NCBI RefSeq assembly: GCF_000383955.1
Contig: NZ_KB913013.1
Location: forward strand, 3,677,694-3,741,693
Length of the DNA stretch: 64,000 nucleotides
Direction: 5' to 3'
Source: Rudanella lutea DSM 19387
Lineage (GTDB): Bacteria > Bacteroidota > Bacteroidia > Cytophagales > Spirosomataceae
Below the pieces are notes generated by a model, which saw only the letters and a list, made by a program, of their open reading frames with translations, had not been told where the DNA came from and did no database searches. The position numbers and the translations under genes were made by a program. Of the stretch, positions 1 to 64,000 are shown in pieces (position 1 is the first letter of the stretch; each line of letters starts with the position of its first letter).

Positions 1-346
1 ACACCTGAATTCGGTAGCCCGATGCGTAACGCAACGACCGGTTTTTATCCGCAATCGATGTTAGTTGTTCGTCTACTTTACGATTAATGTGTAAAGCTTC
101 CGCCGATCCGACAGTAGTAATTTTCCGGGATTCGGTTGATGCCGAACTGGTACTGGTAGCCGAACCGGTTTTGGTGGTCGCCCCCGGCCGGGTGCCCATG
201 TTGCTGTACACGGGTCGGGCCTCCGATAAATCTTCGTTGTAGGCGTTATAATCGCCGGTACGGTTCGAAGAGGGCAGCGTTTTGGGAGCACAGGCTGTGA
301 ACAAAAACACCATTAGGCTGACCCAAAGGGCTGAAAACGATTTCAT
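1..346 (-). CDS. SPOR-type lipoprotein, N-terminal part (3' end lies outside the window)
   Basis: The reading frame starts at ATG 346 and runs off the left edge. The first 19 residues are a hydrophobic lipoprotein signal ending in the lipobox-like LFTAC, so the mature protein would be lipid-anchored at Cys19. A Ser/Thr/Gly-rich linker follows (about residues 45-75). The last visible residues, GYRIQV, look like the first strand of a SPOR domain, the peptidoglycan-binding fold. The SPOR call rests on this short stretch only. The gene is divergent from murB. Confidence 0.55.
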   Translation of the reverse strand, partial: MKSFSALWVSLMVFLFTACAPKTLPSSNRTGDYNAYNEDLSEARPVYSNMGTRPGATTKTGSATSTSSASTESRKITTVGSAEALHINRKVDEQLTSIADKNRSLRYASGYRIQV

Positions 347-446
347 GTGTGTGTTTTAAGCTGATTGCAAACTTACAGAATATTTTGATGGTCAGGATTG
401 TCAGCTTCCGAAACCGCCCAAACGGTCGGGCCATCGCCTTTTTCGT

Positions 447-454
447 TACTTTTG
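447..454 (+). promoter_or_regulatory. Bacteroidota -7 box for murB
   Basis: TACTTTTG matches the TAnnTTTG consensus and lies 26 bases before the murB ATG. No clear TTG -33 box is seen upstream. Confidence 0.55.
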
Positions 455-480
455 CGACCTATCGTATCGACTGATTGCGT

Positions 481-1509
481 ATGCTGAACGTTCAAAGTAA
501 CGTTTCTCTGAAACCCTACAATACATTTGGTATTCATGCCAATGCCCGCTACTGGGCCGAAATTCAGGACCCGGCTGATTTGCAAACGCTGCTGCACCTG
601 AACGAGTACGTTGCCGTGCCGAAGCTGATTCTGGGCGGAGGGAGTAACCTGCTGCTGACGGGCGACGTTGAGGGTATGGTCATCCGGATGAATATTCAGG
701 GAATTGAACTGGTGCGTCAGGATGAACGCCATTACTGGGTGAAAGCCGGGGCGGGGGTCAACTGGCACGAGTTTGTGATGTACTGCGTGAAGCGCGGGTA
801 TGCGGGGCTCGAAAATCTGTCGTTGATTCCGGGCACGGTGGGGGCCGCCCCCATGCAAAATATTGGGGCCTATGGTGTCGAGATTGAGCAGGTATTTGAG
901 TCGTTGGAAGCGCTGAACCGGCAAACGGGTGAGATTCGCACGTTTACCCACGCCGAGTGTCAGTTCGGATACCGCGAGAGCGTGTTCAAGCACGAGCTGA
1001 GAGATCAATACATTATCACGAGCGTGACGTTTCAACTCGATAAAACGCCCACGTTTCATACCACGTACGGGGCCATTGCCGAAACCCTGGCCGAGATGGG
1101 CGTTACCGACGAGACGCTGTCGATCAAGGCTGTTTCCGATGCCGTGATTCGTATTCGGCGAAGTAAGCTACCTGACCCGGCCGAGATCGGCAATGCTGGC
1201 AGCTTCTTCAAAAATCCTGAAATTCCGAAAGAACAGTTTGAGGCACTGCGCCAGGAGTGGCCGGATATGCCGGGCTACCCTCTGGCCGATACCGACCGGG
1301 TAAAGGTGCCGGCTGGCTGGCTAATTGAACGCTGTGGCTGGAAGGGCTACCGAACCGGCGATGCGGGCGTACACGCACGACAGGCGCTGGTGCTGGTCAA
1401 CTACGGAAAAGCCACCGGCCACGAAATTCTGGCTCTGGCGCATGAAGTACAGCGCTCTGTGGGCGAAAAATTCGGTATCTCGATCAACCCAGAGGTCAAT
1501 CTGTTCTAA
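481..1509 (+). CDS. murB: UDP-N-acetylenolpyruvoylglucosamine reductase MurB
   Basis: Cytoplasmic FAD enzyme that reduces UDP-GlcNAc-enolpyruvate to UDP-MurNAc, the second step of peptidoglycan precursor synthesis. At 342 residues it has the length of class I MurB. FAD-binding motifs GGGSNLLL and LIPGTVGAAPMQNIGAYG are present. The catalytic serine sits in NAGSFFKNP and the glutamate in the C-terminal NPEVNLF. I chose ATG 481; an in-frame TTG at 475 would add only two residues. A -7 box lies at 447-454. The gene is single and ends at a strong hairpin shared with the convergent peptidase gene. Confidence 0.95.
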   Translation: MLNVQSNVSLKPYNTFGIHANARYWAEIQDPADLQTLLHLNEYVAVPKLILGGGSNLLLTGDVEGMVIRMNIQGIELVRQDERHYWVKAGAGVNWHEFVMYCVKRGYAGLENLSLIPGTVGAAPMQNIGAYGVEIEQVFESLEALNRQTGEIRTFTHAECQFGYRESVFKHELRDQYIITSVTFQLDKTPTFHTTYGAIAETLAEMGVTDETLSIKAVSDAVIRIRRSKLPDPAEIGNAGSFFKNPEIPKEQFEALRQEWPDMPGYPLADTDRVKVPAGWLIERCGWKGYRTGDAGVHARQALVLVNYGKATGHEILALAHEVQRSVGEKFGISINPEVNLF

Positions 1510-1564
1510 CCAGAGACCTCTGGCAAACCTTGTCAACCTGGGCCGAATGAGGTGCCAGATACCC

Positions 1565-1600
1565 AAAAAGGGGCTGCCGAAATACCGGCAACCCCTTTTT
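1565..1600. terminator. Bidirectional intrinsic terminator between murB and the M28 peptidase
   Basis: The stem AAAAAGGGG(c)TGCCG / CGGCA(a)CCCCTTTTT has A and T tracts on both sides, so it can stop transcription from either direction between two convergent genes. Confidence 0.85.
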
Positions 1601-1621
1601 CTTCTTTCTACAATCGACCGT

Positions 1622-3187
1622 CTACCGCGCCGACTGCATAGCCGGGGTCTTGACGGGCAGACGGGCGTCGCGCATGGCGGTATTGTACACAAAAGCGGCT
1701 ACCACCGTGGCGGCCTGTTTCAGGTCGTCGGGCTGGAGGTGGTCGTATGTATCCATGTTGGTGTGGTGCGTGCGCGTGTCGTACTCAATCCGATCCTGAA
1801 TAAAGCCGAATCCGTTCAGGCCCGCCCGGTCGAACGAGACGTGATCGGTTCCGCCACTGCTGCGGGGGGCAACGGTGGTTGCACCGAGGTCATGAAAGGG
1901 TTTGAGCCACTCGGCGAAAATAGGTCCGGCCGCTTCGTTTCCCTGTAAATAGATGCCGCGAATTTTGCCCGTTCCGTTGTCCACATTGTAGTATGCCACC
2001 AGGTTTTCGCCCTCGCGGGTGAGTTTGTTTGTTCCAGCGCTGACCAGTTTGTTGGTAACGTAATTTTTGGAGCCGTGTAACCCCTGTTCTTCGCCACTCC
2101 AGAGGGCAATCCGAATAGTCCGGCGGGGTTCCAGCCCGGCGCTATTCAGAATCCGAACGGCTTCCATCATCACGGCACTGCCAGCCGCATTGTCGGTAGC
2201 GCCGGTAGCAGCATGCCAGGAGTCGAGGTGCGCGCCCAACATGACAACTTCTTCTTTCAGTTTGGGGTCGGTGCCGGGGATTTCGGCCAGTACGTTATAG
2301 CCCTTGATATCGTCGGTGTAAAACTTTGTTTTTACGTCGAGTTCAAGTTTAACCGGTACGTTGGCTTTCATAAGTCGGCACAGCATCAGGTAATCTTCCA
2401 CCGAAATAGAGAGGTCAGCGAGGTCGTCGGGGGTAGAGCCGAGGGCCGCGTTGGCGTAGTCGCCACTCACAAACAGGGTTCCGTCTTTGCTGGTTTGGGT
2501 CGTGTTCAGAATGCCAACGGCTCCTTCCTGCTTGGCCAGTTTGCGCATTTTCTGGTTAAACGCGTTGCGGGTACGCATGCTCTGAATGAGGCTGCGGTAC
2601 GACGAGTCCTGCCCCGAACGCTGGCGGGCCGGGCTGCTTTCGGCGGCCATTTTGGCCAGTGCTTCATCGGTGAATCGGTCGGCGTCGGGCCGGAACGACG
2701 GCGTTACTTTGTACGATTGGTCAATCAGAATAACCTTATTGCGGAGCTTGTTGCGGTAACTCTCCAGGGCAGTCGTGTCTGAATCGCTGATAAACAGAAT
2801 TTCGGCATTCTGTAGCTTGGTTGTGCTACCGCTCCAGGCGCGAGGTACGGCAATAATCGACTTGTAGTAGGGAGCGGTCATGGCCAGGTAGCAGCGTTCT
2901 ACTCCCCAACCTTTGCCCCAGTCGCCCCAGGGTTCGAGTCGGGCATTTTTGAGGCCCCAGCCGGTCAGCTTGTCTTTGGTCCAGTTGGCGGCTTTCATGA
3001 AGCCGGGACCTTGTAAGCGGGGGCCGTTGACGTCGGTCAGGTAAAAGGCCGTTTCCATCACCTGCGAACGCTGCAATCCTTCTTCCCGGATTTTCTGCAT
3101 CGCGGCCTGATCAATTTTTTCGGTTTGTGCGTGTCCTGACAAAGACGTGGCCACGGCCAATCCGGCGAGCCAAAGGTTGTTTTTCAT
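1622..3187 (-). CDS. Secreted M28 family zinc peptidase (carboxypeptidase Q-like)
   Basis: 521 residues with a signal peptide cut near the SGHAQ motif (about residue 21). The peptidase domain carries the M28 metal ligands: H320 and D322 in GAHLDSW, D332 in GATDNAAG, the glutamate pair in WSGEEQG (366-367), D403 in YNVDNGTG and H475 in THHTNMD. The segment between about residues 120 and 290 fits the PA-domain insertion found in plasma glutamate carboxypeptidase relatives. It is probably a periplasmic or secreted aminopeptidase or dipeptidase acting on peptides; the exact substrate cannot be read from the sequence. The gene is single, with a weak -7 box (TTATTTTG, minus strand, 3217-3224). Confidence 0.88.
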   Translation of the reverse strand: MKNNLWLAGLAVATSLSGHAQTEKIDQAAMQKIREEGLQRSQVMETAFYLTDVNGPRLQGPGFMKAANWTKDKLTGWGLKNARLEPWGDWGKGWGVERCYLAMTAPYYKSIIAVPRAWSGSTTKLQNAEILFISDSDTTALESYRNKLRNKVILIDQSYKVTPSFRPDADRFTDEALAKMAAESSPARQRSGQDSSYRSLIQSMRTRNAFNQKMRKLAKQEGAVGILNTTQTSKDGTLFVSGDYANAALGSTPDDLADLSISVEDYLMLCRLMKANVPVKLELDVKTKFYTDDIKGYNVLAEIPGTDPKLKEEVVMLGAHLDSWHAATGATDNAAGSAVMMEAVRILNSAGLEPRRTIRIALWSGEEQGLHGSKNYVTNKLVSAGTNKLTREGENLVAYYNVDNGTGKIRGIYLQGNEAAGPIFAEWLKPFHDLGATTVAPRSSGGTDHVSFDRAGLNGFGFIQDRIEYDTRTHHTNMDTYDHLQPDDLKQAATVVAAFVYNTAMRDARLPVKTPAMQSAR

Positions 3188-3372
3188 GCGGTCGACCTAT
3201 TTAGGGGGTTTGTGCACAAAATAAGCATTAACTCTATCCGAAATGCTTCTTTATCGACTATAGCGCTGAATCTGGATTCTTTGCCGGTCTGGTATGCAAG
3301 CCTTTATCTTGATTCACAGCCGAAAATTTTCCAGATTCAAACTTCCTACAAACCCTTGATCTGTCGTACTCT

Positions 3373-4572
3373 ATGATTGCACAAGCTGCTCCCGCTGTCA
3401 GGCAAACCGAACGCTTCCTCTCGCTGGATGTATTTCGGGGTGTGGTGATGGTGTTTCTGATGACCGAGGCTACCCTCGAACTGCCTAAGCTGGCCGAATT
3501 TTACCCCGATAGTGCGTTCTGGCAATTTATTGGCTACCAGACCTCGCACGAACTCTGGATCGGCTGCCGGGCCTGGGACCTCATTCAGCCTTCGTTTATG
3601 TTTATGGTGGGGGTAGCGGTTCCGTTTTCGATTGCCTCCCGGCTGGCTAAAGGTGCCCCAATGCGTGAGCTGTGGGCGCATACCTGGCGACGTACCGCCA
3701 TCCTGATTCTGCTCGGGATTTTTCTGCGGTCGATGGGCCGTGATCTGACGTACTTCACCTTCGAGGATGTCATTACCCAGATTGGACTCGGATACCCGCT
3801 GCTGTTCTGGCTCGCGTTTCAGTCGGAGCGGGTGCAGTGGGCCGCGCTGGCCGTGATTCTGGTCGGTTATTGGGCCTTGTTTGCTTTCTATCCGTTGGCC
3901 AACGCCGAGTTACTGACGGAATACGGCGTGGTAGAGGGCAGCAAGTACGAGCCGCTGACGGGTTTTATGGCGCACTGGAATATCCACGTGAACCCGGCCA
4001 ACTATTTCGATCAGTGGTTTCTGAACCTCTTTCCACGCGCCAAACCATTTATTATCAACCGGGGTGGCTACCAAACCCTGAGCTTTATTCCGTCGTTGGG
4101 TACCATGCTGATGGGCCTGCGGGCTGGGCAACTGCTTCAGAGTAACCGCGACTTAGGTACCAAAATTCGGACGTTGCTGATCTGGGGCATTGGTGCCGTG
4201 GTGCTGGGGCTGGTGTTGCACTACGCATCGGTTTGCCCGATTGTTAAGCGCATCTGGACACCCACCTGGACCTTGTTTAGTGGGGGGCTGGTGTTACTCA
4301 TGCTGGCCTTTTTTGTGTGGCTGATCGAAAGTCGGCAGTGGAAAAAGGGCAACTTCTGGTTTGTGGTGGTAGGGGCCAATTCTATGGCGGCTTACCTGAC
4401 ACACTGGACAATTCACGGCTGGATGGTCGATAATGTCCGGACGCACGTCGGACCGGTCATTGGGGGCCTTTCGGCGGGTGTACAACATGCCATTATTGGC
4501 GGCCTGGCTTTCTGGGCGGCCTGGTATCTGATGGTGTGGCTCTACCGGCGTAAGCTCTTCGTCCGAATCTAA
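3373..4572 (+). CDS. Membrane acyltransferase of the heparan-glucosaminide N-acetyltransferase (NagX/DUF5009) type
   Basis: 399 residues, mostly membrane helices (about ten hydrophobic segments). The N-terminal signature RFLSLDVFRGVVM, and later PSFMFMVGVAVPFS, are typical of the DUF5009/HGSNAT-like group that acetylates amino sugars across a membrane. The arginine-aspartate pair in the first helix is conserved in the family. A role in moving or acetylating amino sugars during glycan use is inferred from the family, since no sugar genes lie next to it. It is transcribed alone and ends at a hairpin with a T tract. Confidence 0.8.
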   Translation: MIAQAAPAVRQTERFLSLDVFRGVVMVFLMTEATLELPKLAEFYPDSAFWQFIGYQTSHELWIGCRAWDLIQPSFMFMVGVAVPFSIASRLAKGAPMRELWAHTWRRTAILILLGIFLRSMGRDLTYFTFEDVITQIGLGYPLLFWLAFQSERVQWAALAVILVGYWALFAFYPLANAELLTEYGVVEGSKYEPLTGFMAHWNIHVNPANYFDQWFLNLFPRAKPFIINRGGYQTLSFIPSLGTMLMGLRAGQLLQSNRDLGTKIRTLLIWGIGAVVLGLVLHYASVCPIVKRIWTPTWTLFSGGLVLLMLAFFVWLIESRQWKKGNFWFVVVGANSMAAYLTHWTIHGWMVDNVRTHVGPVIGGLSAGVQHAIIGGLAFWAAWYLMVWLYRRKLFVRI

Positions 4573-4595
4573 CCTGATGGTAATGGATAATGAAG

Positions 4596-4639
4596 AATGG
4601 ATAATGAACAATGAGCGACACCATTATTCATTATCCATT
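4596..4639. repeat. A/T-rich inverted repeat (ATAATGAA-type spacer)
   Basis: Two 17-base arms (4596-4612 and 4623-4639) with one mismatch, built from repeats of ATGGATAATGAA. Similar phrases recur in other spacers of this window, at 14476-14573 and 16240-16280. Confidence 0.75.
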
Positions 4640-4661
4640 CATTTCTATACAGTTTCGTACG

Positions 4662-4687
4662 GTCAGGCCCCGGCTTGACTGTTTTTT
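4662..4687 (+). terminator. Intrinsic terminator after the acyltransferase gene
   Basis: A seven-pair stem (GTCAGGC / GGCTTGAC with one G-T pair) is followed by a run of T at 4682-4687. Confidence 0.65.
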
Positions 4688-4692
4688 ATTTC

Positions 4693-7566
4693 TCAACGCT
4701 TCACAAACCGGGTAGCGCGCACTCGGGGGCCGTCGATGACCTGAATCATGTAATGTCCCGGCGGAAAGCTCCGCACCGGAATCGTGGCTTCGTAAAGCCC
4801 ATCGCGGAAAGTGAGCGGTGTTTCGGTCATCAACAAAAGGCCATTTAGACTGTACACCAACGCGATGGGGTGCTCCGACGTTTTACGGTTGTACTGCACC
4901 GTGACCTGCTCCGACGCGGGGTTGGGCATCACCAGCAACATACTGTCGGCGGGGACCGTACTAAACAGGGAGTCGGCTTGTGCCAATGACGACCGCACCG
5001 TGCGCGGATTGAGCAGGGCCGTACAACTTTGCTGGCTGATGCGCAGGCGGTACAGCCCCGGTTGATTAACCAGCCACGACGCGCCGATGGCCTGTGCAAT
5101 GGGCGCATCGTCGCGAAACCATTGGTATGTATAGTCTGAATTGGCCGGTACCTGTAGCCGTACCGACGATCCCCTGGGCAGAACAATGTCGCTATCGGTG
5201 GGCAGAATCTCGGTCAGTGGCTTCGTGGCTGATTCAACAACCGTGGTCGGGCTTTGTACCGAGCAGCCGTTCTGGCTCATTTTTACAGCATAACTCCCCG
5301 GCACACTTGCCTGGTAGCGCATTGCTGTGCCCCGGCTAATCACCTGGCCATCGCGGAACCACTCGTAGGTGGCGCCCGGCTCACCCGTGGCCATCAGCTG
5401 AACACTCGGTCGGGCTGAGCAAAGGAGTTGGCTGACAGTCGGTGTCAGTAAGGTGCGGTCGGCCAATGCCTGTACCAGAATAGGTCGGCTGGTACCGCTG
5501 CACCCGTTGCGGTCGGTAACCCGAACGGCATATGAGCCGGGGTTGGCTACCACATACGATGCACTGTTGGCGTCGGCAACCGGAATGCCGTTGCGGAGCC
5601 ATTCGTAGCGGACGGCCGTAGCGAGTGTTTTCGAGTTGACAAACTGAGCCTGCCCTGCCGAAAGTAGCAACGGTCGGCCGGGGCAAAGGGTCGTATCGGC
5701 GTTGGGTGACAGCGACACCTGAAGCGGGCATTCGATTCGGCGGAGGCCGCTCACGACCACCGAAAACGGTTGCGCCCCGTACCGCAGATCGCCTTTGTGA
5801 CTTACCCGAATGGTGTACGTACGGCCCGGCACAGGGTCCTGAATCACCACCTGTTCCACATTATCCCGAATGTTATCGCCCGGTATGGCCACCTGCTCGG
5901 GGCGGTTCGGGTTGAGGGTCCAGGGGTTGGCGGTGAGGCCTTTGTCGTCGGTAACCCGTACATCCAGGTCGTTAATCAGCTTGGGTACCCGGCTGTTTAC
6001 GTAGCGCGGATTCAACGCGGTAGGGGTGCTTTCGGGGTCGGTCCAGGCAATGGTTACCACCAGCGGTTCGTTGCCCTGAGCCACTACCGACTGCAGATAA
6101 GTGGTTCCTTGCCGGAGCGAGGCCTCCTGCAGTTGATGCGCGCCAGTATGGTTCAGAATGACCTGAGCGGCTTCGTAGGCGTTGAGTAATCCCCAGCCCT
6201 GTCGGTAGTCGGGTGGGGGCAGGGCTGTTTGTCCGGCGGGCCTTGGGCGGGTAGCTGTGTGTAGGGCGAGGGCGCGCAGCGTAGCCGACCGCATAAATTG
6301 ACCCGGCTTCAGTTGGGCGTACAGTTCCTGCAATAGCAACAGAGCCCCTGTTACAGTGGCCGATGCCATAGAAGTCCCCAGCAGGCTCCCGTAACTGGCG
6401 GTGCCCGACGACAGCGTAGACAGGATGGGTGTACCAACACCAAGCAAATCGGGCTTGATGCGGCCATCGTCGGTAGGGCCCCAGCCGCTGTACGATGAGA
6501 CCGTGATGCGGCTCAGGTCGGTGCTTACATCGGCGGCACCTACCGTCAGAACGTTTTTCGCGGTGGCTTCGGCCGCAATTACATCGTAGCCATCGTTGCG
6601 TAGGCGAGGCAGTGTACTTTTTTCGTCAGTATTACGCAGAAAATAGGCTGTATTGGCCGGGGGACCGGTTTCGGCCCGTTTGTTATCGGCCGACCGTACC
6701 ACCAGATAGTAAGGATTGCTGTAGGCAATCCGGTCAATGTCGGCCGCTTTGGCATTGTAAAAGCCAAACAGATACTCCTCGGTCGCGCTCATGGCCGTAT
6801 TGCCCCACCATTCCCACTTCCCGTTAGCGTCGTTGCCGGGGCGGTCGGGGTTATACACCCAGCCGACTACGGGACCGTACGCGTGGTTGGAGAGCAACAG
6901 GTCTTTGGCAGCCGAGGCCATTTCGGTGATATCGTCGTCGTAATCCCAGATCTTGAGCGTAGCACCAAAGGCCATGCCTTTTGCGGCCGGGTTAATGCCC
7001 TGGGCAATAAGGGTGCCTGCCAGATGGGTGGTATGGTCGCTTAGTTCGCCCTGTTGATTCATGTACTGAACCCGGGCGTTGTTTCCGCCAAATTCGCGGT
7101 GCTGGGCGAGGGCCCGACCGCCATCCCACATGCCGAGCCGCCCGGCCAACAGCGGGCTACTTCCCGATAAGGCGAGCCCGGCAGTTCCTTTACTGTAAAG
7201 GGCTGCCGTTTGGGTGAGCAGGCTGGCGTGGGTATTGTGGGTTCGGTAGTAGATCGGATGCCCCAGAGAGTCAACGTCCTGTAGGCTAAACCGCTGTCCG
7301 TTGGAATAATTTTTGTGGATAGGCCACCCCAACTGCTGGGCCAGCTGATGGGCTCGTTTGGTACGTTGGGCGTACCGCTCCGATAGCTCTTTGACGAGCA
7401 CCTCCCCAGTGGGTAGGTTAGGTGCTTGAGCCTGCCCCCATAGGCTCAGTAATACCAACCAACCAGTAGCTAACCAGCACACAATCAGTTGGTATGTGTG
7501 CTGGTTAGCCACTGGAAGCCGGTATGTTGAGCGACGTAGTTTTGTGTCAGATGGGTTGGGGCTCAC
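4693..7566 (-). CDS. T9SS-secreted subtilisin-like S8 peptidase, shorter tandem copy
   Basis: 957 residues. A hydrophobic export signal lies at about 25-46. The S8 catalytic domain has Asp148 (MWDGG), His178 (DHTTHLAGT), oxyanion Asn295 and Ser399 (LGTSMASA). The usual proline after SMA is replaced by alanine. Three Ig/PKD-like repeats with the pattern YEWLRNG or YEWFRDG follow, and then a T9SS sorting domain with PNPASEQVTV. The start is GTG at 7566, which overlaps the stop of the upstream subtilase by four bases (GTGA). The two genes are therefore one transcript and probably translationally coupled. The product should be an extracellular protease; its targets are unknown. Confidence 0.88.
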   Translation of the reverse strand: MSPNPSDTKLRRSTYRLPVANQHTYQLIVCWLATGWLVLLSLWGQAQAPNLPTGEVLVKELSERYAQRTKRAHQLAQQLGWPIHKNYSNGQRFSLQDVDSLGHPIYYRTHNTHASLLTQTAALYSKGTAGLALSGSSPLLAGRLGMWDGGRALAQHREFGGNNARVQYMNQQGELSDHTTHLAGTLIAQGINPAAKGMAFGATLKIWDYDDDITEMASAAKDLLLSNHAYGPVVGWVYNPDRPGNDANGKWEWWGNTAMSATEEYLFGFYNAKAADIDRIAYSNPYYLVVRSADNKRAETGPPANTAYFLRNTDEKSTLPRLRNDGYDVIAAEATAKNVLTVGAADVSTDLSRITVSSYSGWGPTDDGRIKPDLLGVGTPILSTLSSGTASYGSLLGTSMASATVTGALLLLQELYAQLKPGQFMRSATLRALALHTATRPRPAGQTALPPPDYRQGWGLLNAYEAAQVILNHTGAHQLQEASLRQGTTYLQSVVAQGNEPLVVTIAWTDPESTPTALNPRYVNSRVPKLINDLDVRVTDDKGLTANPWTLNPNRPEQVAIPGDNIRDNVEQVVIQDPVPGRTYTIRVSHKGDLRYGAQPFSVVVSGLRRIECPLQVSLSPNADTTLCPGRPLLLSAGQAQFVNSKTLATAVRYEWLRNGIPVADANSASYVVANPGSYAVRVTDRNGCSGTSRPILVQALADRTLLTPTVSQLLCSARPSVQLMATGEPGATYEWFRDGQVISRGTAMRYQASVPGSYAVKMSQNGCSVQSPTTVVESATKPLTEILPTDSDIVLPRGSSVRLQVPANSDYTYQWFRDDAPIAQAIGASWLVNQPGLYRLRISQQSCTALLNPRTVRSSLAQADSLFSTVPADSMLLVMPNPASEQVTVQYNRKTSEHPIALVYSLNGLLLMTETPLTFRDGLYEATIPVRSFPPGHYMIQVIDGPRVRATRFVKR

Positions 7567-10500
7567 AGTTTAGTGATACGGACAACGGCTGTTTTGCCGC
7601 CGTCGCTACCCAATATCACCACAAAAAATGTACCGCCCGCCTGATTGCTTAAATCCAGATCGGCCGCAAAAAAATTGGCCTCTCGTTGCATTACTTTTTC
7701 GGTTACGGTCTGACCGGTAGCCGTTACGAGCCGGGCCGTGGGTAGCTGCTGCCGGGGCTGTAGGGGAAGCCGAACCGTGACCCGCTGCGTAGTGGGGTTA
7801 GGAAAGGCTTCGATACCTGTAGCGAGTGGGTCATCGGTGGCCAGAATCGTGACGAGTACCTCGTTAGAAACCACCTCGCCACACCCGTTTACGTTTCCCC
7901 GAACCGCGTACCGGCCCGTTTGGGTGGCCGTCAGTGATTGGCTCGTGGCTCCCGTGATGGGAATGCCGTTGAGGAGCCATTGGTTGCTGATGGTAGCGTC
8001 GGAGCGGAGCACAAGCCCATCGAGCTGAACGGTCGGTGCCTGCGATTCGCGGAGGCTTACCTGGATACTACTCGAACTGGTGGGTACGCAGTTATTGGCT
8101 ACCCGCACCGAGTAAGCTCCCTCTCCCGTGGCCCGGAATGTGGCGCTCGTGGCCCCGTTAATAGGCTGTCCGTTGAACAGCCACTGGTACGTCAGCATAT
8201 CGGTGGCAGTGGCCTGCAAGGTAACACCGGCCCCCCGGCAAATGGTAGTTGAGCCGTCGGCGGTGAGGTTCACGACCGGAAGCTGTCCTGTTGACGTGCT
8301 CACGGCTACCCGCGCTGGAGCTGGGCAGTCGAGCGAGCGAACCCGGAGGTTGTACAGATAATACCAGGCATTGGTGAGCGTATCGGTTTGGCCCGTGGAG
8401 GCATTGTCGAACAACGACCCCCGAATGCTTACGATGGGCTCGCCTGAGGCCGTGCGGATCTGGTACGGGAAGCCCGCGACGCCTACATTACTCCGAAATA
8501 TGGACACCCCACCTTCGTACCCGATCGTGATTCGGTAGTCGCCTGCCTGCGGAATCCGCAGATTGAGCGGGTACTCGGCACCGGGGTCGTTCGGGTCATC
8601 GACCAACTGACCGCTGGCGTTGAGGGCGGTCAGGCTCGAGTTGCGGGTGGCGGTCACATCGAGCGACACGGTCGATACGGCTACATCGTCGGAAAGCCGC
8701 CGAACGGTAAACGTCAGCCGACCGGGGGCCGCCGTGTAAATCCGGGCGCTTTCGAGCAGCACAGGTACGCGCGTACTGATAAGGGGTGCCGGACCAAAGT
8801 TGCCGCTATAGCTACCCCCGTTGAAAGCCGTTTTGGCAACCGGGCCAAGCAGTGCGTTCAGGCTGTTGACATCCACATAGTACACATTTTGGCGCTGGCG
8901 GGTCTGGGCAATGTTGTTTACTGCTAACAGGTTACCGCCCGTCGGGGCACTGTACCAGAATGCCGTACCTACGCTGTTGTTACGCAGGGCAACGGTGGTA
9001 TCGGTGCCGCAAACCGAAGCCGTAAACGCCGATACAGACAAGGGGGCACCGGTGGTTACGGTGCGGGTTTCGGTCACGAGGTTGTTCATCGGATTCTGAT
9101 CGACCGTGAGCGAGGTAGTGGCAGTGATCCGGTAGCTCGCCGAGTTGCCTGTGCCAGGAAAAGACCGGAACGGTACACTGAGCAGACTCTCGCGGAAACC
9201 GGACAGTACGGGTAAGGTGGCCTGTGCCCTAATGCTACTGCCGGTAGCCGGGTCGGTCACGGTAACATCGACAGGAACGTTTCGCTGGGTTTGCGACCCG
9301 AAGTTGCGCACCCGTACCGTAACTGATGGGGTACTGTTAGAAGGGCAGTAGCTGGCGTCGGGTGTTATAATGCCTGCCACGCCAACATCATTGAGCGAGC
9401 GAATAATCCGAAGCAGGTAGTCCTGCGTTTCGCCACGGCTGTAGCTGCCGCAGGGGGCAATAAAGTTGGGGAAACCGGTTTCGCTAACAACAACGCGCAC
9501 CCGTACCAGCTGATCGAGACTGACCGAAGGAGGTATCTGTAGCGTAGTGGCAAACGTACCCGTGTTGCTGAATATGTCTGATGTAGTCAGTGTATCGCCG
9601 GGGTCGGTAAACAGGCCGTTGTTATTCCAGTCGGCAAAAACCCGTACGCTTGCCCCGCGAGCTACGGCGCCATTGCAGGTCCCAGCTGTTACTGAAAACG
9701 GCAGCGTTTGCCCTACTTGAACGGGGAGGCTTGTTTGGGTAAAATCCGAATACGACACGCAGCTTCCCGATGCGGTTCGGCTGAGTGAGCCCAACTGAAT
9801 GCCCTTAATTTGAAGTCCGTCGTTAGTTGAACCCGATGCACAGTAGGCGGTTCCGCCCACGCCCGACGCCAGCAGGGCGTAATCTTGCTTACCATTGATG
9901 AGTGAGCTTTTGTGCGTAACCGTAATGGTGTACGACTGCCCCGGTACAGTGTTTTGCACCACCACCTGCTCCACATTGTCGCGGATATTGTCGCCCGTAG
10001 TGGCGGCTTGCGCCGGACTGTCTGGGTTAAGCACCCACGGCAACGAGGTTTGCCGTCCGTCGGCGGTGGTGATGCGCAGGTCGAGGTCATTCACGAGCTT
10101 GGGTGTCCGGCTGTTGACGTTAGCGGCCGTGAGGGTGGTGGCCGTCGCTTCGGGGTCGTGCCAGACGATGGTCACCGTGAGGGGCCCGCGCCCGGAGGCT
10201 ACCACCGGCAGGCTGTAGGTTTGGTTGGGCAACAGGCTTTGCTCGCTCAACAAATGGTTCTGGTCGGTATTGAGCAATACCTGCGCGGCCCGCGCCGTGT
10301 TGAGCAGTCCCCACCCAAAGCGGTAGTCGGGACCGGGGGCATCGCCCGCTTCGCTGGCCGTATGCAGCACCAGCCCTTTGAGCGTCGAGGCCCGCATGAA
10401 ATCTCCTTTGTTGCGGCTGGCGTACAATTCCTGCAACAGTAGCAGCGACCCCGTGGCATTGGGGGCCGACATGGAGGTGCCGCTCAGCACGGCATAGGCA

Positions 10501-11618
10501 CTGTCGTTACGGGAGCTGTTCGACAGAATATCGACCCCTACGGCCGCAATATCGGGTTTGATACGACCATCGTCGGTGGGTCCCCAACTGCTGAAACTCG
10601 CAATCTGCACGTCGGACGGAAGGTTGTAATCACCCAGAATATTCGAGACGGCCGCTACGGTCAGAATATTTTTGGCCGTGCTGTTGGTCGAAATCTGGTC
10701 GTAGCCGTTCTGGTCGCTGCGGGGCTTCGTGCTGGTGGCGTTGCGGTGGTTGATCAGGACGTATGGTTGACCGTCGCCGGGGCCATTGCTACCGTGGCTG
10801 TTTCCGGCCGATTTTACGAGCAGATAGTACGGCGCATTAAAGGCGATCCGGTCCCAGTTGCGGGTATTTGAGTCATAAAAACCAAACTTGTAGTCTTCGC
10901 GCTCGCTGATGGTGGTGTCGCCGTACCACTCCCATTTGATCGAGCCCGAGCGACTGCTGTTGAAAAACCAGCCCCCCGTAAACCCGTAGGAGTGGTTCGA
11001 GACGAGGTACGTACCGGCGGCCTCGGCAATTTCGGTGTCGCCACTGGCGAAGTCGTATGCTTTCAGGTTTGCCCCGAAGGCCATACCCCGCACCAGCGGG
11101 TTGCGGCCCTGAGCCACCAGCGTACCGGCCACGTGGGTGGCATGGTTGTCGGTGCCGGCCGGATTATCCATTTGGGTAACACGACTCCCAAACTCCAGGT
11201 GCGACCCCCGCACCCGGCCGCCGTCCCAGATGGCGAGCCGATCACGCACGTTGGGACTGCTGCCCGAAAGCGACAGGCCTAACCCTCCGCCCGTGTACAG
11301 GTCGGAGGTGCGCGTGGTGCTGGCCGCCCGGATGTTGTTGTAGGTGTGTTCGTAGAGGAGGTTGCCCCGCTCATCGAGGCCCCATAGTTGCTGCACCGTA
11401 CCGTCGGGTTGGGTTACCCGGACCGGGCGATCCAGCAGCCGGGCTTTTTCGACAGCCTGATCGAAGTTTGTTTGCCGAAACTCCCGGACCGCCTGCTGGG
11501 TTGCCGTCTGCTGGCGGAGTTGTGAAGCCGTATATTGAGGAAGCGGTTGGGCCCAGGAAGGCCAAATGACCACAGCTAACAACGCAGTTGTGGCAATCCA
11601 AAAGTAGCGGTACGTCAT
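7563..11618 (-). CDS. Large T9SS-secreted subtilisin-like S8 peptidase with GEVED and Ig-like domains
   Basis: 1351 residues with a clean signal peptide (cut near PSWAQ, residue 24). The catalytic domain has Asp132 (AIWDGG), His159 (NHATHVAGT), Asn273 (SAGNSHG) and Ser382 (GTSMSAP). C-terminal to it come a GEVED-type domain (ADWNNNGLF...SRGETQDYLLRI), CARDB-like and Ig-like repeats (YQWLFNG), and the T9SS tail around AFPNPTTQRVTVRL. It is the first gene of a two-gene unit with the shorter subtilase, sharing domain order and much sequence. The pair arose by duplication followed by domain loss or gain. It is likely a cell-surface or secreted protease. Confidence 0.9.
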   Translation of the reverse strand: MTYRYFWIATTALLAVVIWPSWAQPLPQYTASQLRQQTATQQAVREFRQTNFDQAVEKARLLDRPVRVTQPDGTVQQLWGLDERGNLLYEHTYNNIRAASTTRTSDLYTGGGLGLSLSGSSPNVRDRLAIWDGGRVRGSHLEFGSRVTQMDNPAGTDNHATHVAGTLVAQGRNPLVRGMAFGANLKAYDFASGDTEIAEAAGTYLVSNHSYGFTGGWFFNSSRSGSIKWEWYGDTTISEREDYKFGFYDSNTRNWDRIAFNAPYYLLVKSAGNSHGSNGPGDGQPYVLINHRNATSTKPRSDQNGYDQISTNSTAKNILTVAAVSNILGDYNLPSDVQIASFSSWGPTDDGRIKPDIAAVGVDILSNSSRNDSAYAVLSGTSMSAPNATGSLLLLQELYASRNKGDFMRASTLKGLVLHTASEAGDAPGPDYRFGWGLLNTARAAQVLLNTDQNHLLSEQSLLPNQTYSLPVVASGRGPLTVTIVWHDPEATATTLTAANVNSRTPKLVNDLDLRITTADGRQTSLPWVLNPDSPAQAATTGDNIRDNVEQVVVQNTVPGQSYTITVTHKSSLINGKQDYALLASGVGGTAYCASGSTNDGLQIKGIQLGSLSRTASGSCVSYSDFTQTSLPVQVGQTLPFSVTAGTCNGAVARGASVRVFADWNNNGLFTDPGDTLTTSDIFSNTGTFATTLQIPPSVSLDQLVRVRVVVSETGFPNFIAPCGSYSRGETQDYLLRIIRSLNDVGVAGIITPDASYCPSNSTPSVTVRVRNFGSQTQRNVPVDVTVTDPATGSSIRAQATLPVLSGFRESLLSVPFRSFPGTGNSASYRITATTSLTVDQNPMNNLVTETRTVTTGAPLSVSAFTASVCGTDTTVALRNNSVGTAFWYSAPTGGNLLAVNNIAQTRQRQNVYYVDVNSLNALLGPVAKTAFNGGSYSGNFGPAPLISTRVPVLLESARIYTAAPGRLTFTVRRLSDDVAVSTVSLDVTATRNSSLTALNASGQLVDDPNDPGAEYPLNLRIPQAGDYRITIGYEGGVSIFRSNVGVAGFPYQIRTASGEPIVSIRGSLFDNASTGQTDTLTNAWYYLYNLRVRSLDCPAPARVAVSTSTGQLPVVNLTADGSTTICRGAGVTLQATATDMLTYQWLFNGQPINGATSATFRATGEGAYSVRVANNCVPTSSSSIQVSLRESQAPTVQLDGLVLRSDATISNQWLLNGIPITGATSQSLTATQTGRYAVRGNVNGCGEVVSNEVLVTILATDDPLATGIEAFPNPTTQRVTVRLPLQPRQQLPTARLVTATGQTVTEKVMQREANFFAADLDLSNQAGGTFFVVILGSDGGKTAVVRITKL

Positions 11619-11835
11619 CGGTTTAAGTAAGTCATCCCTTCATAGGGTAGGATGCGTTTAAAAAAAGCTAGCCAATATAATACGCCTGTACGATTAAATA
11701 ACAGGTAGGGTTGCAGCGACCGAATATTTCCCGTAAAGGCATAAAGAAATAATTTAGAAGTATTTAGGTCGTTCGGTTTAGTATAGTCCGATACGTTGGT
11801 TATTTTCGTTTTACTTACTCAACCGATGACGTGCC

Positions 11836-12240
11836 ATGAAGATACAAGCGCCCTTTTTCGCCCGCCGAATCGTACACGGCATTGCCATATTGCTCTTGCT
11901 GGGAAGCTGGTCGTCGGGTCGTAATGCTGATCTGATTCTGGGAAGTTGGCTGTTCCCGGCCCGCCAGTCGACCATTGAAGTGTACCGGGAAAATGGCCAG
12001 TATTTCGGCCGCATTGTGGAGGTTGGGGCCGCGTACCAGCATAAGCTCTCCGGCAACCGGCTGCTATTTACGAACCTCACCTTCAATGGAAAAGAATGGA
12101 GTGGCGGCAAACTGATTCATCCATCGAGTGGGACCCACTACGACGTGGCGATCCAACTCACCAACTCTTACACCCTCAATGTGACGGTGTACAAGGGTCT
12201 CCGGTGTTTTCAGAAAAACTACCAGCTTGTCCGAAAATAA
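11836..12240 (+). CDS. DUF2147-type small secreted protein
   Basis: 134 residues with an N-terminal hydrophobic export segment (about 12-30). The body matches the DUF2147 pattern: ILGSWLFP near the start, IEVYRENGQYFGRIV, and a closing Tyr-rich strand with KGLRCFQKNYQLVRK. Family members are small beta-barrel-like periplasmic proteins of unknown function. The gene faces away from the subtilase pair, with a 217-base spacer between. ATG 11836 gives the complete signal. Confidence 0.72.
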   Translation: MKIQAPFFARRIVHGIAILLLLGSWSSGRNADLILGSWLFPARQSTIEVYRENGQYFGRIVEVGAAYQHKLSGNRLLFTNLTFNGKEWSGGKLIHPSSGTHYDVAIQLTNSYTLNVTVYKGLRCFQKNYQLVRK

Positions 12241-12265
12241 AACGAGCGACCGTTGGGGCCGCTCG
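12233..12265 (-). terminator. Terminator of the malate-synthase-like gene
   Basis: Read on the minus strand, the stem CGAGCG / CGCTCG is followed by TTTTATTTT. It overlaps the last bases of the convergent DUF2147 gene. Confidence 0.55.
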
Positions 12266-12321
12266 CGCAAATTTGCTGATAAAGTAAGTCTGGTTGAAAA
12301 GGCCGCGTGGCCACCCTTTCG

Positions 12322-12726
12322 TTAGTCGACACAGGCCGCGGCCAACTCGTTGAATAGCCGACCCGCTTCCGGGTAGTTGCCCGACCAGTAGGCCTGTTCA
12401 CCCAAGGTGTATCGGAGATTGTCCATCTCCTCGACCAACAGGTGCCGGAACCACGACAATTCGATCACCCGACCATCGTACGTAGGGGTCTGGTTTTTAA
12501 GCCAGTTGCCCACGCGCTCACAGGCCGACCCCGCCGGAATTTCTCCGTGCGCTAACAAACTCTCCTGGCCTTGTTCAATAGCTTTCGCCACTTGCCGAAG
12601 CCCCGCCCCGATGAAGGCGCGCAAACTGCTTTCGGTCACGACATCCGTGTAGGTCGTCATAATCCGTTCTGTTGAAAAAGAGGTTGGTGTCATTGCCGTA
12701 ATGAGTTGAAATTCGTGCGATTTCAT
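12322..12726 (-). CDS. Orphan malate synthase C-terminal-domain protein, catalytic residue lost
   Basis: 134 residues. From VTESSLRAFIGAGLRQVAKA to RLFNELA it follows, without large gaps, the C-terminal plug domain of malate synthase A (family pattern VTEAGLR.NI..G..Y, then ISR..IWQWL, then F..LL.EE, LGE..., G.F.EA..LF). The TIM-barrel core that binds acetyl-CoA and glyoxylate is absent. Where the enzyme has MEDAATAE with the catalytic aspartate, this protein has GEIPAGSA, so the aspartate is replaced by isoleucine. It therefore cannot be a working synthase. The neighbour is a divergent regulator of the type that controls aceA/aceB. It may be a remnant of a lost aceB or a small protein reused as a partner. 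The start could be ATG 12726 or 12660. Confidence 0.6.
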   Translation of the reverse strand: MKSHEFQLITAMTPTSFSTERIMTTYTDVVTESSLRAFIGAGLRQVAKAIEQGQESLLAHGEIPAGSACERVGNWLKNQTPTYDGRVIELSWFRHLLVEEMDNLRYTLGEQAYWSGNYPEAGRLFNELAAACVD

Positions 12727-12867
12727 TGTGCCAGCAAGTTTACAAAGCGAATTTTGAATAGAAAAGCGAATATTCGCAAACGGCCAAAAATTCTCCCGAT
12801 TCCGTACTGAAAATGGGCAAACCGCGTGGATTATAGTAAGTTTGGCGTTGGGTCTTCTCTAAGCAGT

Positions 12868-14406
12868 ATGGATTTTAGTTCGGATAGCATTCGTATTCTC
12901 TTTGGTTTAAAGCTCCGGCAACTCCGGCTCGACAAAGGCTTGACTCAGTACGACCTGGCCGATTTGTCGGGGGTGTCGGTGTCGTACATCAACGAGATCG
13001 AAAAAGGGAAGAAGTACCCCAAAACCGATAAGATTATTGCCCTGGCGGGGGCTATGGGCGTCACGTACGACGCGCTCGTGTCGGTGCAGTTGAGCAAACG
13101 GATGGAGCCGATTTATAACCTGCTGCGTTCCAACATCCTGCGTGACCTCCCGCTGAGTATGTTTGGCATCGAACCCGCCGACTTGCTCGAGTTGCTGGCC
13201 AACGCGCCCACCAAACTGAGCGCGTTTATCAGCACAATCATGGAAATCGGGCGGCAGTACAACCTGAGTGTCGAAGAGTTTTACTTCGCCGTGGTCCGGA
13301 CGTACATCGAGATGCACGAAAACTACTTTGCCGACATCGAGCAGGCGGCCGATGCATTTCTGGCGCAGGTAAGCCCCGACCCGGCTTTCGTGCTCAACGA
13401 GTCGTTTTTGAGTCAGTACCTGCACGAGTGCCACGGCTATACCGTTGAGCTGTTCAACGAGGGGAGCCACCCGCACCTGAGCAGTTTGCGGTCGGTGCTG
13501 TTGCCGGCCGAAAAGAAACTGTTGCTCAATCAGGTTCTCACGTCCGATCAGCGCGCGTTTACGCTTGGTCGGGAGGTGGGTTTTCTGCGGCTCGAAAGCA
13601 AGGAGCGCCCGCTCACGTCGTCGTGGGTCGAGGTACAGTCGTTCGATCAGGTGCTGACCAACTTCCGGGCTTCGTACTTTGCGGGGGCCATTCTGATGCG
13701 TCGGGACCGGGTGCTGCCCCTGCTCGAAAACTGGCTTAGCCTGCCCACCTGGGCCGAAGCCGCCGTGGCGCTGGAGCAGATGCTCGATCAGCTCCAGGCT
13801 ACGCCCGAAACCCTGTTGCACCGGATCAGCAATTTTTTGCCCCACTACTTCGGTATCGATCAGTTATTTTTTCTCCGTTTTGAGCACGAGCCGCGCGACG
13901 TTTCGCCGGGCGACGTTTCGCCGGGCGACGTTTCGCCGGGTGAAGAGACTTTCAACCTGACCAAAGAAATGCACCTCTCGCGGCTGCATAACCCGCACGG
14001 GATTACGGGTGAGCACTACTGCCGCCGGTGGATTTCGCTCAAGATGCTCACCGAACTGGCCGATGCCCAACAGCAGGGGCCTGTAGACAAGCCGTTGCTG
14101 CGGGCACAGATTTCCACCTACATCGATTCGCACAATAGCTATTTTGTGTTTGGGCTGGCGCGCCCGCTCACACCCATCCGGGGGCTCAACCACAGCGTTT
14201 CGCTCGGGATTCTGCTCAACGAAACCAGCCTGAAACGGGTGAACTTCCTCAACGACCCGGCCATCAACCGGCGGATGGTCAACGAATCGTGTGAGCGGTG
14301 CCGGGCGCTGGATTGCCAGGAGCGATCGGCCCCTCCGATTCTGTTTCACAAACGGCAGCGCGTCGAGATGCTCAAGAGTGCCTTGCAGGATCTGGGCGTT
14401 CGGTAG
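12868..14406 (+). CDS. XRE-family regulator of the RamB/ScfR (short-chain fatty acyl) type
   Basis: 512 residues from ATG 12868 (an in-frame GTG at 12826 would add 14 residues with no family support). An XRE helix-turn-helix fills about residues 8-65 (LRLDKGLTQYDLADLSGVS, then INEIEKGKKYP). The long C-terminal part resembles the DUF2083-type ligand domain and ends in a cysteine cluster, CERCRALDCQERSAPP, typical of RamB and ScfR. Those regulators control acetate, propionate and glyoxylate-cycle genes, often from an adjacent position. Here the divergent neighbour is only a malate-synthase fragment. A triplicated 15-base repeat near residue 344 inserts extra DVSPG units. Confidence 0.82.
   Translation: MDFSSDSIRILFGLKLRQLRLDKGLTQYDLADLSGVSVSYINEIEKGKKYPKTDKIIALAGAMGVTYDALVSVQLSKRMEPIYNLLRSNILRDLPLSMFGIEPADLLELLANAPTKLSAFISTIMEIGRQYNLSVEEFYFAVVRTYIEMHENYFADIEQAADAFLAQVSPDPAFVLNESFLSQYLHECHGYTVELFNEGSHPHLSSLRSVLLPAEKKLLLNQVLTSDQRAFTLGREVGFLRLESKERPLTSSWVEVQSFDQVLTNFRASYFAGAILMRRDRVLPLLENWLSLPTWAEAAVALEQMLDQLQATPETLLHRISNFLPHYFGIDQLFFLRFEHEPRDVSPGDVSPGDVSPGEETFNLTKEMHLSRLHNPHGITGEHYCRRWISLKMLTELADAQQQGPVDKPLLRAQISTYIDSHNSYFVFGLARPLTPIRGLNHSVSLGILLNETSLKRVNFLNDPAINRRMVNESCERCRALDCQERSAPPILFHKRQRVEMLKSALQDLGVR
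13897..13941 (+). repeat. Three tandem copies of a 15-base unit inside the regulator gene
   Basis: The unit GACGTTTCGCCGGGC is repeated three times in frame and encodes DVSPG three times. The copies are identical except for the last base, which suggests recent slippage. Confidence 0.95.
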
Positions 14407-14773
14407 ACTGGTTTATTGTTTCTGGTTTATGGTGGCTGGCGCTGCGGTTTCTGGTTTTTAGTGGTCAGACAGAATTAAATGTAAAATGAATAGTGTAAAA
14501 TGTATAATGAAATGGTTGACTATCAGCAGGTAATACAATTACTCATTATGCATTTTACATTGTTCATTCACTTAGGGGGCAGTACTTCAGAAAGAAAATT
14601 CTGTAGCTCCCATTAAACCTGGGCTTTATTTCCGAATCAAAGCCAAACACACGGTTATCGTTTACATTTTTTGGGGCATCAGGCAGAAGTCGCTCTCAAC
14701 GATTCTGGGGAGATTATGCAGCTACATAGCGAACTGAAAACTGTAAACAGAGAACTGTAAACCCCCTTTTTTG
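14407..14773. other. 367-base spacer without a gene, rich in low-complexity repeats
   Basis: No coding frame is supported. It starts with TGGTTTA/TGGTTTT phrases, contains an 18-base inverted repeat (14493-14510 with 14543-14560, two mismatches) of TGTAAAATG-type units, and ends with AACTGTAAAC phrases before the DUF1800 gene. Confidence 0.7.
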
Positions 14774-16240
14774 ATGGAACAGATTCACGCACCTCAACGC
14801 CAGGCCGTGGCACAGATGCGGCACCTGTTTAACCGGGCTGCTTTTGGGGGTACCCCCGCCGAACTGAATGCGGCTGCTCGTATGCCGCTCCGGCGGGTAG
14901 TCAAAAAGCTCATCGACGATAGTCAGAAGGTTGAGCCCCTACAGGTGGTAGCCCGTGAAGAATACGACTCCAAAAAGCAACTAAAAGGACTCCTGCGCAA
15001 TGGCATGCTCGACCGCGACGCCCTGCGGACGCGTATCCGTGAAAATGCCGAGCTCGTTCGCGACCTCAATGTGCAGTGGCTCGACCGCATGGTGGCGGCC
15101 AAAGGGGCCCTGCGCGAAAAGATGGCCTTGTTCTGGCATGGTCATTTTGCGGTGCGGGCCCAAGGCCGCAATGCGCTCGTGATGCAGGATTACGGCAACG
15201 TGATCCGGCAACATGCCCTTGGTTCGTTTGGTGATCTGCTTATGGCCGTTTCAAAAACACCCGCCATGCTCCAGTTTTTGAATAACCAGCAGAACCGCAA
15301 AAACGCCCCCAACGAAAATTTTGCCCGCGAGCTGATGGAGCTGTTTACGCTCGGGCGCGGGTCGTCGGCGGGTGCTAACTATACCGAGCACGATATTAAA
15401 GAAGCCGCCCGGGCGTTTACGGGCTGGCAGTTTACGCTTGAAGGGCAGTTTGTGTTTCGGGAGCGCGTACACGACGACGGACCGAAAACGATTTTCGGAA
15501 AAACAGGCTTGTTCAAAGGCGAAGATGTGATCGGGATGCTGCTCGAACGGCGCGAAACAGCCCGGTTTGTAGTCGATAAATTGTACCGGTTCTTCGTCAA
15601 CGAAACCCCCGACCCGGCGCGTGTGAATGACCTGGCCGAGCAGTTTTACCGCAGTGGTTACCAGATTGCCGATCTGATGGAGACGATTTTTTCGGCCAGC
15701 TGGTTCTACGACAAAGCCAATCTGGGCGCGCAGATCAAGTCGCCGGTGGAGTTGCTGGCCGGTATGCGGCATACCCTGGGCGTCAGCTTCGATTCGCCAC
15801 AACCGCAGGTGTTTGTACAGCGTACCCTCGGTCAGATTCTGTTTTACCCGCCCAACGTAGCAGGCTGGCCCGGCGGCCGAAACTGGATTGATTCATCGAG
15901 CCTGCTTTTCCGCATGAAGTTGCCCGACTACGTGTTGCGGGCCGCCGAGGTGAATGTTCGTTCGAAAGACGAAGCCGATGTCAACGCCACGCTGCTGGCC
16001 CGCAAAGGAGCCAATCAGTTTGCGACCAAAGTCGACTGGGCGGGTTTTGAAAAGCCCTTTGCCCGCGTTGCCGAAGCCGACCTGCCCGACGCCCTGGCGA
16101 CGTACCTGTTGCCTCTGCCGCTCCGCCCCGAACAACGCAATCTGTTGCTGAAGCAACTCAAGCCGGGGCAGGATACCTCCGAGACGATTAAAACGCTGAC
16201 GGCTGCTATCATGGCCTTGCCGGAATATCAGCTTAGTTAG
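14774..16240 (+). CDS. DUF1800 family protein
   Basis: 488 residues from ATG 14774 (a TTG sits one codon earlier). DUF1800 features are clear: HLFNRAAFGGTPAEL at the start, MALFWHGHF in the middle, NENFARELMELFTLG, and YPPNVAGWPGG near the C-terminus. No signal peptide is obvious. The family has no established reaction. It is almost always followed by a DUF1501 gene, as here, 164 bases downstream and in the same direction, so the two are expected to act together. The presence of His and Asp/Glu clusters is compatible with a metal site, but that is only a suggestion. Confidence 0.88.
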   Translation: MEQIHAPQRQAVAQMRHLFNRAAFGGTPAELNAAARMPLRRVVKKLIDDSQKVEPLQVVAREEYDSKKQLKGLLRNGMLDRDALRTRIRENAELVRDLNVQWLDRMVAAKGALREKMALFWHGHFAVRAQGRNALVMQDYGNVIRQHALGSFGDLLMAVSKTPAMLQFLNNQQNRKNAPNENFARELMELFTLGRGSSAGANYTEHDIKEAARAFTGWQFTLEGQFVFRERVHDDGPKTIFGKTGLFKGEDVIGMLLERRETARFVVDKLYRFFVNETPDPARVNDLAEQFYRSGYQIADLMETIFSASWFYDKANLGAQIKSPVELLAGMRHTLGVSFDSPQPQVFVQRTLGQILFYPPNVAGWPGGRNWIDSSSLLFRMKLPDYVLRAAEVNVRSKDEADVNATLLARKGANQFATKVDWAGFEKPFARVAEADLPDALATYLLPLPLRPEQRNLLLKQLKPGQDTSETIKTLTAAIMALPEYQLS

Positions 16241-16347
16241 TGGATAATGTGGAATGAATAATGAATAACGAGTAATGTACAATGCCGGATTGAGAGTTTG
16301 TGAGCTTTACACAGTCACTCATTGCCGTTCGCAGTCCGCACTCATTG

Positions 16348-16393
16348 CCGTACGCGGCCCGCACTCTTTCACTCTTTCACTCTTTCGCTCTTT
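16348..16393 (+). repeat. 46-base leader repeat, copy 1
   Basis: An exact match to the reverse complement of 29622-29667. It begins CCGTACGCGGCCCGCACTC and continues as CTCTTTCA-type units. It ends 11 bases before the DUF1501 ATG. Degenerate extensions of the same phrase lie upstream, from about 16317. Confidence 0.9.
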
Positions 16394-16404
16394 ACGTTTC
16401 TCCC

Positions 16405-17640
16405 ATGCCAACGCGTCGCGACTTTCTGCAAAAATCAGCACTGACCACGGCCGGGTCGTTGCTGATTCCCAATTTTCTGAAGGCCTACGAACTGGACCGA
16501 ATGGGGCTACCCCCAACGGGTCAAAAAATTGTAGTGGTGGTTCAGTTATCGGGTGGTAACGACGGCCTGAACACCGTGGTGCCGTACCGAAACGACATTT
16601 ACTACCGGGAGCGCCCTACCATCGCGATTCGGCCCGAAAAGGTGTTGACCCTGACCGACGAGCTGGGCCTGAACCCGGCGCTGGAAGCGCTGCGGCCTTT
16701 GTACGACGACGGGCAGATGACCCTTATCAACAACGTGGGCTATCCTAACCCCGACCGTTCCCATTTTCGGTCAATGGACATCTGGCATACTGCGAGTGAC
16801 TCCAATCAGTATGTAAACACAGGTTGGGTGGGTCGGTATCTGGACGCGCAATGCAAAGGCGCCCCGTCGGCCCGGGCTGGTGTGCCGTACCGGGCCCTTG
16901 AGGTCGACGATACCCTGAGCCTCTCGATGAAGGGTGAGACCGTGAATGGCCTCGCCGTACTCGACCCGAAAAAACTGTACAACCAAACCCGGAGTGGCCT
17001 TGTAAAAGGACTGAGTACCACCACGCCAGCCCCCGTGCCCGAACACGATCAGGTAGCGTATCTGTACAAAACGCTGGCCGAAACGGTATCGTCGGCTGAG
17101 CACGTGTACGATAAAGCCAAAACCGTATCGACGCCTAAACTATACCCTGCCAGTGAGCTGGGTAGCCGCCTGAAAACCGTGTCGGAACTGATTCAGTCGG
17201 GCCTTGAAACGAGTGTGTACTATGTCTCAATCGGGAGTTTCGATACACACATCAACCAGCCGGGGCAGCAGGAGCGGTTGTTACGCCAATACGCTGAAGC
17301 GGTGCGGGCATTTATGGACGATATGAAGCGGGCCGGGCGTACGCAGGATGTGTTGCTGATGACGTTTTCGGAGTTTGGGCGTCGGGTCAAGCAAAACGCC
17401 AGCAACGGTACCGATCACGGCACGGCAAGTAACGTGTTGCTGTTTGGCGGCAATGGGGCCGGGCCGGCGGCCGGGTCGCGGGTGATCAACGCGGCTCCCA
17501 ACCTGACCGACCTCGACGAGGGCGATCTGAAATACACCGTCGATTTCCGAAGCATCTACGCCACCCTGCTCCGCGACTGGCTCAAAACCGACGACGAGGC
17601 TATTCTGGGGCGCCGGTTCGACAGGCTGCCGATTGTGTAG
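16405..17640 (+). CDS. DUF1501 family protein with a Tat signal
   Basis: 411 residues. I chose ATG 16405 because it places a twin-arginine signal, TRRDFLQKSA, at the N-terminus; the open frame upstream is the translated leader repeat. Family motifs include VVVQLSGGNDGLNTVVPY near residue 45, RSHFRSMDIWHTA, SIGSFDTHINQPGQQ and FSEFGRRVKQNAS...DHGTA. DUF1501 belongs to the alkaline-phosphatase-like/sulfatase superfamily, so a metal hydrolase role after folded export is plausible. It pairs with the DUF1800 gene upstream. The true substrate is unknown. Confidence 0.88.
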   Translation: MPTRRDFLQKSALTTAGSLLIPNFLKAYELDRMGLPPTGQKIVVVVQLSGGNDGLNTVVPYRNDIYYRERPTIAIRPEKVLTLTDELGLNPALEALRPLYDDGQMTLINNVGYPNPDRSHFRSMDIWHTASDSNQYVNTGWVGRYLDAQCKGAPSARAGVPYRALEVDDTLSLSMKGETVNGLAVLDPKKLYNQTRSGLVKGLSTTTPAPVPEHDQVAYLYKTLAETVSSAEHVYDKAKTVSTPKLYPASELGSRLKTVSELIQSGLETSVYYVSIGSFDTHINQPGQQERLLRQYAEAVRAFMDDMKRAGRTQDVLLMTFSEFGRRVKQNASNGTDHGTASNVLLFGGNGAGPAAGSRVINAAPNLTDLDEGDLKYTVDFRSIYATLLRDWLKTDDEAILGRRFDRLPIV

Positions 17641-17740
17641 CCGAATAGCGCATTTTGGTTGTTTGTACAAAAAAAGGGTGCTTTATTTGGTGTGGTTCTC
17701 TCCACCCTGAAAACGCTATACGTTTTACGAAGCACCCACC

Positions 17741-18889
17741 ATGCCCGACGAACTTATACACCGTACCATACCCCAGATTGTTCCGTATCTGGACGAACAG
17801 GATGCGGCCGCTGTGTTGCAAACGATTCAGAATAACTGGATTACCGAAGGCCCGCAGTCGGCTTTGTTTGTCGATGCACTGCGGCAGCTGATTGGGGTTC
17901 CGTACGGTGTACTGGCCCCCAACGGAACAATGGCCCTGAGCCTGGGTTTGATGGCCCTCGGGATTGGCCCCGGCGATGAGGTGCTTGTGCCCGACATCAC
18001 CTTTGCAGGCTCTGCCTCGGCGGTGCTGATGGTGGGCGCTATGCCGGTTTTCGTGGAGGTCGAGCCCGATACATTTCAGATTGACATGAACCGGGCGGCC
18101 GAGGGGCTTTCGGCTCGTACCCGCGCCATTATGCCCGTTCACCTGTACGGGACAGCCTGCGATATGGAGGCCGTTGACGTATTTGCCCAGCAGCACGGTC
18201 TGTTTGTGATTGAAGATGCGGCTCAGGGCATTGGCGTTCGGCACCGGGGCAAACACGTAGGCAGCTTCGGCGACGTGAGTTGTTTTTCGTTTTTTGCCGA
18301 CAAAACCATCACTACGGGCGAGGGTGGGTTTGTGGCCTGCCGCGACGAAGCTATCTACCAGCGCCTGTGCCTATTGCGCAATCAGGGCCGCATGGAACGG
18401 GGCTCATTTGTGCATCCGGCCGTTGGCTTCAACTTTCGGATGACCGACATGCAGGCCGCTATTGGTGTGAGTCAGTTACGGAAGTTAGACGACATCATTA
18501 GCTGGAAACAGTTGCTCTGGAGTGTTTACGAAGAGGGGTTGAGCGATATAACCCAGATACGGGTGGTGGGGGCAGCCCCGCACAGTACACACGTGCCGTT
18601 TCGGTGTGTGCTCATCGCCGAGCGGGCCAATGAGCTACAATCCTTTCTAGCCGAATACGGCGTGCAGACCCGTTCGTTTTTCTACCCGCTACATAGGCAA
18701 CCCTGTTTTACGCCCGAAAACTCCCGCACGTTACCCGCCCGGCCGGGGGCATTTACGGCCTACGCTCATGCCGACTACGGTTTCGAGCGGGGGCTCTGCC
18801 TGCCTTTGTACCCGACCTTGGGTATCGACAATGTGCAGTATATGGTTCGGAAAATACGTAGCTTTTACCGGCATACGACTACCGTTTAG
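17741..18889 (+). CDS. DegT/DnrJ/EryC1/StrS family PLP aminotransferase
   Basis: 382 residues. The PLP-binding lysine is in FFADKTITTGEGG (about residue 187), and EDAAQGIG carries the cofactor-binding aspartate. The enzymes transfer an amino group from glutamate to a keto sugar nucleotide; the closest type by sequence is perosamine-synthase-like. Glycan modification (LPS, capsule or glycoprotein) is the usual role, but no other sugar-nucleotide genes are next to it. GGGTGCTT at 17676-17683 and AAGCACCC at 17730-17737, just before the ATG, could pair in the 5' leader. Confidence 0.85.
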   Translation: MPDELIHRTIPQIVPYLDEQDAAAVLQTIQNNWITEGPQSALFVDALRQLIGVPYGVLAPNGTMALSLGLMALGIGPGDEVLVPDITFAGSASAVLMVGAMPVFVEVEPDTFQIDMNRAAEGLSARTRAIMPVHLYGTACDMEAVDVFAQQHGLFVIEDAAQGIGVRHRGKHVGSFGDVSCFSFFADKTITTGEGGFVACRDEAIYQRLCLLRNQGRMERGSFVHPAVGFNFRMTDMQAAIGVSQLRKLDDIISWKQLLWSVYEEGLSDITQIRVVGAAPHSTHVPFRCVLIAERANELQSFLAEYGVQTRSFFYPLHRQPCFTPENSRTLPARPGAFTAYAHADYGFERGLCLPLYPTLGIDNVQYMVRKIRSFYRHTTTV

Positions 18890-18891
18890 TT

Positions 18892-18905
18892 CGATGGGCC
18901 CATCG
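18892..18905. repeat. 14-base perfect palindrome after the aminotransferase stop codon
   Basis: CGATGGGCCCATCG, with no spacer. It could be an operator or simply chance; no T tract follows. Confidence 0.5.
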
Positions 18906-19039
18906 CCCGGTGTCTGTCCCGGTTCTCTACCCTCGAATTGTCGTGTACGGCGATAAATTACCGTTCATAATTACCCTGTTTTGGCTGATTCTCCGTTATT
19001 TCGCATAGAGTACCTGTACGCAAGGGCTTTCTTGATTGA

Positions 19040-19528
19040 ATGGTAGGAATAATAATGGGAAGCATCTCCGACCGTAAGGTGATGCAGGAGGCCGCCGACG
19101 CGCTCGATTCGCTCGGGGTTCAGTGGGAAATGGACATTGTATCGGCGCATCGGACGCCCGAAAAAATGGTCGATTATGGTAAGTCGGCCCGTAGCCGGGG
19201 AATTCAGGTCATTATTGCGGGTGCGGGCGGAGCGGCCCACCTGCCGGGAATGGTTGCCTCGCTGACGACGTTGCCGGTGATCGGGGTGCCGGTCAAATCA
19301 AGCAATTCGATTGATGGGTGGGACTCGGTTCTGTCAATTCTCCAAATGCCCTCGGGTGTGCCCGTTGCGACGGTGGCTCTCAATGGGGCGCGCAACGCCG
19401 GGATTCTGGCGGCTCAGATCGTGAGCCTCACCGACCCGGCCGTAGCTACCCGACTCGATCAATTCAAAGAGGAGCTGAAAAGCAAGGTAGACGAAATGAG
19501 CCGCGAGCTGACCAACGGTCTGTCTTAA
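19040..19528 (+). CDS. purE: N5-carboxyaminoimidazole ribonucleotide mutase PurE
   Basis: 162 residues, the normal length of class I PurE. It interconverts N5-CAIR and CAIR in purine synthesis. Motifs present: GIIMGSISD at the N-terminus, the SAHRTPEKM loop with the catalytic histidine, AGAGGAAHLPGM and the NARNAGILAAQI-like helix near the end (here NGARNAGILAAQI). The partner gene purK is not in the window. The start at 19040 gives the family-typical N-terminus MVGIIMGS. A LysM protein gene follows 55 bases downstream. Confidence 0.95.
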   Translation: MVGIIMGSISDRKVMQEAADALDSLGVQWEMDIVSAHRTPEKMVDYGKSARSRGIQVIIAGAGGAAHLPGMVASLTTLPVIGVPVKSSNSIDGWDSVLSILQMPSGVPVATVALNGARNAGILAAQIVSLTDPAVATRLDQFKEELKSKVDEMSRELTNGLS

Positions 19529-19583
19529 TCGGCCCACTCACTTTTCAGTTGGTTGACTATATACCACAAACGTTTTTAAGAAG

Positions 19584-20345
19584 ATGCAAGCTAACAATAC
19601 ACGAAACGGTCAGGGAAGCTCCACGCTGCCGACCATCACACTGACGGTGCTGGTGGCTATGATTGCGGCTTTGCTGTACGTGGGTTACGAGTATGTAGCT
19701 GACAATACGGGTGGGGCCGAAGAGCTGACCAATGTGGCTCTCGACACCACCACCCAATCGCTGGCGGGGCAGGGTGACCCTGAGTTCATCACGCCCCTCG
19801 ACACCCTCACCGATACAACGGCCACGCCTACGCCCGTCGACCTGTCGCAGGCACCGGCACCCGTGGAGGAGCCTGCCAATGCGGCCGCTGTGGAAGATGT
19901 AGCCGCCGACAACCGCGAAAAAACCGAAGGGAAGCCATCGGCCGAAGAGCTGAAAAAGGCCGAATCCGCAACGGAGACGCCTAAGGCCGAGCCCGAAGCG
20001 GCTAAGCCTGTTGAAAAAATAGCCGTAAAACCGGGCGGTTCGGCATCGACGCACACGGTGCAGTCAGGCGAAACATTTTACGGGATTGCCAATCGGTACA
20101 ATATGAAAATTAGCACCCTCAAAGAGCTGAACCCGGATGTTTCGGAAGAGCAGGTAAAGTCGGGGGTGACAAAGCTGAAAGTAAAGGTGATGGCTGTGCA
20201 CACCGTGGGCCCCGGCGATGTACTGCGGGTGGTGGCCCAAAAGTACGGGGTTAGCAAGGAAGCCCTCATGCGCGCCAATGGTAAGTCGAAAGATATGGCT
20301 ACCCGGGGCGAACGGCTCGTGATTCCGTATCCCGAAAAGCAGTAA
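19584..20345 (+). CDS. Membrane-anchored protein with two LysM domains
   Basis: 253 residues. There is one transmembrane helix at about 13-35 (TLTVLVAMIAALLYVGY). An acidic Pro/Ala/Glu-rich linker (about 50-150) follows, then two LysM repeats (HTVQSGETFYGIANRYNMKI and HTVGPGDVLRVVAQKYGVSK). It should sit in the inner membrane with the LysM pair bound to peptidoglycan in the periplasm. No catalytic domain is present, so a structural or tethering role is inferred. It lies 55 bases after purE and could share its transcript. Its stop is one base from the stop of the convergent DUF481 gene. Confidence 0.85.
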   Translation: MQANNTRNGQGSSTLPTITLTVLVAMIAALLYVGYEYVADNTGGAEELTNVALDTTTQSLAGQGDPEFITPLDTLTDTTATPTPVDLSQAPAPVEEPANAAAVEDVAADNREKTEGKPSAEELKKAESATETPKAEPEAAKPVEKIAVKPGGSASTHTVQSGETFYGIANRYNMKISTLKELNPDVSEEQVKSGVTKLKVKVMAVHTVGPGDVLRVVAQKYGVSKEALMRANGKSKDMATRGERLVIPYPEKQ

Positions 20346-20346
20346 G

Positions 20347-21192
20347 CTATTTGCGTTCGTAGGCGAGGCCGATCGTCCAGCGCAGGTCGTTGCGGAGCCG
20401 CCCCGGCACCACCACGCTCTCGTACGAGTTGGCGAGTGTGGTGCGGAGGCTCAGGGCGTCGGTCATTTTGACCTGTACCGTGGCCGTGCCGTTCCAACGT
20501 ATATTCCCTGTCTGGTTCAGGGCGGGTTGCCAGAAGGTTGTGTGGCTAACCCGCACGGCTTCGCCCAGCTGATACTCGCCAAACAAGCGGGCTGAGTTTC
20601 GTAGTACACTGAAATCCTGCCCTTCAATAAAATCGGTACGTTCCAAAAGCAGTACGTTGGTGAGCGAGAGGTAGGCTTTCTGCCGGTTGAGCAGTTTCAG
20701 CCCGACGCCCCCGGCCGCAATCTGCCGGTTCTGAATCTTCCGCAGGTTACTTTTCTCCAACGAGCCAAACGCCAGATAATACAGCCGTTTTTCGTGCCGG
20801 TAGGTGGTTCGGAAATCGGCAAACCACTCGCGCTCGTTGAGCAGGGCGTTCTGGCGTCCGTACACAAACGAAGGGCTACTCGAAAATTTAAACTGTTTGC
20901 TCACCGACAGGTCGAGGGCGGCCGTGAGTTGTAATAAAAACCGGTTGACGTTGCCCCGCGTGGCGGTTCCGTCGGCCGTGAGCCGATACCGCAACTGGCT
21001 GATGGGTGTCGGGATCGCCGGTTGCTCATCGGGCAGGCTATCAGCCACAACCCCAACGGAGTCGCGCGGGGCCGATTGGGCCGTATCGGGCCGGGCGGGT
21101 CGGAGAGGGTCGGGTTGCTCGGTAAGCTGGGCAAACCCCAGCCGGGTACCTAAAACAAAGCACAGAAGAACGACGTAAAAGCAAAAGCGCAT
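20347..21192 (-). CDS. DUF481 family outer-membrane beta-barrel protein
   Basis: 281 residues with a signal peptide (MRFCFYVVLLCFVLGTRLGF, cut near FAQ). A proline-rich linker (about 25-60) follows. The rest is made of alternating amphipathic strands ending in an aromatic-rich last strand (LRWTIGLAYERK), which fits an outer-membrane barrel. Strand texts such as SSSPSFVYGRQNALLNEREW match the DUF481 pattern. Function is unknown in the family, though salt-induced members are known. The gene is single and convergent with the LysM gene. Confidence 0.75.
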   Translation of the reverse strand: MRFCFYVVLLCFVLGTRLGFAQLTEQPDPLRPARPDTAQSAPRDSVGVVADSLPDEQPAIPTPISQLRYRLTADGTATRGNVNRFLLQLTAALDLSVSKQFKFSSSPSFVYGRQNALLNEREWFADFRTTYRHEKRLYYLAFGSLEKSNLRKIQNRQIAAGGVGLKLLNRQKAYLSLTNVLLLERTDFIEGQDFSVLRNSARLFGEYQLGEAVRVSHTTFWQPALNQTGNIRWNGTATVQVKMTDALSLRTTLANSYESVVVPGRLRNDLRWTIGLAYERK

Positions 21193-21298
21193 AGAGTAAA
21201 CCGGGTGGTGAGCCGAATGGTTAAACTACTATGTCAACGTATAGCCCGCCCCGAATTGTTTACATTCGCATTTCGATGTTTCCAACCAGTACGCAACC

Positions 21299-22282
21299 AT
21301 GAACACTACTAAACCCGTAACCCGCTGGGGTATTTTAGGATTAGGCCGTATTGCCCACAAATTTGTGCAGGACTTACTGACCGTTGAAGGGGCTCAGCTA
21401 CATGCGGTAGCCGCTTCTGACCAGGCCCGGGCCGAGGCTTTCGGCGCTCAGTACGGCGCAACACACTGCTACGGGTCGTACGAGGAACTGCTCACCTGCC
21501 CCGACCTCGACGTGGTGTACATTGCCACGCGCCATGTGTACCATCATGCCAACACGCTGATGTTGCTAAATGCCGGTATTCCGGTGCTCTGCGAAAAGCC
21601 GTTTGGTATGGATGCCGGGCAGGTTGCCGAGATGGTACAAATGGCCCGCGAGCGGGGCGTTTTTCTGATGGAAGCCCTGTGGAGCCGCTTTATGCCAACG
21701 ATTCTGAAAGCTAAAGAGTGGGTCGATTCGGGGGCTGTTGGCCCGGTTCGGATGGTGCGGGCCGACTTTGGTTTTGCGGCCAATAAAGACCCCGAAGGTC
21801 GGCTGTTTAATAAGGCACTGGGCGGAGGCTCTCTGCTCGATATTGGTATTTATCCCCTGTTTCTGTCGTATCTGATTCTGGGTAAACCGGCGCATATCCG
21901 GGCGGCTGCCTCGTTTGGCGCTACGGGTGTCGATGAGCAGTGTGGAATGGCACTCACCTATGCGGATGGTGAACTGGCCCTCCTCGATAGCACCATTCTG
22001 GTGAAAACAGATACCGTCGGCGTCATTCACGGCGAACAGGGCACCATTCGGATTGCCGGGCGTTTTCATGAAAGTACTACGGTATCCCTTGAACGGGAAG
22101 GCGAAGAGCCGGAGGTGTTCAGCGTTCCGAGAACCACCTTTGGGTACGAGTACGAAGCCCGGCACGTGATGCAGTGTCTTGCCGAAGGACGTACCGAGAG
22201 CCCGCTCTGGTCGCTCGACAACAGCCTCGACCTCATCGGCCTGCTCGACGCCGTCCGCACCGAAGCGGGAATACATTATTAA
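21299..22282 (+). CDS. Gfo/Idh/MocA family NAD(P)-dependent oxidoreductase
   Basis: 327 residues. The N-terminal Rossmann fold has WGILGLGRIAHKF, and the conserved EKPFG with the catalytic lysine is at about residue 99. The family oxidises or reduces sugars, inositols and related compounds. The sequence, with MEALWSRFMP and the GALGGGSLLDIGIYP-like segment (KALGGGSLLDIGIYP), is closest to dihydrodiol or glucose-fructose oxidoreductase-like members. The substrate cannot be assigned. It is transcribed alone, upstream of a long low-complexity spacer. Confidence 0.87.
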   Translation: MNTTKPVTRWGILGLGRIAHKFVQDLLTVEGAQLHAVAASDQARAEAFGAQYGATHCYGSYEELLTCPDLDVVYIATRHVYHHANTLMLLNAGIPVLCEKPFGMDAGQVAEMVQMARERGVFLMEALWSRFMPTILKAKEWVDSGAVGPVRMVRADFGFAANKDPEGRLFNKALGGGSLLDIGIYPLFLSYLILGKPAHIRAAASFGATGVDEQCGMALTYADGELALLDSTILVKTDTVGVIHGEQGTIRIAGRFHESTTVSLEREGEEPEVFSVPRTTFGYEYEARHVMQCLAEGRTESPLWSLDNSLDLIGLLDAVRTEAGIHY

Positions 22283-22392
22283 GGAGAAGGGAGGAAGGAG
22301 GAAAGGGAAAAAGGTGAGACTACGCTTGTGTCCCTACTCCCTTCTCCCTTTCTTCCCCCTTCTCCTTTCCTCCCTTCTCCTTTCCTCCCTAT
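22283..22392. repeat. Purine-rich and pyrimidine-rich mirrored spacer
   Basis: The left part is GGAGAAGGGAGGAAGG-like, and the right part is made of CCTTCTCCTTTCCTCC phrases. The two halves can pair as an imperfect long hairpin. The pyrimidine half ends at the purM promoter. Confidence 0.75.
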
Positions 22393-22397
22393 CTTTG
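22390..22397 (+). promoter_or_regulatory. Bacteroidota -7 box for purM
   Basis: TATCTTTG matches TAnnTTTG exactly and ends four bases before the ATG at 22402. Transcription would start at or very near the start codon, giving a leaderless or nearly leaderless mRNA. Confidence 0.6.
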
Positions 22398-22401
22398 CCC
22401 C

Positions 22402-23571
22402 ATGACTGATCGTTATGCTCAGCGTGGGGTTTCTGCCGATAAGGAAGACGTTCACCGCGCCATTGCTCAGCTCGACAAGGGGCTGTTTCCCAAGGCTTTT
22501 TGTAAAATCGTACCCGATACGTTGGCCGGTGACCCGGACTACTGCACCATCATGCACGCCGATGGGGCGGGTACCAAATCGTCGCTGGCGTACCTGTACT
22601 GGCGCGAAACGGGTGATCTGAGCGTTTGGCGTGGCATTGCACAGGACGCCGTCGTGATGAATACCGACGACCTGATTTGTGTGGGCGCTACCGGCCCCAT
22701 GCTACTCTCATCGACCATCGGGCGGAACAAGAACCTGATTCCGGGGGAGGTGATTGCCGAAATCATCAACGGAACCGAAGAGGTGCTGGCCATGATGCGG
22801 GAGCATGGCATCGAAATTTACAGCACCGGTGGCGAAACCGCCGACGTAGGCGATCTGGTCCGAACGGTAATCGTCGACAGTACCGTGATTGCCCGGATGC
22901 GCCGGGATCAGGTCATCAGCAATGACCGTATTCAGCCCGGCGATGTGGTGGTGGGCCTGGCTTCGTTTGGGCAGGCCACCTACGAAACTGAGTACAACGG
23001 TGGTATGGGCAGCAACGGCCTGACCTCGGCCCGGCACGATGTACTGGCGCATTATCTGGCTGAGCGATACCCCGAAAGTTTCGACCCGGCCGTAGATCGG
23101 AGCTTAGTGTATAGCGGGAGCCGCGAGTTGCAGTCGGCGGAGCCCGTAGAGAACGGGTCGGTGCCGGTGGGTAAGCTAATTTTATCACCTACGCGGACCT
23201 ATGCGCCGGTGGTGAAGCAATTGCTCGACGAGTTGCGGCCCCATATTCACGGGATGGTGCATTGCTCTGGCGGGGCACAAACCAAGGTGCTGCACTTTAT
23301 CGACAATCTGCATGTGATCAAAGATAACCTCTTCCCGGTGCCACCTTTGTTCCGGCTCATTCAGCAGGAAAGTGGCACAAGCTGGCAGGAGATGTACAAA
23401 GTATTCAACATGGGCCACCGGCTGGAGGTGTACTTGCCCGATGAGTTTGCCCACCAAGTGATACGCGTAGCACAGTCATTTGGTATCGAAGCGCAGGTGA
23501 TTGGGCGTGTGGAAGCGCACACAGGTAAGCAGGTAACCATCCGTAGCGAGGCCGGTGAGTTTGTGTACTGA
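22402..23571 (+). CDS. purM: Phosphoribosylformylglycinamidine cyclo-ligase (AIR synthase), Bacteroidota type
   Basis: 389 residues, longer than the E. coli enzyme (345) but usual for the Bacteroidota form. It makes AIR from FGAM with ATP, the fifth step of purine synthesis. HADGAGTKSSLAYLYWRETG is the PurM substrate/ATP motif, and MNTDDLICVGATGPM and STGGETADVGD follow in the family order. A glycine-rich MGSNGLTSARHD motif marks the second half. It stands alone with a promoter overlapping the start region and a strong terminator after it. purE lies 3 kb upstream in the same direction but not in the same unit. Confidence 0.9.
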   Translation: MTDRYAQRGVSADKEDVHRAIAQLDKGLFPKAFCKIVPDTLAGDPDYCTIMHADGAGTKSSLAYLYWRETGDLSVWRGIAQDAVVMNTDDLICVGATGPMLLSSTIGRNKNLIPGEVIAEIINGTEEVLAMMREHGIEIYSTGGETADVGDLVRTVIVDSTVIARMRRDQVISNDRIQPGDVVVGLASFGQATYETEYNGGMGSNGLTSARHDVLAHYLAERYPESFDPAVDRSLVYSGSRELQSAEPVENGSVPVGKLILSPTRTYAPVVKQLLDELRPHIHGMVHCSGGAQTKVLHFIDNLHVIKDNLFPVPPLFRLIQQESGTSWQEMYKVFNMGHRLEVYLPDEFAHQVIRVAQSFGIEAQVIGRVEAHTGKQVTIRSEAGEFVY

Positions 23572-23597
23572 TCCGTAAAAAACTACATAGAGTACGT

Positions 23598-23637
23598 AAG
23601 GCAGTAGGGCACAAGAAGACCCTACTGCCTTTTTTTG
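23598..23637 (+). terminator. Strong intrinsic terminator after purM
   Basis: AAGGCAGTAGGG pairs with CCCTACTGCCTT across a ten-base loop and is followed by seven T. Confidence 0.92.
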
Positions 23638-23681
23638 TGGCTCCATCCAGGATGTCTACCTTTTTTGTAATTTGTCGCCTT

Positions 23682-24782
23682 ATGCGACTGTATCTACTCA
23701 TAATCTGTTTGTTAACGGCGGTCCGGCTGCTGGCACAAACACCTTTTACGGCCCGGTGGTCGTTCGACGGGAATACGGCAGGCAGCAGCTCGTCGCCGTA
23801 TATATCCGTGGGCGACGCTGGATTTGTGGGCGTGAGGCCATCGAATGTAGGTCCCTATGTGAATGGGGCTGCGGGGCAAGCTGTAAATGTCGGCGACTGG
23901 TCGCAGTCGCAATGCAACCGCAATGAGTTTGCGATGATTACGGTACAGCCCAACGCGGGTCAGAAAATGACTCTTTCACAACTTTCGTTTTTCTTCGGCC
24001 GGTCGGGGGCGGGGCCGCAGCAGATTAGCGTACGGTCGAGTGTCGATGGATTTGCGAACGATATATTTACAGGGAGTGTGCCTGAAACACCCCCATTTGG
24101 GGCCGCCGGGATTCCGTTGTCGGGTGGGGCGTATGCCAATCAGGCCGGGGCTATCTCGTTTCGAATCTATGGATGCCCACCAAACAGCGGTGGTACCCTG
24201 CGGCTCGACGAACTAACTATTTCGGGCACCGTGACCACGGCTCCGTTGCCGGTATCGCTCCTGTACTTTCGGGCGCAGGCTCTGCCCGACAACCGCGTGC
24301 AGCTCAGCTGGGCTACCGCTACCGAGCAGGACGCCGACCGGTTCGAAATTCAGCGGAGCCGCACATTGGCCGAGTTCGGAACGGTGGGGCAACTGCCCGC
24401 ACGAGGCACTACCGATACCCGCCAACTCTATACATTTACCGACGACTGGCCCGACGCGGGCACGACCTACTACCGACTTCGGCAAGTGGACCGCGATGGT
24501 ACGGCGCACCTCTCCGAGGTAGTAGCCGTGGTGCTCGACGACCGTACGCCCTCGTTATTGGTTATCGATACGAATGGACCGGGGGTTGTAGCCCTCAAAG
24601 GCCGGAATCTGGGCGGGGCCGCGTGGTCGTTGTGGTCGGCTGCGGGATTGCCGGTGCCAGTTACGGCTCGTACCGGTTCCGATGGCCGTGTCGAACTCAT
24701 TGGCTCGTTTGGGGGTGGTTTGTATCTGATCCGGGCCGACGGGGCCGATTGGCGTCTGGTGCAACGGGTGTGGGTGCGGTAA
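23682..24782 (+). CDS. Secreted protein with a type IX-style C-terminal region
   Basis: 366 residues from ATG 23682, which gives a clean signal peptide (MRLYLLIICLLTAVRLLAQ). An upstream in-frame GTG at 23637 lies inside the purM terminator and was rejected. The N-terminal 190 residues look like a beta-sandwich, with a conserved RWSFDGNTAG start. They are followed by a fibronectin-like segment common in Cytophagales secreted proteins (VQLSWATATEQDADRFEIQR and YYRLRQVDRDG). The last about 85 residues resemble a T9SS sorting domain. No catalytic motif is seen. Possibly a surface or adhesive protein. Confidence 0.7.
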   Translation: MRLYLLIICLLTAVRLLAQTPFTARWSFDGNTAGSSSSPYISVGDAGFVGVRPSNVGPYVNGAAGQAVNVGDWSQSQCNRNEFAMITVQPNAGQKMTLSQLSFFFGRSGAGPQQISVRSSVDGFANDIFTGSVPETPPFGAAGIPLSGGAYANQAGAISFRIYGCPPNSGGTLRLDELTISGTVTTAPLPVSLLYFRAQALPDNRVQLSWATATEQDADRFEIQRSRTLAEFGTVGQLPARGTTDTRQLYTFTDDWPDAGTTYYRLRQVDRDGTAHLSEVVAVVLDDRTPSLLVIDTNGPGVVALKGRNLGGAAWSLWSAAGLPVPVTARTGSDGRVELIGSFGGGLYLIRADGADWRLVQRVWVR

Positions 24783-24792
24783 GGTGCTATTT

Positions 24793-24828
24793 AAAAAAGA
24801 GCGCGCCAACCGGGTAGCTGGCACGCTC
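24793..24828 (-). terminator. Terminator of the RND permease gene
   Basis: On the minus strand GAGCGTGCCA pairs with TGGCGCGCTC and is followed by six T. It sits between two convergent genes. Confidence 0.82.
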
Positions 24829-24852
24829 TACTGAATGAAAAGAAACACCTGC

Positions 24853-27800
24853 TCAGGCCAGTTCCAGTTCTTCCGGCTGTTTCTGGAGTTCGACGCGCGG
24901 AGGAAGCAACTTGTACAAAACGGGCGTCACAATGCGCGACAACAACGTGCTCGAAATCAGACCTCCAATGAGCACATACGCCAGAGGTGAGTAGAGTGGG
25001 TTGTTTTCGATAGCCAGCGGAATGAGCCCGCCAATAGCCGTAAGCGACGTGAGCACGATGGGTACGAACCGAATTTCGCCCGCTTCCTGAATGGCCTCCA
25101 ATAGTGGAACCCCTTCGGCCCGGAGCTGATTCGTAAAATCGACAAGCAGAATCGAGTTTTTGACTTCAATACCGATCAGGGCAATCAGGCCGATCACCGC
25201 CACGAACGAGAATGGGTCACCCGTGAGCAACATAGCCCCGATGGCTCCGATAATACCCAACGGAATCACCGACAGCACGATGAGCGTACTTTTCAGGGTA
25301 CCAAACTCCAGCACGAGTACGGCAATGAACCCAAAAATCGTGATCAGGATAATGGTACCGAGCCCGCCAAACGATTTCTCACGGCTTTCGAGCTCCCCGG
25401 CGGCCTTGTACGAGAACCCGGCCGGAAACTTCATCGCGTCGATCTTTTGCAACAGGTCTTTGTACACATTATCGACCAGATAGCCGGTTTTGACAAAGCC
25501 CGTGATCGTTGTGAAACGGTCTTTATCGTAATGCCGAATTTGATTGGTACTGGTCTCAAACGTCAGGTCGGCCACTTGCCGCAGCGGTACGGCCCCTCCT
25601 GTGAGCGTATTCACGTACAGGTTGTCGAACACGCGCTGATCGGCTACGGCTCCTTTGGGCGCGTTGCCAGCGGGCACGGTTACGTTGATGGTATAATCGT
25701 CGGAGCCGTTGGGGCCGTTGGCTGCTTTAAACGTACCCACGTTGAGCCCCGCAATGGCAAGCCGGATGGTGCGGTTGATATCGGCCACCGAGATGCCCAG
25801 CAAACCCGCTTTTTCTTTGTTGATCCGCACCCGAATATCGGTTTTACGGGTGGCCAGCGGGTTGTTGATGTAGATCAGGCCGGGTGTTTGTTTGAGTGCC
25901 GTTTCAACGCGGGCCGCCACGGTGCGCAGGGTGTCGAGGTTCTCGCCAAATACCCGAATCGCAATGGGAGCCTCCTGGTCGGGGCCTTGTTCAAAATCTT
26001 TCACTTCGATCCGCGCATTGGGATAGTGCAGCAGCCGATCGCGGAGTTTGTCGATGAGCGCCCGCTTTTGAGTCGGCGGCATATCGTGTAACTGTACGAA
26101 CAGTTGGGAGAAATTGGTAGCCTCGCTGCGCTGAATGACGTTGTAATAAATCCGGGGATTGCCTTTGCCCACATTCGTCGTGAAGTACTGAACCTCCGGC
26201 TCTTTCTTGAGCACCGATTCGACGTACCGGGCCACCGAGTTGGTTTCGGAAAGGCTGCTGCCTTCGGGTGTTTCGATGTTGATCAGAAACTGCGGTTTCT
26301 CGGAGGCCGGAAACAGGGCAAAGCCGACTTTGGGAACGAGGGCCAGAGCACCTACAAACAGCGCGAGGGCGGCCAGCAGGGTCAGGGCCGGGTGCCGGAG
26401 GCCCCAGTGCAGCAGTCGGCTGTATGAGCCGCTGATAACCCGTTTCAGAGCGCGCATAAACAGGTTGCCCTCCGGGTTGTGCGACTCCTTGAGCAGCCGG
26501 CTAGACAGGAAGGGGACAATCGTGAGCGATACCAGCAACGAAGCCAGCACGGTGGTGATGACAGCCATCGGCAGCGACCGGATGAAATCGCCGGAGGCTT
26601 CGGGTAAAAACAGCAGGGGCAGAAACGCCAGAATAAGTGTGGTGGTGCAGCCAATTACGGCCAGTGTAATCTGTTTGGTGGCCCGGATGGCGGCTTCGCG
26701 TTTGCTGTGCCCTTCCCGAATGTACCGTTCGATGTTTTCGACCACCACAATCGAATCATCGACCAGGATACCAAGGGCCACAATAAGCCCCACAATGCTC
26801 AACTGGTTAATGCTGAAGCCGAGGAAATTGAGCCCGGCTAACCCGATAGCGAGTGATAACGGAATTGAGATCATGACCACCACGGCGGCCCGGAAACCAA
26901 GCGGCAGTAGAGTGAGCGATACCAGCAGAATGGCAATCAGAAAGTCTTTGGCAAACCGACCGAGCCGCTTGCTGACACTGGCAGCCTGATCGAAGTTTTT
27001 GACCAGCTTGATGTGTGGGGGCAGGGTTTTGGCAAACTGCTCGATGACGGGGTTTACCTGTTGCCCTACTTTGTCGATGTTCATACCCACTTTTTGCCCG
27101 GCCGTGACCAGCACCGCCCGGTGCCCGTTGAGCCGGGTAATATGGGTCTCGTCTTCGTAATTGAGCGACACATCGGCAATGTCGCGGAGGTAAATAATTT
27201 TCTGCGCGGCCACGCCAGGCGGGTTGGTTGAGACAATCGTGTTCCGAATATCATCAAGGGAGCTGTAATCACCCGATGTTTTAACGTTGAACTTGCGCGT
27301 GCCTGCCTGAATGCTGCCACCCGGAATATTGAGGTTTTCGGCCTGAAGTGCGCCAATTACCCGGTTGACCGGAATGTTTTCCTGCGCCATGCGGTCGGTA
27401 TTGAGCGAAATACGCACGGTGGTAGCGGGGTAGCCCCAGTCTTCGGCGTTTTTGAGGCTTTTTACTTTGGTGAGTTGCTCTTTCAGGCGGTCGGCGTGCT
27501 CGCCTAGCTCGCGGGTCGAGGCTACTTCCGACAGCAGCGCCACCTGTACAATGTTGACGTCGGTGGGGGAGAACTTGTTGATCTGAATTCGAAAAATATC
27601 AGCGGGCAGTTCGGTACGGAGGGCATTCACTTCCCGAACGAGTTCCTGGTATTTTTCGTCGGGATCGCTGGTGTAGTCGTATTCAATGCGCATCACGGCC
27701 AACCCATCGTCGATACTGGTCCGAATGGTATTGATATTGTCCAGCGCGTTGAATCGTTCTTCGGCCGGGTTCGCCACGAGTTTTTCCATGTCGAGGGCAT

Positions 27801-27963
27801 CGGTGCCGGGGTACACCACAATGACGGCGAAGCTGGGGGCCGTAAACTCAGGGTCTTCGCCCCGGGGCATATTCAGCAGGGAGTTGACGCCCAGTGCCAC
27901 CACCGCGACGAACAACACCAGCATAAACTGCCAGTTTTTAACAGAAAATTCGGAGAGGTTCAT
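24853..27963 (-). CDS. RND family multidrug or metabolite efflux permease
   Basis: 1036 residues, the full length of AcrB-like inner-membrane pumps. Twelve membrane helices are arranged around two large periplasmic loops. The proton-relay aspartate pair is in GILVDDSIVVVENIERY near residue 400. The N-terminus, MNLSEFSVKNWQFMLVLF, is the cytoplasmic entry of TM1. It belongs with the TolC, adaptor and TetR genes further right on the same strand. A toxin-antitoxin pair on the opposite strand now lies between it and the adaptor, so its own promoter must be sought inside 27964-28560. The substrate is unknown. Confidence 0.92.
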   Translation of the reverse strand: MNLSEFSVKNWQFMLVLFVAVVALGVNSLLNMPRGEDPEFTAPSFAVIVVYPGTDALDMEKLVANPAEERFNALDNINTIRTSIDDGLAVMRIEYDYTSDPDEKYQELVREVNALRTELPADIFRIQINKFSPTDVNIVQVALLSEVASTRELGEHADRLKEQLTKVKSLKNAEDWGYPATTVRISLNTDRMAQENIPVNRVIGALQAENLNIPGGSIQAGTRKFNVKTSGDYSSLDDIRNTIVSTNPPGVAAQKIIYLRDIADVSLNYEDETHITRLNGHRAVLVTAGQKVGMNIDKVGQQVNPVIEQFAKTLPPHIKLVKNFDQAASVSKRLGRFAKDFLIAILLVSLTLLPLGFRAAVVVMISIPLSLAIGLAGLNFLGFSINQLSIVGLIVALGILVDDSIVVVENIERYIREGHSKREAAIRATKQITLAVIGCTTTLILAFLPLLFLPEASGDFIRSLPMAVITTVLASLLVSLTIVPFLSSRLLKESHNPEGNLFMRALKRVISGSYSRLLHWGLRHPALTLLAALALFVGALALVPKVGFALFPASEKPQFLINIETPEGSSLSETNSVARYVESVLKKEPEVQYFTTNVGKGNPRIYYNVIQRSEATNFSQLFVQLHDMPPTQKRALIDKLRDRLLHYPNARIEVKDFEQGPDQEAPIAIRVFGENLDTLRTVAARVETALKQTPGLIYINNPLATRKTDIRVRINKEKAGLLGISVADINRTIRLAIAGLNVGTFKAANGPNGSDDYTINVTVPAGNAPKGAVADQRVFDNLYVNTLTGGAVPLRQVADLTFETSTNQIRHYDKDRFTTITGFVKTGYLVDNVYKDLLQKIDAMKFPAGFSYKAAGELESREKSFGGLGTIILITIFGFIAVLVLEFGTLKSTLIVLSVIPLGIIGAIGAMLLTGDPFSFVAVIGLIALIGIEVKNSILLVDFTNQLRAEGVPLLEAIQEAGEIRFVPIVLTSLTAIGGLIPLAIENNPLYSPLAYVLIGGLISSTLLSRIVTPVLYKLLPPRVELQKQPEELELA

Positions 27964-28000
27964 AATCCTGAAAAAGATTGGATCTAACGGGAATATTTGG

Positions 28001-28026
28001 TAGCTTCATTACTCATTCAGAAGCTA
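28001..28026. promoter_or_regulatory. Inverted repeat at the TA start, candidate autoregulatory operator
   Basis: TAGCTTC (28001-28007) and GAAGCTA (28020-28026) flank a 12-base centre and end on the first base of the antitoxin ATG. Operators of TA operons are commonly placed like this; binding is inferred. Confidence 0.4.
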
Positions 28027-28217
28027 TGGAAACATTACTTATTCGGGTTCGTGACGAAGCCGGCCGTGAGCGGGTACAGCAAGCTCTTCGTGATCTGGAA
28101 GGGATCGAAGAGATTGTGGCGCTACCGCCCGTTGATGAGGTTACGCAGTTGGCTGAAGCCACATTGGCCGAATCGTGGGAGAGTGCTGAAGATCAACGTT
28201 GGGACACATTACTATGA
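28026..28217 (+). CDS. Small acidic antitoxin of a MazF-type pair
   Basis: 63 residues from ATG 28026 (METLLIRVRDEAGRERV). It is acidic and helical, ending in EDQRWDTLL. It has no recognised DNA-binding domain but sits directly before a MazF-type toxin, with the ATGA overlap usual for TA pairs. The antitoxin call is based mainly on position and size. The upstream open frame to 27978 adds residues not expected in the protein and was not used. Confidence 0.7.
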   Translation: METLLIRVRDEAGRERVQQALRDLEGIEEIVALPPVDEVTQLAEATLAESWESAEDQRWDTLL

Positions 28218-28558
28218 GCCTTGCGCTATATCAGCCCGGTGATTTGGTCGTTGTTCACTTTCCATTTACCGATATTACCTCCACCAAACGGCGACCTGCT
28301 CTGGTAATTTCAAATGAGGTCATAAACCAAACGGGCGATTATCTGCTCATGCAGGTTACCAGTCAGGTTAAACACGATGGTCTGTCGATTCCCCTGCTTG
28401 CTGCCAATTACAGTGGGGCACCTCTTCCGCTGACAAGTTTTGTACGGATTCACAAAATCTTTTTGTTGAATGAGTCACTCATTGTTCGGAAAGTCGCAGC
28501 CACACATATTGCCTTTCGGGACTACGCTGTGAGTCAGTTAATCAAGCTCATTTCTTAA
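28214..28558 (+). CDS. MazF/PemK-type endoribonuclease toxin
   Basis: 114 residues from ATG 28214, which overlaps the antitoxin stop by four bases. The MazF/PemK fold is shown by PGDLVVVHFPFTD at the N-terminus, KRRPALVISNE with the conserved arginine and LLMQVTSQ in the next strand. Such toxins cut mRNA at short motifs. The gene lies antisense to the efflux operon, and its stop overlaps the stop of the adaptor gene (28555-28558). The module looks inserted between the adaptor and permease genes. Confidence 0.85.
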   Translation: MSLALYQPGDLVVVHFPFTDITSTKRRPALVISNEVINQTGDYLLMQVTSQVKHDGLSIPLLAANYSGAPLPLTSFVRIHKIFLLNESLIVRKVAATHIAFRDYAVSQLIKLIS

Positions 28559-29613
28559 TCGCCCATCACTTTCACCTTCGATTCTTCGGTCAGAAAAGCG
28601 GAGCCCGCCGTGACTACCTCCAGCGTGTTGGTTAGTCCGTTGGTGAGCAGTACGTTACTGCCGTCCAGATACCCGATTTGCACCGGCTGCTTGCGTACAC
28701 CCCGGCGGTCGGGCGTGAGTACGTACACGAAGCCTTCCTGCCCGTTGCCCTCCACAATGGCTTCAACGGGCACCAGCGCGTAGGAGCGAGACTGGTCGGG
28801 GGTGAGTTGGACTTTGGCAAACAAGCCCGGTGCAAACCGCACCTTACCCGGATCGATCCGGATTTCTACTTCGTACAGCTTGTTTATGGGGTCGGCGGCT
28901 CCGGCCAGCTCGGTCACTACCCCCCGAAATGACTGACCGGGGTAGGCATCGAGGGTTACAGAAGCCCGGTTGCCGAGCCGGAGCCGGGCCCAGTCTTTGT
29001 CCGATACACCCACCCGAACGACCCAGTCATTGGGCCGGTTGCCCGACACCAGAAAAACCGGCGCACCCGGCGCGGCAAGCTCGCCGTCGGTCATCAGCTT
29101 ACGGGTCACGGTGCCGTCAACCGACGAGCGAATCTGTGCGTATGAGCGGTTAAACTGGGCTACGGTCAGGTTTTGCCGGGCCAGTCGGCTGCCGGTGGTG
29201 GCGTTCTGCATCTGTTCGAGGGTGGCGGCTGTATCGGCGTAGAGGGCTTTTACCCGGTTCAGGTCGCGCTCCGATTTCTCGACGGCCAGTTCGGCCTGAT
29301 TCACCTGTGCGTTGATTTCGGTGAGGTCGAGGGTCGCCAGCAACTGCCCTTTACGAACGGTTTGACCTTCTTCGACATAGGTGCGGTTGATGATTCCGCC
29401 AATCTTGAACGATAGCCGGGCCTCTTCGGCCGACGACAGCAGCCCCGAAATCATAATGGGTTCGGCACGTTGCACAACCTGCACGGGGGCTAACCGGACG
29501 GGCACCACGGTTTCATCGAGGTTGTCGGTAGTGGCCGTTTGGTTGGGGGCTTCGGCTTTGCTGCCGCAAGCCCAGATAAGCAGAGCGAGGGATAGTGTAA
29601 GGAGATAGTTCAT
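28555..29613 (-). CDS. Periplasmic adaptor (HlyD/membrane fusion protein) of the RND pump
   Basis: 352 residues from ATG 29613, which gives a lipoprotein signal (LLIWACGSK, lipid on Cys16). Adaptor signatures include FKIGGIINRTYVEEGQTVRK (barrel-sandwich hybrid), a coiled-coil hairpin (EINAQVNQAELAVEKSERD), and DAYPGQSFRGVVTELAG in the beta-barrel part. It bridges the RND permease and the TolC channel. A longer in-frame start at 29730 only translates the 46-base leader repeat. It lies 154 bases after the TolC gene and is followed by the inserted TA module on the other strand. Confidence 0.9.
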   Translation of the reverse strand: MNYLLTLSLALLIWACGSKAEAPNQTATTDNLDETVVPVRLAPVQVVQRAEPIMISGLLSSAEEARLSFKIGGIINRTYVEEGQTVRKGQLLATLDLTEINAQVNQAELAVEKSERDLNRVKALYADTAATLEQMQNATTGSRLARQNLTVAQFNRSYAQIRSSVDGTVTRKLMTDGELAAPGAPVFLVSGNRPNDWVVRVGVSDKDWARLRLGNRASVTLDAYPGQSFRGVVTELAGAADPINKLYEVEIRIDPGKVRFAPGLFAKVQLTPDQSRSYALVPVEAIVEGNGQEGFVYVLTPDRRGVRKQPVQIGYLDGSNVLLTNGLTNTLEVVTAGSAFLTEESKVKVMGD

Positions 29614-29621
29614 AAAGAGTG

Positions 29622-29667
29622 AAAGAGCGAAAGAGTGAAAGAGTGAAAGAGTGCGGGCCGCGTACGG
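29622..29667 (-). repeat. 46-base leader repeat, copy 2
   Basis: Exact reverse complement of 16348-16393. In the direction of the adaptor gene it has the same orientation as copy 1 has relative to DUF1501, and ends eight bases before the ATG. It sits in the 154-base spacer after the TolC gene. More CTCTTTCA units and a degenerate GCGGCCCGCACTC phrase flank it. Confidence 0.9.
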
Positions 29668-29767
29668 TAAAGAGTGCGGGCCGCAACGAGTAGAAGAGTG
29701 TTTGAGGGTCGCGGACCGGTTCTGAGTCATTACATTGTCAGAAAAGCGTTCGGGTATCGTCTATTGG

Positions 29768-31141
29768 CTACCGCACGGCCGTAACCCGGTCGAGAGCCGC
29801 CCGCTTTACCCGTATATCCATCCGCGCGAGCGATTCGCCGATCTGAGCCGTGAGGTAGTCGTTCTGGGCCTTCAGAAACTCGATTAATAGGGCCTGTCCG
29901 TTTCGGTATTTGCTGTCAATCACACCCAGCGTTTGGCCAGCTGCGGTTACACCCTGTCGGGTAGTCCGGCCGTTTTCTTCGGCGGCTTCGAGCTCATAAT
30001 AAGCCTGCACCACCTGCAATCTGATTTGCTGCTGCACCTCGGTTAGTTTGGTCTGTAGCTGCTCGGCCTGAATCCGGGACTGCTGAATTTTTGAGCGTTT
30101 TTCGTAGCCTTTGAACAGATCCCAGCTTAGACCCAGTTGCCCTACTGTATAGGCCTGATTACGAAACGTGTAGCCAAATCCCTGAAACCCCGCGTTGCCA
30201 CCTACGTACACCGATGGGAGTTTGGCGTTGGCCTCGGCCAGTCGGATGGCGGTTTGTGCGGCCCGCAGCGACCCCTGTAACTGGGTGAGTTCTTTACGGC
30301 TGGCCAGAGCGGTCTCTTCCAGGCTCACCACCGATTCGGTGGGGGCAGGTAGCGGGGCGGTAAGCAGCGAACTGTCCACTCTGACGGCCGTGAGCAAGTC
30401 TCGGTTAAGCAGAAAATTTAGGTATGCCCGGGCCGTTTCGCGATTTTTCTGGGCTCCAGCCAATTGACCGTCCAGCTTACTTACTTCGTATTCGGCCGAC
30501 GATACCACGTCGCGCGTGGCTACGTTGTTGGCTACCAGTTTCTGGTTGAGCCGCACCAGTTCGCGCAGGGTTGTGCGTGCGTTTTCAAAAATTCGGATGG
30601 CATCCAGCGTTTGCAGGTACTGGTAGTAAGCCGTAGTGATGTTGTACCGGAGTTCGTTTTCGATTACCTGCCGCCGGGCTTCCTGCGCGCTGAGAAGGTT
30701 TTTCTGAATCAGGTAATTGTAGTGAATATCAGTATTGTAGAGCGCAAACTGCACACTCACTTTGGTGTCGTGAAAGTTGTTGGGTGCCAGCAACTCGTTT
30801 ACGTTCTGGAGGTTGGTCGGAAAGGCGTCTGAGCCGGTTAGGCGGTTGAGAGTGCCGTAAATCGGATTGAGCAGATCGCCAATCGGGAACTGAAGCCGAC
30901 GCCCACCCGCAGCCATCGAGTAGGTTGGGTTGAACGTCAGACGCGGATAAAACAGGGCCCGCGCCTGATTGAGCGACTCGGTTACGCGGCTTACATCAAG
31001 CGTTTCCTGCCGCAGGGCGAGGTTGTTCTGCAAACCCAGCTGAATGTACTCGTCGAGTACCGAACTGGGCTGAGCCTGGGCCATCAGGAACCCCGGCCAC
31101 AAGCAGGCCAGCCCCAACAGATACCGTAGTGGTCTTTTCAT
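29768..31141 (-). CDS. TolC family outer-membrane efflux protein
   Basis: 457 residues with a signal peptide (MKRPLRYLLGLACLWPGFLMAQ). Two repeats of the OEP fold are visible, with LDEYIQLGLQNNLALRQ near the start and long amphipathic helices such as ALASRKELTQLQGSLRAAQT and QQQIRLQVVQAYYELEAAEE. The protein forms the outer-membrane channel of the tripartite pump. It lies 53 bases after the TetR gene and upstream of the adaptor, so the order on the minus strand is TetR, TolC, adaptor and, after the TA insertion, permease. Confidence 0.9.
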   Translation of the reverse strand: MKRPLRYLLGLACLWPGFLMAQAQPSSVLDEYIQLGLQNNLALRQETLDVSRVTESLNQARALFYPRLTFNPTYSMAAGGRRLQFPIGDLLNPIYGTLNRLTGSDAFPTNLQNVNELLAPNNFHDTKVSVQFALYNTDIHYNYLIQKNLLSAQEARRQVIENELRYNITTAYYQYLQTLDAIRIFENARTTLRELVRLNQKLVANNVATRDVVSSAEYEVSKLDGQLAGAQKNRETARAYLNFLLNRDLLTAVRVDSSLLTAPLPAPTESVVSLEETALASRKELTQLQGSLRAAQTAIRLAEANAKLPSVYVGGNAGFQGFGYTFRNQAYTVGQLGLSWDLFKGYEKRSKIQQSRIQAEQLQTKLTEVQQQIRLQVVQAYYELEAAEENGRTTRQGVTAAGQTLGVIDSKYRNGQALLIEFLKAQNDYLTAQIGESLARMDIRVKRAALDRVTAVR

Positions 31142-31194
31142 AATCGGTTGTTAGTTACTGAACGGTGTTTAGTGTATGACTAAAAAAAAGTGGC

Positions 31195-31815
31195 TTATTG
31201 CAGCCCCTTTTTCAATGTATGGACAAATAAGTCGAATGCTTCACGCATAAGCACCTGTCGGCGTTCTTCGGAAAACATCATCATGCGCTTCCTGAGAAAC
31301 AGGGCTGTGTAGCCGTGAATATTGCTCCAGATCATCATGGCCGCTACCTCGGCATCGTCGGCGTGCAAAACTCCGGCCTTTATGCAATCCTGCACCACCT
31401 GCACCAGCATATTGAAGGCAATTCGTCCTTCGCTCCAGATGTCCTCGCGGCACTCTAAAGCTTCCATCGGTGCCGTTACGATAAACATAATATCAAACAG
31501 CTCAGGGTTTTCGACGGCAAAGTTGATGTATCGTCGGCCCATTTCTACTAACCGCTCGAAGGGGTCTTCGAGGGCGAAAATAGGCCGAAACTCTTCCATC
31601 ATCTTCGAAAAAGCCTGCTGATGAACGGCGTACAGAATCTCGTTTTTATCCTTGAAATACAGATAAATCGTTGCCGGACTGTATTCAATGGCTTCGGCAA
31701 TGTTGCGAATGCTTACTTTCTCGTAGCCATTCTGTACAAACAGATGCCGGGCACCATCCACAATCAACCGGCGCATTTCCTCCCGTTCACGCTCTTTTCG
31801 CTCTAGAATTCCCAT
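31195..31815 (-). CDS. TetR family repressor, likely of the efflux operon
   Basis: 206 residues. The N-terminal helix-turn-helix is clear (GARHLFVQNGYEKVSIRNIA, then SPATIYLYFKDKNEILYAV). The C-terminal ligand domain, with YINFAVENPELFDIMF, is of the AcrR/TetR_C type. It is the first gene of the efflux unit, 53 bases before TolC, and probably represses its own operon until a pump substrate binds. Candidate operators lie in the 238 bases upstream, including 31855-31875. Confidence 0.9.
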   Translation of the reverse strand: MGILERKEREREEMRRLIVDGARHLFVQNGYEKVSIRNIAEAIEYSPATIYLYFKDKNEILYAVHQQAFSKMMEEFRPIFALEDPFERLVEMGRRYINFAVENPELFDIMFIVTAPMEALECREDIWSEGRIAFNMLVQVVQDCIKAGVLHADDAEVAAMMIWSNIHGYTALFLRKRMMMFSEERRQVLMREAFDLFVHTLKKGLQ

Positions 31816-31854
31816 CAGGTCAACTTGGTGTTACAAACGTAATAAACACTGTTC

Positions 31855-31875
31855 AGTAAACAATAGTCGTTTACT
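31855..31875. promoter_or_regulatory. Candidate TetR operator
   Basis: AGTAAAC (31855-31861) and GTTTACT (31869-31875) form a perfect seven-base inverted repeat, 40 bases upstream of the TetR start. Other AACACTG and GTTTATT half-sites are nearby. Confidence 0.4.
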
Positions 31876-32053
31876 TTTTTTGATTAAAAAAATGGTCGAA
31901 CGGCTTTAATCAAGTATAGGTGGAGCCAACCGGCGTCTAAGTTCGTAAAAAAATGAGCCCCGGCTTAGTTTGTGGCACGTGAAGCCATAATTTGCGGGCC
32001 GATCGTTTCCGGTGAAATAGTTACCCCTTCGGCCTTTTTGTTACCCTTACTTC

Positions 32054-34624
32054 ATGACGACTCGTATTCTTTTGTTCATATTGGCCGTTGGCTTGCTTGC
32101 CTTTGTGAAGCAAACCGACGAGCCGGGCGTAATCCGTATCAATTTGTTGGGGTACCGGCCTGCGAGTGTCAAAGTGGCTGTATGGGCAAGTCTGACCGAC
32201 AAACCAATCGGCCGTTTTGAGCTGATTGATGCGCAAACCGACCGCGTAGTGTGGGGGCAGCAAGCCGGGCGGGCTTTCGGGGCATACGGCCCCTTCGCAC
32301 AAACACACCGGCTCGATTTTTCGTCGGTGCGTAGGCCGGGCCGGTACTACCTCCGCACCGACGACGGCGGCCGGTCGCCCGAGTTTCGGATTGGCGAAGA
32401 TGTGTATGACGGGACGGCCGACTTTTGCCTTCGGTACATGCGCCAGCAGCGTAGTGGGTTCAATCCGTTTCTGAAAGACTCATGCCACACGCACGACGGC
32501 TACACGCTTTATGGTCCTATGCCCGACAGTACCCACATTGACGCGACCGGGGGCTGGCACGATGCATCCGACTATTTGCAGTACGTAACCACCTCGGCCA
32601 ATGCGACCTATCATCTGCTGGCTGCCGCGCGCGATTTTCCGGGGGCTTTTGGCGATGCGCACGCGGCCAATGGGCTCGAAGGGGCCAACGGATACCCCGA
32701 TGTGCTCGACGAAGCCCGGTGGGGGCTCGACTGGCTGCTGAAAATGCACCCTACCGACGATTGGCTGTTTAATCAGCTGGGCGACGACCGCGACCATGCC
32801 GGTATGCGGATTCCGAAAGAAGATAAGTTGTACGGAAAAGGCTTCGAACGGCCGTTGTATTTCGCATCGGGTAAGCCGCAGGGGATGTTCCGGCATAAAA
32901 ACCGGGCGACCGGGGTAGCTTCAACGGCAGGTAAGGTAAGTAGCGCCCTTGCCTTAGGCTATCAGCTCTGGCGCGATCGGCAGCCCGATTATGCCGGGCG
33001 GCTCTGGCAACGGTCGCAGTCGGCGTACCGGCTGGGCCTGCAAAAGCCGGGCAATTGTCAGACGGCCCCCGGCACAGCCCCTTATTTTTACGAGGAGGAT
33101 AATTACGTCGACGATATGGAACTGGCGGCTGTGGAGCAGCTGAACGCCAGCAAGGCTACCGGCGCCAAAGCGGTCGAGTGGCAAAAACAGGCGCTCGACT
33201 TTGCCCGGCAGGAGCCGGTTACCCCCTGGATTCTGAACGATACCGCCCGGCATTACCAATGGTATCCGTTTGTAAACATCGGTCATGCCGAATTGGCCAA
33301 GCGCCTGCCTGGCCGGGAGCGCAAAACCGTGACCGGATTCTACAAACAAGGTATCGACATTATCTGGCAGCGCGCCCGGCAAAATGCGTTTTACCGGGGT
33401 GTGCCGTTTGTGTGGTGCAGCAACAACTACACGACTTCCTTTGCTACGCAGTGTTTCTGGTACCGGCAACTTACCGGCGATACGCAGTACGCAGCTCTCG
33501 AACAGGCCAATTTCGACTGGTTGTTTGGCTGTAATCCGTGGGGAACCAGCTTTGTGTACGGTCTGCCCGCCAACGCCGATACCCCCGCCGACCCGCACTC
33601 GGCTTTCACGCATCTGAAACAATACCCCATTGATGGTGGCCTGGTAGATGGGCCGGTGCGGGGCAGTATTTACGGGCGGCTCATTGGGATAACTCTCTAT
33701 CAGCCCGACGAGTATGCCCCGTTCCAAAGCCGGGTAGCCGTGTATCACGACGATTATGGCGATTACAGCACCAACGAGCCGACCATGGACGGCACGGCCT
33801 CGCTCGTGTATCTGTTGGCTGCCAAACAGGCCGAAAACCGGGCGTTGCCCCCAGCTAAATCGAAACCAGCTTCGATCCGAAAAGCCGCGAAACCAGCCCT
33901 GAGCCCGGTTAAAAAGCCATTGGACGATAAGTCGACGTATTTCAAAGGCGCCAAAATCAGGGGCGACACCAGTCTTCGGCGTATCGCGCTGGTGTTTACC
34001 GGCGACGAATACGCCGACGGAGGAGAACACATTGCCCGGACCCTGCGGAAGCACAACGTCCGGGCTTCTTTTTTTCTGACCGGCCGGTTTTTGCGCAACC
34101 CGGCTTTGGGGGCGCTTGCCCGTCGGCTTGGGCGTGAAGGGCATTATCTCGGCCCGCACTCCGACGAGCACCTGTTGTATTGTGACTGGAAAAACCGGGA
34201 CAGCCTGCTCGTAACGCGGTCGCAATTTGTGGCCGATCTGCGGTCCAATGAAGCCGCTTTGGCCGCTGTAGGTCCGCAACCCCAGGGGCCGCGCCTGTTT
34301 ATGCCGCCCTTCGAGTGGTACAACGACACCATTGCCGCCTGGAGCCGGGCCGAGGGCTGGCAACTAATCAATTACACCCCCGGTACCCTCAGCCATGCCG
34401 ACTACACCACCCCCGACGCGCGCAATTACCGCAGTAGCGAGGTCATTCTCCAGTCGATTCGTGACTACGAAACCCGGCATCGGTCGGGCCTGAATGGGTT
34501 TATCCTACTCATGCATGTAGGTACTGCCCCCGCTCGCACCGACAAGCTGTATGCACACCTCGACGCCCTGTTGACCGAGTGGAAACAAAAAGGGTACGCA
34601 CTGGTCACGGTGGATGCCCTGTAA
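32054..34624 (+). CDS. Secreted GH9 glycosidase fused to a polysaccharide deacetylase
   Basis: 856 residues. A hydrophobic export segment (2-18) is followed by a CelD-type Ig domain (about 25-115, starting VIRINLLGYRPASVKVAVW). The GH9 barrel runs from about 120 to 600. The catalytic aspartates are in GGWHDASDYLQY (D170 and D173), and the acid glutamate is in YSTNEPTMDGTASLVYLLA. A Lys/Pro-rich linker leads to a NodB/CE4 deacetylase from about 640 to the end, with GDEYADGG, the HSDEH metal site and FMPPFEWYN. The GH9 part would cut beta-1,4-glucan or chitosan-like chains, and the CE4 part would remove acetyl groups. The joint substrate is inferred. Confidence 0.88.
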   Translation: MTTRILLFILAVGLLAFVKQTDEPGVIRINLLGYRPASVKVAVWASLTDKPIGRFELIDAQTDRVVWGQQAGRAFGAYGPFAQTHRLDFSSVRRPGRYYLRTDDGGRSPEFRIGEDVYDGTADFCLRYMRQQRSGFNPFLKDSCHTHDGYTLYGPMPDSTHIDATGGWHDASDYLQYVTTSANATYHLLAAARDFPGAFGDAHAANGLEGANGYPDVLDEARWGLDWLLKMHPTDDWLFNQLGDDRDHAGMRIPKEDKLYGKGFERPLYFASGKPQGMFRHKNRATGVASTAGKVSSALALGYQLWRDRQPDYAGRLWQRSQSAYRLGLQKPGNCQTAPGTAPYFYEEDNYVDDMELAAVEQLNASKATGAKAVEWQKQALDFARQEPVTPWILNDTARHYQWYPFVNIGHAELAKRLPGRERKTVTGFYKQGIDIIWQRARQNAFYRGVPFVWCSNNYTTSFATQCFWYRQLTGDTQYAALEQANFDWLFGCNPWGTSFVYGLPANADTPADPHSAFTHLKQYPIDGGLVDGPVRGSIYGRLIGITLYQPDEYAPFQSRVAVYHDDYGDYSTNEPTMDGTASLVYLLAAKQAENRALPPAKSKPASIRKAAKPALSPVKKPLDDKSTYFKGAKIRGDTSLRRIALVFTGDEYADGGEHIARTLRKHNVRASFFLTGRFLRNPALGALARRLGREGHYLGPHSDEHLLYCDWKNRDSLLVTRSQFVADLRSNEAALAAVGPQPQGPRLFMPPFEWYNDTIAAWSRAEGWQLINYTPGTLSHADYTTPDARNYRSSEVILQSIRDYETRHRSGLNGFILLMHVGTAPARTDKLYAHLDALLTEWKQKGYALVTVDAL

Positions 34625-34737
34625 CAACCCGTGCCCAAAGCCAACTGCCACCTCAGGCCCGATACGGCGTCTTTTTGGTCTGCCCGGACCAAACGAATTA
34701 ATCTTTCCCGATTTGTTGTTGTCCAAGTGATAAATAC

Positions 34738-35373
34738 ATGCTTTCACTCATGAAAAAAATCGCTGGTCTGGTCTTGTTGGCGAGTATCGTATTGACCTTC
34801 GGGTTTGCGCAGGCTCAGACTCCAGTTGGAAAAGGGTACGCTGTGGGCGATGCCGTGACCGATTTTCAGGTGCGGAATATGGACAACAAGCTTATCAGCC
34901 TGACCGACTACCGGTCGCAGGCAGGTGTGGTGGTTGTGTTTATGGCGAACCACTGTCCCTTTGCGAAAGCCTACGAAGACAGGCTCATGGCTATCCACGG
35001 GCGCTTTGCGGCTCAGGGGTACCCGGTGCTGGCGATCCAGACTTCCGACCCGGCCATCTACCCCGAAGATGCCTTTGAAGTGGTACAGACCCGTGCGCGT
35101 GAGCGGTCGTTTTCGTTTGTGTACACGCTGGATGAAACCCAGTCGGTAGCCCGCAGCTTTGGCGCAACCCGGACCCCACAGGTGTTTTTGCTCAAGCGGG
35201 TGGGCAATGCGTTTGTGGTGCAGTACATCGGTGCCATCGATGATAATCCGCAGGATGCGGCCGGTGTGCAAAAGCGATATCTGGAAGAGGCTCTTGTGAG
35301 CCTTGTAGCGGGCCGCCCCGTCCCGACCCCGGCTACCCGACCCATTGGTTGTGCGGTGAAGTGGAAAAACTAA
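34738..35373 (+). CDS. Exported AhpC/TSA-like redoxin protein
   Basis: 211 residues with a signal peptide (cut near AQAQ, about 28). The thioredoxin fold has FMANHCPFAKAYEDR. Only one cysteine is at the active site, since the second position of a CXXC is Phe-Ala, so it looks more like a one-Cys peroxiredoxin-type or TlpA-related protein than a thioredoxin. The cis-proline is in GATRTPQVFLL. The last residues hold one more cysteine (RPIGCAVKWKN). ATG 34738 or 34750 are both possible. A lipoprotein gene follows 55 bases downstream. Confidence 0.78.
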   Translation: MLSLMKKIAGLVLLASIVLTFGFAQAQTPVGKGYAVGDAVTDFQVRNMDNKLISLTDYRSQAGVVVVFMANHCPFAKAYEDRLMAIHGRFAAQGYPVLAIQTSDPAIYPEDAFEVVQTRARERSFSFVYTLDETQSVARSFGATRTPQVFLLKRVGNAFVVQYIGAIDDNPQDAAGVQKRYLEEALVSLVAGRPVPTPATRPIGCAVKWKN

Positions 35374-35428
35374 TGGCACATCGTTTGCCATTAGGTTGGT
35401 CAGTAACAAACTACACAACTAACACAAC

Positions 35429-35986
35429 ATGAAACGTATTGCTCTTGTCATCAAGCAAATCAAAACCGTAGCCGGTGTCATGATGGTGGTCTCATCACTT
35501 GCCCTGCTCCAGGCCTGTGGTTCTGACAACAAAAACGAATCACGCACCGAAGACGCCATGGAACGTACCGGTGATGCCATTGAAGCCGATGCAAAAGATG
35601 CCACTGCTGAGGCTCGTCAGGACATAAACGAGGCTGGCGATAAGGTCGAAGCCACCGCCGACGAAGCAGCCGCCGATTTTGAACGCGAACGCCGGGAAGC
35701 CGTTGCCGACATAAAAGAAGAACAGGCTAAACTGGATGCCCGTATTGATAAAGTGCAGGCCGACATTAAAGCTCAGGGTAATAAGGTAAAAGCCGAAACT
35801 CGTGAAGAATTGGCCGAACTGGAACAGAAACGTAAGAATCTGGCTGCTGACCTCGACAAGGCGCAAAACGCCACCGCAGCGGCCTGGAAAGATATTAAGG
35901 CTGGCTTTAAGCAGGCAGGTCGGAGCATTGGTAATGCGTTCGACAAAGCTGAAGATAAAGTCGATCCCGACGGTAAAGACGATTAG
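35429..35986 (+). CDS. Coiled-coil lipoprotein of unknown function
   Basis: 185 residues. The signal ends in ALLQACGSD (lipid on Cys30). The mature part is made of Ala, Glu, Lys and Asp in 11-residue helix patterns (EADAKDATAEARQDINEAGD), like LEA or apolipoprotein-type helices, and is predicted to be a long amphipathic coiled coil. It has no catalytic motif. A stress-linked or envelope-spacing role is only a guess. It follows the redoxin gene closely and ends at a strong terminator. Confidence 0.75.
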   Translation: MKRIALVIKQIKTVAGVMMVVSSLALLQACGSDNKNESRTEDAMERTGDAIEADAKDATAEARQDINEAGDKVEATADEAAADFERERREAVADIKEEQAKLDARIDKVQADIKAQGNKVKAETREELAELEQKRKNLAADLDKAQNATAAAWKDIKAGFKQAGRSIGNAFDKAEDKVDPDGKDD

Positions 35987-36010
35987 TATTACCTTAATAG
36001 TGGTGGTTTT

Positions 36011-36046
36011 AAAACGCCGGTCTGCCATGCGGACCGGTGTTTTTTG
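36011..36046 (+). terminator. Intrinsic terminator after the coiled-coil lipoprotein
   Basis: AAAACGCCGGTC pairs with GACCGGTGTTTT, followed by more T. Confidence 0.9.
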
Positions 36047-36472
36047 TTTGGTTGATTCTCTGCCACGAAAGGAGTTGGGGTATGATTCTTTCTGAACGGG
36101 TGGTGAGCGTAGGTGATCGATTAGGTTGCTGGCAGGGGTTGGTTGCCAATAATGGTACGAAGTAAGATAAGCACAAGAGACGATGAGTACTCTACAGGCA
36201 TCACTTTGAAGTAATTGTTGTAAGAGTGGGTGACAAACAGGTGTGGAAACAATGCCCCATCCGTGTAGAGGTATTGCCTAACTGAATAGTTGTTTCGAGC
36301 CGACGTCTACAAAAAATTGAAGACGTCGAATAATTTTTACTTAAATTTTTTTGCCCATTCTCGTGAGTCTACAAAAGCCGTATGAGCTCATATTCGTAAC
36401 GGATTGTACCGGTCTGATTCGAACAATTGGGTAGCCTTTGGGGGTTTGGGTATTGTCAGTGTTTACAGCATT
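36047..36472. other. 426-base spacer upstream of the CrtA-like gene
   Basis: No coding frame is supported. The clearest structure is the inverted repeat CGACGTCT (36301-36308) / AGACGTCG (36321-36328) with a 12-base loop and a following T-rich tract, 145 bases before the CrtA ATG. I see no TAnnTTTG match next to the gene. Confidence 0.6.
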
Positions 36473-37183
36473 ATGTCCATCGTAACGGTATCCGTTCTTC
36501 ACTATCGCCCGGCTGCCCGATTTCGGGCGTTTGCCAATATGGGTCGCGTCCTTATGCGTCCGTTTACCGCCGATGGGTTGCGGTTTGGCAAACTCATGGG
36601 CAGCGGCCGAAATTTTGGCCTTATTCCGAACCTGTCCACCTACGTGTATATGGGGGTTTGGGATACAGAGCAGCAGGCTGGGCAGTTTCTGAATTCTCCC
36701 TCCTTTGCGCCGTTCCTGGAAGGTACCGATTCGGTCAGTACGCTTTACCTGACTCCGTATCACGCCCATGGCTTGTGGGATGGTGTTAATCCCTTTGGCG
36801 ACGGTCGGCCTCAGGGTGCCACGTGCCCACCTAACCCCGATGCCCCAGTGGCCGTATTGACCCGGGCTACCATTCGCCTGGGTGCTTTACCTGATTTCTG
36901 GCGACACGTACCCGCGGCCCGTCAGCGGCTACTCGACCACAAAGACAATCTGCTTTTTGCCATTGGGGTGGGCGAGGCCCCCGTTGTACAGCAATGTACC
37001 ATTAGTGTATGGCGCAACCGGGCGGCTGTTGAGCAGTTTGCGTACCGGCAAAGCGGCCACAAGGAAGTGGTTCGGCGCACCCGCGACCGGCGTTGGTACA
37101 GCGAAGAACTGTTTGCCCGATTTTCGGTACTTCGGTGGGACAACCCACCGGTGGCAATGGCCTCGGACGCCGGGTCTGAGTAG
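36473..37183 (+). CDS. Spheroidene monooxygenase (CrtA)-like protein
   Basis: 236 residues from ATG 36473 (a TTG at 36404 would add 23 residues without family support). CrtA-type motifs are read along the chain: LRFGKLMGSGRNFGLIPN, PVAVLTRATIRLG, FAIGVGEAPVVQQCTISVWR and RRWYSEELFARFSVLRW. CrtA adds a keto group at C-2 of carotenoids, so a role in modifying the pink to orange pigments common in this group is reasonable. No carotenoid genes are next to it. An inverted repeat lies about 145-170 bases upstream. Confidence 0.8.
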   Translation: MSIVTVSVLHYRPAARFRAFANMGRVLMRPFTADGLRFGKLMGSGRNFGLIPNLSTYVYMGVWDTEQQAGQFLNSPSFAPFLEGTDSVSTLYLTPYHAHGLWDGVNPFGDGRPQGATCPPNPDAPVAVLTRATIRLGALPDFWRHVPAARQRLLDHKDNLLFAIGVGEAPVVQQCTISVWRNRAAVEQFAYRQSGHKEVVRRTRDRRWYSEELFARFSVLRWDNPPVAMASDAGSE

Positions 37184-37311
37184 GCCAGAAGGCGTTTGGA
37201 GGATACGGCTGATAACGCTGTCTGTTCCATTCAGGGCCTCTACACGTGCCTCGGGTGTGACTTAATCAAAGAAAAATTAGTTCAAGTCTGGGAGTGACCT
37301 TAGCGAAGCTC

Positions 37312-37342
37312 TTGTTTCCCAGTGGGGAAAATTGTTATTTTG
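37312..37342 (+). promoter_or_regulatory. Promoter of ppiD
   Basis: TTG at 37312-37314, a 20-base spacer, and TTATTTTG at 37335-37342 (one base off TAnnTTTG). The ATG is 27 bases downstream. Confidence 0.6.
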
Positions 37343-37369
37343 CGGGTCTAAATTTCGTGTAAACCGGAC

Positions 37370-39472
37370 ATGTCGTTAATTAACAAAATCAGAGAACGAT
37401 CTGGAATTGCCGTTGGTGTGATTGCCATCAGCTTGCTGCTGTTCATTGTGGGGGGAGATTTGCTGGGCGGACAGAACACGCTCTTCGGCGGAAATAATCA
37501 GAAAGTTGGCGAGATAGCCGGCGAAGATATTGACTATCAAGATTTTAATTTAAAGGTCGACGAACTCCGCGCTCAATTTGAGCAGCAGGCTGGCCGCGCA
37601 CCCGGCGAAGCCGATATGGCACAGATTCGGGAGCAGGCCTGGAATCAGCTGATTTTTGACATCGCCTACCAGAAAGAATTCGACAAGCTGGGCCTGAAAG
37701 TGTCGCCCGAAGAACTCGTCGACATGGTGCAGGGTACCAACATCAGCCCACAGGTTCGTCAGGCATTTACCAACCCGCAGACAGGTGTTTTCGACAAAAA
37801 TCAGATCATCAACTATCTGAAAGGTCTGCGTAACCTGCCACCCCAACAGCAGGCTGCCTGGGCTAACTTCGAGAAAAACCTGAGCCAGGATCGGCTCCGG
37901 GAGAAGTACGAAAACCTGATGCGTTTGTCGGCCTTTGCTACGACAGCCGAGGCTCAGAAAGAATATCAGGCGCAAAACAGCAAGGCCGACGTGAAGTTCC
38001 TGTTCGTGCCTTACTATGCTATCAACGATACAACCGTGAAGGTGTCGGATTCGCAACTGAGCGACTACCTGAGCAAGCACAAAGACGAGTATCCCGGTGC
38101 TGATACGCGTTCGCTGCAGTACGTAACGTTCTCGGTGGCTCCGTCGAAAGAAGACAGCGCTACGCTGTATAACGAAATCAAGAGCCTCGCTCGTGGTTTG
38201 GGCGCTGCCAAAAGCGATTCGTCGTTTGCACAGATCAACAGCGATGTACGGGTGCCGCTTTACATGACACTCGGCGAAATGCCTGAGCAGCTGCAACAAG
38301 CGGTGAGCACGTTCTCGCCGGGTGGAATCTACGGTCCCTTCCGCGAAGGCAACACCTACTTCATTTACAAGTTTGGCGGTACCAAGCGCGACACGAGCTA
38401 CACGGTTCGCGCCAGCCATATTCTGATTCGGACTGGTGCCGATTCGTTGCAGGCTGAGCAGAAAGCAAATGACCTGTTGAAGCAAATTCAGGGTGGTGCC
38501 AGCTTCGAAGCACTGGCGCAAGCCAATAGCGCCGATGGTTCGGCACAGAATGGTGGTGACCTGGGCTACTTCAAAAACAACGGCCAAATGGTGAAGCCGT
38601 TTGAGAAGGCCATCTTCGATTTCAACGGCGAAGGCTTGATTCCCCGCGTTGTGAAAACCGATTTTGGCTATCACATCATCAAAATCACCGAACCCAAAAC
38701 CAACCTGCTGTACCGCATTGCCGGTATTGGCAAAACGATTACAGCCAGTCAGATCACCCGCGACGAAGCCCTGCGCAAAGCCGATCAGTTTGCATCAGAA
38801 GCGAACACGCGTGCTGAGTTTGAGGCTAAGGTGAAAGAAGACAAATCGCTGGTGGTAGCTACTGCCGAGCGGATTCCGGAAGGTGCTAACAACGTAAACG
38901 CCCTGACCGAAGCACGTCAGCTGGTGCGTTGGGCATTCGACGATAAGAATGATGTCGGTGATGTGTCGGAGCCGTTTGAAGTGGGCGACCAGTATGTGGT
39001 GGCTGTGCTGACAGGCAAAACCGAGAAAGACAACGTGAAAGCCGACGATTACAAGCAGGAACTGACGGCCAAGGTTCGGAATGAATTGAAAGCCGAGCAG
39101 ATCATTGCAAAACTGGGCAGCGCCAGTGGTTCACTGGAGTCGATTGCTCAGAAATACGGTGCCGGTGCGCTGGTTGAAACCGCCACCGACATTAACCTGG
39201 CTACTGGTTTCCTCCGCAGTGCCGGTGTTGATCCGGTTGCTCTGGGCAAAGCCTTCGGTCTGAAGCCGGGTAAGCGCTCTAAGCCGTTTGCTGGCGAAGC
39301 CGGTGTGCTGATCATGGAAACCACGAAGCTGACGCCGGCCGGTACTGTTGCCGACTATGCACAGTACAAAAACCTGATTCAGCAAAACTCAGCTTCACGC
39401 ACGAGCTTCTACATCAATGAGGCCATTAAAGAGGCTTCTAAAGTAGAAGACCGCCGGGCTAAGTTCTTTTAA
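37370..39472 (+). CDS. ppiD: PpiD/SurA-type peptidylprolyl isomerase
   Basis: 700 residues. An N-terminal membrane anchor (VGVIAISLLLFIVGGDLLGG, about 14-34) is followed by a SurA_N-like chaperone region. A parvulin domain is centred near residue 350-440 with RASHILIRT, NGGDLGYFKNNGQM and FGYHIIKI. The arrangement anchor, chaperone, parvulin and long C-terminal region matches PpiD of Bacteroidota, which folds outer-membrane and secreted proteins at the periplasmic face. It has its own promoter and terminator. A large set of secreted proteins in the window would be its clients. Confidence 0.88.
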   Translation: MSLINKIRERSGIAVGVIAISLLLFIVGGDLLGGQNTLFGGNNQKVGEIAGEDIDYQDFNLKVDELRAQFEQQAGRAPGEADMAQIREQAWNQLIFDIAYQKEFDKLGLKVSPEELVDMVQGTNISPQVRQAFTNPQTGVFDKNQIINYLKGLRNLPPQQQAAWANFEKNLSQDRLREKYENLMRLSAFATTAEAQKEYQAQNSKADVKFLFVPYYAINDTTVKVSDSQLSDYLSKHKDEYPGADTRSLQYVTFSVAPSKEDSATLYNEIKSLARGLGAAKSDSSFAQINSDVRVPLYMTLGEMPEQLQQAVSTFSPGGIYGPFREGNTYFIYKFGGTKRDTSYTVRASHILIRTGADSLQAEQKANDLLKQIQGGASFEALAQANSADGSAQNGGDLGYFKNNGQMVKPFEKAIFDFNGEGLIPRVVKTDFGYHIIKITEPKTNLLYRIAGIGKTITASQITRDEALRKADQFASEANTRAEFEAKVKEDKSLVVATAERIPEGANNVNALTEARQLVRWAFDDKNDVGDVSEPFEVGDQYVVAVLTGKTEKDNVKADDYKQELTAKVRNELKAEQIIAKLGSASGSLESIAQKYGAGALVETATDINLATGFLRSAGVDPVALGKAFGLKPGKRSKPFAGEAGVLIMETTKLTPAGTVADYAQYKNLIQQNSASRTSFYINEAIKEASKVEDRRAKFF

Positions 39473-39497
39473 GAGTACGCACTACCAAGAAGCGAAA

Positions 39498-39533
39498 GCG
39501 CCCCTCGTCAGCAATGACGTTGGGGCGTTTTTG
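39498..39533 (+). terminator. Intrinsic terminator after ppiD
   Basis: CGCCCC(t)CGTCA pairs with TGACGT(t)GGGGCG, followed by TTTTTG. Confidence 0.88.
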
Positions 39534-39540
39534 TTTGGGG

Positions 39541-39589
39541 CTCCTTTAGAGATGACATCTCGTTTGGAGAGATGTCATCTCTAAAGGAG
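39541..39589. repeat. Perfect 21-base inverted repeat with nested palindromes
   Basis: Arms at 39541-39561 and 39569-39589 are perfect reverse complements around a seven-base loop. Each arm itself holds GAGATG(a/t)CATCTC, so four GAGATG/CATCTC half-sites are present. It lies between the ppiD terminator and the convergent rdgB gene, with no T tract. Confidence 0.93.
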
Positions 39590-39606
39590 GGATAGAGTGT
39601 TCAGCT

Positions 39607-40179
39607 CTAATCCCGAAGAAACTCTACCAACTGCCGCACTGCCTTGGCCCGGTGGCTTAGGGTATTTTTTACGTCCATGCCCAGCTCACCAAATGTTTGC
39701 TCGTACCCTTCGGGAATAAAGATGGGGTCATATCCAAAGCCCCCCGAACCATGGGGCTCGGTTGCGATTTGACCCTCTACGATACCTTCAAACTGGTGCT
39801 CCTCGTCACCTTTTACAAGGGTAATCACTGCCCGGAAGCGGGCCCGGCGGTTTGCTACACCCTCCATTTTTTGCAACAGAAAGGCGTTGTTTTTGGCGTG
39901 GTCGCGGCTACCGGAGTAATACGCCGTATCGACGCCGGGCTCACCGTTGAGCGCATCGACCTCAAGCCCCGAATCGTCGGCGAAACAGTCAATCTGGAAA
40001 TGGTCGGCCACGTAGCGGGCTTTCTGTCGAGAGTTACCCGGTATCGTGCCGGTCGTTTCGGGGAGTTCGTCGGTACAGCCTATTTCGGCCAGCGTCAGAA
40101 TCTGAAACGCCCCACCCAGGGCGTGGGCCACCTCCTCAATTTTATGGGCGTTGTTGGTAGCGAAGCAAAGTGATTTCAT
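39607..40179 (-). CDS. rdgB: XTP/dITP diphosphatase (RdgB/HAM1)
   Basis: 190 residues, the normal length. It removes non-standard purine triphosphates (XTP, dITP) before they enter nucleic acids. Motifs: SLCFATNNAHKIEEV at the start, FADDSGLEVDALNGEPGV with the acidic metal ligands, AYYSGSRD, and SHRAKAVRQL near the end, all in the family order. It is the last gene on the minus strand of a group DHH, FKBP, FKBP, RdgB, but a terminator separates each FKBP gene from the next, so it may have its own promoter in the short 62-base gap. Confidence 0.93.
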   Translation of the reverse strand: MKSLCFATNNAHKIEEVAHALGGAFQILTLAEIGCTDELPETTGTIPGNSRQKARYVADHFQIDCFADDSGLEVDALNGEPGVDTAYYSGSRDHAKNNAFLLQKMEGVANRRARFRAVITLVKGDEEHQFEGIVEGQIATEPHGSGGFGYDPIFIPEGYEQTFGELGMDVKNTLSHRAKAVRQLVEFLRD

Positions 40180-40184
40180 GGTAC

Positions 40185-40217
40185 AAAAAAAGCCGTTCGG
40201 CTGAAAAGCGAACGGCT
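40185..40217 (-). terminator. Terminator after the first FKBP gene
   Basis: On the minus strand AGCCGTTCG pairs with CGAACGGCT, followed by a T tract of seven. Confidence 0.85.
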
Positions 40218-40241
40218 ACGCGTTACGATTTTTGGGAAAGT

Positions 40242-41186
40242 CTATTGAACGCTGGTAATCTCCACATCGAATACCAGCGATGCGTAGGGGCGTATAGTAG
40301 CTCCGGAACCCGTGATTCCGTAGCCCAGAGCTGATGGGAAGATCAAGCGCGCTTTCTCGCCTTTACGAAGTTTGGCGAGGCCCTGATCGAAGCCCGGTAC
40401 TACCTGATTGGCGCCAATCTGTACCGAAATAGTGTTTGTACCGGTTGGATTGTTGGCAGGGTCAAACACAACACCATTCAGCAGAGAACCCCGGTACGAT
40501 ACGCCCACGGTTTTACCCGTGGTAACCTGCACAGAATCGGGGCGGGCCTGGGTCACAACTACCCGTAACCCGTTCGTTTCTGAGAACGTAGGCGTCAGTT
40601 TATTGGCGGTCAGATATTCCTGAATCTGCTGTTCTTCCGTTCGTACATTCACAATGCGCACGTCGTACCGAATGGGCAGATATTGCGGCAGCAGCAGCGT
40701 GTTGGGTCGGCCGTTGTCCAGGTTAAATGGAACGAGCAGCATGGCCGACTCGCCCTTGCGTAGCCCTAACCGGTTGGTACCCGATACAACAGGGCCACTG
40801 TTTACAATGCCATCGTACAAACCAGCCGAAATAAGTGCCTGATTGAAATAACCACGGGTCAGAACGCGTGGAATGTTGGCGGCTACATCGCTGCTGTCGA
40901 CAATAAGGCCATCGAATCGGCGGGCGGTATAGTGGTACTGAATTTCGTCTCCAACGCCCGCTGTTTGCCCGGTTGGGTTGGTCGTTGTGATGATGTAGGT
41001 GGTACCGGCGTCGGTGGTGCGAGCCTGTCCGGTCAAATTGTTTTGGGCTACGTACTGCGCAATTTCTGCTTCGTTTTCGCGTCGTTTCCGATCACGCAGA
41101 GCCTCGCCGGGTTCGGTGCAGCTACTCAGACCTACGACGCCAAGGCAGCCGACAATAAGCCAGTTTTTCCAGGATACTCGATTCAT
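40242..41186 (-). CDS. FKBP-type peptidylprolyl isomerase lipoprotein, two FKBP domains
   Basis: 314 residues with a lipobox at LSSCTE (Cys23). The first FKBP-like domain (about 70-185, GVGDEIQYHYTARRFDG) is degenerate. The second, complete one (about 215-314) has VGVSYRGSLLNGVVFD, QVVPGFDQGLAKLRKGEKAR and PSALGYG. It should assist folding of periplasmic or outer-membrane proteins. A second FKBP lipoprotein gene lies upstream on the same strand, separated by a strong hairpin, which suggests duplication with independent control. Confidence 0.85.
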   Translation of the reverse strand: MNRVSWKNWLIVGCLGVVGLSSCTEPGEALRDRKRRENEAEIAQYVAQNNLTGQARTTDAGTTYIITTTNPTGQTAGVGDEIQYHYTARRFDGLIVDSSDVAANIPRVLTRGYFNQALISAGLYDGIVNSGPVVSGTNRLGLRKGESAMLLVPFNLDNGRPNTLLLPQYLPIRYDVRIVNVRTEEQQIQEYLTANKLTPTFSETNGLRVVVTQARPDSVQVTTGKTVGVSYRGSLLNGVVFDPANNPTGTNTISVQIGANQVVPGFDQGLAKLRKGEKARLIFPSALGYGITGSGATIRPYASLVFDVEITSVQ

Positions 41187-41311
41187 GCTACTTCAAGGGA
41201 TAAATGTTCGCGCAGGAACACTTTGAATAACGCGTTTTAACGGGTTTTGGTGTCGGTTTGAGCCGTCCCAATGCCTGTTAAAAAAGCTTAACGGATAGCT
41301 TGGCTGTAGAA

Positions 41312-41351
41312 ACAAACAGCACGCCAGGCAATTGGTGGGCGTGCTGTTTGT
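41312..41351. terminator. Long hairpin between the two FKBP genes
   Basis: ACAAACAGCACGCC pairs perfectly with GGCGTGCTGTTTGT across a 12-base loop. It lies after the end of the FKBP gene at 41365 on the minus strand. A short T-rich stretch is present on that strand. Confidence 0.75.
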
Positions 41352-41364
41352 ACCAACGAAAGGC

Positions 41365-42240
41365 TTAAGGCTGCTGTGGGTTTTTGCGGATATCGATCAG
41401 GTTCACGTCGAAAACCAGCACGGCATTGGCCGGAATCACCGGGGGTGAACCCTGTGCGCCATAGGCCATCGTCGACGGAATGATGAGGGTTGCTTTTTCG
41501 CCTTTGTGCAGTTTCAGCATGGCGTCGTCCCAGCCCGGAATCACCTGCCCTACACCGATGGGCAGTTCGATGGGCTGCTTACCTACCGACGAGTCGAAGG
41601 TTTTACCGTCGAGCAGTTTACCCGTGTAATCAACCTTGATCAGGTCGCCCCGGTTGGGTACCGGACCGCTGCCGGGCTGCGTAATCACGTAGTACACGCC
41701 CTGCTCGGTTTTCTGGGCTTTACCAGCCAAACCGTTCTTAGCGAGGTAATCGGCAATAATTTTATCGTCAACACCTTTTTGCTTGCTCGCTGCGGTCGTT
41801 TCAGCTTTGCGGTATTCTTCCTCGCTCTGTACTTCGAGTACCTTCACGTTGAAGGTGATATCGGAGCCCTTGGTAACACCCGGAGGCATGGCCTGCATAG
41901 CCCGGCCAAACAGCGAATCGGCACTTACGTAGAACGTAGCGCTATCGCCTTTTGAGAGCATGGCCAGTCCTTCTTCAAACGAACCTTTGAACGGCGGTAC
42001 CTGCAGCATCAGTTTCAGCGGAGCGGGTTCTTTGTGCGTATCGCGCAGAACGGAGTCTTTGCTGTTTTTTAGCTGAAGCTGGATGGTCATGATATCGCCC
42101 ACCTTCGCCTTGCGGCTTTCTTCGTTGTCTTCGTGAAGCTGGTATTTCAGGCCAGTCTCGCTGACCTCGACGCGGTTGCGTCCGCAAGCGGCCATCGCGG
42201 CTACGAGGAGCGCTGCTGTTGCCAGACGGTTAAAAAGCAT
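41365..42240 (-). CDS. FKBP-type peptidylprolyl isomerase lipoprotein
   Basis: 291 residues with a lipobox at MAACGR (Cys19). The N-terminal FKBP-like part (about 45-140) is followed by a linker and a full FKBP domain (about 195-285) with DLIKVDYTGKLLDGKTFDSS, QVIPGWDDAMLKLHKGEKA and PSTMAYGAQG. The second domain keeps the rotamase residues. It is likely outer-membrane anchored and faces the periplasm. It follows the DHH gene by 52 bases and probably shares its promoter. Confidence 0.87.
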   Translation of the reverse strand: MLFNRLATAALLVAAMAACGRNRVEVSETGLKYQLHEDNEESRKAKVGDIMTIQLQLKNSKDSVLRDTHKEPAPLKLMLQVPPFKGSFEEGLAMLSKGDSATFYVSADSLFGRAMQAMPPGVTKGSDITFNVKVLEVQSEEEYRKAETTAASKQKGVDDKIIADYLAKNGLAGKAQKTEQGVYYVITQPGSGPVPNRGDLIKVDYTGKLLDGKTFDSSVGKQPIELPIGVGQVIPGWDDAMLKLHKGEKATLIIPSTMAYGAQGSPPVIPANAVLVFDVNLIDIRKNPQQP

Positions 42241-42292
42241 GTTTTGGAGTTAATTAATGTAAAATGAATACTGATTATGAAGAACAGAGGTA

Positions 42293-43309
42293 CTAAACGG
42301 TTTCGGCCAGTTGCTGTTGGTAGCGCGGTACCACGCTCAGCAGCCAGTCTTCAGTTTCGGCCAGTGACAACCGCGACCGGCCACCGGCCGCATTCCGATG
42401 CCCACCCCCGTTGAAATGGGTGCTCGCCAGTTCGCGTACCGAAAACTCACCGACCGAGCGGAATGAGATCCGAATCTCTTCGCCCCGGTCAATCAGAATA
42501 GCCGCCATAACGACCCCTTCCACCGAAAGGGCGTAGTTGACCAGCCCCTCAGTGTCGCCGGTTTTGGAACGGAACCGCTTCAGTTCCTCGGCACTCAGGG
42601 TGATGTAGGCAAACTTGTATTCGGGCACAACCACCAGCTTTTCGTTGAGCACATACCCAAGCATGCGGAGCTTATCGAGCGATGTGTTGTCGTAAATACG
42701 CCGGTGAATGCTGCTCACATCGATGCGGAGGTCGAGCAGATCGGCGGCCATACGGTGTACATCGCCGGTGGTGCTACCGTGCCGAAAGGAGCCGGTATCG
42801 GTCATCAAACCGGCGTACAGGCACTCGGCCATCGGCACATCAATCATGTCTTTATGCCCCAGCCCAACAATCAGGCGGAAAATCAACTGAGCCGTGGCGG
42901 CTGCTGTAGGGTCCCAAAGGCCGAGATCGGCAAATGATTCGGGCTCGAGGTGGTGATCGATCAGGATTTTACGACCGCGGGCCTGCCGGATCAGGGCGCC
43001 CAGTTCGCGGATACGGTCGAGGCTGGAAAAATCGAGGCAGAAAAGCAGGTCGGCTTCGTCGACCAACTGGGTGACGGCCGTGCGTACACGCTCCTCAAAA
43101 ACAACCACATCGCTGTTGCCGGCTAACCAATGCAAACTTTGGGGATAATCGGTAGGGGTAACGACGGTAACGCGGTGCCCCCGTTTTTTGAGGTAGGCCG
43201 CTAATCCGAGCGAGGAGCCCATGGCGTCCGCGTCGGGGTTTTGGTGTGTCGTAATCAGAATTGTTTGCGGGTGCTGAAGCAACTCGCCAATGGCATCGAG
43301 ATCTTGCAT
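42293..43309 (-). CDS. DHH/DHHA1 family phosphoesterase (NrnA-like)
   Basis: 338 residues. DHH motifs: THQNPDADAMGSSLGLA at the N-terminus, LDFSSLDRI, and the DHH triad in ILIDHHLEPESF. DHHA1 follows with STHFNGGGHRNAAGG. NrnA-like enzymes cut short oligoribonucleotides and can remove the 3' phosphate of pAp. This gene is the first of the group with the two FKBPs, and the same gene order (DHH, FKBP, FKBP, RdgB, with ndk divergent) is one I would expect from Cytophagales. A -7 box lies 36 bases upstream. Confidence 0.87.
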   Translation of the reverse strand: MQDLDAIGELLQHPQTILITTHQNPDADAMGSSLGLAAYLKKRGHRVTVVTPTDYPQSLHWLAGNSDVVVFEERVRTAVTQLVDEADLLFCLDFSSLDRIRELGALIRQARGRKILIDHHLEPESFADLGLWDPTAAATAQLIFRLIVGLGHKDMIDVPMAECLYAGLMTDTGSFRHGSTTGDVHRMAADLLDLRIDVSSIHRRIYDNTSLDKLRMLGYVLNEKLVVVPEYKFAYITLSAEELKRFRSKTGDTEGLVNYALSVEGVVMAAILIDRGEEIRISFRSVGEFSVRELASTHFNGGGHRNAAGGRSRLSLAETEDWLLSVVPRYQQQLAETV

Positions 43310-43344
43310 GAGTGGTCGGCAGCATTTGCCGAAAAATCAAGCCA

Positions 43345-43352
43345 CAAAGGTA
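43345..43352 (-). promoter_or_regulatory. -7 box for the DHH-FKBP unit
   Basis: TACCTTTG on the minus strand, 35 bases before the DHH start. Confidence 0.6.
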
Positions 43353-43443
43353 CAAATTATTTGAACATCAGGTTTCGGATATTGGCGGGTCTGGTGTAGG
43401 ACAAGTTCATTAGGGCGGGTTTTTCAAAAAAAGTCTCTTGACA

Positions 43444-43502
43444 GGATTACAGGATAAACAGGATTTATTCAGGCCCAGAAAATCCTGTTTATCCTGTAAT
43501 CC
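43444..43502. repeat. Perfect 23-base inverted repeat of the ATCCTGTAATCC kind
   Basis: Arms 43444-43466 and 43480-43502 pair perfectly around a 13-base loop. The arms are built from ACAGGAT units (GGATTACAGGATAAACAGG). There is no T tract. It lies between the divergent DHH and ndk genes. Confidence 0.93.
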
Positions 43503-43534
43503 TCCGGGTGGCCGGGCGGTCAGAAGAAGAAACC

Positions 43535-43562
43535 TTACCTACTCCCTACCCGGAGTAGGTAA
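43535..43562. repeat. 11-base inverted repeat upstream of ndk
   Basis: TTACCTACTCC and GGAGTAGGTAA pair around a six-base loop. They end 58 bases before the ndk -7 box, so an operator role is possible. Confidence 0.75.
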
Positions 43563-43620
43563 AGCACGCTGTTTCAGGGGCAATATCGAGTAACTGGCAC
43601 CCGAAATGGAAATTCGTCGC

Positions 43621-43628
43621 TACCTTTG
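43621..43628 (+). promoter_or_regulatory. -7 box for ndk
   Basis: TACCTTTG, ending 28 bases before the ndk ATG. Confidence 0.65.
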
Positions 43629-43656
43629 CGCAAAATTTTATTTGGTACACTTCCCA

Positions 43657-44076
43657 ATGATTACGAATCGTACATTCACCATGATTAAGCCCGACGCCGT
43701 TGAGGCTGGGCATACAGGGGCCATCATCAAAATGATTGAAGAAGCCGGTTTCCGCATCGTCGCCATGAAAAAGACGAAGATGAGCAGCGAGCGGGCGGGC
43801 CAATTCTACGAAGTTCACAGTGAGCGGCCTTTCTACGCATCGCTGTGCGAGTACATGTCGTCGGGGGCTATTGTACCGATGATTCTGGAGAAAGAAAATG
43901 CCGTAGCCGACTTCCGGAAACTGATCGGTGCTACAAACCCGGCCAATGCCGAAGAAGGCACCATTCGGAAGCTGTATGCCAAGTCGATCGAAGCAAACGC
44001 CATCCATGGCTCTGACTCCGACGAAAACGCGCAGATCGAAGGGAACTTCTTTTTCTCGCGTACGGAGCAGTTTTAA
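43657..44076 (+). CDS. ndk: Nucleoside diphosphate kinase
   Basis: 139 residues from ATG 43657, which gives the family start ([15 protein letters not shown]); an upstream frame lies in the promoter. It transfers the gamma phosphate between nucleoside triphosphates and diphosphates. NDK motifs: [13 protein letters not shown], and [17 protein letters not shown] with the family spacing. The catalytic histidine is in [15 protein letters not shown] (normally NxxHGSDS). Alone on the plus strand, with a -7 box. Confidence 0.95.
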
Positions 44077-44083
44077 GTAATTT

Positions 44084-44140
44084 AGTATCGGCTATCAGAC
44101 GTCCAGGCACACAAGGGTTTGGGGGCTGATAGCCGATACT
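44084..44140. repeat. Perfect 15-base inverted repeat between ndk and the rhodanese gene
   Basis: AGTATCGGCTATCAG (44084-44098) and CTGATAGCCGATACT (44126-44140) around a 27-base loop. Its position between convergent stops suggests a terminator or mRNA-end structure, though no T tract follows. Confidence 0.85.
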
Positions 44141-44155
44141 GGCTGTGCTTAGGTT

Positions 44156-44653
44156 TTAGTAAACCTTCTCGCCCCGCTTAAGCCACACGCCCCACGGCCG
44201 CGAGTACGCATGGACGAGCTTGGTGGGCTTACCCGTATGGTCGACAACCGGGTTGCCCTGATTCACCCATTCGAACAGGCTACCGTATAGGTTATGAACC
44301 CGCTCATAACCAGCGGCTTTTAGTTTGTCGCCGATTTTATCGCTCCGATATCCCACCGAACAGTACGTCACGATGTTGGCCGTTTTGGGGATGCCTTTGA
44401 GCCGCTCGAAGCTGAAATCATCGTAGCCAACCCAACGGGCGTTGGGCAGATGACTCACATCGTACTCCTTTTTTTCGCGGGTATCGAGCAAAACCACGTC
44501 TTTCATGGCTTTCAACTCCGTCACGGTAACCGTCGGTACGGTGCTATTGCCATACAGCGTATGAAGCAAAGCCCGGTACGCCTGGCTGGCAGGTTGGGCC
44601 ATAGCCGAAGAGAACAGACAACAGGATAAAAACGTAAGGAAACCCAGTTTCAT
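44156..44653 (-). CDS. Exported rhodanese-like protein
   Basis: 165 residues with a signal peptide (cut near AMAQ, residue 20). A single rhodanese domain is seen: VVLLDTREKKEYDVSHLPNA, then IVTYCSVGYRSDKIGDKL with the active-site cysteine in YCSVGYRS. Periplasmic sulfurtransferase or thiol-handling roles are usual, but the acceptor is unknown. The gene is single with a -7 box 106 bases upstream (44759-44766, minus strand). Confidence 0.88.
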   Translation of the reverse strand: MKLGFLTFLSCCLFSSAMAQPASQAYRALLHTLYGNSTVPTVTVTELKAMKDVVLLDTREKKEYDVSHLPNARWVGYDDFSFERLKGIPKTANIVTYCSVGYRSDKIGDKLKAAGYERVHNLYGSLFEWVNQGNPVVDHTGKPTKLVHAYSRPWGVWLKRGEKVY

Positions 44654-44758
44654 AAGGAGTTAATTACACGGTTGGTATAACGTAAGGCCGATGTGCCGGA
44701 TTATCGGAACCGCCTGATTATGCTTATGTTATAGACGTTCAGGAGGGGGTAATTTGTA

Positions 44759-44766
44759 CAAAAGTA
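44759..44766 (-). promoter_or_regulatory. -7 box for the rhodanese gene
   Basis: TACTTTTG on the minus strand. The distance to the start (about 106 bases) implies a leader of roughly 100 bases. Confidence 0.45.
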
Positions 44767-44920
44767 AGAATGGCTTATCAGTATCCCGTAAAATTTACGT
44801 TAAAAACATACCCTGAGCAGGTAATCAGTAGTGTCTGACGGGTACATTGACTAATTTTATGGATTCGTATGACGAGAAATACATTTTTGATGGATTGAAC
44901 CTACTACCTGATAGTGAACG

Positions 44921-47900
44921 ATGGGGAAGAACGTGCGAATTGGATTATCTGTAGTTTGTCTGCTACTTGTTGGTTTACTGAGCGCTGCGGCTTTGACAAC
45001 GCCAGCCAAACGACTCGTATCAACCCTACGGCGTTCGGCGGTCGTTAAGAAACCCGTTGTCTCTAAACCTAAGGGCAAGGATCATACGTTTCCGGCGACT
45101 CGGCCGGTCGAAGTGCTGGCTCCTGTAGACAGCAGTGCCGAAAAATGGATCGACAGCGTGTTTACAACCATGACGCCTGAGCAAAAAGTAGGGCAGTTTT
45201 TCATGGTGGCCACGTTCTCAAACCGGCACGCCAATCATTATCAGTACATTGAACACCTGATTCAGAACTACCACATCGGTGGACTGATCTTCTTTCAGGG
45301 CGGCCCGCACCGGCAGGCTCTACTGACCAATCGGTATCAGTCTCTCTCCAAAATCCCGATGCTCGTTGGGATCGACGGTGAATGGGGGCTGGGTATGCGG
45401 CTCGACAGTGCCATGGATTTTCCCAAGCAGATGGCTTTGGGCGCTCTGCGCGATGATCGGCTGGTGTACCGGATGGGCGATGAAATTGGCCGCCAATGCC
45501 GCCGATTGGGTATTCATATCAACTTTGCCCCCGTTTCCGACGTCAACAGCAACCCGGCAAATCCCGTTATTGGCAATCGTTCGTTCGGCGAATCGAAAGA
45601 GAACGTAGCCCGTAAGGCATCGGCCTATATGAGGGGTCTCCAAAGCAACCGAATTATTGCCACGGCTAAGCATTTTCCCGGTCATGGCGACACAAATCTC
45701 GATTCGCACCACACTCTGCCGGTTATCAGCCGTTCGGCCGAGCAGTTACACAACATAGATCTGTACCCGTTCCGTCGGCTTATTGCTGATAGTTTGATGG
45801 GCGTCGTGACGGGGCATTTGCATGTTCCGGTTGTCGACAATCGCCCGGCTATCGCGGCCACGTTGTCGGATAAGGTAGTGACCGAACTACTCAAAAAAGA
45901 ACTGGGTTTTCGGGGGCTGGTTTTCACCGACGCCATGAACATGGGCGGTATCAGCCGGGCCGGTCGTCCGGTTGATGTGAATCTGAAAGCCTTGATTGCG
46001 GGCAACGACATCCTGCTTTACCCCGAAAATATCAAGGAAGCAACGGCGGCTATTCTGAATGCGGTTCAAACCGGGCAGATTTCGCAGGAGTTGATCGATG
46101 AAAAAGTGCGTAAGATTCTGCGGGCCAAGTATTGGGCTGGTTTGAATAATTACAAGCCCATTTCGATGGTCAATCTGGAGCAGGACCTCAACTCGCCCGA
46201 GGCTCAGGCTCTGAAACAGGAGCTTTGCAACGCAACGGTGACGGTGGTTGAAAACAATAACGATCTGTTGCCGATTGCCCGCCTTGATACAGCCCGCATT
46301 GCTTCGATTGCGATTGGTGCCGAATGGAACAACACCTTCCAGAAAACGCTGGCTCAGTACGCGCCAATCAAGAAAATTACGTATCCCGACAAAGTAGCGA
46401 CCGACGCGGAGGTTAACGAGATTCTGGCTTCGGTAGGGGACGCCAATGTGGTGATCATGAGCTTTCACCGCATGAGCGAATCGGCATACCGTAAGTTTGG
46501 GGTAACCAAGGCCTCGCTCGACTTGATTAACCGCCTGAAGCAGTGTGGCACCAAAGTAGTCGTGACGGCGTTTGGATCGGCTTATAGCTTAAATCAGTTC
46601 ACGGCGGCCGACGCCCTGATCTGCGGTTATCAGGATTTTGATGAGATGCAGCGGGCTACGGCTCAGGTAATTTTTGGTGGTCTCGGCGCGGAGGGTGTAA
46701 TGCCCGTATCGACAGGAAACTGGAAGATAGGCTACGGCAAAACGGTTGTTCCGGCTGGCCGGCTGGCGTACGGTACCCCCGAGAGTGTGGGCATGAATGC
46801 CACCAAGCTGAAACAGATTGACCAGCTGATGCAAACAGCACTGGCGGGTAAGGTGGTGCCCGGAAGTCAGATTATTGTGGCCCGCAAAGGCAAGATTGTG
46901 TACGAGAAGTATTTTGGGAAGCTGACGTACGCGGGTACTGAGAAGGTGACCGGCGAAACCCTGTACGATCTGGCCTCGTTGACGAAGGTACTGAGCACGC
47001 TACAGGCAGCCATGCTCCTGCACGACCGGAAGCAGCTGGATATTACCCAAAAGGCATCGGTGTACCTGCCGGAGTTACGAGGTACCAATAAGCAAAATAT
47101 TGTTATTCAGGATCTGCTCTGGCATCAGTCGGGTATGGTGTCGTATTACCCTACGACCTGGGACCGCACCCGCCTGCCGGGTGGGGGACTAAAACCAACT
47201 CTGTACAGTGCTACTCCCGATAGTGCGTACACGTTGCAGGTCGCCCCGAATCTTTGGGCCCGTACGTCGTTGAAAGATTCAGTGTGGAAGTGGGTGGTAC
47301 AGTCGCCTATGTCCAAAAAGATTGACGATGGACGCCCGGCTTATGTGTACAGTGATTTGAATTTCCTGATGTTGCAGAAAATTGTGGAGCGTATTACTAA
47401 ACAGCCCCTCGATCAGTTTGTAGAGCAGGAAATTTACAAACCATTGGGCCTTGTCTCAATCGGATTTACGCCCCTACAGCGGTTTGCCAACCCGCGTTGT
47501 GCACCCACCGAAAATGATACCTATTACCGAAATACCTTGCTGATTGGTACGGTACATGACCAGATGGCCGCCGTACAGGGTGGCGTGTCTGGGCATGCGG
47601 GGCTGTTTGGCAACGCTCGTGATGTGGCTGCCTTGTTGCAGATGAATTTGCAGCGGGGCGAGTACGGAGGCTATCGGGTACTGCAACCCAATACGGTGCC
47701 TTACTTCTCGCAAACAGTAAGCCCCCGTAGCCATCGGTCGCTTGGCTGGGATCGTCCCAATCCCGAAACCAGCAGTGTGTATGTAGCCGAGCAGGCTTCT
47801 GAGCGCTCGTTTGGGCACACGGGATTCACCGGTAACGTGGTGTGGGTTGATCCAAATGAGGAGCTGGTTTTTGTGTTTCTATCAAACCGAATTCACCCCA

Positions 47901-47977
47901 CGGCGGCTAATACGTCCATCAATACGACCAAATTGCGTCGGAAAATCCACGAAGTGATTTATAGCGCGATCGAGTAA
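44921..47977 (+). CDS. GH3 beta-N-acetylhexosaminidase fused to a serine hydrolase (beta-lactamase family)
   Basis: 1018 residues. An N-terminal export helix (about 6-25) is followed by the GH3 barrel (about 75-410), with the NagZ-type motif KHFPGHGDT (250-258) and the nucleophile Asp337 in FTDAMNMGG. The middle (about 430-600) is the second GH3 domain. The C-terminal serine hydrolase has SLTK (686-689) as the SxxK motif, YSD at about 810 and HTGFTGN near the end. The fusion is known in Bacteroidota and probably acts on muropeptides. Which reactions the two domains carry out is inferred. A terminator-like hairpin follows. Confidence 0.9.
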   Translation: MGKNVRIGLSVVCLLLVGLLSAAALTTPAKRLVSTLRRSAVVKKPVVSKPKGKDHTFPATRPVEVLAPVDSSAEKWIDSVFTTMTPEQKVGQFFMVATFSNRHANHYQYIEHLIQNYHIGGLIFFQGGPHRQALLTNRYQSLSKIPMLVGIDGEWGLGMRLDSAMDFPKQMALGALRDDRLVYRMGDEIGRQCRRLGIHINFAPVSDVNSNPANPVIGNRSFGESKENVARKASAYMRGLQSNRIIATAKHFPGHGDTNLDSHHTLPVISRSAEQLHNIDLYPFRRLIADSLMGVVTGHLHVPVVDNRPAIAATLSDKVVTELLKKELGFRGLVFTDAMNMGGISRAGRPVDVNLKALIAGNDILLYPENIKEATAAILNAVQTGQISQELIDEKVRKILRAKYWAGLNNYKPISMVNLEQDLNSPEAQALKQELCNATVTVVENNNDLLPIARLDTARIASIAIGAEWNNTFQKTLAQYAPIKKITYPDKVATDAEVNEILASVGDANVVIMSFHRMSESAYRKFGVTKASLDLINRLKQCGTKVVVTAFGSAYSLNQFTAADALICGYQDFDEMQRATAQVIFGGLGAEGVMPVSTGNWKIGYGKTVVPAGRLAYGTPESVGMNATKLKQIDQLMQTALAGKVVPGSQIIVARKGKIVYEKYFGKLTYAGTEKVTGETLYDLASLTKVLSTLQAAMLLHDRKQLDITQKASVYLPELRGTNKQNIVIQDLLWHQSGMVSYYPTTWDRTRLPGGGLKPTLYSATPDSAYTLQVAPNLWARTSLKDSVWKWVVQSPMSKKIDDGRPAYVYSDLNFLMLQKIVERITKQPLDQFVEQEIYKPLGLVSIGFTPLQRFANPRCAPTENDTYYRNTLLIGTVHDQMAAVQGGVSGHAGLFGNARDVAALLQMNLQRGEYGGYRVLQPNTVPYFSQTVSPRSHRSLGWDRPNPETSSVYVAEQASERSFGHTGFTGNVVWVDPNEELVFVFLSNRIHPTAANTSINTTKLRRKIHEVIYSAIE

Positions 47978-48003
47978 ACGCAATATCGAAGGAAGGCCAT
48001 TTT

Positions 48004-48044
48004 AGCCCCGGTAGCAGCTTAGATTGTTATCGGGGCTGATTGTT
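48004..48044 (+). terminator. Terminator-like hairpin after the GH3 fusion gene
   Basis: AGCCCCG and CGGGGCT pair across a loop of 20 bases, with a following TTG/T-rich stretch. Confidence 0.5.
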
Positions 48045-48076
48045 TGGCAGGTTTTCGTAAAAAGAGCCTGAATGAG

Positions 48077-48152
48077 ACCTACGGGATTCGAACGGCAGCG
48101 GCCGACCGTCCACGACCTCTTTCCTCCATGCAAGCACGCTACCAGACTACGA
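48077..48152 (-). pseudogene. Decayed copy of tRNA-Pro
   Basis: On the minus strand the segment GTAGCGTGCTTGCATGG is identical to the neighbouring tRNA-Pro, as are AGAGGTCGTGG and TTCGAATCCC. The acceptor strand and the anticodon stem are broken and about 15 extra bases lie in the T-arm region. It probably arose by tandem duplication. Confidence 0.7.
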
Positions 48153-48158
48153 ATTCAC

Positions 48159-48195
48159 AAAAAAACCGCCTGATCTGAGAGAAAAGGCGGTTTTT
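48159..48195 (-). terminator. Terminator of tRNA-Pro
   Basis: On the minus strand AAAAACCGCC pairs with GGCGGTTTTTT across about 15 bases. It separates the tRNA from its decayed copy. Confidence 0.85.
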
Positions 48196-48201
48196 GACTG
48201 T

Positions 48202-48274
48202 CGGGAAGGCGGGATTCGAACCCACGACCTCTTGCACCCCATGCAAGCACGCTACCGGACTGCGCTACATCCCG
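48202..48274 (-). tRNA. tRNA-Pro, anticodon GGG
   Basis: 73 bases that fold as a cloverleaf. D-arm: GCGC...GCGT. Anticodon stem CTTGC / GCAAG with loop ATGGGGT, giving anticodon GGG. T-arm: GTGGG TTCGAAT CCCGC. Acceptor: CGGGATG / CTTCCCG with one T-T mismatch at positions 6-67. The CCA end is not encoded. Confidence 0.93.
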
Positions 48275-48284
48275 AATTGTTTTG

Positions 48285-48315
48285 CAAAGATAAGAGGATA
48301 AAGATTACGGTACAA
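48285..48315 (-). promoter_or_regulatory. Promoter of tRNA-Pro
   Basis: TTG (plus 48313-48315), a 20-base spacer, then TATCTTTG (plus 48285-48292) on the minus strand, ending ten bases before the tRNA. This is the best match to the Bacteroidota promoter in the window. Confidence 0.8.
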
Positions 48316-48372
48316 TGGGGAAGGACGAAAAAGCGTGATAGTTATCTTTGGCGTACCGTAATCTTTATCCTC
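48294..48372. repeat. Perfect 20-base inverted repeat spanning the tRNA-Pro promoter
   Basis: Arms at 48294-48313 and 48353-48372 are perfect reverse complements (GAGGATAAAGATTACGGTAC) around a 39-base centre. The left arm fills the spacer of the tRNA promoter. A second TATCTTTG on the plus strand lies at 48343-48350. Confidence 0.92.
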
Positions 48373-48383
48373 AGTAGCGTTTG

Positions 48384-50954
48384 TTATTTTTTCTCCGCAA
48401 GCTCAGTGATCGGCCGGCTTGGGTCCAGAGCGCGGTTGATTCGTACCAGCACATCGTCGAGGTGGTAGCGGCTCATTTTATCCGGCTGGCCTGGTAGTGC
48501 CGAACGAATATCGCTCTGTAACTGTACCAGATAGGCCCTCGTTACCGACATGATATCGGACTTCTGCACGTCGGTGTACGGGCCGGGGTTGAACGAGTAT
48601 CCCTGCCCCTGGAAACCGGCTGGCCGTGTAGATGCGGGTGGGTTCGTCAGCATACCGATCAGTTTTTCGACATACACCTTTTGCAGGTTCCGACGATAAG
48701 TATCGATAGGCTTCTTGGTGCTCAGTTCACTCCAGATGCCTGTTTGCACATCATCGTAGAATTCGTCGAGGCTATACGACTCGCTTCGGCTGCTGTTTTC
48801 GATCAGACGGCTCAGGCGACCCACATCAAACAGGCTGTTGAGCGTGTTTTCCTGTAACGTTCGGATGTAATCGACACCCTGGTCGGGCCGAACGAGCGGC
48901 ATAATTTTCGCGTCGAGCAGCCAGGTAGGCGTTTCAAACAGTTGCTTGTTCAGGAAGGCCACCGCGTCTTTCTGCAGGTTTTTCGGGGTCGGTTCGTACA
49001 CCATACCCTGCTGATCGTAGGTCTTTGGCGTTTCGTAGATGCCGCCAACATACTTGGTTACGTGCCCCATGTACCGCCGGAACTGCCCGGCAATTTCGCC
49101 ATACATCTCCTGGAGCTTGTCGAAATCTTCGGCCTCTTCGCGGGTCCACTGCGGCAGGTTAGGCATAATCCGCTTCAGGTTGCGGATACCGTAATCGCTG
49201 GCCAGCATGGCATTGTCGCCGAGGTCTTCGCTTTGCGAGCGGGGGTCCATCGGGTTAGTCTCGGTGCCAAACCAGTATTTTGGGTCCGACTCGTGCTGCT
49301 TTACCCACTGGTTCAGCACTAGTTTGTCTTCTTCCGCCGATTTAGTATCGTAAATAGGCTTATAACCCCACTCGATAGCCCAAATGTCGTACAGGCCAAT
49401 TCGCGGAAAAAGATCCGTGACGCCATCTTCGGGCTGGGCTACATAGTTGAACCGGGCATAGTCCATAATGGAAGGCGTGTGTCCAAACTGTTTGATGTAG
49501 TTTTTGTCGCGCAGCTTCTCAACCGGCGTCGCGTGGCTCGATCCGAAGTTGTGCCGCAGTCCCAGCGTATGCCCTACCTCATGTGACGATACGAACCGGA
49601 CTAATTGACCCATCAGCTCATCGTCGAACTTAGGCTTACGGGCACGGGCATCGACAGCCGCGCCCTGAACCATATACCATTTGCGGAGCAGGTTCATCAC
49701 GTTATGATACCAGCCGATGTGGCTTTCGATGATTTCGCCCGTCCGGGGATCATGCACGTTGGGGCCGTAAGCATTCTCGATATCCGAAGCAAAGTACCGG
49801 ATTACCGAATAGCGGGCGTCTTCAAGGCTCATCGTTGAGTCTTTTTCATTCCAGTCTTTGGCCATAATCGCGTTTTTCCAGCCTGCTTTCTCGAACGCTA
49901 CCTGCCAGTCGTCGACCCCCTGTTTCAGATACTTCCGCCATTTGATGGGCGTAGCAGGGTCGATGTAGTACACAATCGGTTTTTTGGGCTCGATCAGCTG
50001 CCCCCGTTTCTGCCGGTCGGCATCGGCGGCCGACTTGGGCTCCAGTCGCCAGCGCACTGCAAACGTCTCTTTCTCGGTGCGCTGCGAGCCGTCGTCGTAA
50101 ACGGTGTATCCGTTGGCAAAAAAGCCCACGCGACTGTCGAAGAAGCGCTTCCGCATCCGGTTTTGGGGTAGCAGAATCATTGAGGTGTTAATCTCCATTG
50201 TTACGGCTCCGGCGGCCGATGCCGCCGGTAGCTGGGTGGAGGTCACGGGTCCTGGTGTAGCAGGGGCTGGGCTTACGTTGTACGTTTTTACGGTCCGGAC
50301 CTCCGTATTGATCGGATAGGAGCGGATGCGCTGAATAAACGAACGGTCGGTGGCGGGGGTGGTAAGCCGATAGCGCGTTTTGGTGGCCGGGTCCAGCGAA
50401 ACCACCTGATTGTCGGACTTAAAGAAATCCGTTACTTCAATCACCACCGACGTGTCTTTGCGAATCGCCCGGATGTCGAACGAGGCTGTGATTGGCTCCA
50501 TGTTGGAGTTGCGAACGGCCTGATAAATCGGCTGGAGGGTATCGGCTCCGACGTTGAGGTAGCTGACTACCCGCAGAAACAACTTCTTTTCGGGGCCGCG
50601 CTCCCACCGGAGTACCTGCCGGTTGGCAATTTCGCCACCATAACCTGCACCCGTCGGGGCCTTCGAAATCCGTGTGATGGCCATGAACTCCCGGCCAATG
50701 AGCGAGTCGGGAATCTCGAAGAAAAACTTGTCTTCGACCCGATGGCTGGTAAATAACCCCCGGCTGGTTTGGGCCGCGGCCGTGATGACCTCTTTGTACG
50801 GTTTAGGGCCGCTGGCCTCTTTTTTGCCGGCACCCGCTGCCGAAGTAGACGCCGTTGTGGTGGTGGTCGGCGAGGTGGGTTGCTGGGCCTGAGCAGACAC
50901 CGAAACCAGCAAGGCACCCATCAGGATGCCCAAGTAAGCTAAACGTTTGTTCAT
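48384..50954 (-). CDS. Secreted zinc metalloprotease with DUF5117/DUF5118-type domains
   Basis: 856 residues with a signal peptide (cut near AQAQQ, residue 24). A beta-rich N-terminal region with KFFFEIPDSLIGREFMAITR is followed by the zinc motif HEVGHTLGLRHNF near residue 460, which fits HExxHxxGxxH of metzincins. A C-terminal helical region ends the protein. Members are exported, broad proteases. It lies at the 3' end of a run of secreted peptidase genes on the minus strand, 106 bases after the M1 gene. Confidence 0.87.
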   Translation of the reverse strand: MNKRLAYLGILMGALLVSVSAQAQQPTSPTTTTTASTSAAGAGKKEASGPKPYKEVITAAAQTSRGLFTSHRVEDKFFFEIPDSLIGREFMAITRISKAPTGAGYGGEIANRQVLRWERGPEKKLFLRVVSYLNVGADTLQPIYQAVRNSNMEPITASFDIRAIRKDTSVVIEVTDFFKSDNQVVSLDPATKTRYRLTTPATDRSFIQRIRSYPINTEVRTVKTYNVSPAPATPGPVTSTQLPAASAAGAVTMEINTSMILLPQNRMRKRFFDSRVGFFANGYTVYDDGSQRTEKETFAVRWRLEPKSAADADRQKRGQLIEPKKPIVYYIDPATPIKWRKYLKQGVDDWQVAFEKAGWKNAIMAKDWNEKDSTMSLEDARYSVIRYFASDIENAYGPNVHDPRTGEIIESHIGWYHNVMNLLRKWYMVQGAAVDARARKPKFDDELMGQLVRFVSSHEVGHTLGLRHNFGSSHATPVEKLRDKNYIKQFGHTPSIMDYARFNYVAQPEDGVTDLFPRIGLYDIWAIEWGYKPIYDTKSAEEDKLVLNQWVKQHESDPKYWFGTETNPMDPRSQSEDLGDNAMLASDYGIRNLKRIMPNLPQWTREEAEDFDKLQEMYGEIAGQFRRYMGHVTKYVGGIYETPKTYDQQGMVYEPTPKNLQKDAVAFLNKQLFETPTWLLDAKIMPLVRPDQGVDYIRTLQENTLNSLFDVGRLSRLIENSSRSESYSLDEFYDDVQTGIWSELSTKKPIDTYRRNLQKVYVEKLIGMLTNPPASTRPAGFQGQGYSFNPGPYTDVQKSDIMSVTRAYLVQLQSDIRSALPGQPDKMSRYHLDDVLVRINRALDPSRPITELAEKK

Positions 50955-51060
50955 GAATGTAGGGATGAATGGTATCAGGAACTATAAAGAGCGAACGCCT
51001 GAGCGTATCGGAAGGAAGTACCGTCCGTGCTCAGGCGTCAGCAGTCATTAGCTGTGCATA

Positions 51061-53460
51061 TTAGTTGCGCCCGGTACCCTGCCTTGCGGGAGCTGCGCCC
51101 TGACCCGCCTGTTGCCGCTGTTGCTGCATCGGGTTAGGCTGCGGGGTAAAGCCACCCTGGCGCTGCCGGAATAACTGGAACCGGGTAGGCGTTGATACCC
51201 GTGGGAACGAGTTATTTTCGGCGTCGATATCCGCAATCTCCTGGAATGGGTCGAGCGTCCACTGCGTCACCTTTTTGTTGGTGGCAATCACTTTCTTGAT
51301 CTGCACATCGTTGAAGCGCCAGATTTCGGCCGGGAAGCGGGCCACCGAGTCGGTGCCGTCCTCGAACTGCATCCGGATAATCACCGGCATTGGCAATCCT
51401 CCTTTGTTTTTGAGCGAAAGCGTGTAGTAGTTCATCGTGCTGCTATTCTCAACCGTTTTGCGCTCTTCGGGGGTAAGACTTGCCAGATAATCCTGGTAGC
51501 GTTTCTTGTCCTGCTCCGTTACAGCGTATGGGTCATAGCTATTGTAGAAATCCTTCATGGTGCTGTCCTGCGCCACGACGGTGTTTCCTTTATCGGCCGC
51601 ATCGCGTTGCTTGCTAATGGTGTTGTTGCGCCGTTGCGCGGCTTCGCGGGCGAGTGCCTTATTGACTTCGGGGTTCTGATTGTCGGCCTGGAACCAATCA
51701 ACTTCAACCAAATCCTGATCCACGGGCTGTACGCCATAGAACCAGCCTTTCCAGAACCAGTCGAGGTCAACGCCCGAAGCATCTTCCATCGTCCGGAAGA
51801 AATCGGCCGGGGTTGGCGACTTGAACTTCCAGCGGTTTGCATACTCTTTGAAAGCATAGTCGAACAACTCGCGGCCCATTACCGTTTCGCGCAGGATGTT
51901 GAGCGCCGTGGCGGGTTTGGCGTATGCATTAGGACCGAGCAAAATCACGTTCTCGCCCGACGTCATAATGGGCACCAGCATGTTCTTGTCCATCTTCATG
52001 TAATCGACAATGTCGCGTGGTTCGCCCCGGCGGCTTGGCCAGTTGTAGTCCCATTCTTTCTCGGCCAGATACTGGCAGAATGTATTCAGCCCTTCGTCCA
52101 TCCAGGTCCACTGCCGCTCATCGGAGTTCACGATCATCGGGAAGAAGTTGTGCCCAACTTCGTGGATGATTACGCCAATCATGCCGTATTTCGTCTGCTC
52201 TGAGTATGTGCCATCCGCTTCTGGCCGACCACCATTGAACGAAATCATGGGGTATTCCATACCGCCACCCGCTACTGAGTGTACCGAAATAGCCACAGGG
52301 TAAGGGTACTCAAACGTGCGCTTGCCGTACGACCGCAGGGTGTGCTCAACCGCGCGTGTCGAGTATTTTTCCCAAAGAGGATTGCCTTCTTTTGGGTAGT
52401 ACGACATACTCCAGATCTTACGACCGTTCCCGTACACATCGGTCTGCATGGCGTCCCAGATGTATTTGCGCGATGAGGCAAAGGCAAAGTCGCGAACGTT
52501 GTCGGCTTTGTAGATCCAGGTCTTCGTTGCCGTTGCCTTATTTTTCTCAGCGGCTTCGGCCTCGGCCTGGGTCACAATCACCACAGGGGTCTTGGCATTT
52601 TTGGCTTGGTTCAGCCGCTGCATCTGCGTTGGCGTAAGTACCTGATTGTAGTTTTGGCATTCGCCCGAGGCAGCCACAACATGGTCGGCCGGCACGGTAA
52701 TGGCTACCTTGTAATTGCCGAAGATCAACGTAAACTCCGACCCGCCCAGAAACTGCTTATTCTGCCAGCCGTTTATGTCGTCGTACTTACACAGGCGCGG
52801 AAACCAGTGCGCGATGTTGTAGTTGTAGTTGCCATCTTTCGGGAAAAACTCGTAGCCTGAGCGACCGTAGTATTCCGTCACGTAGTAATTCCAATCTACG
52901 CCAAACTGCACCGACTTGCCGGGCGCCAAAGGCGTCGGCAGCTCAATCCGCATCATGGTTTGGTTGATGGTGTATTTCAGGGGCTTGCGCGCTTTATCGT
53001 ACACCGCCGTGATATTATAGCCATACTTATCAGAAGGCTGATTCTGGCTACGCTCACGCACAGAGTTGAGGTTGCTCAACTGGCTGATGCTCATACCCTG
53101 CTCGCTGATACCGCCCGTACGGGTCAGGCTGGCCGTAGAGCCCTTGGCAAACAGGTTCTGATCGAGTTGAAGCCAAATGTACGTCAGCACGTCCGGCGAG
53201 TTGTTATAATACGTTACCATCTCCGAGCCGGTAATTTTCTGGTTGGCATCGTCGAGGGTGACCTTAATATCGTAATCAGCGCGGTTCTCGAAGTAATCCT
53301 TACCCGGTGCCCCCGACGACGTCCGGAACGTGTTGGGCGTAGGTAGGGCGGGTCCCAGCTGTTCAAAGCGATCGTTGGCGCTGAAGCTCGATGGGGCCTG
53401 CTGGGCCAGCAGCGAACCCGACCAAAGCATCAGACAGATACTCAAAAGCTTTTTCTTCAT
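51061..53460 (-). CDS. Secreted M1 family metallopeptidase, tandem copy A
   Basis: 799 residues with a signal peptide (SGSLLAQ, cut near residue 20). M1 features: GGMEYP (399-404) as the exopeptidase loop, HEVGH (433-437) zinc ligands and the second glutamate in MDEG (about 456). The C-terminus ends in a low-complexity Gln/Pro/Arg tail. It would remove N-terminal amino acids from peptides in the periplasm or outside the cell. It lies 27 bases after a close paralogue, with blocks of near-identical DNA, so the pair is a tandem duplication. Confidence 0.92.
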   Translation of the reverse strand: MKKKLLSICLMLWSGSLLAQQAPSSFSANDRFEQLGPALPTPNTFRTSSGAPGKDYFENRADYDIKVTLDDANQKITGSEMVTYYNNSPDVLTYIWLQLDQNLFAKGSTASLTRTGGISEQGMSISQLSNLNSVRERSQNQPSDKYGYNITAVYDKARKPLKYTINQTMMRIELPTPLAPGKSVQFGVDWNYYVTEYYGRSGYEFFPKDGNYNYNIAHWFPRLCKYDDINGWQNKQFLGGSEFTLIFGNYKVAITVPADHVVAASGECQNYNQVLTPTQMQRLNQAKNAKTPVVIVTQAEAEAAEKNKATATKTWIYKADNVRDFAFASSRKYIWDAMQTDVYGNGRKIWSMSYYPKEGNPLWEKYSTRAVEHTLRSYGKRTFEYPYPVAISVHSVAGGGMEYPMISFNGGRPEADGTYSEQTKYGMIGVIIHEVGHNFFPMIVNSDERQWTWMDEGLNTFCQYLAEKEWDYNWPSRRGEPRDIVDYMKMDKNMLVPIMTSGENVILLGPNAYAKPATALNILRETVMGRELFDYAFKEYANRWKFKSPTPADFFRTMEDASGVDLDWFWKGWFYGVQPVDQDLVEVDWFQADNQNPEVNKALAREAAQRRNNTISKQRDAADKGNTVVAQDSTMKDFYNSYDPYAVTEQDKKRYQDYLASLTPEERKTVENSSTMNYYTLSLKNKGGLPMPVIIRMQFEDGTDSVARFPAEIWRFNDVQIKKVIATNKKVTQWTLDPFQEIADIDAENNSFPRVSTPTRFQLFRQRQGGFTPQPNPMQQQRQQAGQGAAPARQGTGRN

Positions 53461-53487
53461 GGTTTGTTGGTTAGTTAAATTCAGGTG

Positions 53488-55887
53488 TTAGTTGCGACCG
53501 GTTCCCTGTCGGGCGGGGGCGGGTGCCCCGTTCAATTGCTGACGCTGTTGCTGCATCGGGTTTGGGGCCGAAGCGCCCGCTCCGCGCTGTTGCTTAAACA
53601 GTTGGAACCGAGTTGGCTGCTGCGGTGCCGGTGGGAAACTGTTGTCTTCCGTGTTGATATCGGCAATTTCGCTGAAGGGGTCCAGTGTCCATTGCTTCAC
53701 TTTCTTGTTCGTGGTGATGATCTTTTTGATCTGCACATCGTTGAAGCGCCAGATTTCGGCCGGGAAGCGGGCAATCGAGTCGGTGCCGTCCTCGAACTCC
53801 ATCCGAACAATCACGGGCATCGGCAGTCCGCCTTTGTTTTGCAGCGAAAGCGTGTAGTAGTTGGTGTTGCCCTCGGCCAGCTTACGCTCTTCGGGGGTAA
53901 GACTTGCCAGATAATCCTGGTAGCGTTTCTTGTCCTGTTCGGTTACGGCGTAGGGGTCGTAGGTGTTATAGAAATCCTTCATGGTGCTGTCCTGCGCCAC
54001 TACGGTATTTCCTTTATCGGCTGCATCGCGTTGCTTGCTGATGGTGTTGTTACGCCGTTGGGCTGCTTCACGGGCTTCACCTTTCGTAATCTCCGGGTTC
54101 TGGCTGGCTGGCTGAAACCAGTCGACTTTCGTCAGAGCCTGATCCACGGGCTGTACGCTGTAAAACCAACCTTTCCAGAACCAGTCGAGGTCAACGCCCG
54201 AGGCATCTTCCATCGTCCGGAAGAAATCGGCTGGCGTGGGTGACTTGAACATCCACCGGCGTGAGTACTCTTTAAACGCATAGTCGAAGAGCTCACGACC
54301 CATGATCGTTTCGCGCAGAATGTTCAGGCCCGTGGCGGGTTTGCTGTATGCATTGGGGCCAAACGTATTCGGCGGAATATTGTCGGAGCTGGCCATAATG
54401 GGCACCTGCTGCGATGGGTTCAGGCGCATGTAATCGGTAATGTATTGGGGCTCGATACCGTGGGCTGGGAAATCGGGGTCCCACTCCAGACAGGCTAAGC
54501 CTTCCAGAAAGCTGTTCAGGCCTTCGTCCATCCATGACCATTGACGCTCGTCGGAGTTCACGATCATCGGGAAGAAGTTGTGGCCAACCTCGTGGATGAC
54601 CACCAGAATCAGGAAGTTTTTGGTGCCCTGTGAATACGTACCATCGGGCTCGGGGCGGGCACCGTTGAAGCAAATCATGGGGTATTCCATACCGCCCACC
54701 GGGCCGTGTACCGAGTAGGCTACTGGATAAGGATAGCCAAACGTACGTTTTGAGTACGAGCGTAGCGTGTGGGCCACCAGCCGAGTTGAGTATTGGCCCC
54801 AGAGTGGGTTAGCTTCTTTTGGGTAAAGCGACATAGCCCATACCCGTTTGCCTTCGACGTTGGGATTCAGAGCATCCCAGACAAACTTGCGCGATGAGGC
54901 AAAGGCAAAATCACGTACGTTGTTTGCTTTGTAGATCCAGGTTTTTTTGCCTGTGGGCTTGCCTTTTTCAGCCGCTTCGGCCTCGGCTTGCGTCACGATC
55001 AGAACCGGATTTTCGCCCGGCTTGTCGCCTTTACCTTTCGCGTTGTTCCAACGGGCCAGCTGCGTAGGTGTCAGCACCTGCGACGGGTTTTGCAGCTCAC
55101 CCGTAGCGCCCACAACGTGGTCGTTGGGTACGGTGAGGGCAACTTTGTAGTTACCGAAAATGAGGGTAAACTCGCCCTGTCCCAGAAACTGCTTGTTCTG
55201 CCAGCCGTTCGCGTCGTCGTAAGCGCACATACGCGGGAACCACTGAGCGATTTCGTAGACGTAGTTGCCGTCTTTTGGGAAGTACTCGTAGCCTGACCGG
55301 GCTCCGGTCGATTTTGCGTCTACAATGTTGAAGTTCCAGTCGATACCAAACTGCACCGATTTGCCGGGTGCCACCGGGGCGGGCAGGTCGATGCGCATCA
55401 TGGTCTGATTGATGGTGTACTTCAACGGCTTGCCGGCCGCATCGCGTACCGACGTGATATTGTAGCCGTAATTTTTGGTGCGCAGGGATGCGCTGGGGTC
55501 AAGCTGCGAAGCCGATGCCCCACGCTCGGCATTGATGCTGTTGGTACGGGCCGTGTTGCCGATCGCTTCGGGCCGAAACAGATTCTGGTCGAGCTGAACC
55601 CACAGGTAGGTGAGAGCGTCGGTCGAGTTGTTGAAATACGTGATGGTTTCCGAACCCGTGATGCGCTGGTTAGCGTCGTCGAGTTCTGCCTTGATGTCGT
55701 AGTCGGCGCGGTTCTGGAAGTAATCTTTACCCGGTGCTCCCGATGAGCTTCGGAACGTGTTGGGGGTTGGGAGCATGGGCCCCAGTTGCTCAAATCGCGT
55801 GTTGGCGCTGTACGTAGAGGGGGGCGTTTGAGCGTTGACGAAGGAGATACTGGCGGCCAAAAGCCATAGCCAGAAGTAGTTTCTCAT
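53488..55887 (-). CDS. Secreted M1 family metallopeptidase, tandem copy B
   Basis: 799 residues from ATG 55887, which gives a clean signal (MRNYFWLWLLAASISFVNAQ); an in-frame GTG at 55944 was rejected. GGMEYP, HEVGHNFFP and MDEGLN carry the M1 active site. The N-terminal cap (RFEQLGPMLPTPNTFRSSSG) and the C-terminal tail match copy A. The C-terminal catalytic and cap regions are the most alike. It follows the HupE-like gene by 49 bases, so HupE, M1 B, M1 A and the zinc protease may be one transcript. Confidence 0.92.
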   Translation of the reverse strand: MRNYFWLWLLAASISFVNAQTPPSTYSANTRFEQLGPMLPTPNTFRSSSGAPGKDYFQNRADYDIKAELDDANQRITGSETITYFNNSTDALTYLWVQLDQNLFRPEAIGNTARTNSINAERGASASQLDPSASLRTKNYGYNITSVRDAAGKPLKYTINQTMMRIDLPAPVAPGKSVQFGIDWNFNIVDAKSTGARSGYEYFPKDGNYVYEIAQWFPRMCAYDDANGWQNKQFLGQGEFTLIFGNYKVALTVPNDHVVGATGELQNPSQVLTPTQLARWNNAKGKGDKPGENPVLIVTQAEAEAAEKGKPTGKKTWIYKANNVRDFAFASSRKFVWDALNPNVEGKRVWAMSLYPKEANPLWGQYSTRLVAHTLRSYSKRTFGYPYPVAYSVHGPVGGMEYPMICFNGARPEPDGTYSQGTKNFLILVVIHEVGHNFFPMIVNSDERQWSWMDEGLNSFLEGLACLEWDPDFPAHGIEPQYITDYMRLNPSQQVPIMASSDNIPPNTFGPNAYSKPATGLNILRETIMGRELFDYAFKEYSRRWMFKSPTPADFFRTMEDASGVDLDWFWKGWFYSVQPVDQALTKVDWFQPASQNPEITKGEAREAAQRRNNTISKQRDAADKGNTVVAQDSTMKDFYNTYDPYAVTEQDKKRYQDYLASLTPEERKLAEGNTNYYTLSLQNKGGLPMPVIVRMEFEDGTDSIARFPAEIWRFNDVQIKKIITTNKKVKQWTLDPFSEIADINTEDNSFPPAPQQPTRFQLFKQQRGAGASAPNPMQQQRQQLNGAPAPARQGTGRN

Positions 55888-55936
55888 GAAAGGTAAGATT
55901 AAACAAAGAATATTCCGTAAAACTACGAAAAAGTGA

Positions 55937-56548
55937 CTATTCACCGGCTACCAGCGGGTTATTCAAAATTAATGAAAGGGCCATTCCGGCCACAATTCCT
56001 GATATAATGAGTGTCCAGGAGTGTCGGCGTGCGCCCAATTGCTCAATAGCGAGCCAGGCAACGGTCAGAATGAGCAGTACAATCAGAAGTTGCCCCAGTT
56101 CAAGGCCAATGTTGAAGGCGAGTAACGGTTGCCAAATAGACGACTCGCGGCCGAGCAGACTACGGAGATAATTGGAGAAACCCAGCCCGTGAATTAAGCC
56201 AAAAACAGCCGCCAGTATGTACCGGGGCCAGGGGCGGTTAGCGCGGTTCCGGGTGCGGAACCGGTTGGTTTTATCTTCCTGAAAAAAGTTGACAATCGCC
56301 GTAATCAGAATGGTAATCGGGATGAGTAGTTCGATAACATCGGTACGATACTCAACCAGTCGTAACGTAGCCAGCGCCAGCGTAATGGAGTGCCCAACGG
56401 TGAAGGCCGTGACCAGAATCAGGACCTGTCGCCATTCGCGTAGGGTGTAGATGGCACAGAGTGCAATAACAAAGAGAATGTGGTCATAGCCGCTTGGGTC
56501 AGTAATATGATCGAAACCTAACCCGAGGTAGATGAAGAAGTCAGACAT
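55937..56548 (-). CDS. HupE/UreJ-type membrane protein
   Basis: 203 residues with six to seven predicted membrane helices. The pattern with GYDHILFVIALCAIYTLRE and FTVGHSITLALATLRLVEY, plus histidines within helices (FGLIHGLGF), is typical of the HupE/UreJ_2 family. Members move nickel or other metals, or have unknown roles. No hydrogenase or urease genes are nearby, and the metal role is only suggested. Upstream sits CATCTTTG on the minus strand at 56623-56630 as a weak -7 box. It leads the M1 peptidase genes. Confidence 0.8.
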   Translation of the reverse strand: MSDFFIYLGLGFDHITDPSGYDHILFVIALCAIYTLREWRQVLILVTAFTVGHSITLALATLRLVEYRTDVIELLIPITILITAIVNFFQEDKTNRFRTRNRANRPWPRYILAAVFGLIHGLGFSNYLRSLLGRESSIWQPLLAFNIGLELGQLLIVLLILTVAWLAIEQLGARRHSWTLIISGIVAGMALSLILNNPLVAGE

Positions 56549-56668
56549 ATTTTCAGTGAGCAGTGAACAACTTACAGTGAACAGATACCAACGAACACGA
56601 ACAACTGGCAGTGTTCTTAGTGCAAAGATGCTCGGTTTTTACAACTGTTCGTTGCTCACTGTTGGCTG

Positions 56669-57925
56669 TTATCTGTCCAGTTCTCCCATCACAATATCAA
56701 TCGAGCCCAGAATGGCAACGAGGTCGGCGATCATGGCCCCTTTACTGATTTCGGGAAGGACCGACAGGTTGTGAAACGAGCAGGCCCGGCACTTGCACCG
56801 TACCGGAATGTCGGAGCGGCCGTCGGTTCGGAAAAAGAAGCCCAACTCACCTTTGGCACTTTCGCCCCGCACGTACACATCCATGGCTTTGGGCCGGATT
56901 TTTTTTGGCAATATGGCGTGTGGGTCGAAGTCGCGGGTGCGTTTGTGGGGGCCCGTGAGTTGATCGAGGCATTGGCTTATGATACGGAGCGACTCGCGGC
57001 ACTCCCGAATCCGGATGTAGTTGCGGTCCCAGCAGTCGCCCACGGTGCCCACCTGCCCGGTACCAATCGGAATCTCAAAGTCGAGTTCGGGATATACCGA
57101 GTACCCATCCACCCGGCGAAGATCGTACCGTAGGCCCGACCCCCGCAGTACTGGGCCGGTGCAACCGTAGTTGATGGCCACCGCCAGGGGCAACACGCCC
57201 ACTCCCGCTGTGCGCTTCACAAAAATCTCGTTGTCGCTCACAAGCTGCTCCAGTTCGGTGAGCTTTGGTACCAAATAGGTAACCAGCTCGCGGCAACGTT
57301 CTTCAAATCCCACGGGCAAGTCGTAAAACAGACCGCCAATCCAGATGTAATTGTAGAGCATTCGCGCCCCACTCACCCACTCGAGCATGCGCTGAATATG
57401 CTCGCGGTCGCGCATGTAGTACAGAAAGGGCGTGTAGGCACCAATGTCGATGGCGTACGTGCCAATAGCCACAAAGTGCGAAGCAATCCGGTTCAGCTCA
57501 GCTACCAGTACCCGGATGTACTCAATCCGTTTAGGTATATCGCCCTGAATGCCAAGCATTTTTTCCACGCCCATCACAAACACATGCTCGGAGTTCATCG
57601 CAGCCAGGTAATCGAGCCGATCGACAAACGGAATCGTTTGATTAAACGGGAGCGACTGGGCATGCTTTTCAAAGCATCGATGCAGATAGCCCATATGTGG
57701 TACCGTGTCGACAATAATTTCGCCATCGGTAACTACTTCAAGCCGCAATACGCCGTGGGTTGAGGGGTGTTGCGGCCCCATGTTCAGAATCATCTGCCCC
57801 TCGGCCAGGTCTTCGGGCCGGTAGAAGTTGGTTTCCGAATCGAGCAGATAGGTATCCGCTGAGGTCGATTGGGTCTTAATCAGGCCTGCACCGGGGGTAT
57901 AATCAAGCGTTTGTGTCGTCGTCAT
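56669..57925 (-). CDS. nuoD: NADH-quinone oxidoreductase subunit D
   Basis: 418 residues from ATG 57925, chosen because GTG 57934 lies inside the promoter box. Subunit D holds the quinone-binding motif GPQHPSTHGVLRL and the conserved histidine-rich HFVAIGTYAIDIGAYTPF region. The C-terminus, GSIDIVMGELDR, is complete. It is the membrane-proximal, peripheral-arm subunit of complex I. No nuoB, nuoC, nuoE or nuoF gene is in the window, so it is separated from the rest of the complex. A -7 box overlaps the start region (57934-57941). Confidence 0.95.
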   Translation of the reverse strand: MTTTQTLDYTPGAGLIKTQSTSADTYLLDSETNFYRPEDLAEGQMILNMGPQHPSTHGVLRLEVVTDGEIIVDTVPHMGYLHRCFEKHAQSLPFNQTIPFVDRLDYLAAMNSEHVFVMGVEKMLGIQGDIPKRIEYIRVLVAELNRIASHFVAIGTYAIDIGAYTPFLYYMRDREHIQRMLEWVSGARMLYNYIWIGGLFYDLPVGFEERCRELVTYLVPKLTELEQLVSDNEIFVKRTAGVGVLPLAVAINYGCTGPVLRGSGLRYDLRRVDGYSVYPELDFEIPIGTGQVGTVGDCWDRNYIRIRECRESLRIISQCLDQLTGPHKRTRDFDPHAILPKKIRPKAMDVYVRGESAKGELGFFFRTDGRSDIPVRCKCRACSFHNLSVLPEISKGAMIADLVAILGSIDIVMGELDR

Positions 57926-57933
57926 GGGCAGCA

Positions 57934-57941
57934 CAAAGGTA
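57934..57941 (-). promoter_or_regulatory. -7 box for nuoD
   Basis: TACCTTTG on the minus strand ends eight bases before the nuoD ATG. The transcript would start at or within a few bases of the ATG. Confidence 0.65.
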
Positions 57942-58077
57942 GTGGTCGTCGATTGTAATGGGGTAACAGGAGTTGCCCTAAAACAGTGTCAATAGGGCGC
58001 GAAATGACTTTTTCGGCGTAAAATGTTCAGAAGCTGTGGATAACTTATTAAAAGTCATCACATTTTCGGGTTGCGTT

Positions 58078-58108
58078 TTGTCCGAATCTTAAAAGTTTCT
58101 TACCTTTG
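58078..58108 (+). promoter_or_regulatory. Promoter of rpmG
   Basis: TTG at 58078-58080, a 20-base spacer and TACCTTTG at 58101-58108. The rpmG ATG is 30 bases downstream. Confidence 0.8.
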
Positions 58109-58137
58109 CGCTCCTGTTGAGAAAATAGATCATAGCG

Positions 58138-58320
58138 ATGGCTAAGAAAGGCAATAGAATTCAGGTTATTTTGGAGTGCACCGAGCAAAAAGACTCTGGT
58201 GTTCCAGGCATGTCGCGGTACATTACTACGAAAAACCGCAAGAATACGCCGAGCCGTATCGAGCGTAAGAAATACAACCCATTTCTGAAGCGTGTAACGC
58301 TCCACAAAGAAATTAAATAA
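58138..58320 (+). CDS. rpmG: Ribosomal protein bL33
   Basis: 60 residues, of normal length for bL33. The sequence [18 protein letters not shown] and [19 protein letters not shown] match the family closely. It is a small protein of the large ribosomal subunit. No zinc-binding cysteine pairs are present. It has a clear promoter and is followed by the DUF4295 gene, as expected in Bacteroidota. A spacer with an A/T-rich inverted repeat (58330-58393) separates them. Confidence 0.95.
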
Positions 58321-58399
58321 GTGTTTAAGGTTTATAGTTTGTAGTTCTCCCCGGAGAAACTTCTGAACTATAAACCATAAACTATAAACTTTTCCAACG

Positions 58400-58555
58400 A
58401 TGGCAAAGAAGGTAGTTGCAACCCTGAAAACGAAGGACAACGGTAAGGCATTCGCCAAGATTATCAAAGCCGTTAAGTCGCCAAAAACTGGCGCCTACAC
58501 CTTTAAGGAAGAAATGGTCCCGGTGGACGAGGTGCAGAATGCGCTGAAAGCTTAG
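58400..58555 (+). CDS. DUF4295 protein (probable ribosomal protein bL38)
   Basis: 51 residues: MAKKVVATLKTKDNGKAFAK at the start, ending VPVDEVQNALKA. This very short, basic protein matches DUF4295, which sits between rpmG and ftsY in Bacteroidota. I recall that a protein of this type was found in the structure of the Flavobacterium johnsoniae ribosome and named bL38, so that role is likely; the match is from memory. A terminator follows. Confidence 0.85.
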   Translation: MAKKVVATLKTKDNGKAFAKIIKAVKSPKTGAYTFKEEMVPVDEVQNALKA

Positions 58556-58589
58556 TCGCTTTTTAGCCATCGGCATCCACACACTCACG

Positions 58590-58614
58590 AAAGTCCCCCA
58601 GAGGGACTTTTTTT
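58590..58614 (+). terminator. Terminator after DUF4295
   Basis: AAAGTCCC pairs with GGGACTTT across a short loop, and the T run continues. Confidence 0.85.
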
Positions 58615-58618
58615 GTTT

Positions 58619-58626
58619 TAGCTTTG
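58619..58626 (+). promoter_or_regulatory. -7 box for ftsY
   Basis: TAGCTTTG, just after the terminator and 107 bases before the ftsY ATG. Confidence 0.5.
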
Positions 58627-58733
58627 TTGAAAAAGTAGCAGTCCCGCGTTCAATCGGTTGAACGGCGTGTTCGGCCGAGAACGCCGACTATCCGACACCC
58701 TGCACCGGCCGGCGGCCGCTAAGCACTAAAACT

Positions 58734-59696
58734 ATGGCCTTATTCGGTTTATTCTCGAAGGAAAAAAAAGAAACGCTCGATAAGGGGCTCGAAAAAACAA
58801 AAGACAGTTTCTTCTCCAAACTGGGCCGGGCAGTCGTTGGCAAATCGAAGGTCGACGATGAGGTGCTCGACGACCTGGAGGAAGTATTGATAACATCGGA
58901 TGTGGGGGTTGATACCACCGTCAAGATTATCCGACGCATTGAAGAGCGCGTGGCTCGCGATAAATACTTGGGTACCGACGAGCTCGACCGGATTTTGCGC
59001 GAAGAAATTGCGGGTCTGCTTTCGGAGACCCAGGCAGGGGGCAGCACCCCGGCTGAAGACTTTGAATTGCCTGCCGACAAACGACCTTACGTGATTATGG
59101 TAGTAGGGGTCAACGGGGTGGGTAAAACAACCACCATTGGTAAGTTGGCGGCTCAGTTTCACAAGCGAGGGTATAAAGTAGTGCTTGGTGCGGGCGATAC
59201 CTTCCGGGCGGCTGCCGTGGATCAGCTTAAGCTGTGGGGTAGCCGGGTGGGTGTGCCCGTGATTGAGCATGGTATGAATACCGACCCCTCGGCAGTGGCC
59301 TTCGACGCGGTGAAAAAAGCCGTAGACATGCAGGCCGACGTGGTCATTATTGATACGGCCGGCCGTTTGCACACCAAGGTGAACCTGATGAACGAGTTGA
59401 GTAAGATTAAGCGGGTGATGCAGAAGTTTCTGCCCGAAGCCCCGCATGAGGTCTTGCTGGTACTGGATGGATCAACGGGGCAAAACGCGTTTATTCAGGC
59501 TACCGAGTTTACCAAAGCCACCGAAGTGACGGCCCTGGCGATTACCAAGCTTGACGGTACGGCTAAGGGTGGAGTGGTCATCGGGATTTCGGATCAGTTC
59601 AAAATTCCGGTCAAATACATCGGTGTGGGCGAGCGCATCGAAGATTTGCAGACGTTCAACAAGATGGAGTTTGTGGATTCGTTTTTTAAGAAGTGA
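58734..59696 (+). CDS. ftsY: Signal recognition particle receptor FtsY
   Basis: 320 residues, lacking the long acidic A domain of E. coli. The N domain is followed by the GTPase G domain: GVNGVGKTTTIGKLA (P-loop), DTFRAAAVDQL, DTAGRLHTKVNLMNEL and ITKLDGTAKGG. The protein receives SRP with its ribosome at the membrane. It has its own -7 box after the DUF4295 terminator. A RelE-type toxin gene starts eleven bases after its stop. Confidence 0.96.
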   Translation: MALFGLFSKEKKETLDKGLEKTKDSFFSKLGRAVVGKSKVDDEVLDDLEEVLITSDVGVDTTVKIIRRIEERVARDKYLGTDELDRILREEIAGLLSETQAGGSTPAEDFELPADKRPYVIMVVGVNGVGKTTTIGKLAAQFHKRGYKVVLGAGDTFRAAAVDQLKLWGSRVGVPVIEHGMNTDPSAVAFDAVKKAVDMQADVVIIDTAGRLHTKVNLMNELSKIKRVMQKFLPEAPHEVLLVLDGSTGQNAFIQATEFTKATEVTALAITKLDGTAKGGVVIGISDQFKIPVKYIGVGERIEDLQTFNKMEFVDSFFKK

Positions 59697-59707
59697 GCGA
59701 TTGGGTA

Positions 59708-59968
59708 ATGTACCGGTTATCCTTTTCGAATCGGGCTTTGAAAAGCCTTCAAAAAATACAGCGGCCCGATGCAGAGCGAATCGTTAATGCGTTGGAAGAA
59801 TTGGCAAAAGACCCAACACCCAAAGCGAATGTAAAACGTTTGTCAAATCACCCTGAAGCCATTTACAGGTTGCGCGTTGGCAATTATCGTGTGTTGTATG
59901 ATCAGGAAGATGCGATTCGGATCATTGCAGTGATTGATATTGGACACCGAAAAGAGATTTACAAATGA
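59708..59968 (+). CDS. RelE/ParE-type toxin
   Basis: 86 residues from ATG 59708 (an in-frame GTG at 59693 overlaps the ftsY stop). The RelE fold is seen in FSNRALKSLQKIQRPDAERI, YRLRVGNYRVLYDQED and VIDIGHRKEIYK, with the arginine and tyrosine residues of mRNA-cleaving RelE members in the last part. In this module the toxin gene comes first, which is less usual, and its ATGA overlaps the antitoxin start. It lies directly after ftsY. Confidence 0.87.
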   Translation: MYRLSFSNRALKSLQKIQRPDAERIVNALEELAKDPTPKANVKRLSNHPEAIYRLRVGNYRVLYDQEDAIRIIAVIDIGHRKEIYK

Positions 59969-60171
59969 ATTTACAGGTTCAAATTATTCAATCAGAGGGT
60001 GAGCCTAAGTTCGCTGTGATGGACTACAACGAATACAAGGCGCTTCAGGAAGGCTTAGAGTCGTTCGATACGATTGAAGACTTTGTGGACTATATGTATG
60101 CGATCAAGAGTAAAAACGAAACTACTTCGTGGCACTCGCTTGATGAAGTAAAACGAGAATTAGGTCTGTGA
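59965..60171 (+). CDS. Antitoxin of the RelE-type pair
   Basis: 68 residues. The N-terminal part, VQIIQSEGEPKFAVMDYNEY, has a Phd/YefM-like look (prevent-host-death fold), and the C-terminus, HSLDEVKRELGL, is the toxin-binding helix. The start overlaps the toxin stop by four bases, and its own stop overlaps a GTG start for the next gene, so three reading frames are chained. The antitoxin call rests on position and the short similarity. Confidence 0.75.
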   Translation: MNLQVQIIQSEGEPKFAVMDYNEYKALQEGLESFDTIEDFVDYMYAIKSKNETTSWHSLDEVKRELGL

Positions 60172-60656
60172 ACAAATTCAGTTACACCCGGTTCTGGCTA
60201 CTGGTAACATTAACCTGTTCCTCCTTGCTTGTTTATGCACAACAGGCCAGGCCCCGCAAGCCAAAGCCCGCACCGGCGCAGGGTATTTGCGGAACGGTAG
60301 TCGAGAAACAGGGTAACTTTATGCCGGGCCCCGATAAACCCGTGCCCAAAGGTAAACCGGTGGTTCGGGAGGTGGTGATCTATCCGGCTCTGACGTTGGA
60401 GCAGGTGCGCCGTGACGAGGAGGGATTTATTACGGAGGTACCGGGCATTGCCCCGGTGCGGACGGTAAAATCCGATAAGCAGGGTAAGTTTTGTGCTTAC
60501 AAGCTGCCTGCCGGGCGGTACTCGGTACTGATTCGTGAGCCGAAGGGTTTGTTCGGCAATCAGTTCGATGGGCAGAACCACATCAATCCCGAAACCGTGA
60601 ATCCCCGAAAAGTGACCCGCACAACGCTCGAAATCACCCACGGCGCGGCATTCTGA
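60168..60656 (+). CDS. Exported protein with a carboxypeptidase-regulatory-like fold
   Basis: 162 residues from GTG 60168, which overlaps the antitoxin TGA. The signal peptide is MNKFSYTRFWLLVTLTCSSL, cut near VYAQQ. The body has the beta-rich Gly/Pro pattern of CarboxypepD_reg domains (VKSDKQGKFCAYKLPAGRYS). It has no catalytic motif. It is probably an envelope protein of unknown role. The translational coupling to the TA module may be an accident of insertion. Confidence 0.65.
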   Translation: MNKFSYTRFWLLVTLTCSSLLVYAQQARPRKPKPAPAQGICGTVVEKQGNFMPGPDKPVPKGKPVVREVVIYPALTLEQVRRDEEGFITEVPGIAPVRTVKSDKQGKFCAYKLPAGRYSVLIREPKGLFGNQFDGQNHINPETVNPRKVTRTTLEITHGAAF

Positions 60657-60683
60657 TTCGGACATTAATTGCGAACGAGGGGT

Positions 60684-61340
60684 ATGCTTGCAGGAGTCAT
60701 TCTGTTGCTCATTTTTGGATGGTTTATGTATCGGCTGATTCGCTTCTCCCGTGAATCGACCGGTGACCATTCGCCCCTGGAAAAACAGGTGACCTACCAG
60801 ACCACCGAATGGCAGTATTTCACCCGGTTCGATCTGCTCTCGACCGTATTTTTGGGCTTGTTACTTCTGTCCTTGTTGTATTTCACTTTTGCCTACATGT
60901 TGCCCGAAGCCGAAAAGGTCTGGCATTATACGATTGCTATTGGCCTGGTGGGCGTGTGCGGTTGGGCTTTGTATTACATCTGGATCTGGTTTCGGCTCAA
61001 CAACCAATACTGGCAACTAACTCGTGATGTCTCGGTAACGCTCGACCCCACCGACAAGTGTGTCTCCCTCCAATACCCTGACTATATTGTCTCATTTACG
61101 GCTGCCGATCTAACTCTGGTTGAACTGGTCGGTATTGGTTTCATAGGCTCTAAGCTTTTTAGCGGTTTCACGTACTGGCGATTTCACCTGACCGACGGGT
61201 TGGTGGTTTGCCTGAACCACAACAGTTCGTTTCTGACCCATATTCGGGAAGTGTATTTCGGGCAGGTGCCGTTTCGGTATGACGGTAAACGAATTCCCTG
61301 GATTGATAGGGTAGCTATTTCTGAATCTACCGAAGCCTAA
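60684..61340 (+). CDS. Membrane protein of unknown function
   Basis: 218 residues from ATG 60684 (TTG 60669 would add five). Three membrane segments: about 1-20 (MLAGVILLLIFGWFMYRLI), about 54-75, and about 85-107 (YTIAIGLVGVCGWALYYIWI). The rest is a cytoplasmic beta-rich domain that could be PH-like, with a conserved-looking FGQVPFRYDGKRIPW. I do not recognise the family. It follows the previous gene by 27 bases and precedes rimO. Confidence 0.6.
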   Translation: MLAGVILLLIFGWFMYRLIRFSRESTGDHSPLEKQVTYQTTEWQYFTRFDLLSTVFLGLLLLSLLYFTFAYMLPEAEKVWHYTIAIGLVGVCGWALYYIWIWFRLNNQYWQLTRDVSVTLDPTDKCVSLQYPDYIVSFTAADLTLVELVGIGFIGSKLFSGFTYWRFHLTDGLVVCLNHNSSFLTHIREVYFGQVPFRYDGKRIPWIDRVAISESTEA

Positions 61341-61396
61341 CGAACTTTGCCCCAAACCTAACCGTTGCTTAGCATACGGTAATTCAACTGATTGTC

Positions 61397-62704
61397 TTGA
61401 AAACTAAAGGAGTTCGTACCAATAAAATCAACATTGTCACACTGGGTTGTTCCAAGAATCTGGTCGATTCGGAGGTGCTGTTTACGCAGCTCAAGGGCAA
61501 CGGCATGGAGGTGACACACGAGTCGAAGAAAGACGACGCCAACATTGTGGTGATCAATACCTGCGGCTTTATCGATAATGCCAAGGAGGAGTCGATCAAT
61601 ACCATTTTGCGCTATACCGACGCCAAAGAAGCCGGGATGGTGGATAAGGTGTACGTAACGGGCTGTTTGTCGCACCGGTACAAAGACGAGCTGGAAGTCG
61701 AGATTCCGACCGTCGATGCGTGGTTTGGCACCAACGAGATGCCGCGCCTGCTCAAAACGCTCCGGGCCGACTATAAGAAGGAACTCGTGGGCGAGCGGTT
61801 GCTCACTACCCCCGCTCACTTTGCGTACCTCAAAATTGCCGAAGGTTGCGACCGGCCCTGCTCGTTTTGCGCCATTCCGCTCATGCGGGGTGGGCACGTG
61901 TCGCGCCCGATGGACGAGCTGCTCACCGAAGCCCGGTCGTTGGCACGTCGGGGTACGAAAGAGCTGATTCTGATTGCGCAGGACCTGACGTATTACGGCC
62001 TGGATATTTATAAGAAACGCAACCTGTCGGAGCTGATTGGCCAATTGGCCGATGTGGAGGGAATCGAGTGGGTGCGGCTACAGTATGCCTACCCGTCGGG
62101 TTTTCCGCTCGACGTGCTCGACGTGATGCGCGAGCATCCGCACGTGTGTAAGTATCTCGACATGCCCCTGCAAACCGGCTCGACGGCCATGCTAAAGGCG
62201 ATGCGCCGGGGTATTACCCGCGAGAAAACCGAAGAGCTGGTGCATACCATTCGGGAGCGCGTGCCGGGCATTGCCCTGCGTACAACCCTGATTGTGGGGC
62301 ACCCCGGCGAAACCGACGCCATGTTTGAAGAAACCTACGATTTTGTGGAGCGGATGCGTTTTGAGCGGCTGGGGGTGTTTACATACTCGCACGAAGACCA
62401 AACGCACTCGTTTACCATGCCTGATGATGTGCCGGCCGACGTGAAGCAGGAGCGTGCCGACGCCATCATGGAGGTTCAGCAGGGCATTTCGTACGAACTG
62501 AATCAGGAGCGAATCGGGCAAACCTACAAGGTGCTGTTCGACCGAAAAGAAGGTGGCCATTTTATCGGGCGTACGCAGTTCGACTCGCCTGAGGTCGACA
62601 ATGAAGTGATTGTTTCAGCCGATACGTATGTCAGATTAGGCGACTTTGCGAACGTCCGGATAGAGCGGGCCGAAGAATTTGATTTGTACGGCGTGGTGGT
62701 GTAA
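61397..62704 (+). CDS. rimO: Ribosomal protein S12 methylthiotransferase RimO
   Basis: 435 residues. The start is TTG at 61397, which gives the family N-terminus MKTKGVRTNKINIVTLGCSK; no ATG fits. N-terminal MTTase cysteines are in LGCSKN, NTCGF and TGCLSHR. The radical SAM motif CxxxCxxC is in EGCDRPCSFCAIP, and a TRAM domain closes the chain. It methylthiolates Asp of ribosomal protein uS12 using two 4Fe-4S clusters. In Bacteroidota rimO commonly lies near ftsY; here a TA module and two envelope genes lie between. A GAACTTTG box lies 48 bases upstream. Confidence 0.95.
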   Translation: MKTKGVRTNKINIVTLGCSKNLVDSEVLFTQLKGNGMEVTHESKKDDANIVVINTCGFIDNAKEESINTILRYTDAKEAGMVDKVYVTGCLSHRYKDELEVEIPTVDAWFGTNEMPRLLKTLRADYKKELVGERLLTTPAHFAYLKIAEGCDRPCSFCAIPLMRGGHVSRPMDELLTEARSLARRGTKELILIAQDLTYYGLDIYKKRNLSELIGQLADVEGIEWVRLQYAYPSGFPLDVLDVMREHPHVCKYLDMPLQTGSTAMLKAMRRGITREKTEELVHTIRERVPGIALRTTLIVGHPGETDAMFEETYDFVERMRFERLGVFTYSHEDQTHSFTMPDDVPADVKQERADAIMEVQQGISYELNQERIGQTYKVLFDRKEGGHFIGRTQFDSPEVDNEVIVSADTYVRLGDFANVRIERAEEFDLYGVVV

Positions 62705-62769
62705 ATTGTGTTAGAGCAAGGGTGCTTCAGAGTATGCGTTGATTCGAGTTCACTTTTTACAAAACGGAT

Positions 62770-62961
62770 ATGGAAGCTACAATAGACAAAGAAATGCTTC
62801 GCAAATCACTCACCCAATTAGTGAGCACTGATCCCGACTTTGTAGGTGCTTTGTTGAGTGAAGTTAATGATTTATTGAAAGAGACAAAGAAGCAGCGTCT
62901 GGCAAAAATCATTCAGGAGGATTTCGACGAATACGGTGACGTATTCAAAGCCTTAGCATGA
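62770..62961 (+). CDS. Small antitoxin-like protein paired with Doc
   Basis: 63 residues, helical and charged (MEATIDKEMLRKSLTQLVST, then KETKKQRLAKIIQEDFDEYG). It overlaps the Doc start by four bases (ATGA). The antitoxin role is inferred from position. No DNA-binding domain is recognised. Confidence 0.65.
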   Translation: MEATIDKEMLRKSLTQLVSTDPDFVGALLSEVNDLLKETKKQRLAKIIQEDFDEYGDVFKALA

Positions 62962-63360
62962 TTTTTCTCGATAAAGAAGATATCGTTTTTATCAATAAAC
63001 GAACGGTTAGTGAGCATGGCGGTAATTTTATGCCGCCATGTAACTTTTTGCACGAAGAAAGCCTGGATTACGTACTCGAAGCTGTGCAAGCCGAAATGTT
63101 TGGCGAGCCGCTCTATCCAACTATTGCTGACAAATCTGCAGTTTACTGTTACAGTATCATCTGCAACCATATTTTTTCAGACGAAAATAAGAGAACAGGC
63201 CTTGAGGCTGCTCTTGCTTTTCTTATAGCTAAATAGTATGCGGTTAAACCGTAGCTTACCGCACAATGAGCTTTTCAATTTTATCATTAATCTGGCTTCC
63301 GGTCAAGTTACCCTCGACGAATGCCGGGCCTGGTTTACGGCTAACACTGTCCGTTTATAG
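62958..63360 (+). pseudogene. Doc-type Fic toxin gene broken by a frameshift
   Basis: The first frame ends at 63236 after the Fic motif HIFSDENKRTGLEAALAFLIA (the pattern HxFxD.NKRT of Doc toxins). The remaining C-terminal part, RSLPHNELFNFIINLASGQV and on to WFTANTVRL, lies in the next frame (63238-63360). Dropping one A at 63231-63233 would join both into a normal Doc of about 133 residues. Doc toxins AMP- or phosphorylate translation factors such as EF-Tu. The gene is probably inactive unless the frame is joined by slippage. Confidence 0.75.
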
Positions 63361-63422
63361 TGCCTGTAGCGGATAGGTTGGACTGTCCCTTTTCTCCTCA
63401 ATTCGGTTGTTTGTCTTCTCCT

Positions 63423-63452
63423 AACCCGCTGGCTGAACCTTGCGGGTTTTTC
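63423..63452 (+). terminator. Terminator between the Doc gene and bshC
   Basis: AACCCGC and GCGGGTT pair across 12 bases, then TTTTTC. Confidence 0.7.
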
Positions 63453-63483
63453 GATTGTTGCCCTCGGTAAACCCGCTTCCTGC

Positions 63484-64000
63484 ATGGACTGTCAGTACCT
63501 GCCGCTTTCGGCCACCGGCCAGTTTTCTTCTTTCTTCCTTGATTATATAGCTCGTAAAGAGCCCCTTCAGCCCTTTTACGGGCAGTTCCCGGTTCCCGAA
63601 GCGTTTGGGGCCCAGATCAAACAGAAGCAGAACTTCTCGGCCGAACATCGGCAAACGCTCGTGCGGGTACTGAACAAACAGTATGCTGCCCTGACGCACA
63701 AGCCTGATGTATCGGTGCTGGCAGACCCTAATACGTTTACGGTTACTACGGGGCATCAGCTCAATATATTTACGGGGCCACTGTACGTGATTTACAAGCT
63801 GGTTACGACCATCAACCTCGCCAAACGACTGGCGCAGGCATACCCCGATTACAACTTTGTGCCGGTGTACTGGATGGCTTCGGAAGATCACGACTTCGAC
63901 GAGATCAGCCACGCCCGAATCTGTGGCCGTACCTATACCTGGCAAACGGAGCAGCGGGGGGCTGTGGGGCGCATGAATCCCCGCGAGCTGCAAACCCTGT
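63484..64000 (+). CDS. bshC: Bacillithiol biosynthesis cysteine-adding enzyme BshC (partial, 3' end beyond the window)
   Basis: 172 residues visible from ATG 63484. The family features are TVTTGHQLNIFTGPLYVIYK and FVPVYWMASEDHDFDEIS, which carry the BshC core. It adds cysteine to GlcN-malate, giving bacillithiol, the low-molecular-weight thiol of many Bacteroidota. The start fits the family N-terminus (LPLSATGQFSSFFLDY). A terminator lies just before the gene, so it has its own promoter. Confidence 0.93.
   Translation, partial: MDCQYLPLSATGQFSSFFLDYIARKEPLQPFYGQFPVPEAFGAQIKQKQNFSAEHRQTLVRVLNKQYAALTHKPDVSVLADPNTFTVTTGHQLNIFTGPLYVIYKLVTTINLAKRLAQAYPDYNFVPVYWMASEDHDFDEISHARICGRTYTWQTEQRGAVGRMNPRELQTL

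Follow-up and report, generated by a model that had tools for sequence, protein, structure and literature searches.

The closest described relative of the small gene reported here is malate synthase A (AceB; TIGR01344, PF01274, PF20659). Its product resembles the helical C-terminal domain of that enzyme, about residues 418-519, and the promoter layout of aceB in related genera is also found at the small gene. Unlike malate synthase A, however, the fragment lacks the N-terminal part, the TIM barrel, the MEDAATAE loop and the extreme C-terminus, and cannot catalyse. Work on malate synthase H of Haloferax volcanii describes the C-terminal domain as a cap that differs strongly between isoforms; acetyl-CoA is covered by a hairpin together with the last part of the helix before it, and the catalytic base is at the hairpin's end (PMC3112382). 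Malate synthase H keeps the barrel and the catalytic aspartate and has a truncated helical cap, whereas the fragment represents the reverse situation. Among the matches listed in a search of the open-access literature, and within the text available there, we found no stand-alone malate synthase C-terminal domain. The second system for comparison is the PrpR/RamB/ScfR (IsaR) regulators (PMC6765138 and PMC10370305), whose HTH and C-X2-C-X4-C motif also occur in the neighbour of the fragment, along with a sub-threshold match to their IrrE-like region. The neighbour differs in that the gene divergent to it is an aceB fragment without catalytic capacity and in that it scores far under the NCBIfam RamB cut-off. 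The same sources indicate that the C-X2-C-X4-C motif of PrpR holds a [4Fe4S] cluster near a CoA pocket (PMC6765138), and that Paracoccus RamB, of the ScfR family, is a CoA thioester-binding activator of the glyoxylate operon that acts from the region between ramB and ms (PMC10370305).

We analysed a stretch of 64,000 nucleotides from Rudanella lutea DSM 19387 (contig NZ_KB913013.1), referred to here as the window. The locus consists of the following features:

12322..12693, minus strand: stand-alone malate synthase A C-terminal domain, 123 amino acids, from the first ATG common to all five copies
12735..12742, minus strand: -7 box TAAACTTG, TAnnCTTG in five of five copies (consensus TAnnTTTG, PMC9723704)
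12747..12751, minus strand: putative operator half-site TTCGC, 14 nt past the palindrome
12766..12777, no strand assigned: putative operator palindrome GCGAATATTCGC, identical in five of five copies of the locus
12868..14406, plus strand: XRE-type regulator, 512 amino acids, PrpR/RamB-like, with HTH_3, a sub-threshold IrrE-like region and C-X2-C-X4-C

The mechanical ORF of the fragment spans 12322-12726 on the minus strand (134 amino acids). Its first ATG, at 12726, is common only to the window copy and the closest relative, and the start codons common to all five copies are at 12693 (123 amino acids) and 12660 (112 amino acids). Consistent with the sequence-only reading, in which the product was said to follow the C-terminal domain of malate synthase A, the short frame matches positions 383-493 of 511 in the TIGR01344 profile (E 2.2e-4, 19.6 bits; curated cut-off 594.5) as well as PDB entries 3cux (E 7e-4) and 3cuz (E 9e-4). 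The profile search that reading proposed was thus significant, if modest, with TIGR01344, but the Pfam MS_C match fell short of its threshold (E 0.029; 15.2 of the 23.1 bits required) and a whole-genome MS_C search did not recover the short frame. By BLASTP, the window copy shows 33% identity over 103 residues to AceB of a related genus (G235; aceB 418-519), and the copy from the Rudanella genome G002 matches full AceB of related genera at E 7e-20; the tiny subject set makes these E-values optimistic. In these alignments the similarity is significant, modest and confined to about AceB 418-522, roughly the last fifth of the enzyme. When two full AceB and one AceA were compared by tblastn with the window and six neighbourhoods, only the C-terminal domain and a chance-level match (G002, E 0.55) were returned, and no barrel piece was found near the short frame. 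The MEDAATAE catalytic loop is replaced in the fragment with no aspartate aligned there, and judging from the aligned copies this stretch is hypervariable. The entire loop is gone; the replacement of the catalytic aspartate by isoleucine, as described earlier, depends on the alignment.

An AlphaFold2 model of the fragment, built from five sequences, was of poor quality (pLDDT 64.7), with predicted helices at 21-40, 57-68, 79-104 and 107-122. Malate synthase 3cux ranked first in Foldseek, at a non-significant level (E 0.86, probability 0.66). By alignment, the stretch that the fragment has not kept corresponds to the capping hairpin region. As the hairpin that closes over acetyl-CoA (PMC3112382) is the very part lost, a role as acetyl-CoA sensor becomes less likely. 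Sensing through the old cap is unlikely on this alignment, which weakens the earlier proposal of a ligand sensor.

Profile searches of the window's own genome detected neither a malate synthase barrel (PF01274) nor an isocitrate lyase (PF00463); in 14 control genomes, the same searches gave matches in 6 and 8, respectively. The TIM barrel, reported as absent from the sequence alone, is thus lacking from the genome as well as from the vicinity of the frame. The sequence-only reading had also expected that an aceB elsewhere would support a reused domain. This was not what we found, as only one of four Rudanella genomes (G002) has a barrel, one of the other three (G003) being only 71% complete, and isocitrate lyase was found in none of the four. 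The G002 protein (L016 898-2778, minus strand) has 626 amino acids, is divergent (TIGR01344 247.6 bits against the cut-off of 594.5) and does not match the fragment significantly. G005, G018 and G028 gave comparably strong barrel matches in frames of 641-663 amino acids, and the four proteins perhaps constitute a malate synthase group that has diverged.

All four Rudanella genomes examined contain the fragment, at 100, 97 (G001), 59 and 55% identity, the last copy being interrupted by a contig end. A fifth copy (65% identity), in Rudanella gene order, lies on contig 6 of a record labelled Flavobacterium sp. SUN052 (NZ_JAPQNS010000006.1; L063), which is probably misnamed or contaminated. The same divergent regulator adjoins the fragment in all five copies. 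Profile searches gave matches in 22 of 222 family, 75 of 390 order and 25 of 395 phylum genomes, sets that overlap and of which the order and phylum sets are samples. No short form was found outside the genus in these genomes; every listed match there falls in an open frame of 525-722 amino acids, the size of full aceB. The pairing of frame and regulator is indeed conserved, but within one genus lineage and not across several genera as had been envisaged.

To describe selection on the fragment, dN/dS was calculated pairwise over the five copies (10 pairs) by the Nei-Gojobori method with our own script. Finite dS was obtained in 8 of 10 pairs, the other two being saturated, and synonymous differences were at or near saturation in all pairs except the closest. 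The close pair gave a ratio of 0.05 and the seven others gave ratios of 0.11-0.24; regulator ratios were 2-4 times below those of the fragment. The frame is intact in all five copies. When single lineages were simulated under a simple neutral model (4000 runs), the share of runs in which a 123-codon frame stayed free of stops was 4.4% with 0.27 changes per site, 0.4% with 1.2 and 0.3% with 1.8. Conservation is uneven along the protein. Mean pairwise identity among four lineages, for regions whose boundaries were picked after viewing the alignment, is 84% in the first helix, 73% in the later helices and 76% in the short tail, with 46% in the N-terminal extension and 24% in the catalytic loop region. 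The earlier argument that an intact frame speaks against simple decay is strengthened by these data, and we reject simple decay on the grounds of the dN/dS ratios, the intact frame, the helix conservation and the promoter described below.

Most of the intergenic region has diverged, and conservation there is highest in the palindrome and half-site. In all five fragment promoters, GCGAATATTCGC is followed by the half-site at 14 nt and by TAnnCTTG at 23 nt, and each of the four Rudanella genomes has a single exact GCGAATATTCGC. We examined 14 aceB loci of relatives, in stretches of 9-20 kb, and found GCGAAWWTTCGC upstream of aceB in all 14 (in G037, inside an over-long mechanical frame ahead of the likely aceB start). 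Among the 10 of these promoters that were measured, the TAnnTTTG box begins 22-23 nt past the palindrome in all 10, the TTCGC half-site lies 12-14 nt past it in eight, and TTG directly follows it in nine. The fragment promoter, as read from these motifs, has the aceB layout of palindrome, half-site and -7 box. With TTT in place of TTG in five of five copies, and with TAnnCTTG for TAnnTTTG, it may be weaker than that of aceB.

A degenerate form of the palindrome core occurs 2-3 times per Rudanella genome, and a control pattern, read backwards, gave two sites per strand in G000 and G001 (versus three real sites) and none in G002 and G003. The core by itself not being rare, we place weight on position, spacing and conservation rather than on rarity. 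G000, G001 and G002 each have three GCGAAWWTTCGC sites, two of them with the centre AA or AT. These two adjoin ilvD-like and leu-like genes (read by eye) and are found repeatedly within the genus. A TTGCGTAATT-like sequence lies alongside them, and they show no aceB-type spacing. We think that they belong to another system, and they could also be targets of this regulator. The second GCGAAWWTTCGC site in G003 lies within a coding frame. Upstream of ilvD-like and leuA-like genes (by eye), GCGAAATTTCGC with a nearby TTGCGTAATT-like sequence was found conserved, and it may be the operator for a regulator of branched-chain amino-acid genes:

G000 C1:3795574 and C1:3818066, G002 C1:55844 and C2:24500: GCGAAATTTCGC sites (L112, L116, L110, L114)

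The pckA-fbp locus has a variant operator, GCGAACGTTCGC, found once per genome in all four Rudanella genomes (L093, L095, L103). The loci of genus g4 (L129-L133) have AGCGATWWATCGCT-like sites. Across these two sets of loci, operator forms change with regulator lineage.

The conserved start of the regulator is ATG 12868 (512 amino acids) rather than GTG 12826. It contains an HTH_3 domain (56.2 bits) and the sequence CERCRALDC, which fits the C-X2-C-X4-C motif as defined in PMC6765138. Its IrrE-like region scores 19.3 bits with Peptidase_M78 against a cut-off of 22, and two regulator homologs (L093 and L055) are above this cut-off. The HTH_3 domain and the cysteine motif agree with the RamB/ScfR-type assignment made from sequence alone; the protein is far under the RamB equivalog NF038139 (50.6 bits against a curated score of 700). 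By identity, the closest homolog (73%) is in G084 and has no fragment alongside; there the regulator-DUF1800-DUF1501 order is conserved, two other genes replace the fragment and the palindrome is absent. The two genes, one of them ParA-like (by eye), lie between a subtilisin-like gene and the regulator (L128 8300-9851). Homologs with 61-66% identity in five genomes of genus g4 are all divergent to pckA, again with no fragment alongside. The 73% and 61-66% homologs indicate that the regulator does not need the fragment in general. Genus g40 has homologs at 55-57%; of the three examined, two resemble a different Rudanella paralog more closely.

A regulator of this kind is divergent to aceB-aceA in 7 of the 14 relatives' loci (G004, G007, G030, G032, G035, G076, G235); pckA and fbp then follow in G004, G007 and G032, and pckA in G235. 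None was found in the aceB-aceA stretch of the other seven (G179, G180, G183, G136, G138, G027, G037). G020 and G010 lack a barrel match, and their regulator is divergent to pckA-fbp. In two trees (support 87/89 and 96/95), the Rudanella pckA-fbp regulator forms a group with the aceB-side regulators of G004, G007 and G235. The fragment-side regulators fall with other paralogs in the first tree (85/93) and have no firm placement in the second. A single clade of the G004, G007 and G235 aceB-side regulators with all four pckA-fbp regulators was not rejected (AU p 0.36), whereas the same clade without the Rudanella and G010 pckA-fbp regulators was rejected (AU p 0.0005). Also on the aceB side, the regulators of G030, G032 and G035 have long branches, those of G030 and G035 were left out of the second tree, and that of G076 is absent from the trees. 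Neither tree supports the fragment-side regulator as an ortholog of the aceB-side regulator. As the aceB-side regulators of G004, G007 and G235 group apart from the fragment-side one, a simple decay of aceB beside its own regulator is not proven.

Homology, enzyme absence, a conserved frame, helices, promoter layout and constant pairing can all be read from the sequences, and the fragment is very probably a gene that was kept without catalytic activity under an aceB-type promoter of its own; its role is probably new and not enzymatic. Both alternatives offered earlier, a remnant of a deleted aceB or a small protein that was kept, would then be right in part. An ancestral aceB(-aceA) transcription unit would have lost the N-terminal part, the barrel and aceA, in whatever order. 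About 105 C-terminal AceB residues, together with the promoter and operator of aceB, would have stayed as a separate small gene, divergent to the PrpR/RamB-like regulator. If expressed, the product would most likely work by binding another protein, since the catalytic loop is gone and the helices are kept by selection. The regulator is the most likely candidate, being the constant divergent neighbour and facing one operator together with the fragment, and we infer from this arrangement, tentatively and at a little under even confidence, that it is the partner. Our best reading, held with similar reserve, is that an exapted aceB fragment under the regulator's control may act as its feedback co-factor, where the regulator would bind the operator and the fragment, by contact, would change its DNA or acyl-CoA response.

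The same conservation and promoter evidence would fit an exapted fragment that the regulator merely switches on and that has another target, for example a different protein such as another acetyl-CoA or gluconeogenic enzyme, or that serves as a small structural protein. We regard this as a realistic though somewhat doubtful possibility. Close regulator homologs do without the fragment, and the five g4 loci divergent to pckA point the same way; the target is, however, unspecified, and the regulator is the only constant neighbour able to be a partner by position. A decaying aceB remnant that has yet to acquire stops could explain the hypervariable catalytic loop region, the departure of the promoter from the aceB consensus and the 2-4 times faster evolution of the fragment than of the regulator by dN/dS. 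This is nevertheless improbable given a frame intact in five copies despite near-saturated synonymous differences, dN/dS of 0.05-0.24, the 0.4% of stop-free frames expected neutrally at 1.2 changes per site, helices 73-84% identical and an operator identical in five of five. That palindrome and half-site are the best conserved intergenic part would also be expected if the operator were kept for autoregulation of the regulator, with the downstream frame incidental or a leader peptide. This we consider highly improbable, because helix amino acids are conserved despite high synonymous divergence, the -7 box at aceB spacing is directed towards the frame, and the G084 locus retains the regulator but has neither palindrome nor frame.

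Loss of the glyoxylate cycle is commonly viewed as nothing more than the loss of its genes. In Rudanella, by contrast, selection has kept one domain of the missing enzyme along with the promoter. If true, this would clearly and testably exemplify the reuse of part of an enzyme once its pathway has gone. It would also provide Bacteroidota with a small pair of regulator and target in which the operator, GCGAAWWTTCGC spaced at a constant distance from the -7 box, is readable from sequence. That a dead enzyme fragment, kept under the former enzyme's promoter, serves an acyl-CoA-sensing transcription factor as dedicated protein co-factor is in this full form unlikely; if the co-factor reading is true, however, a metabolic operon would have been turned into a two-gene regulatory loop.
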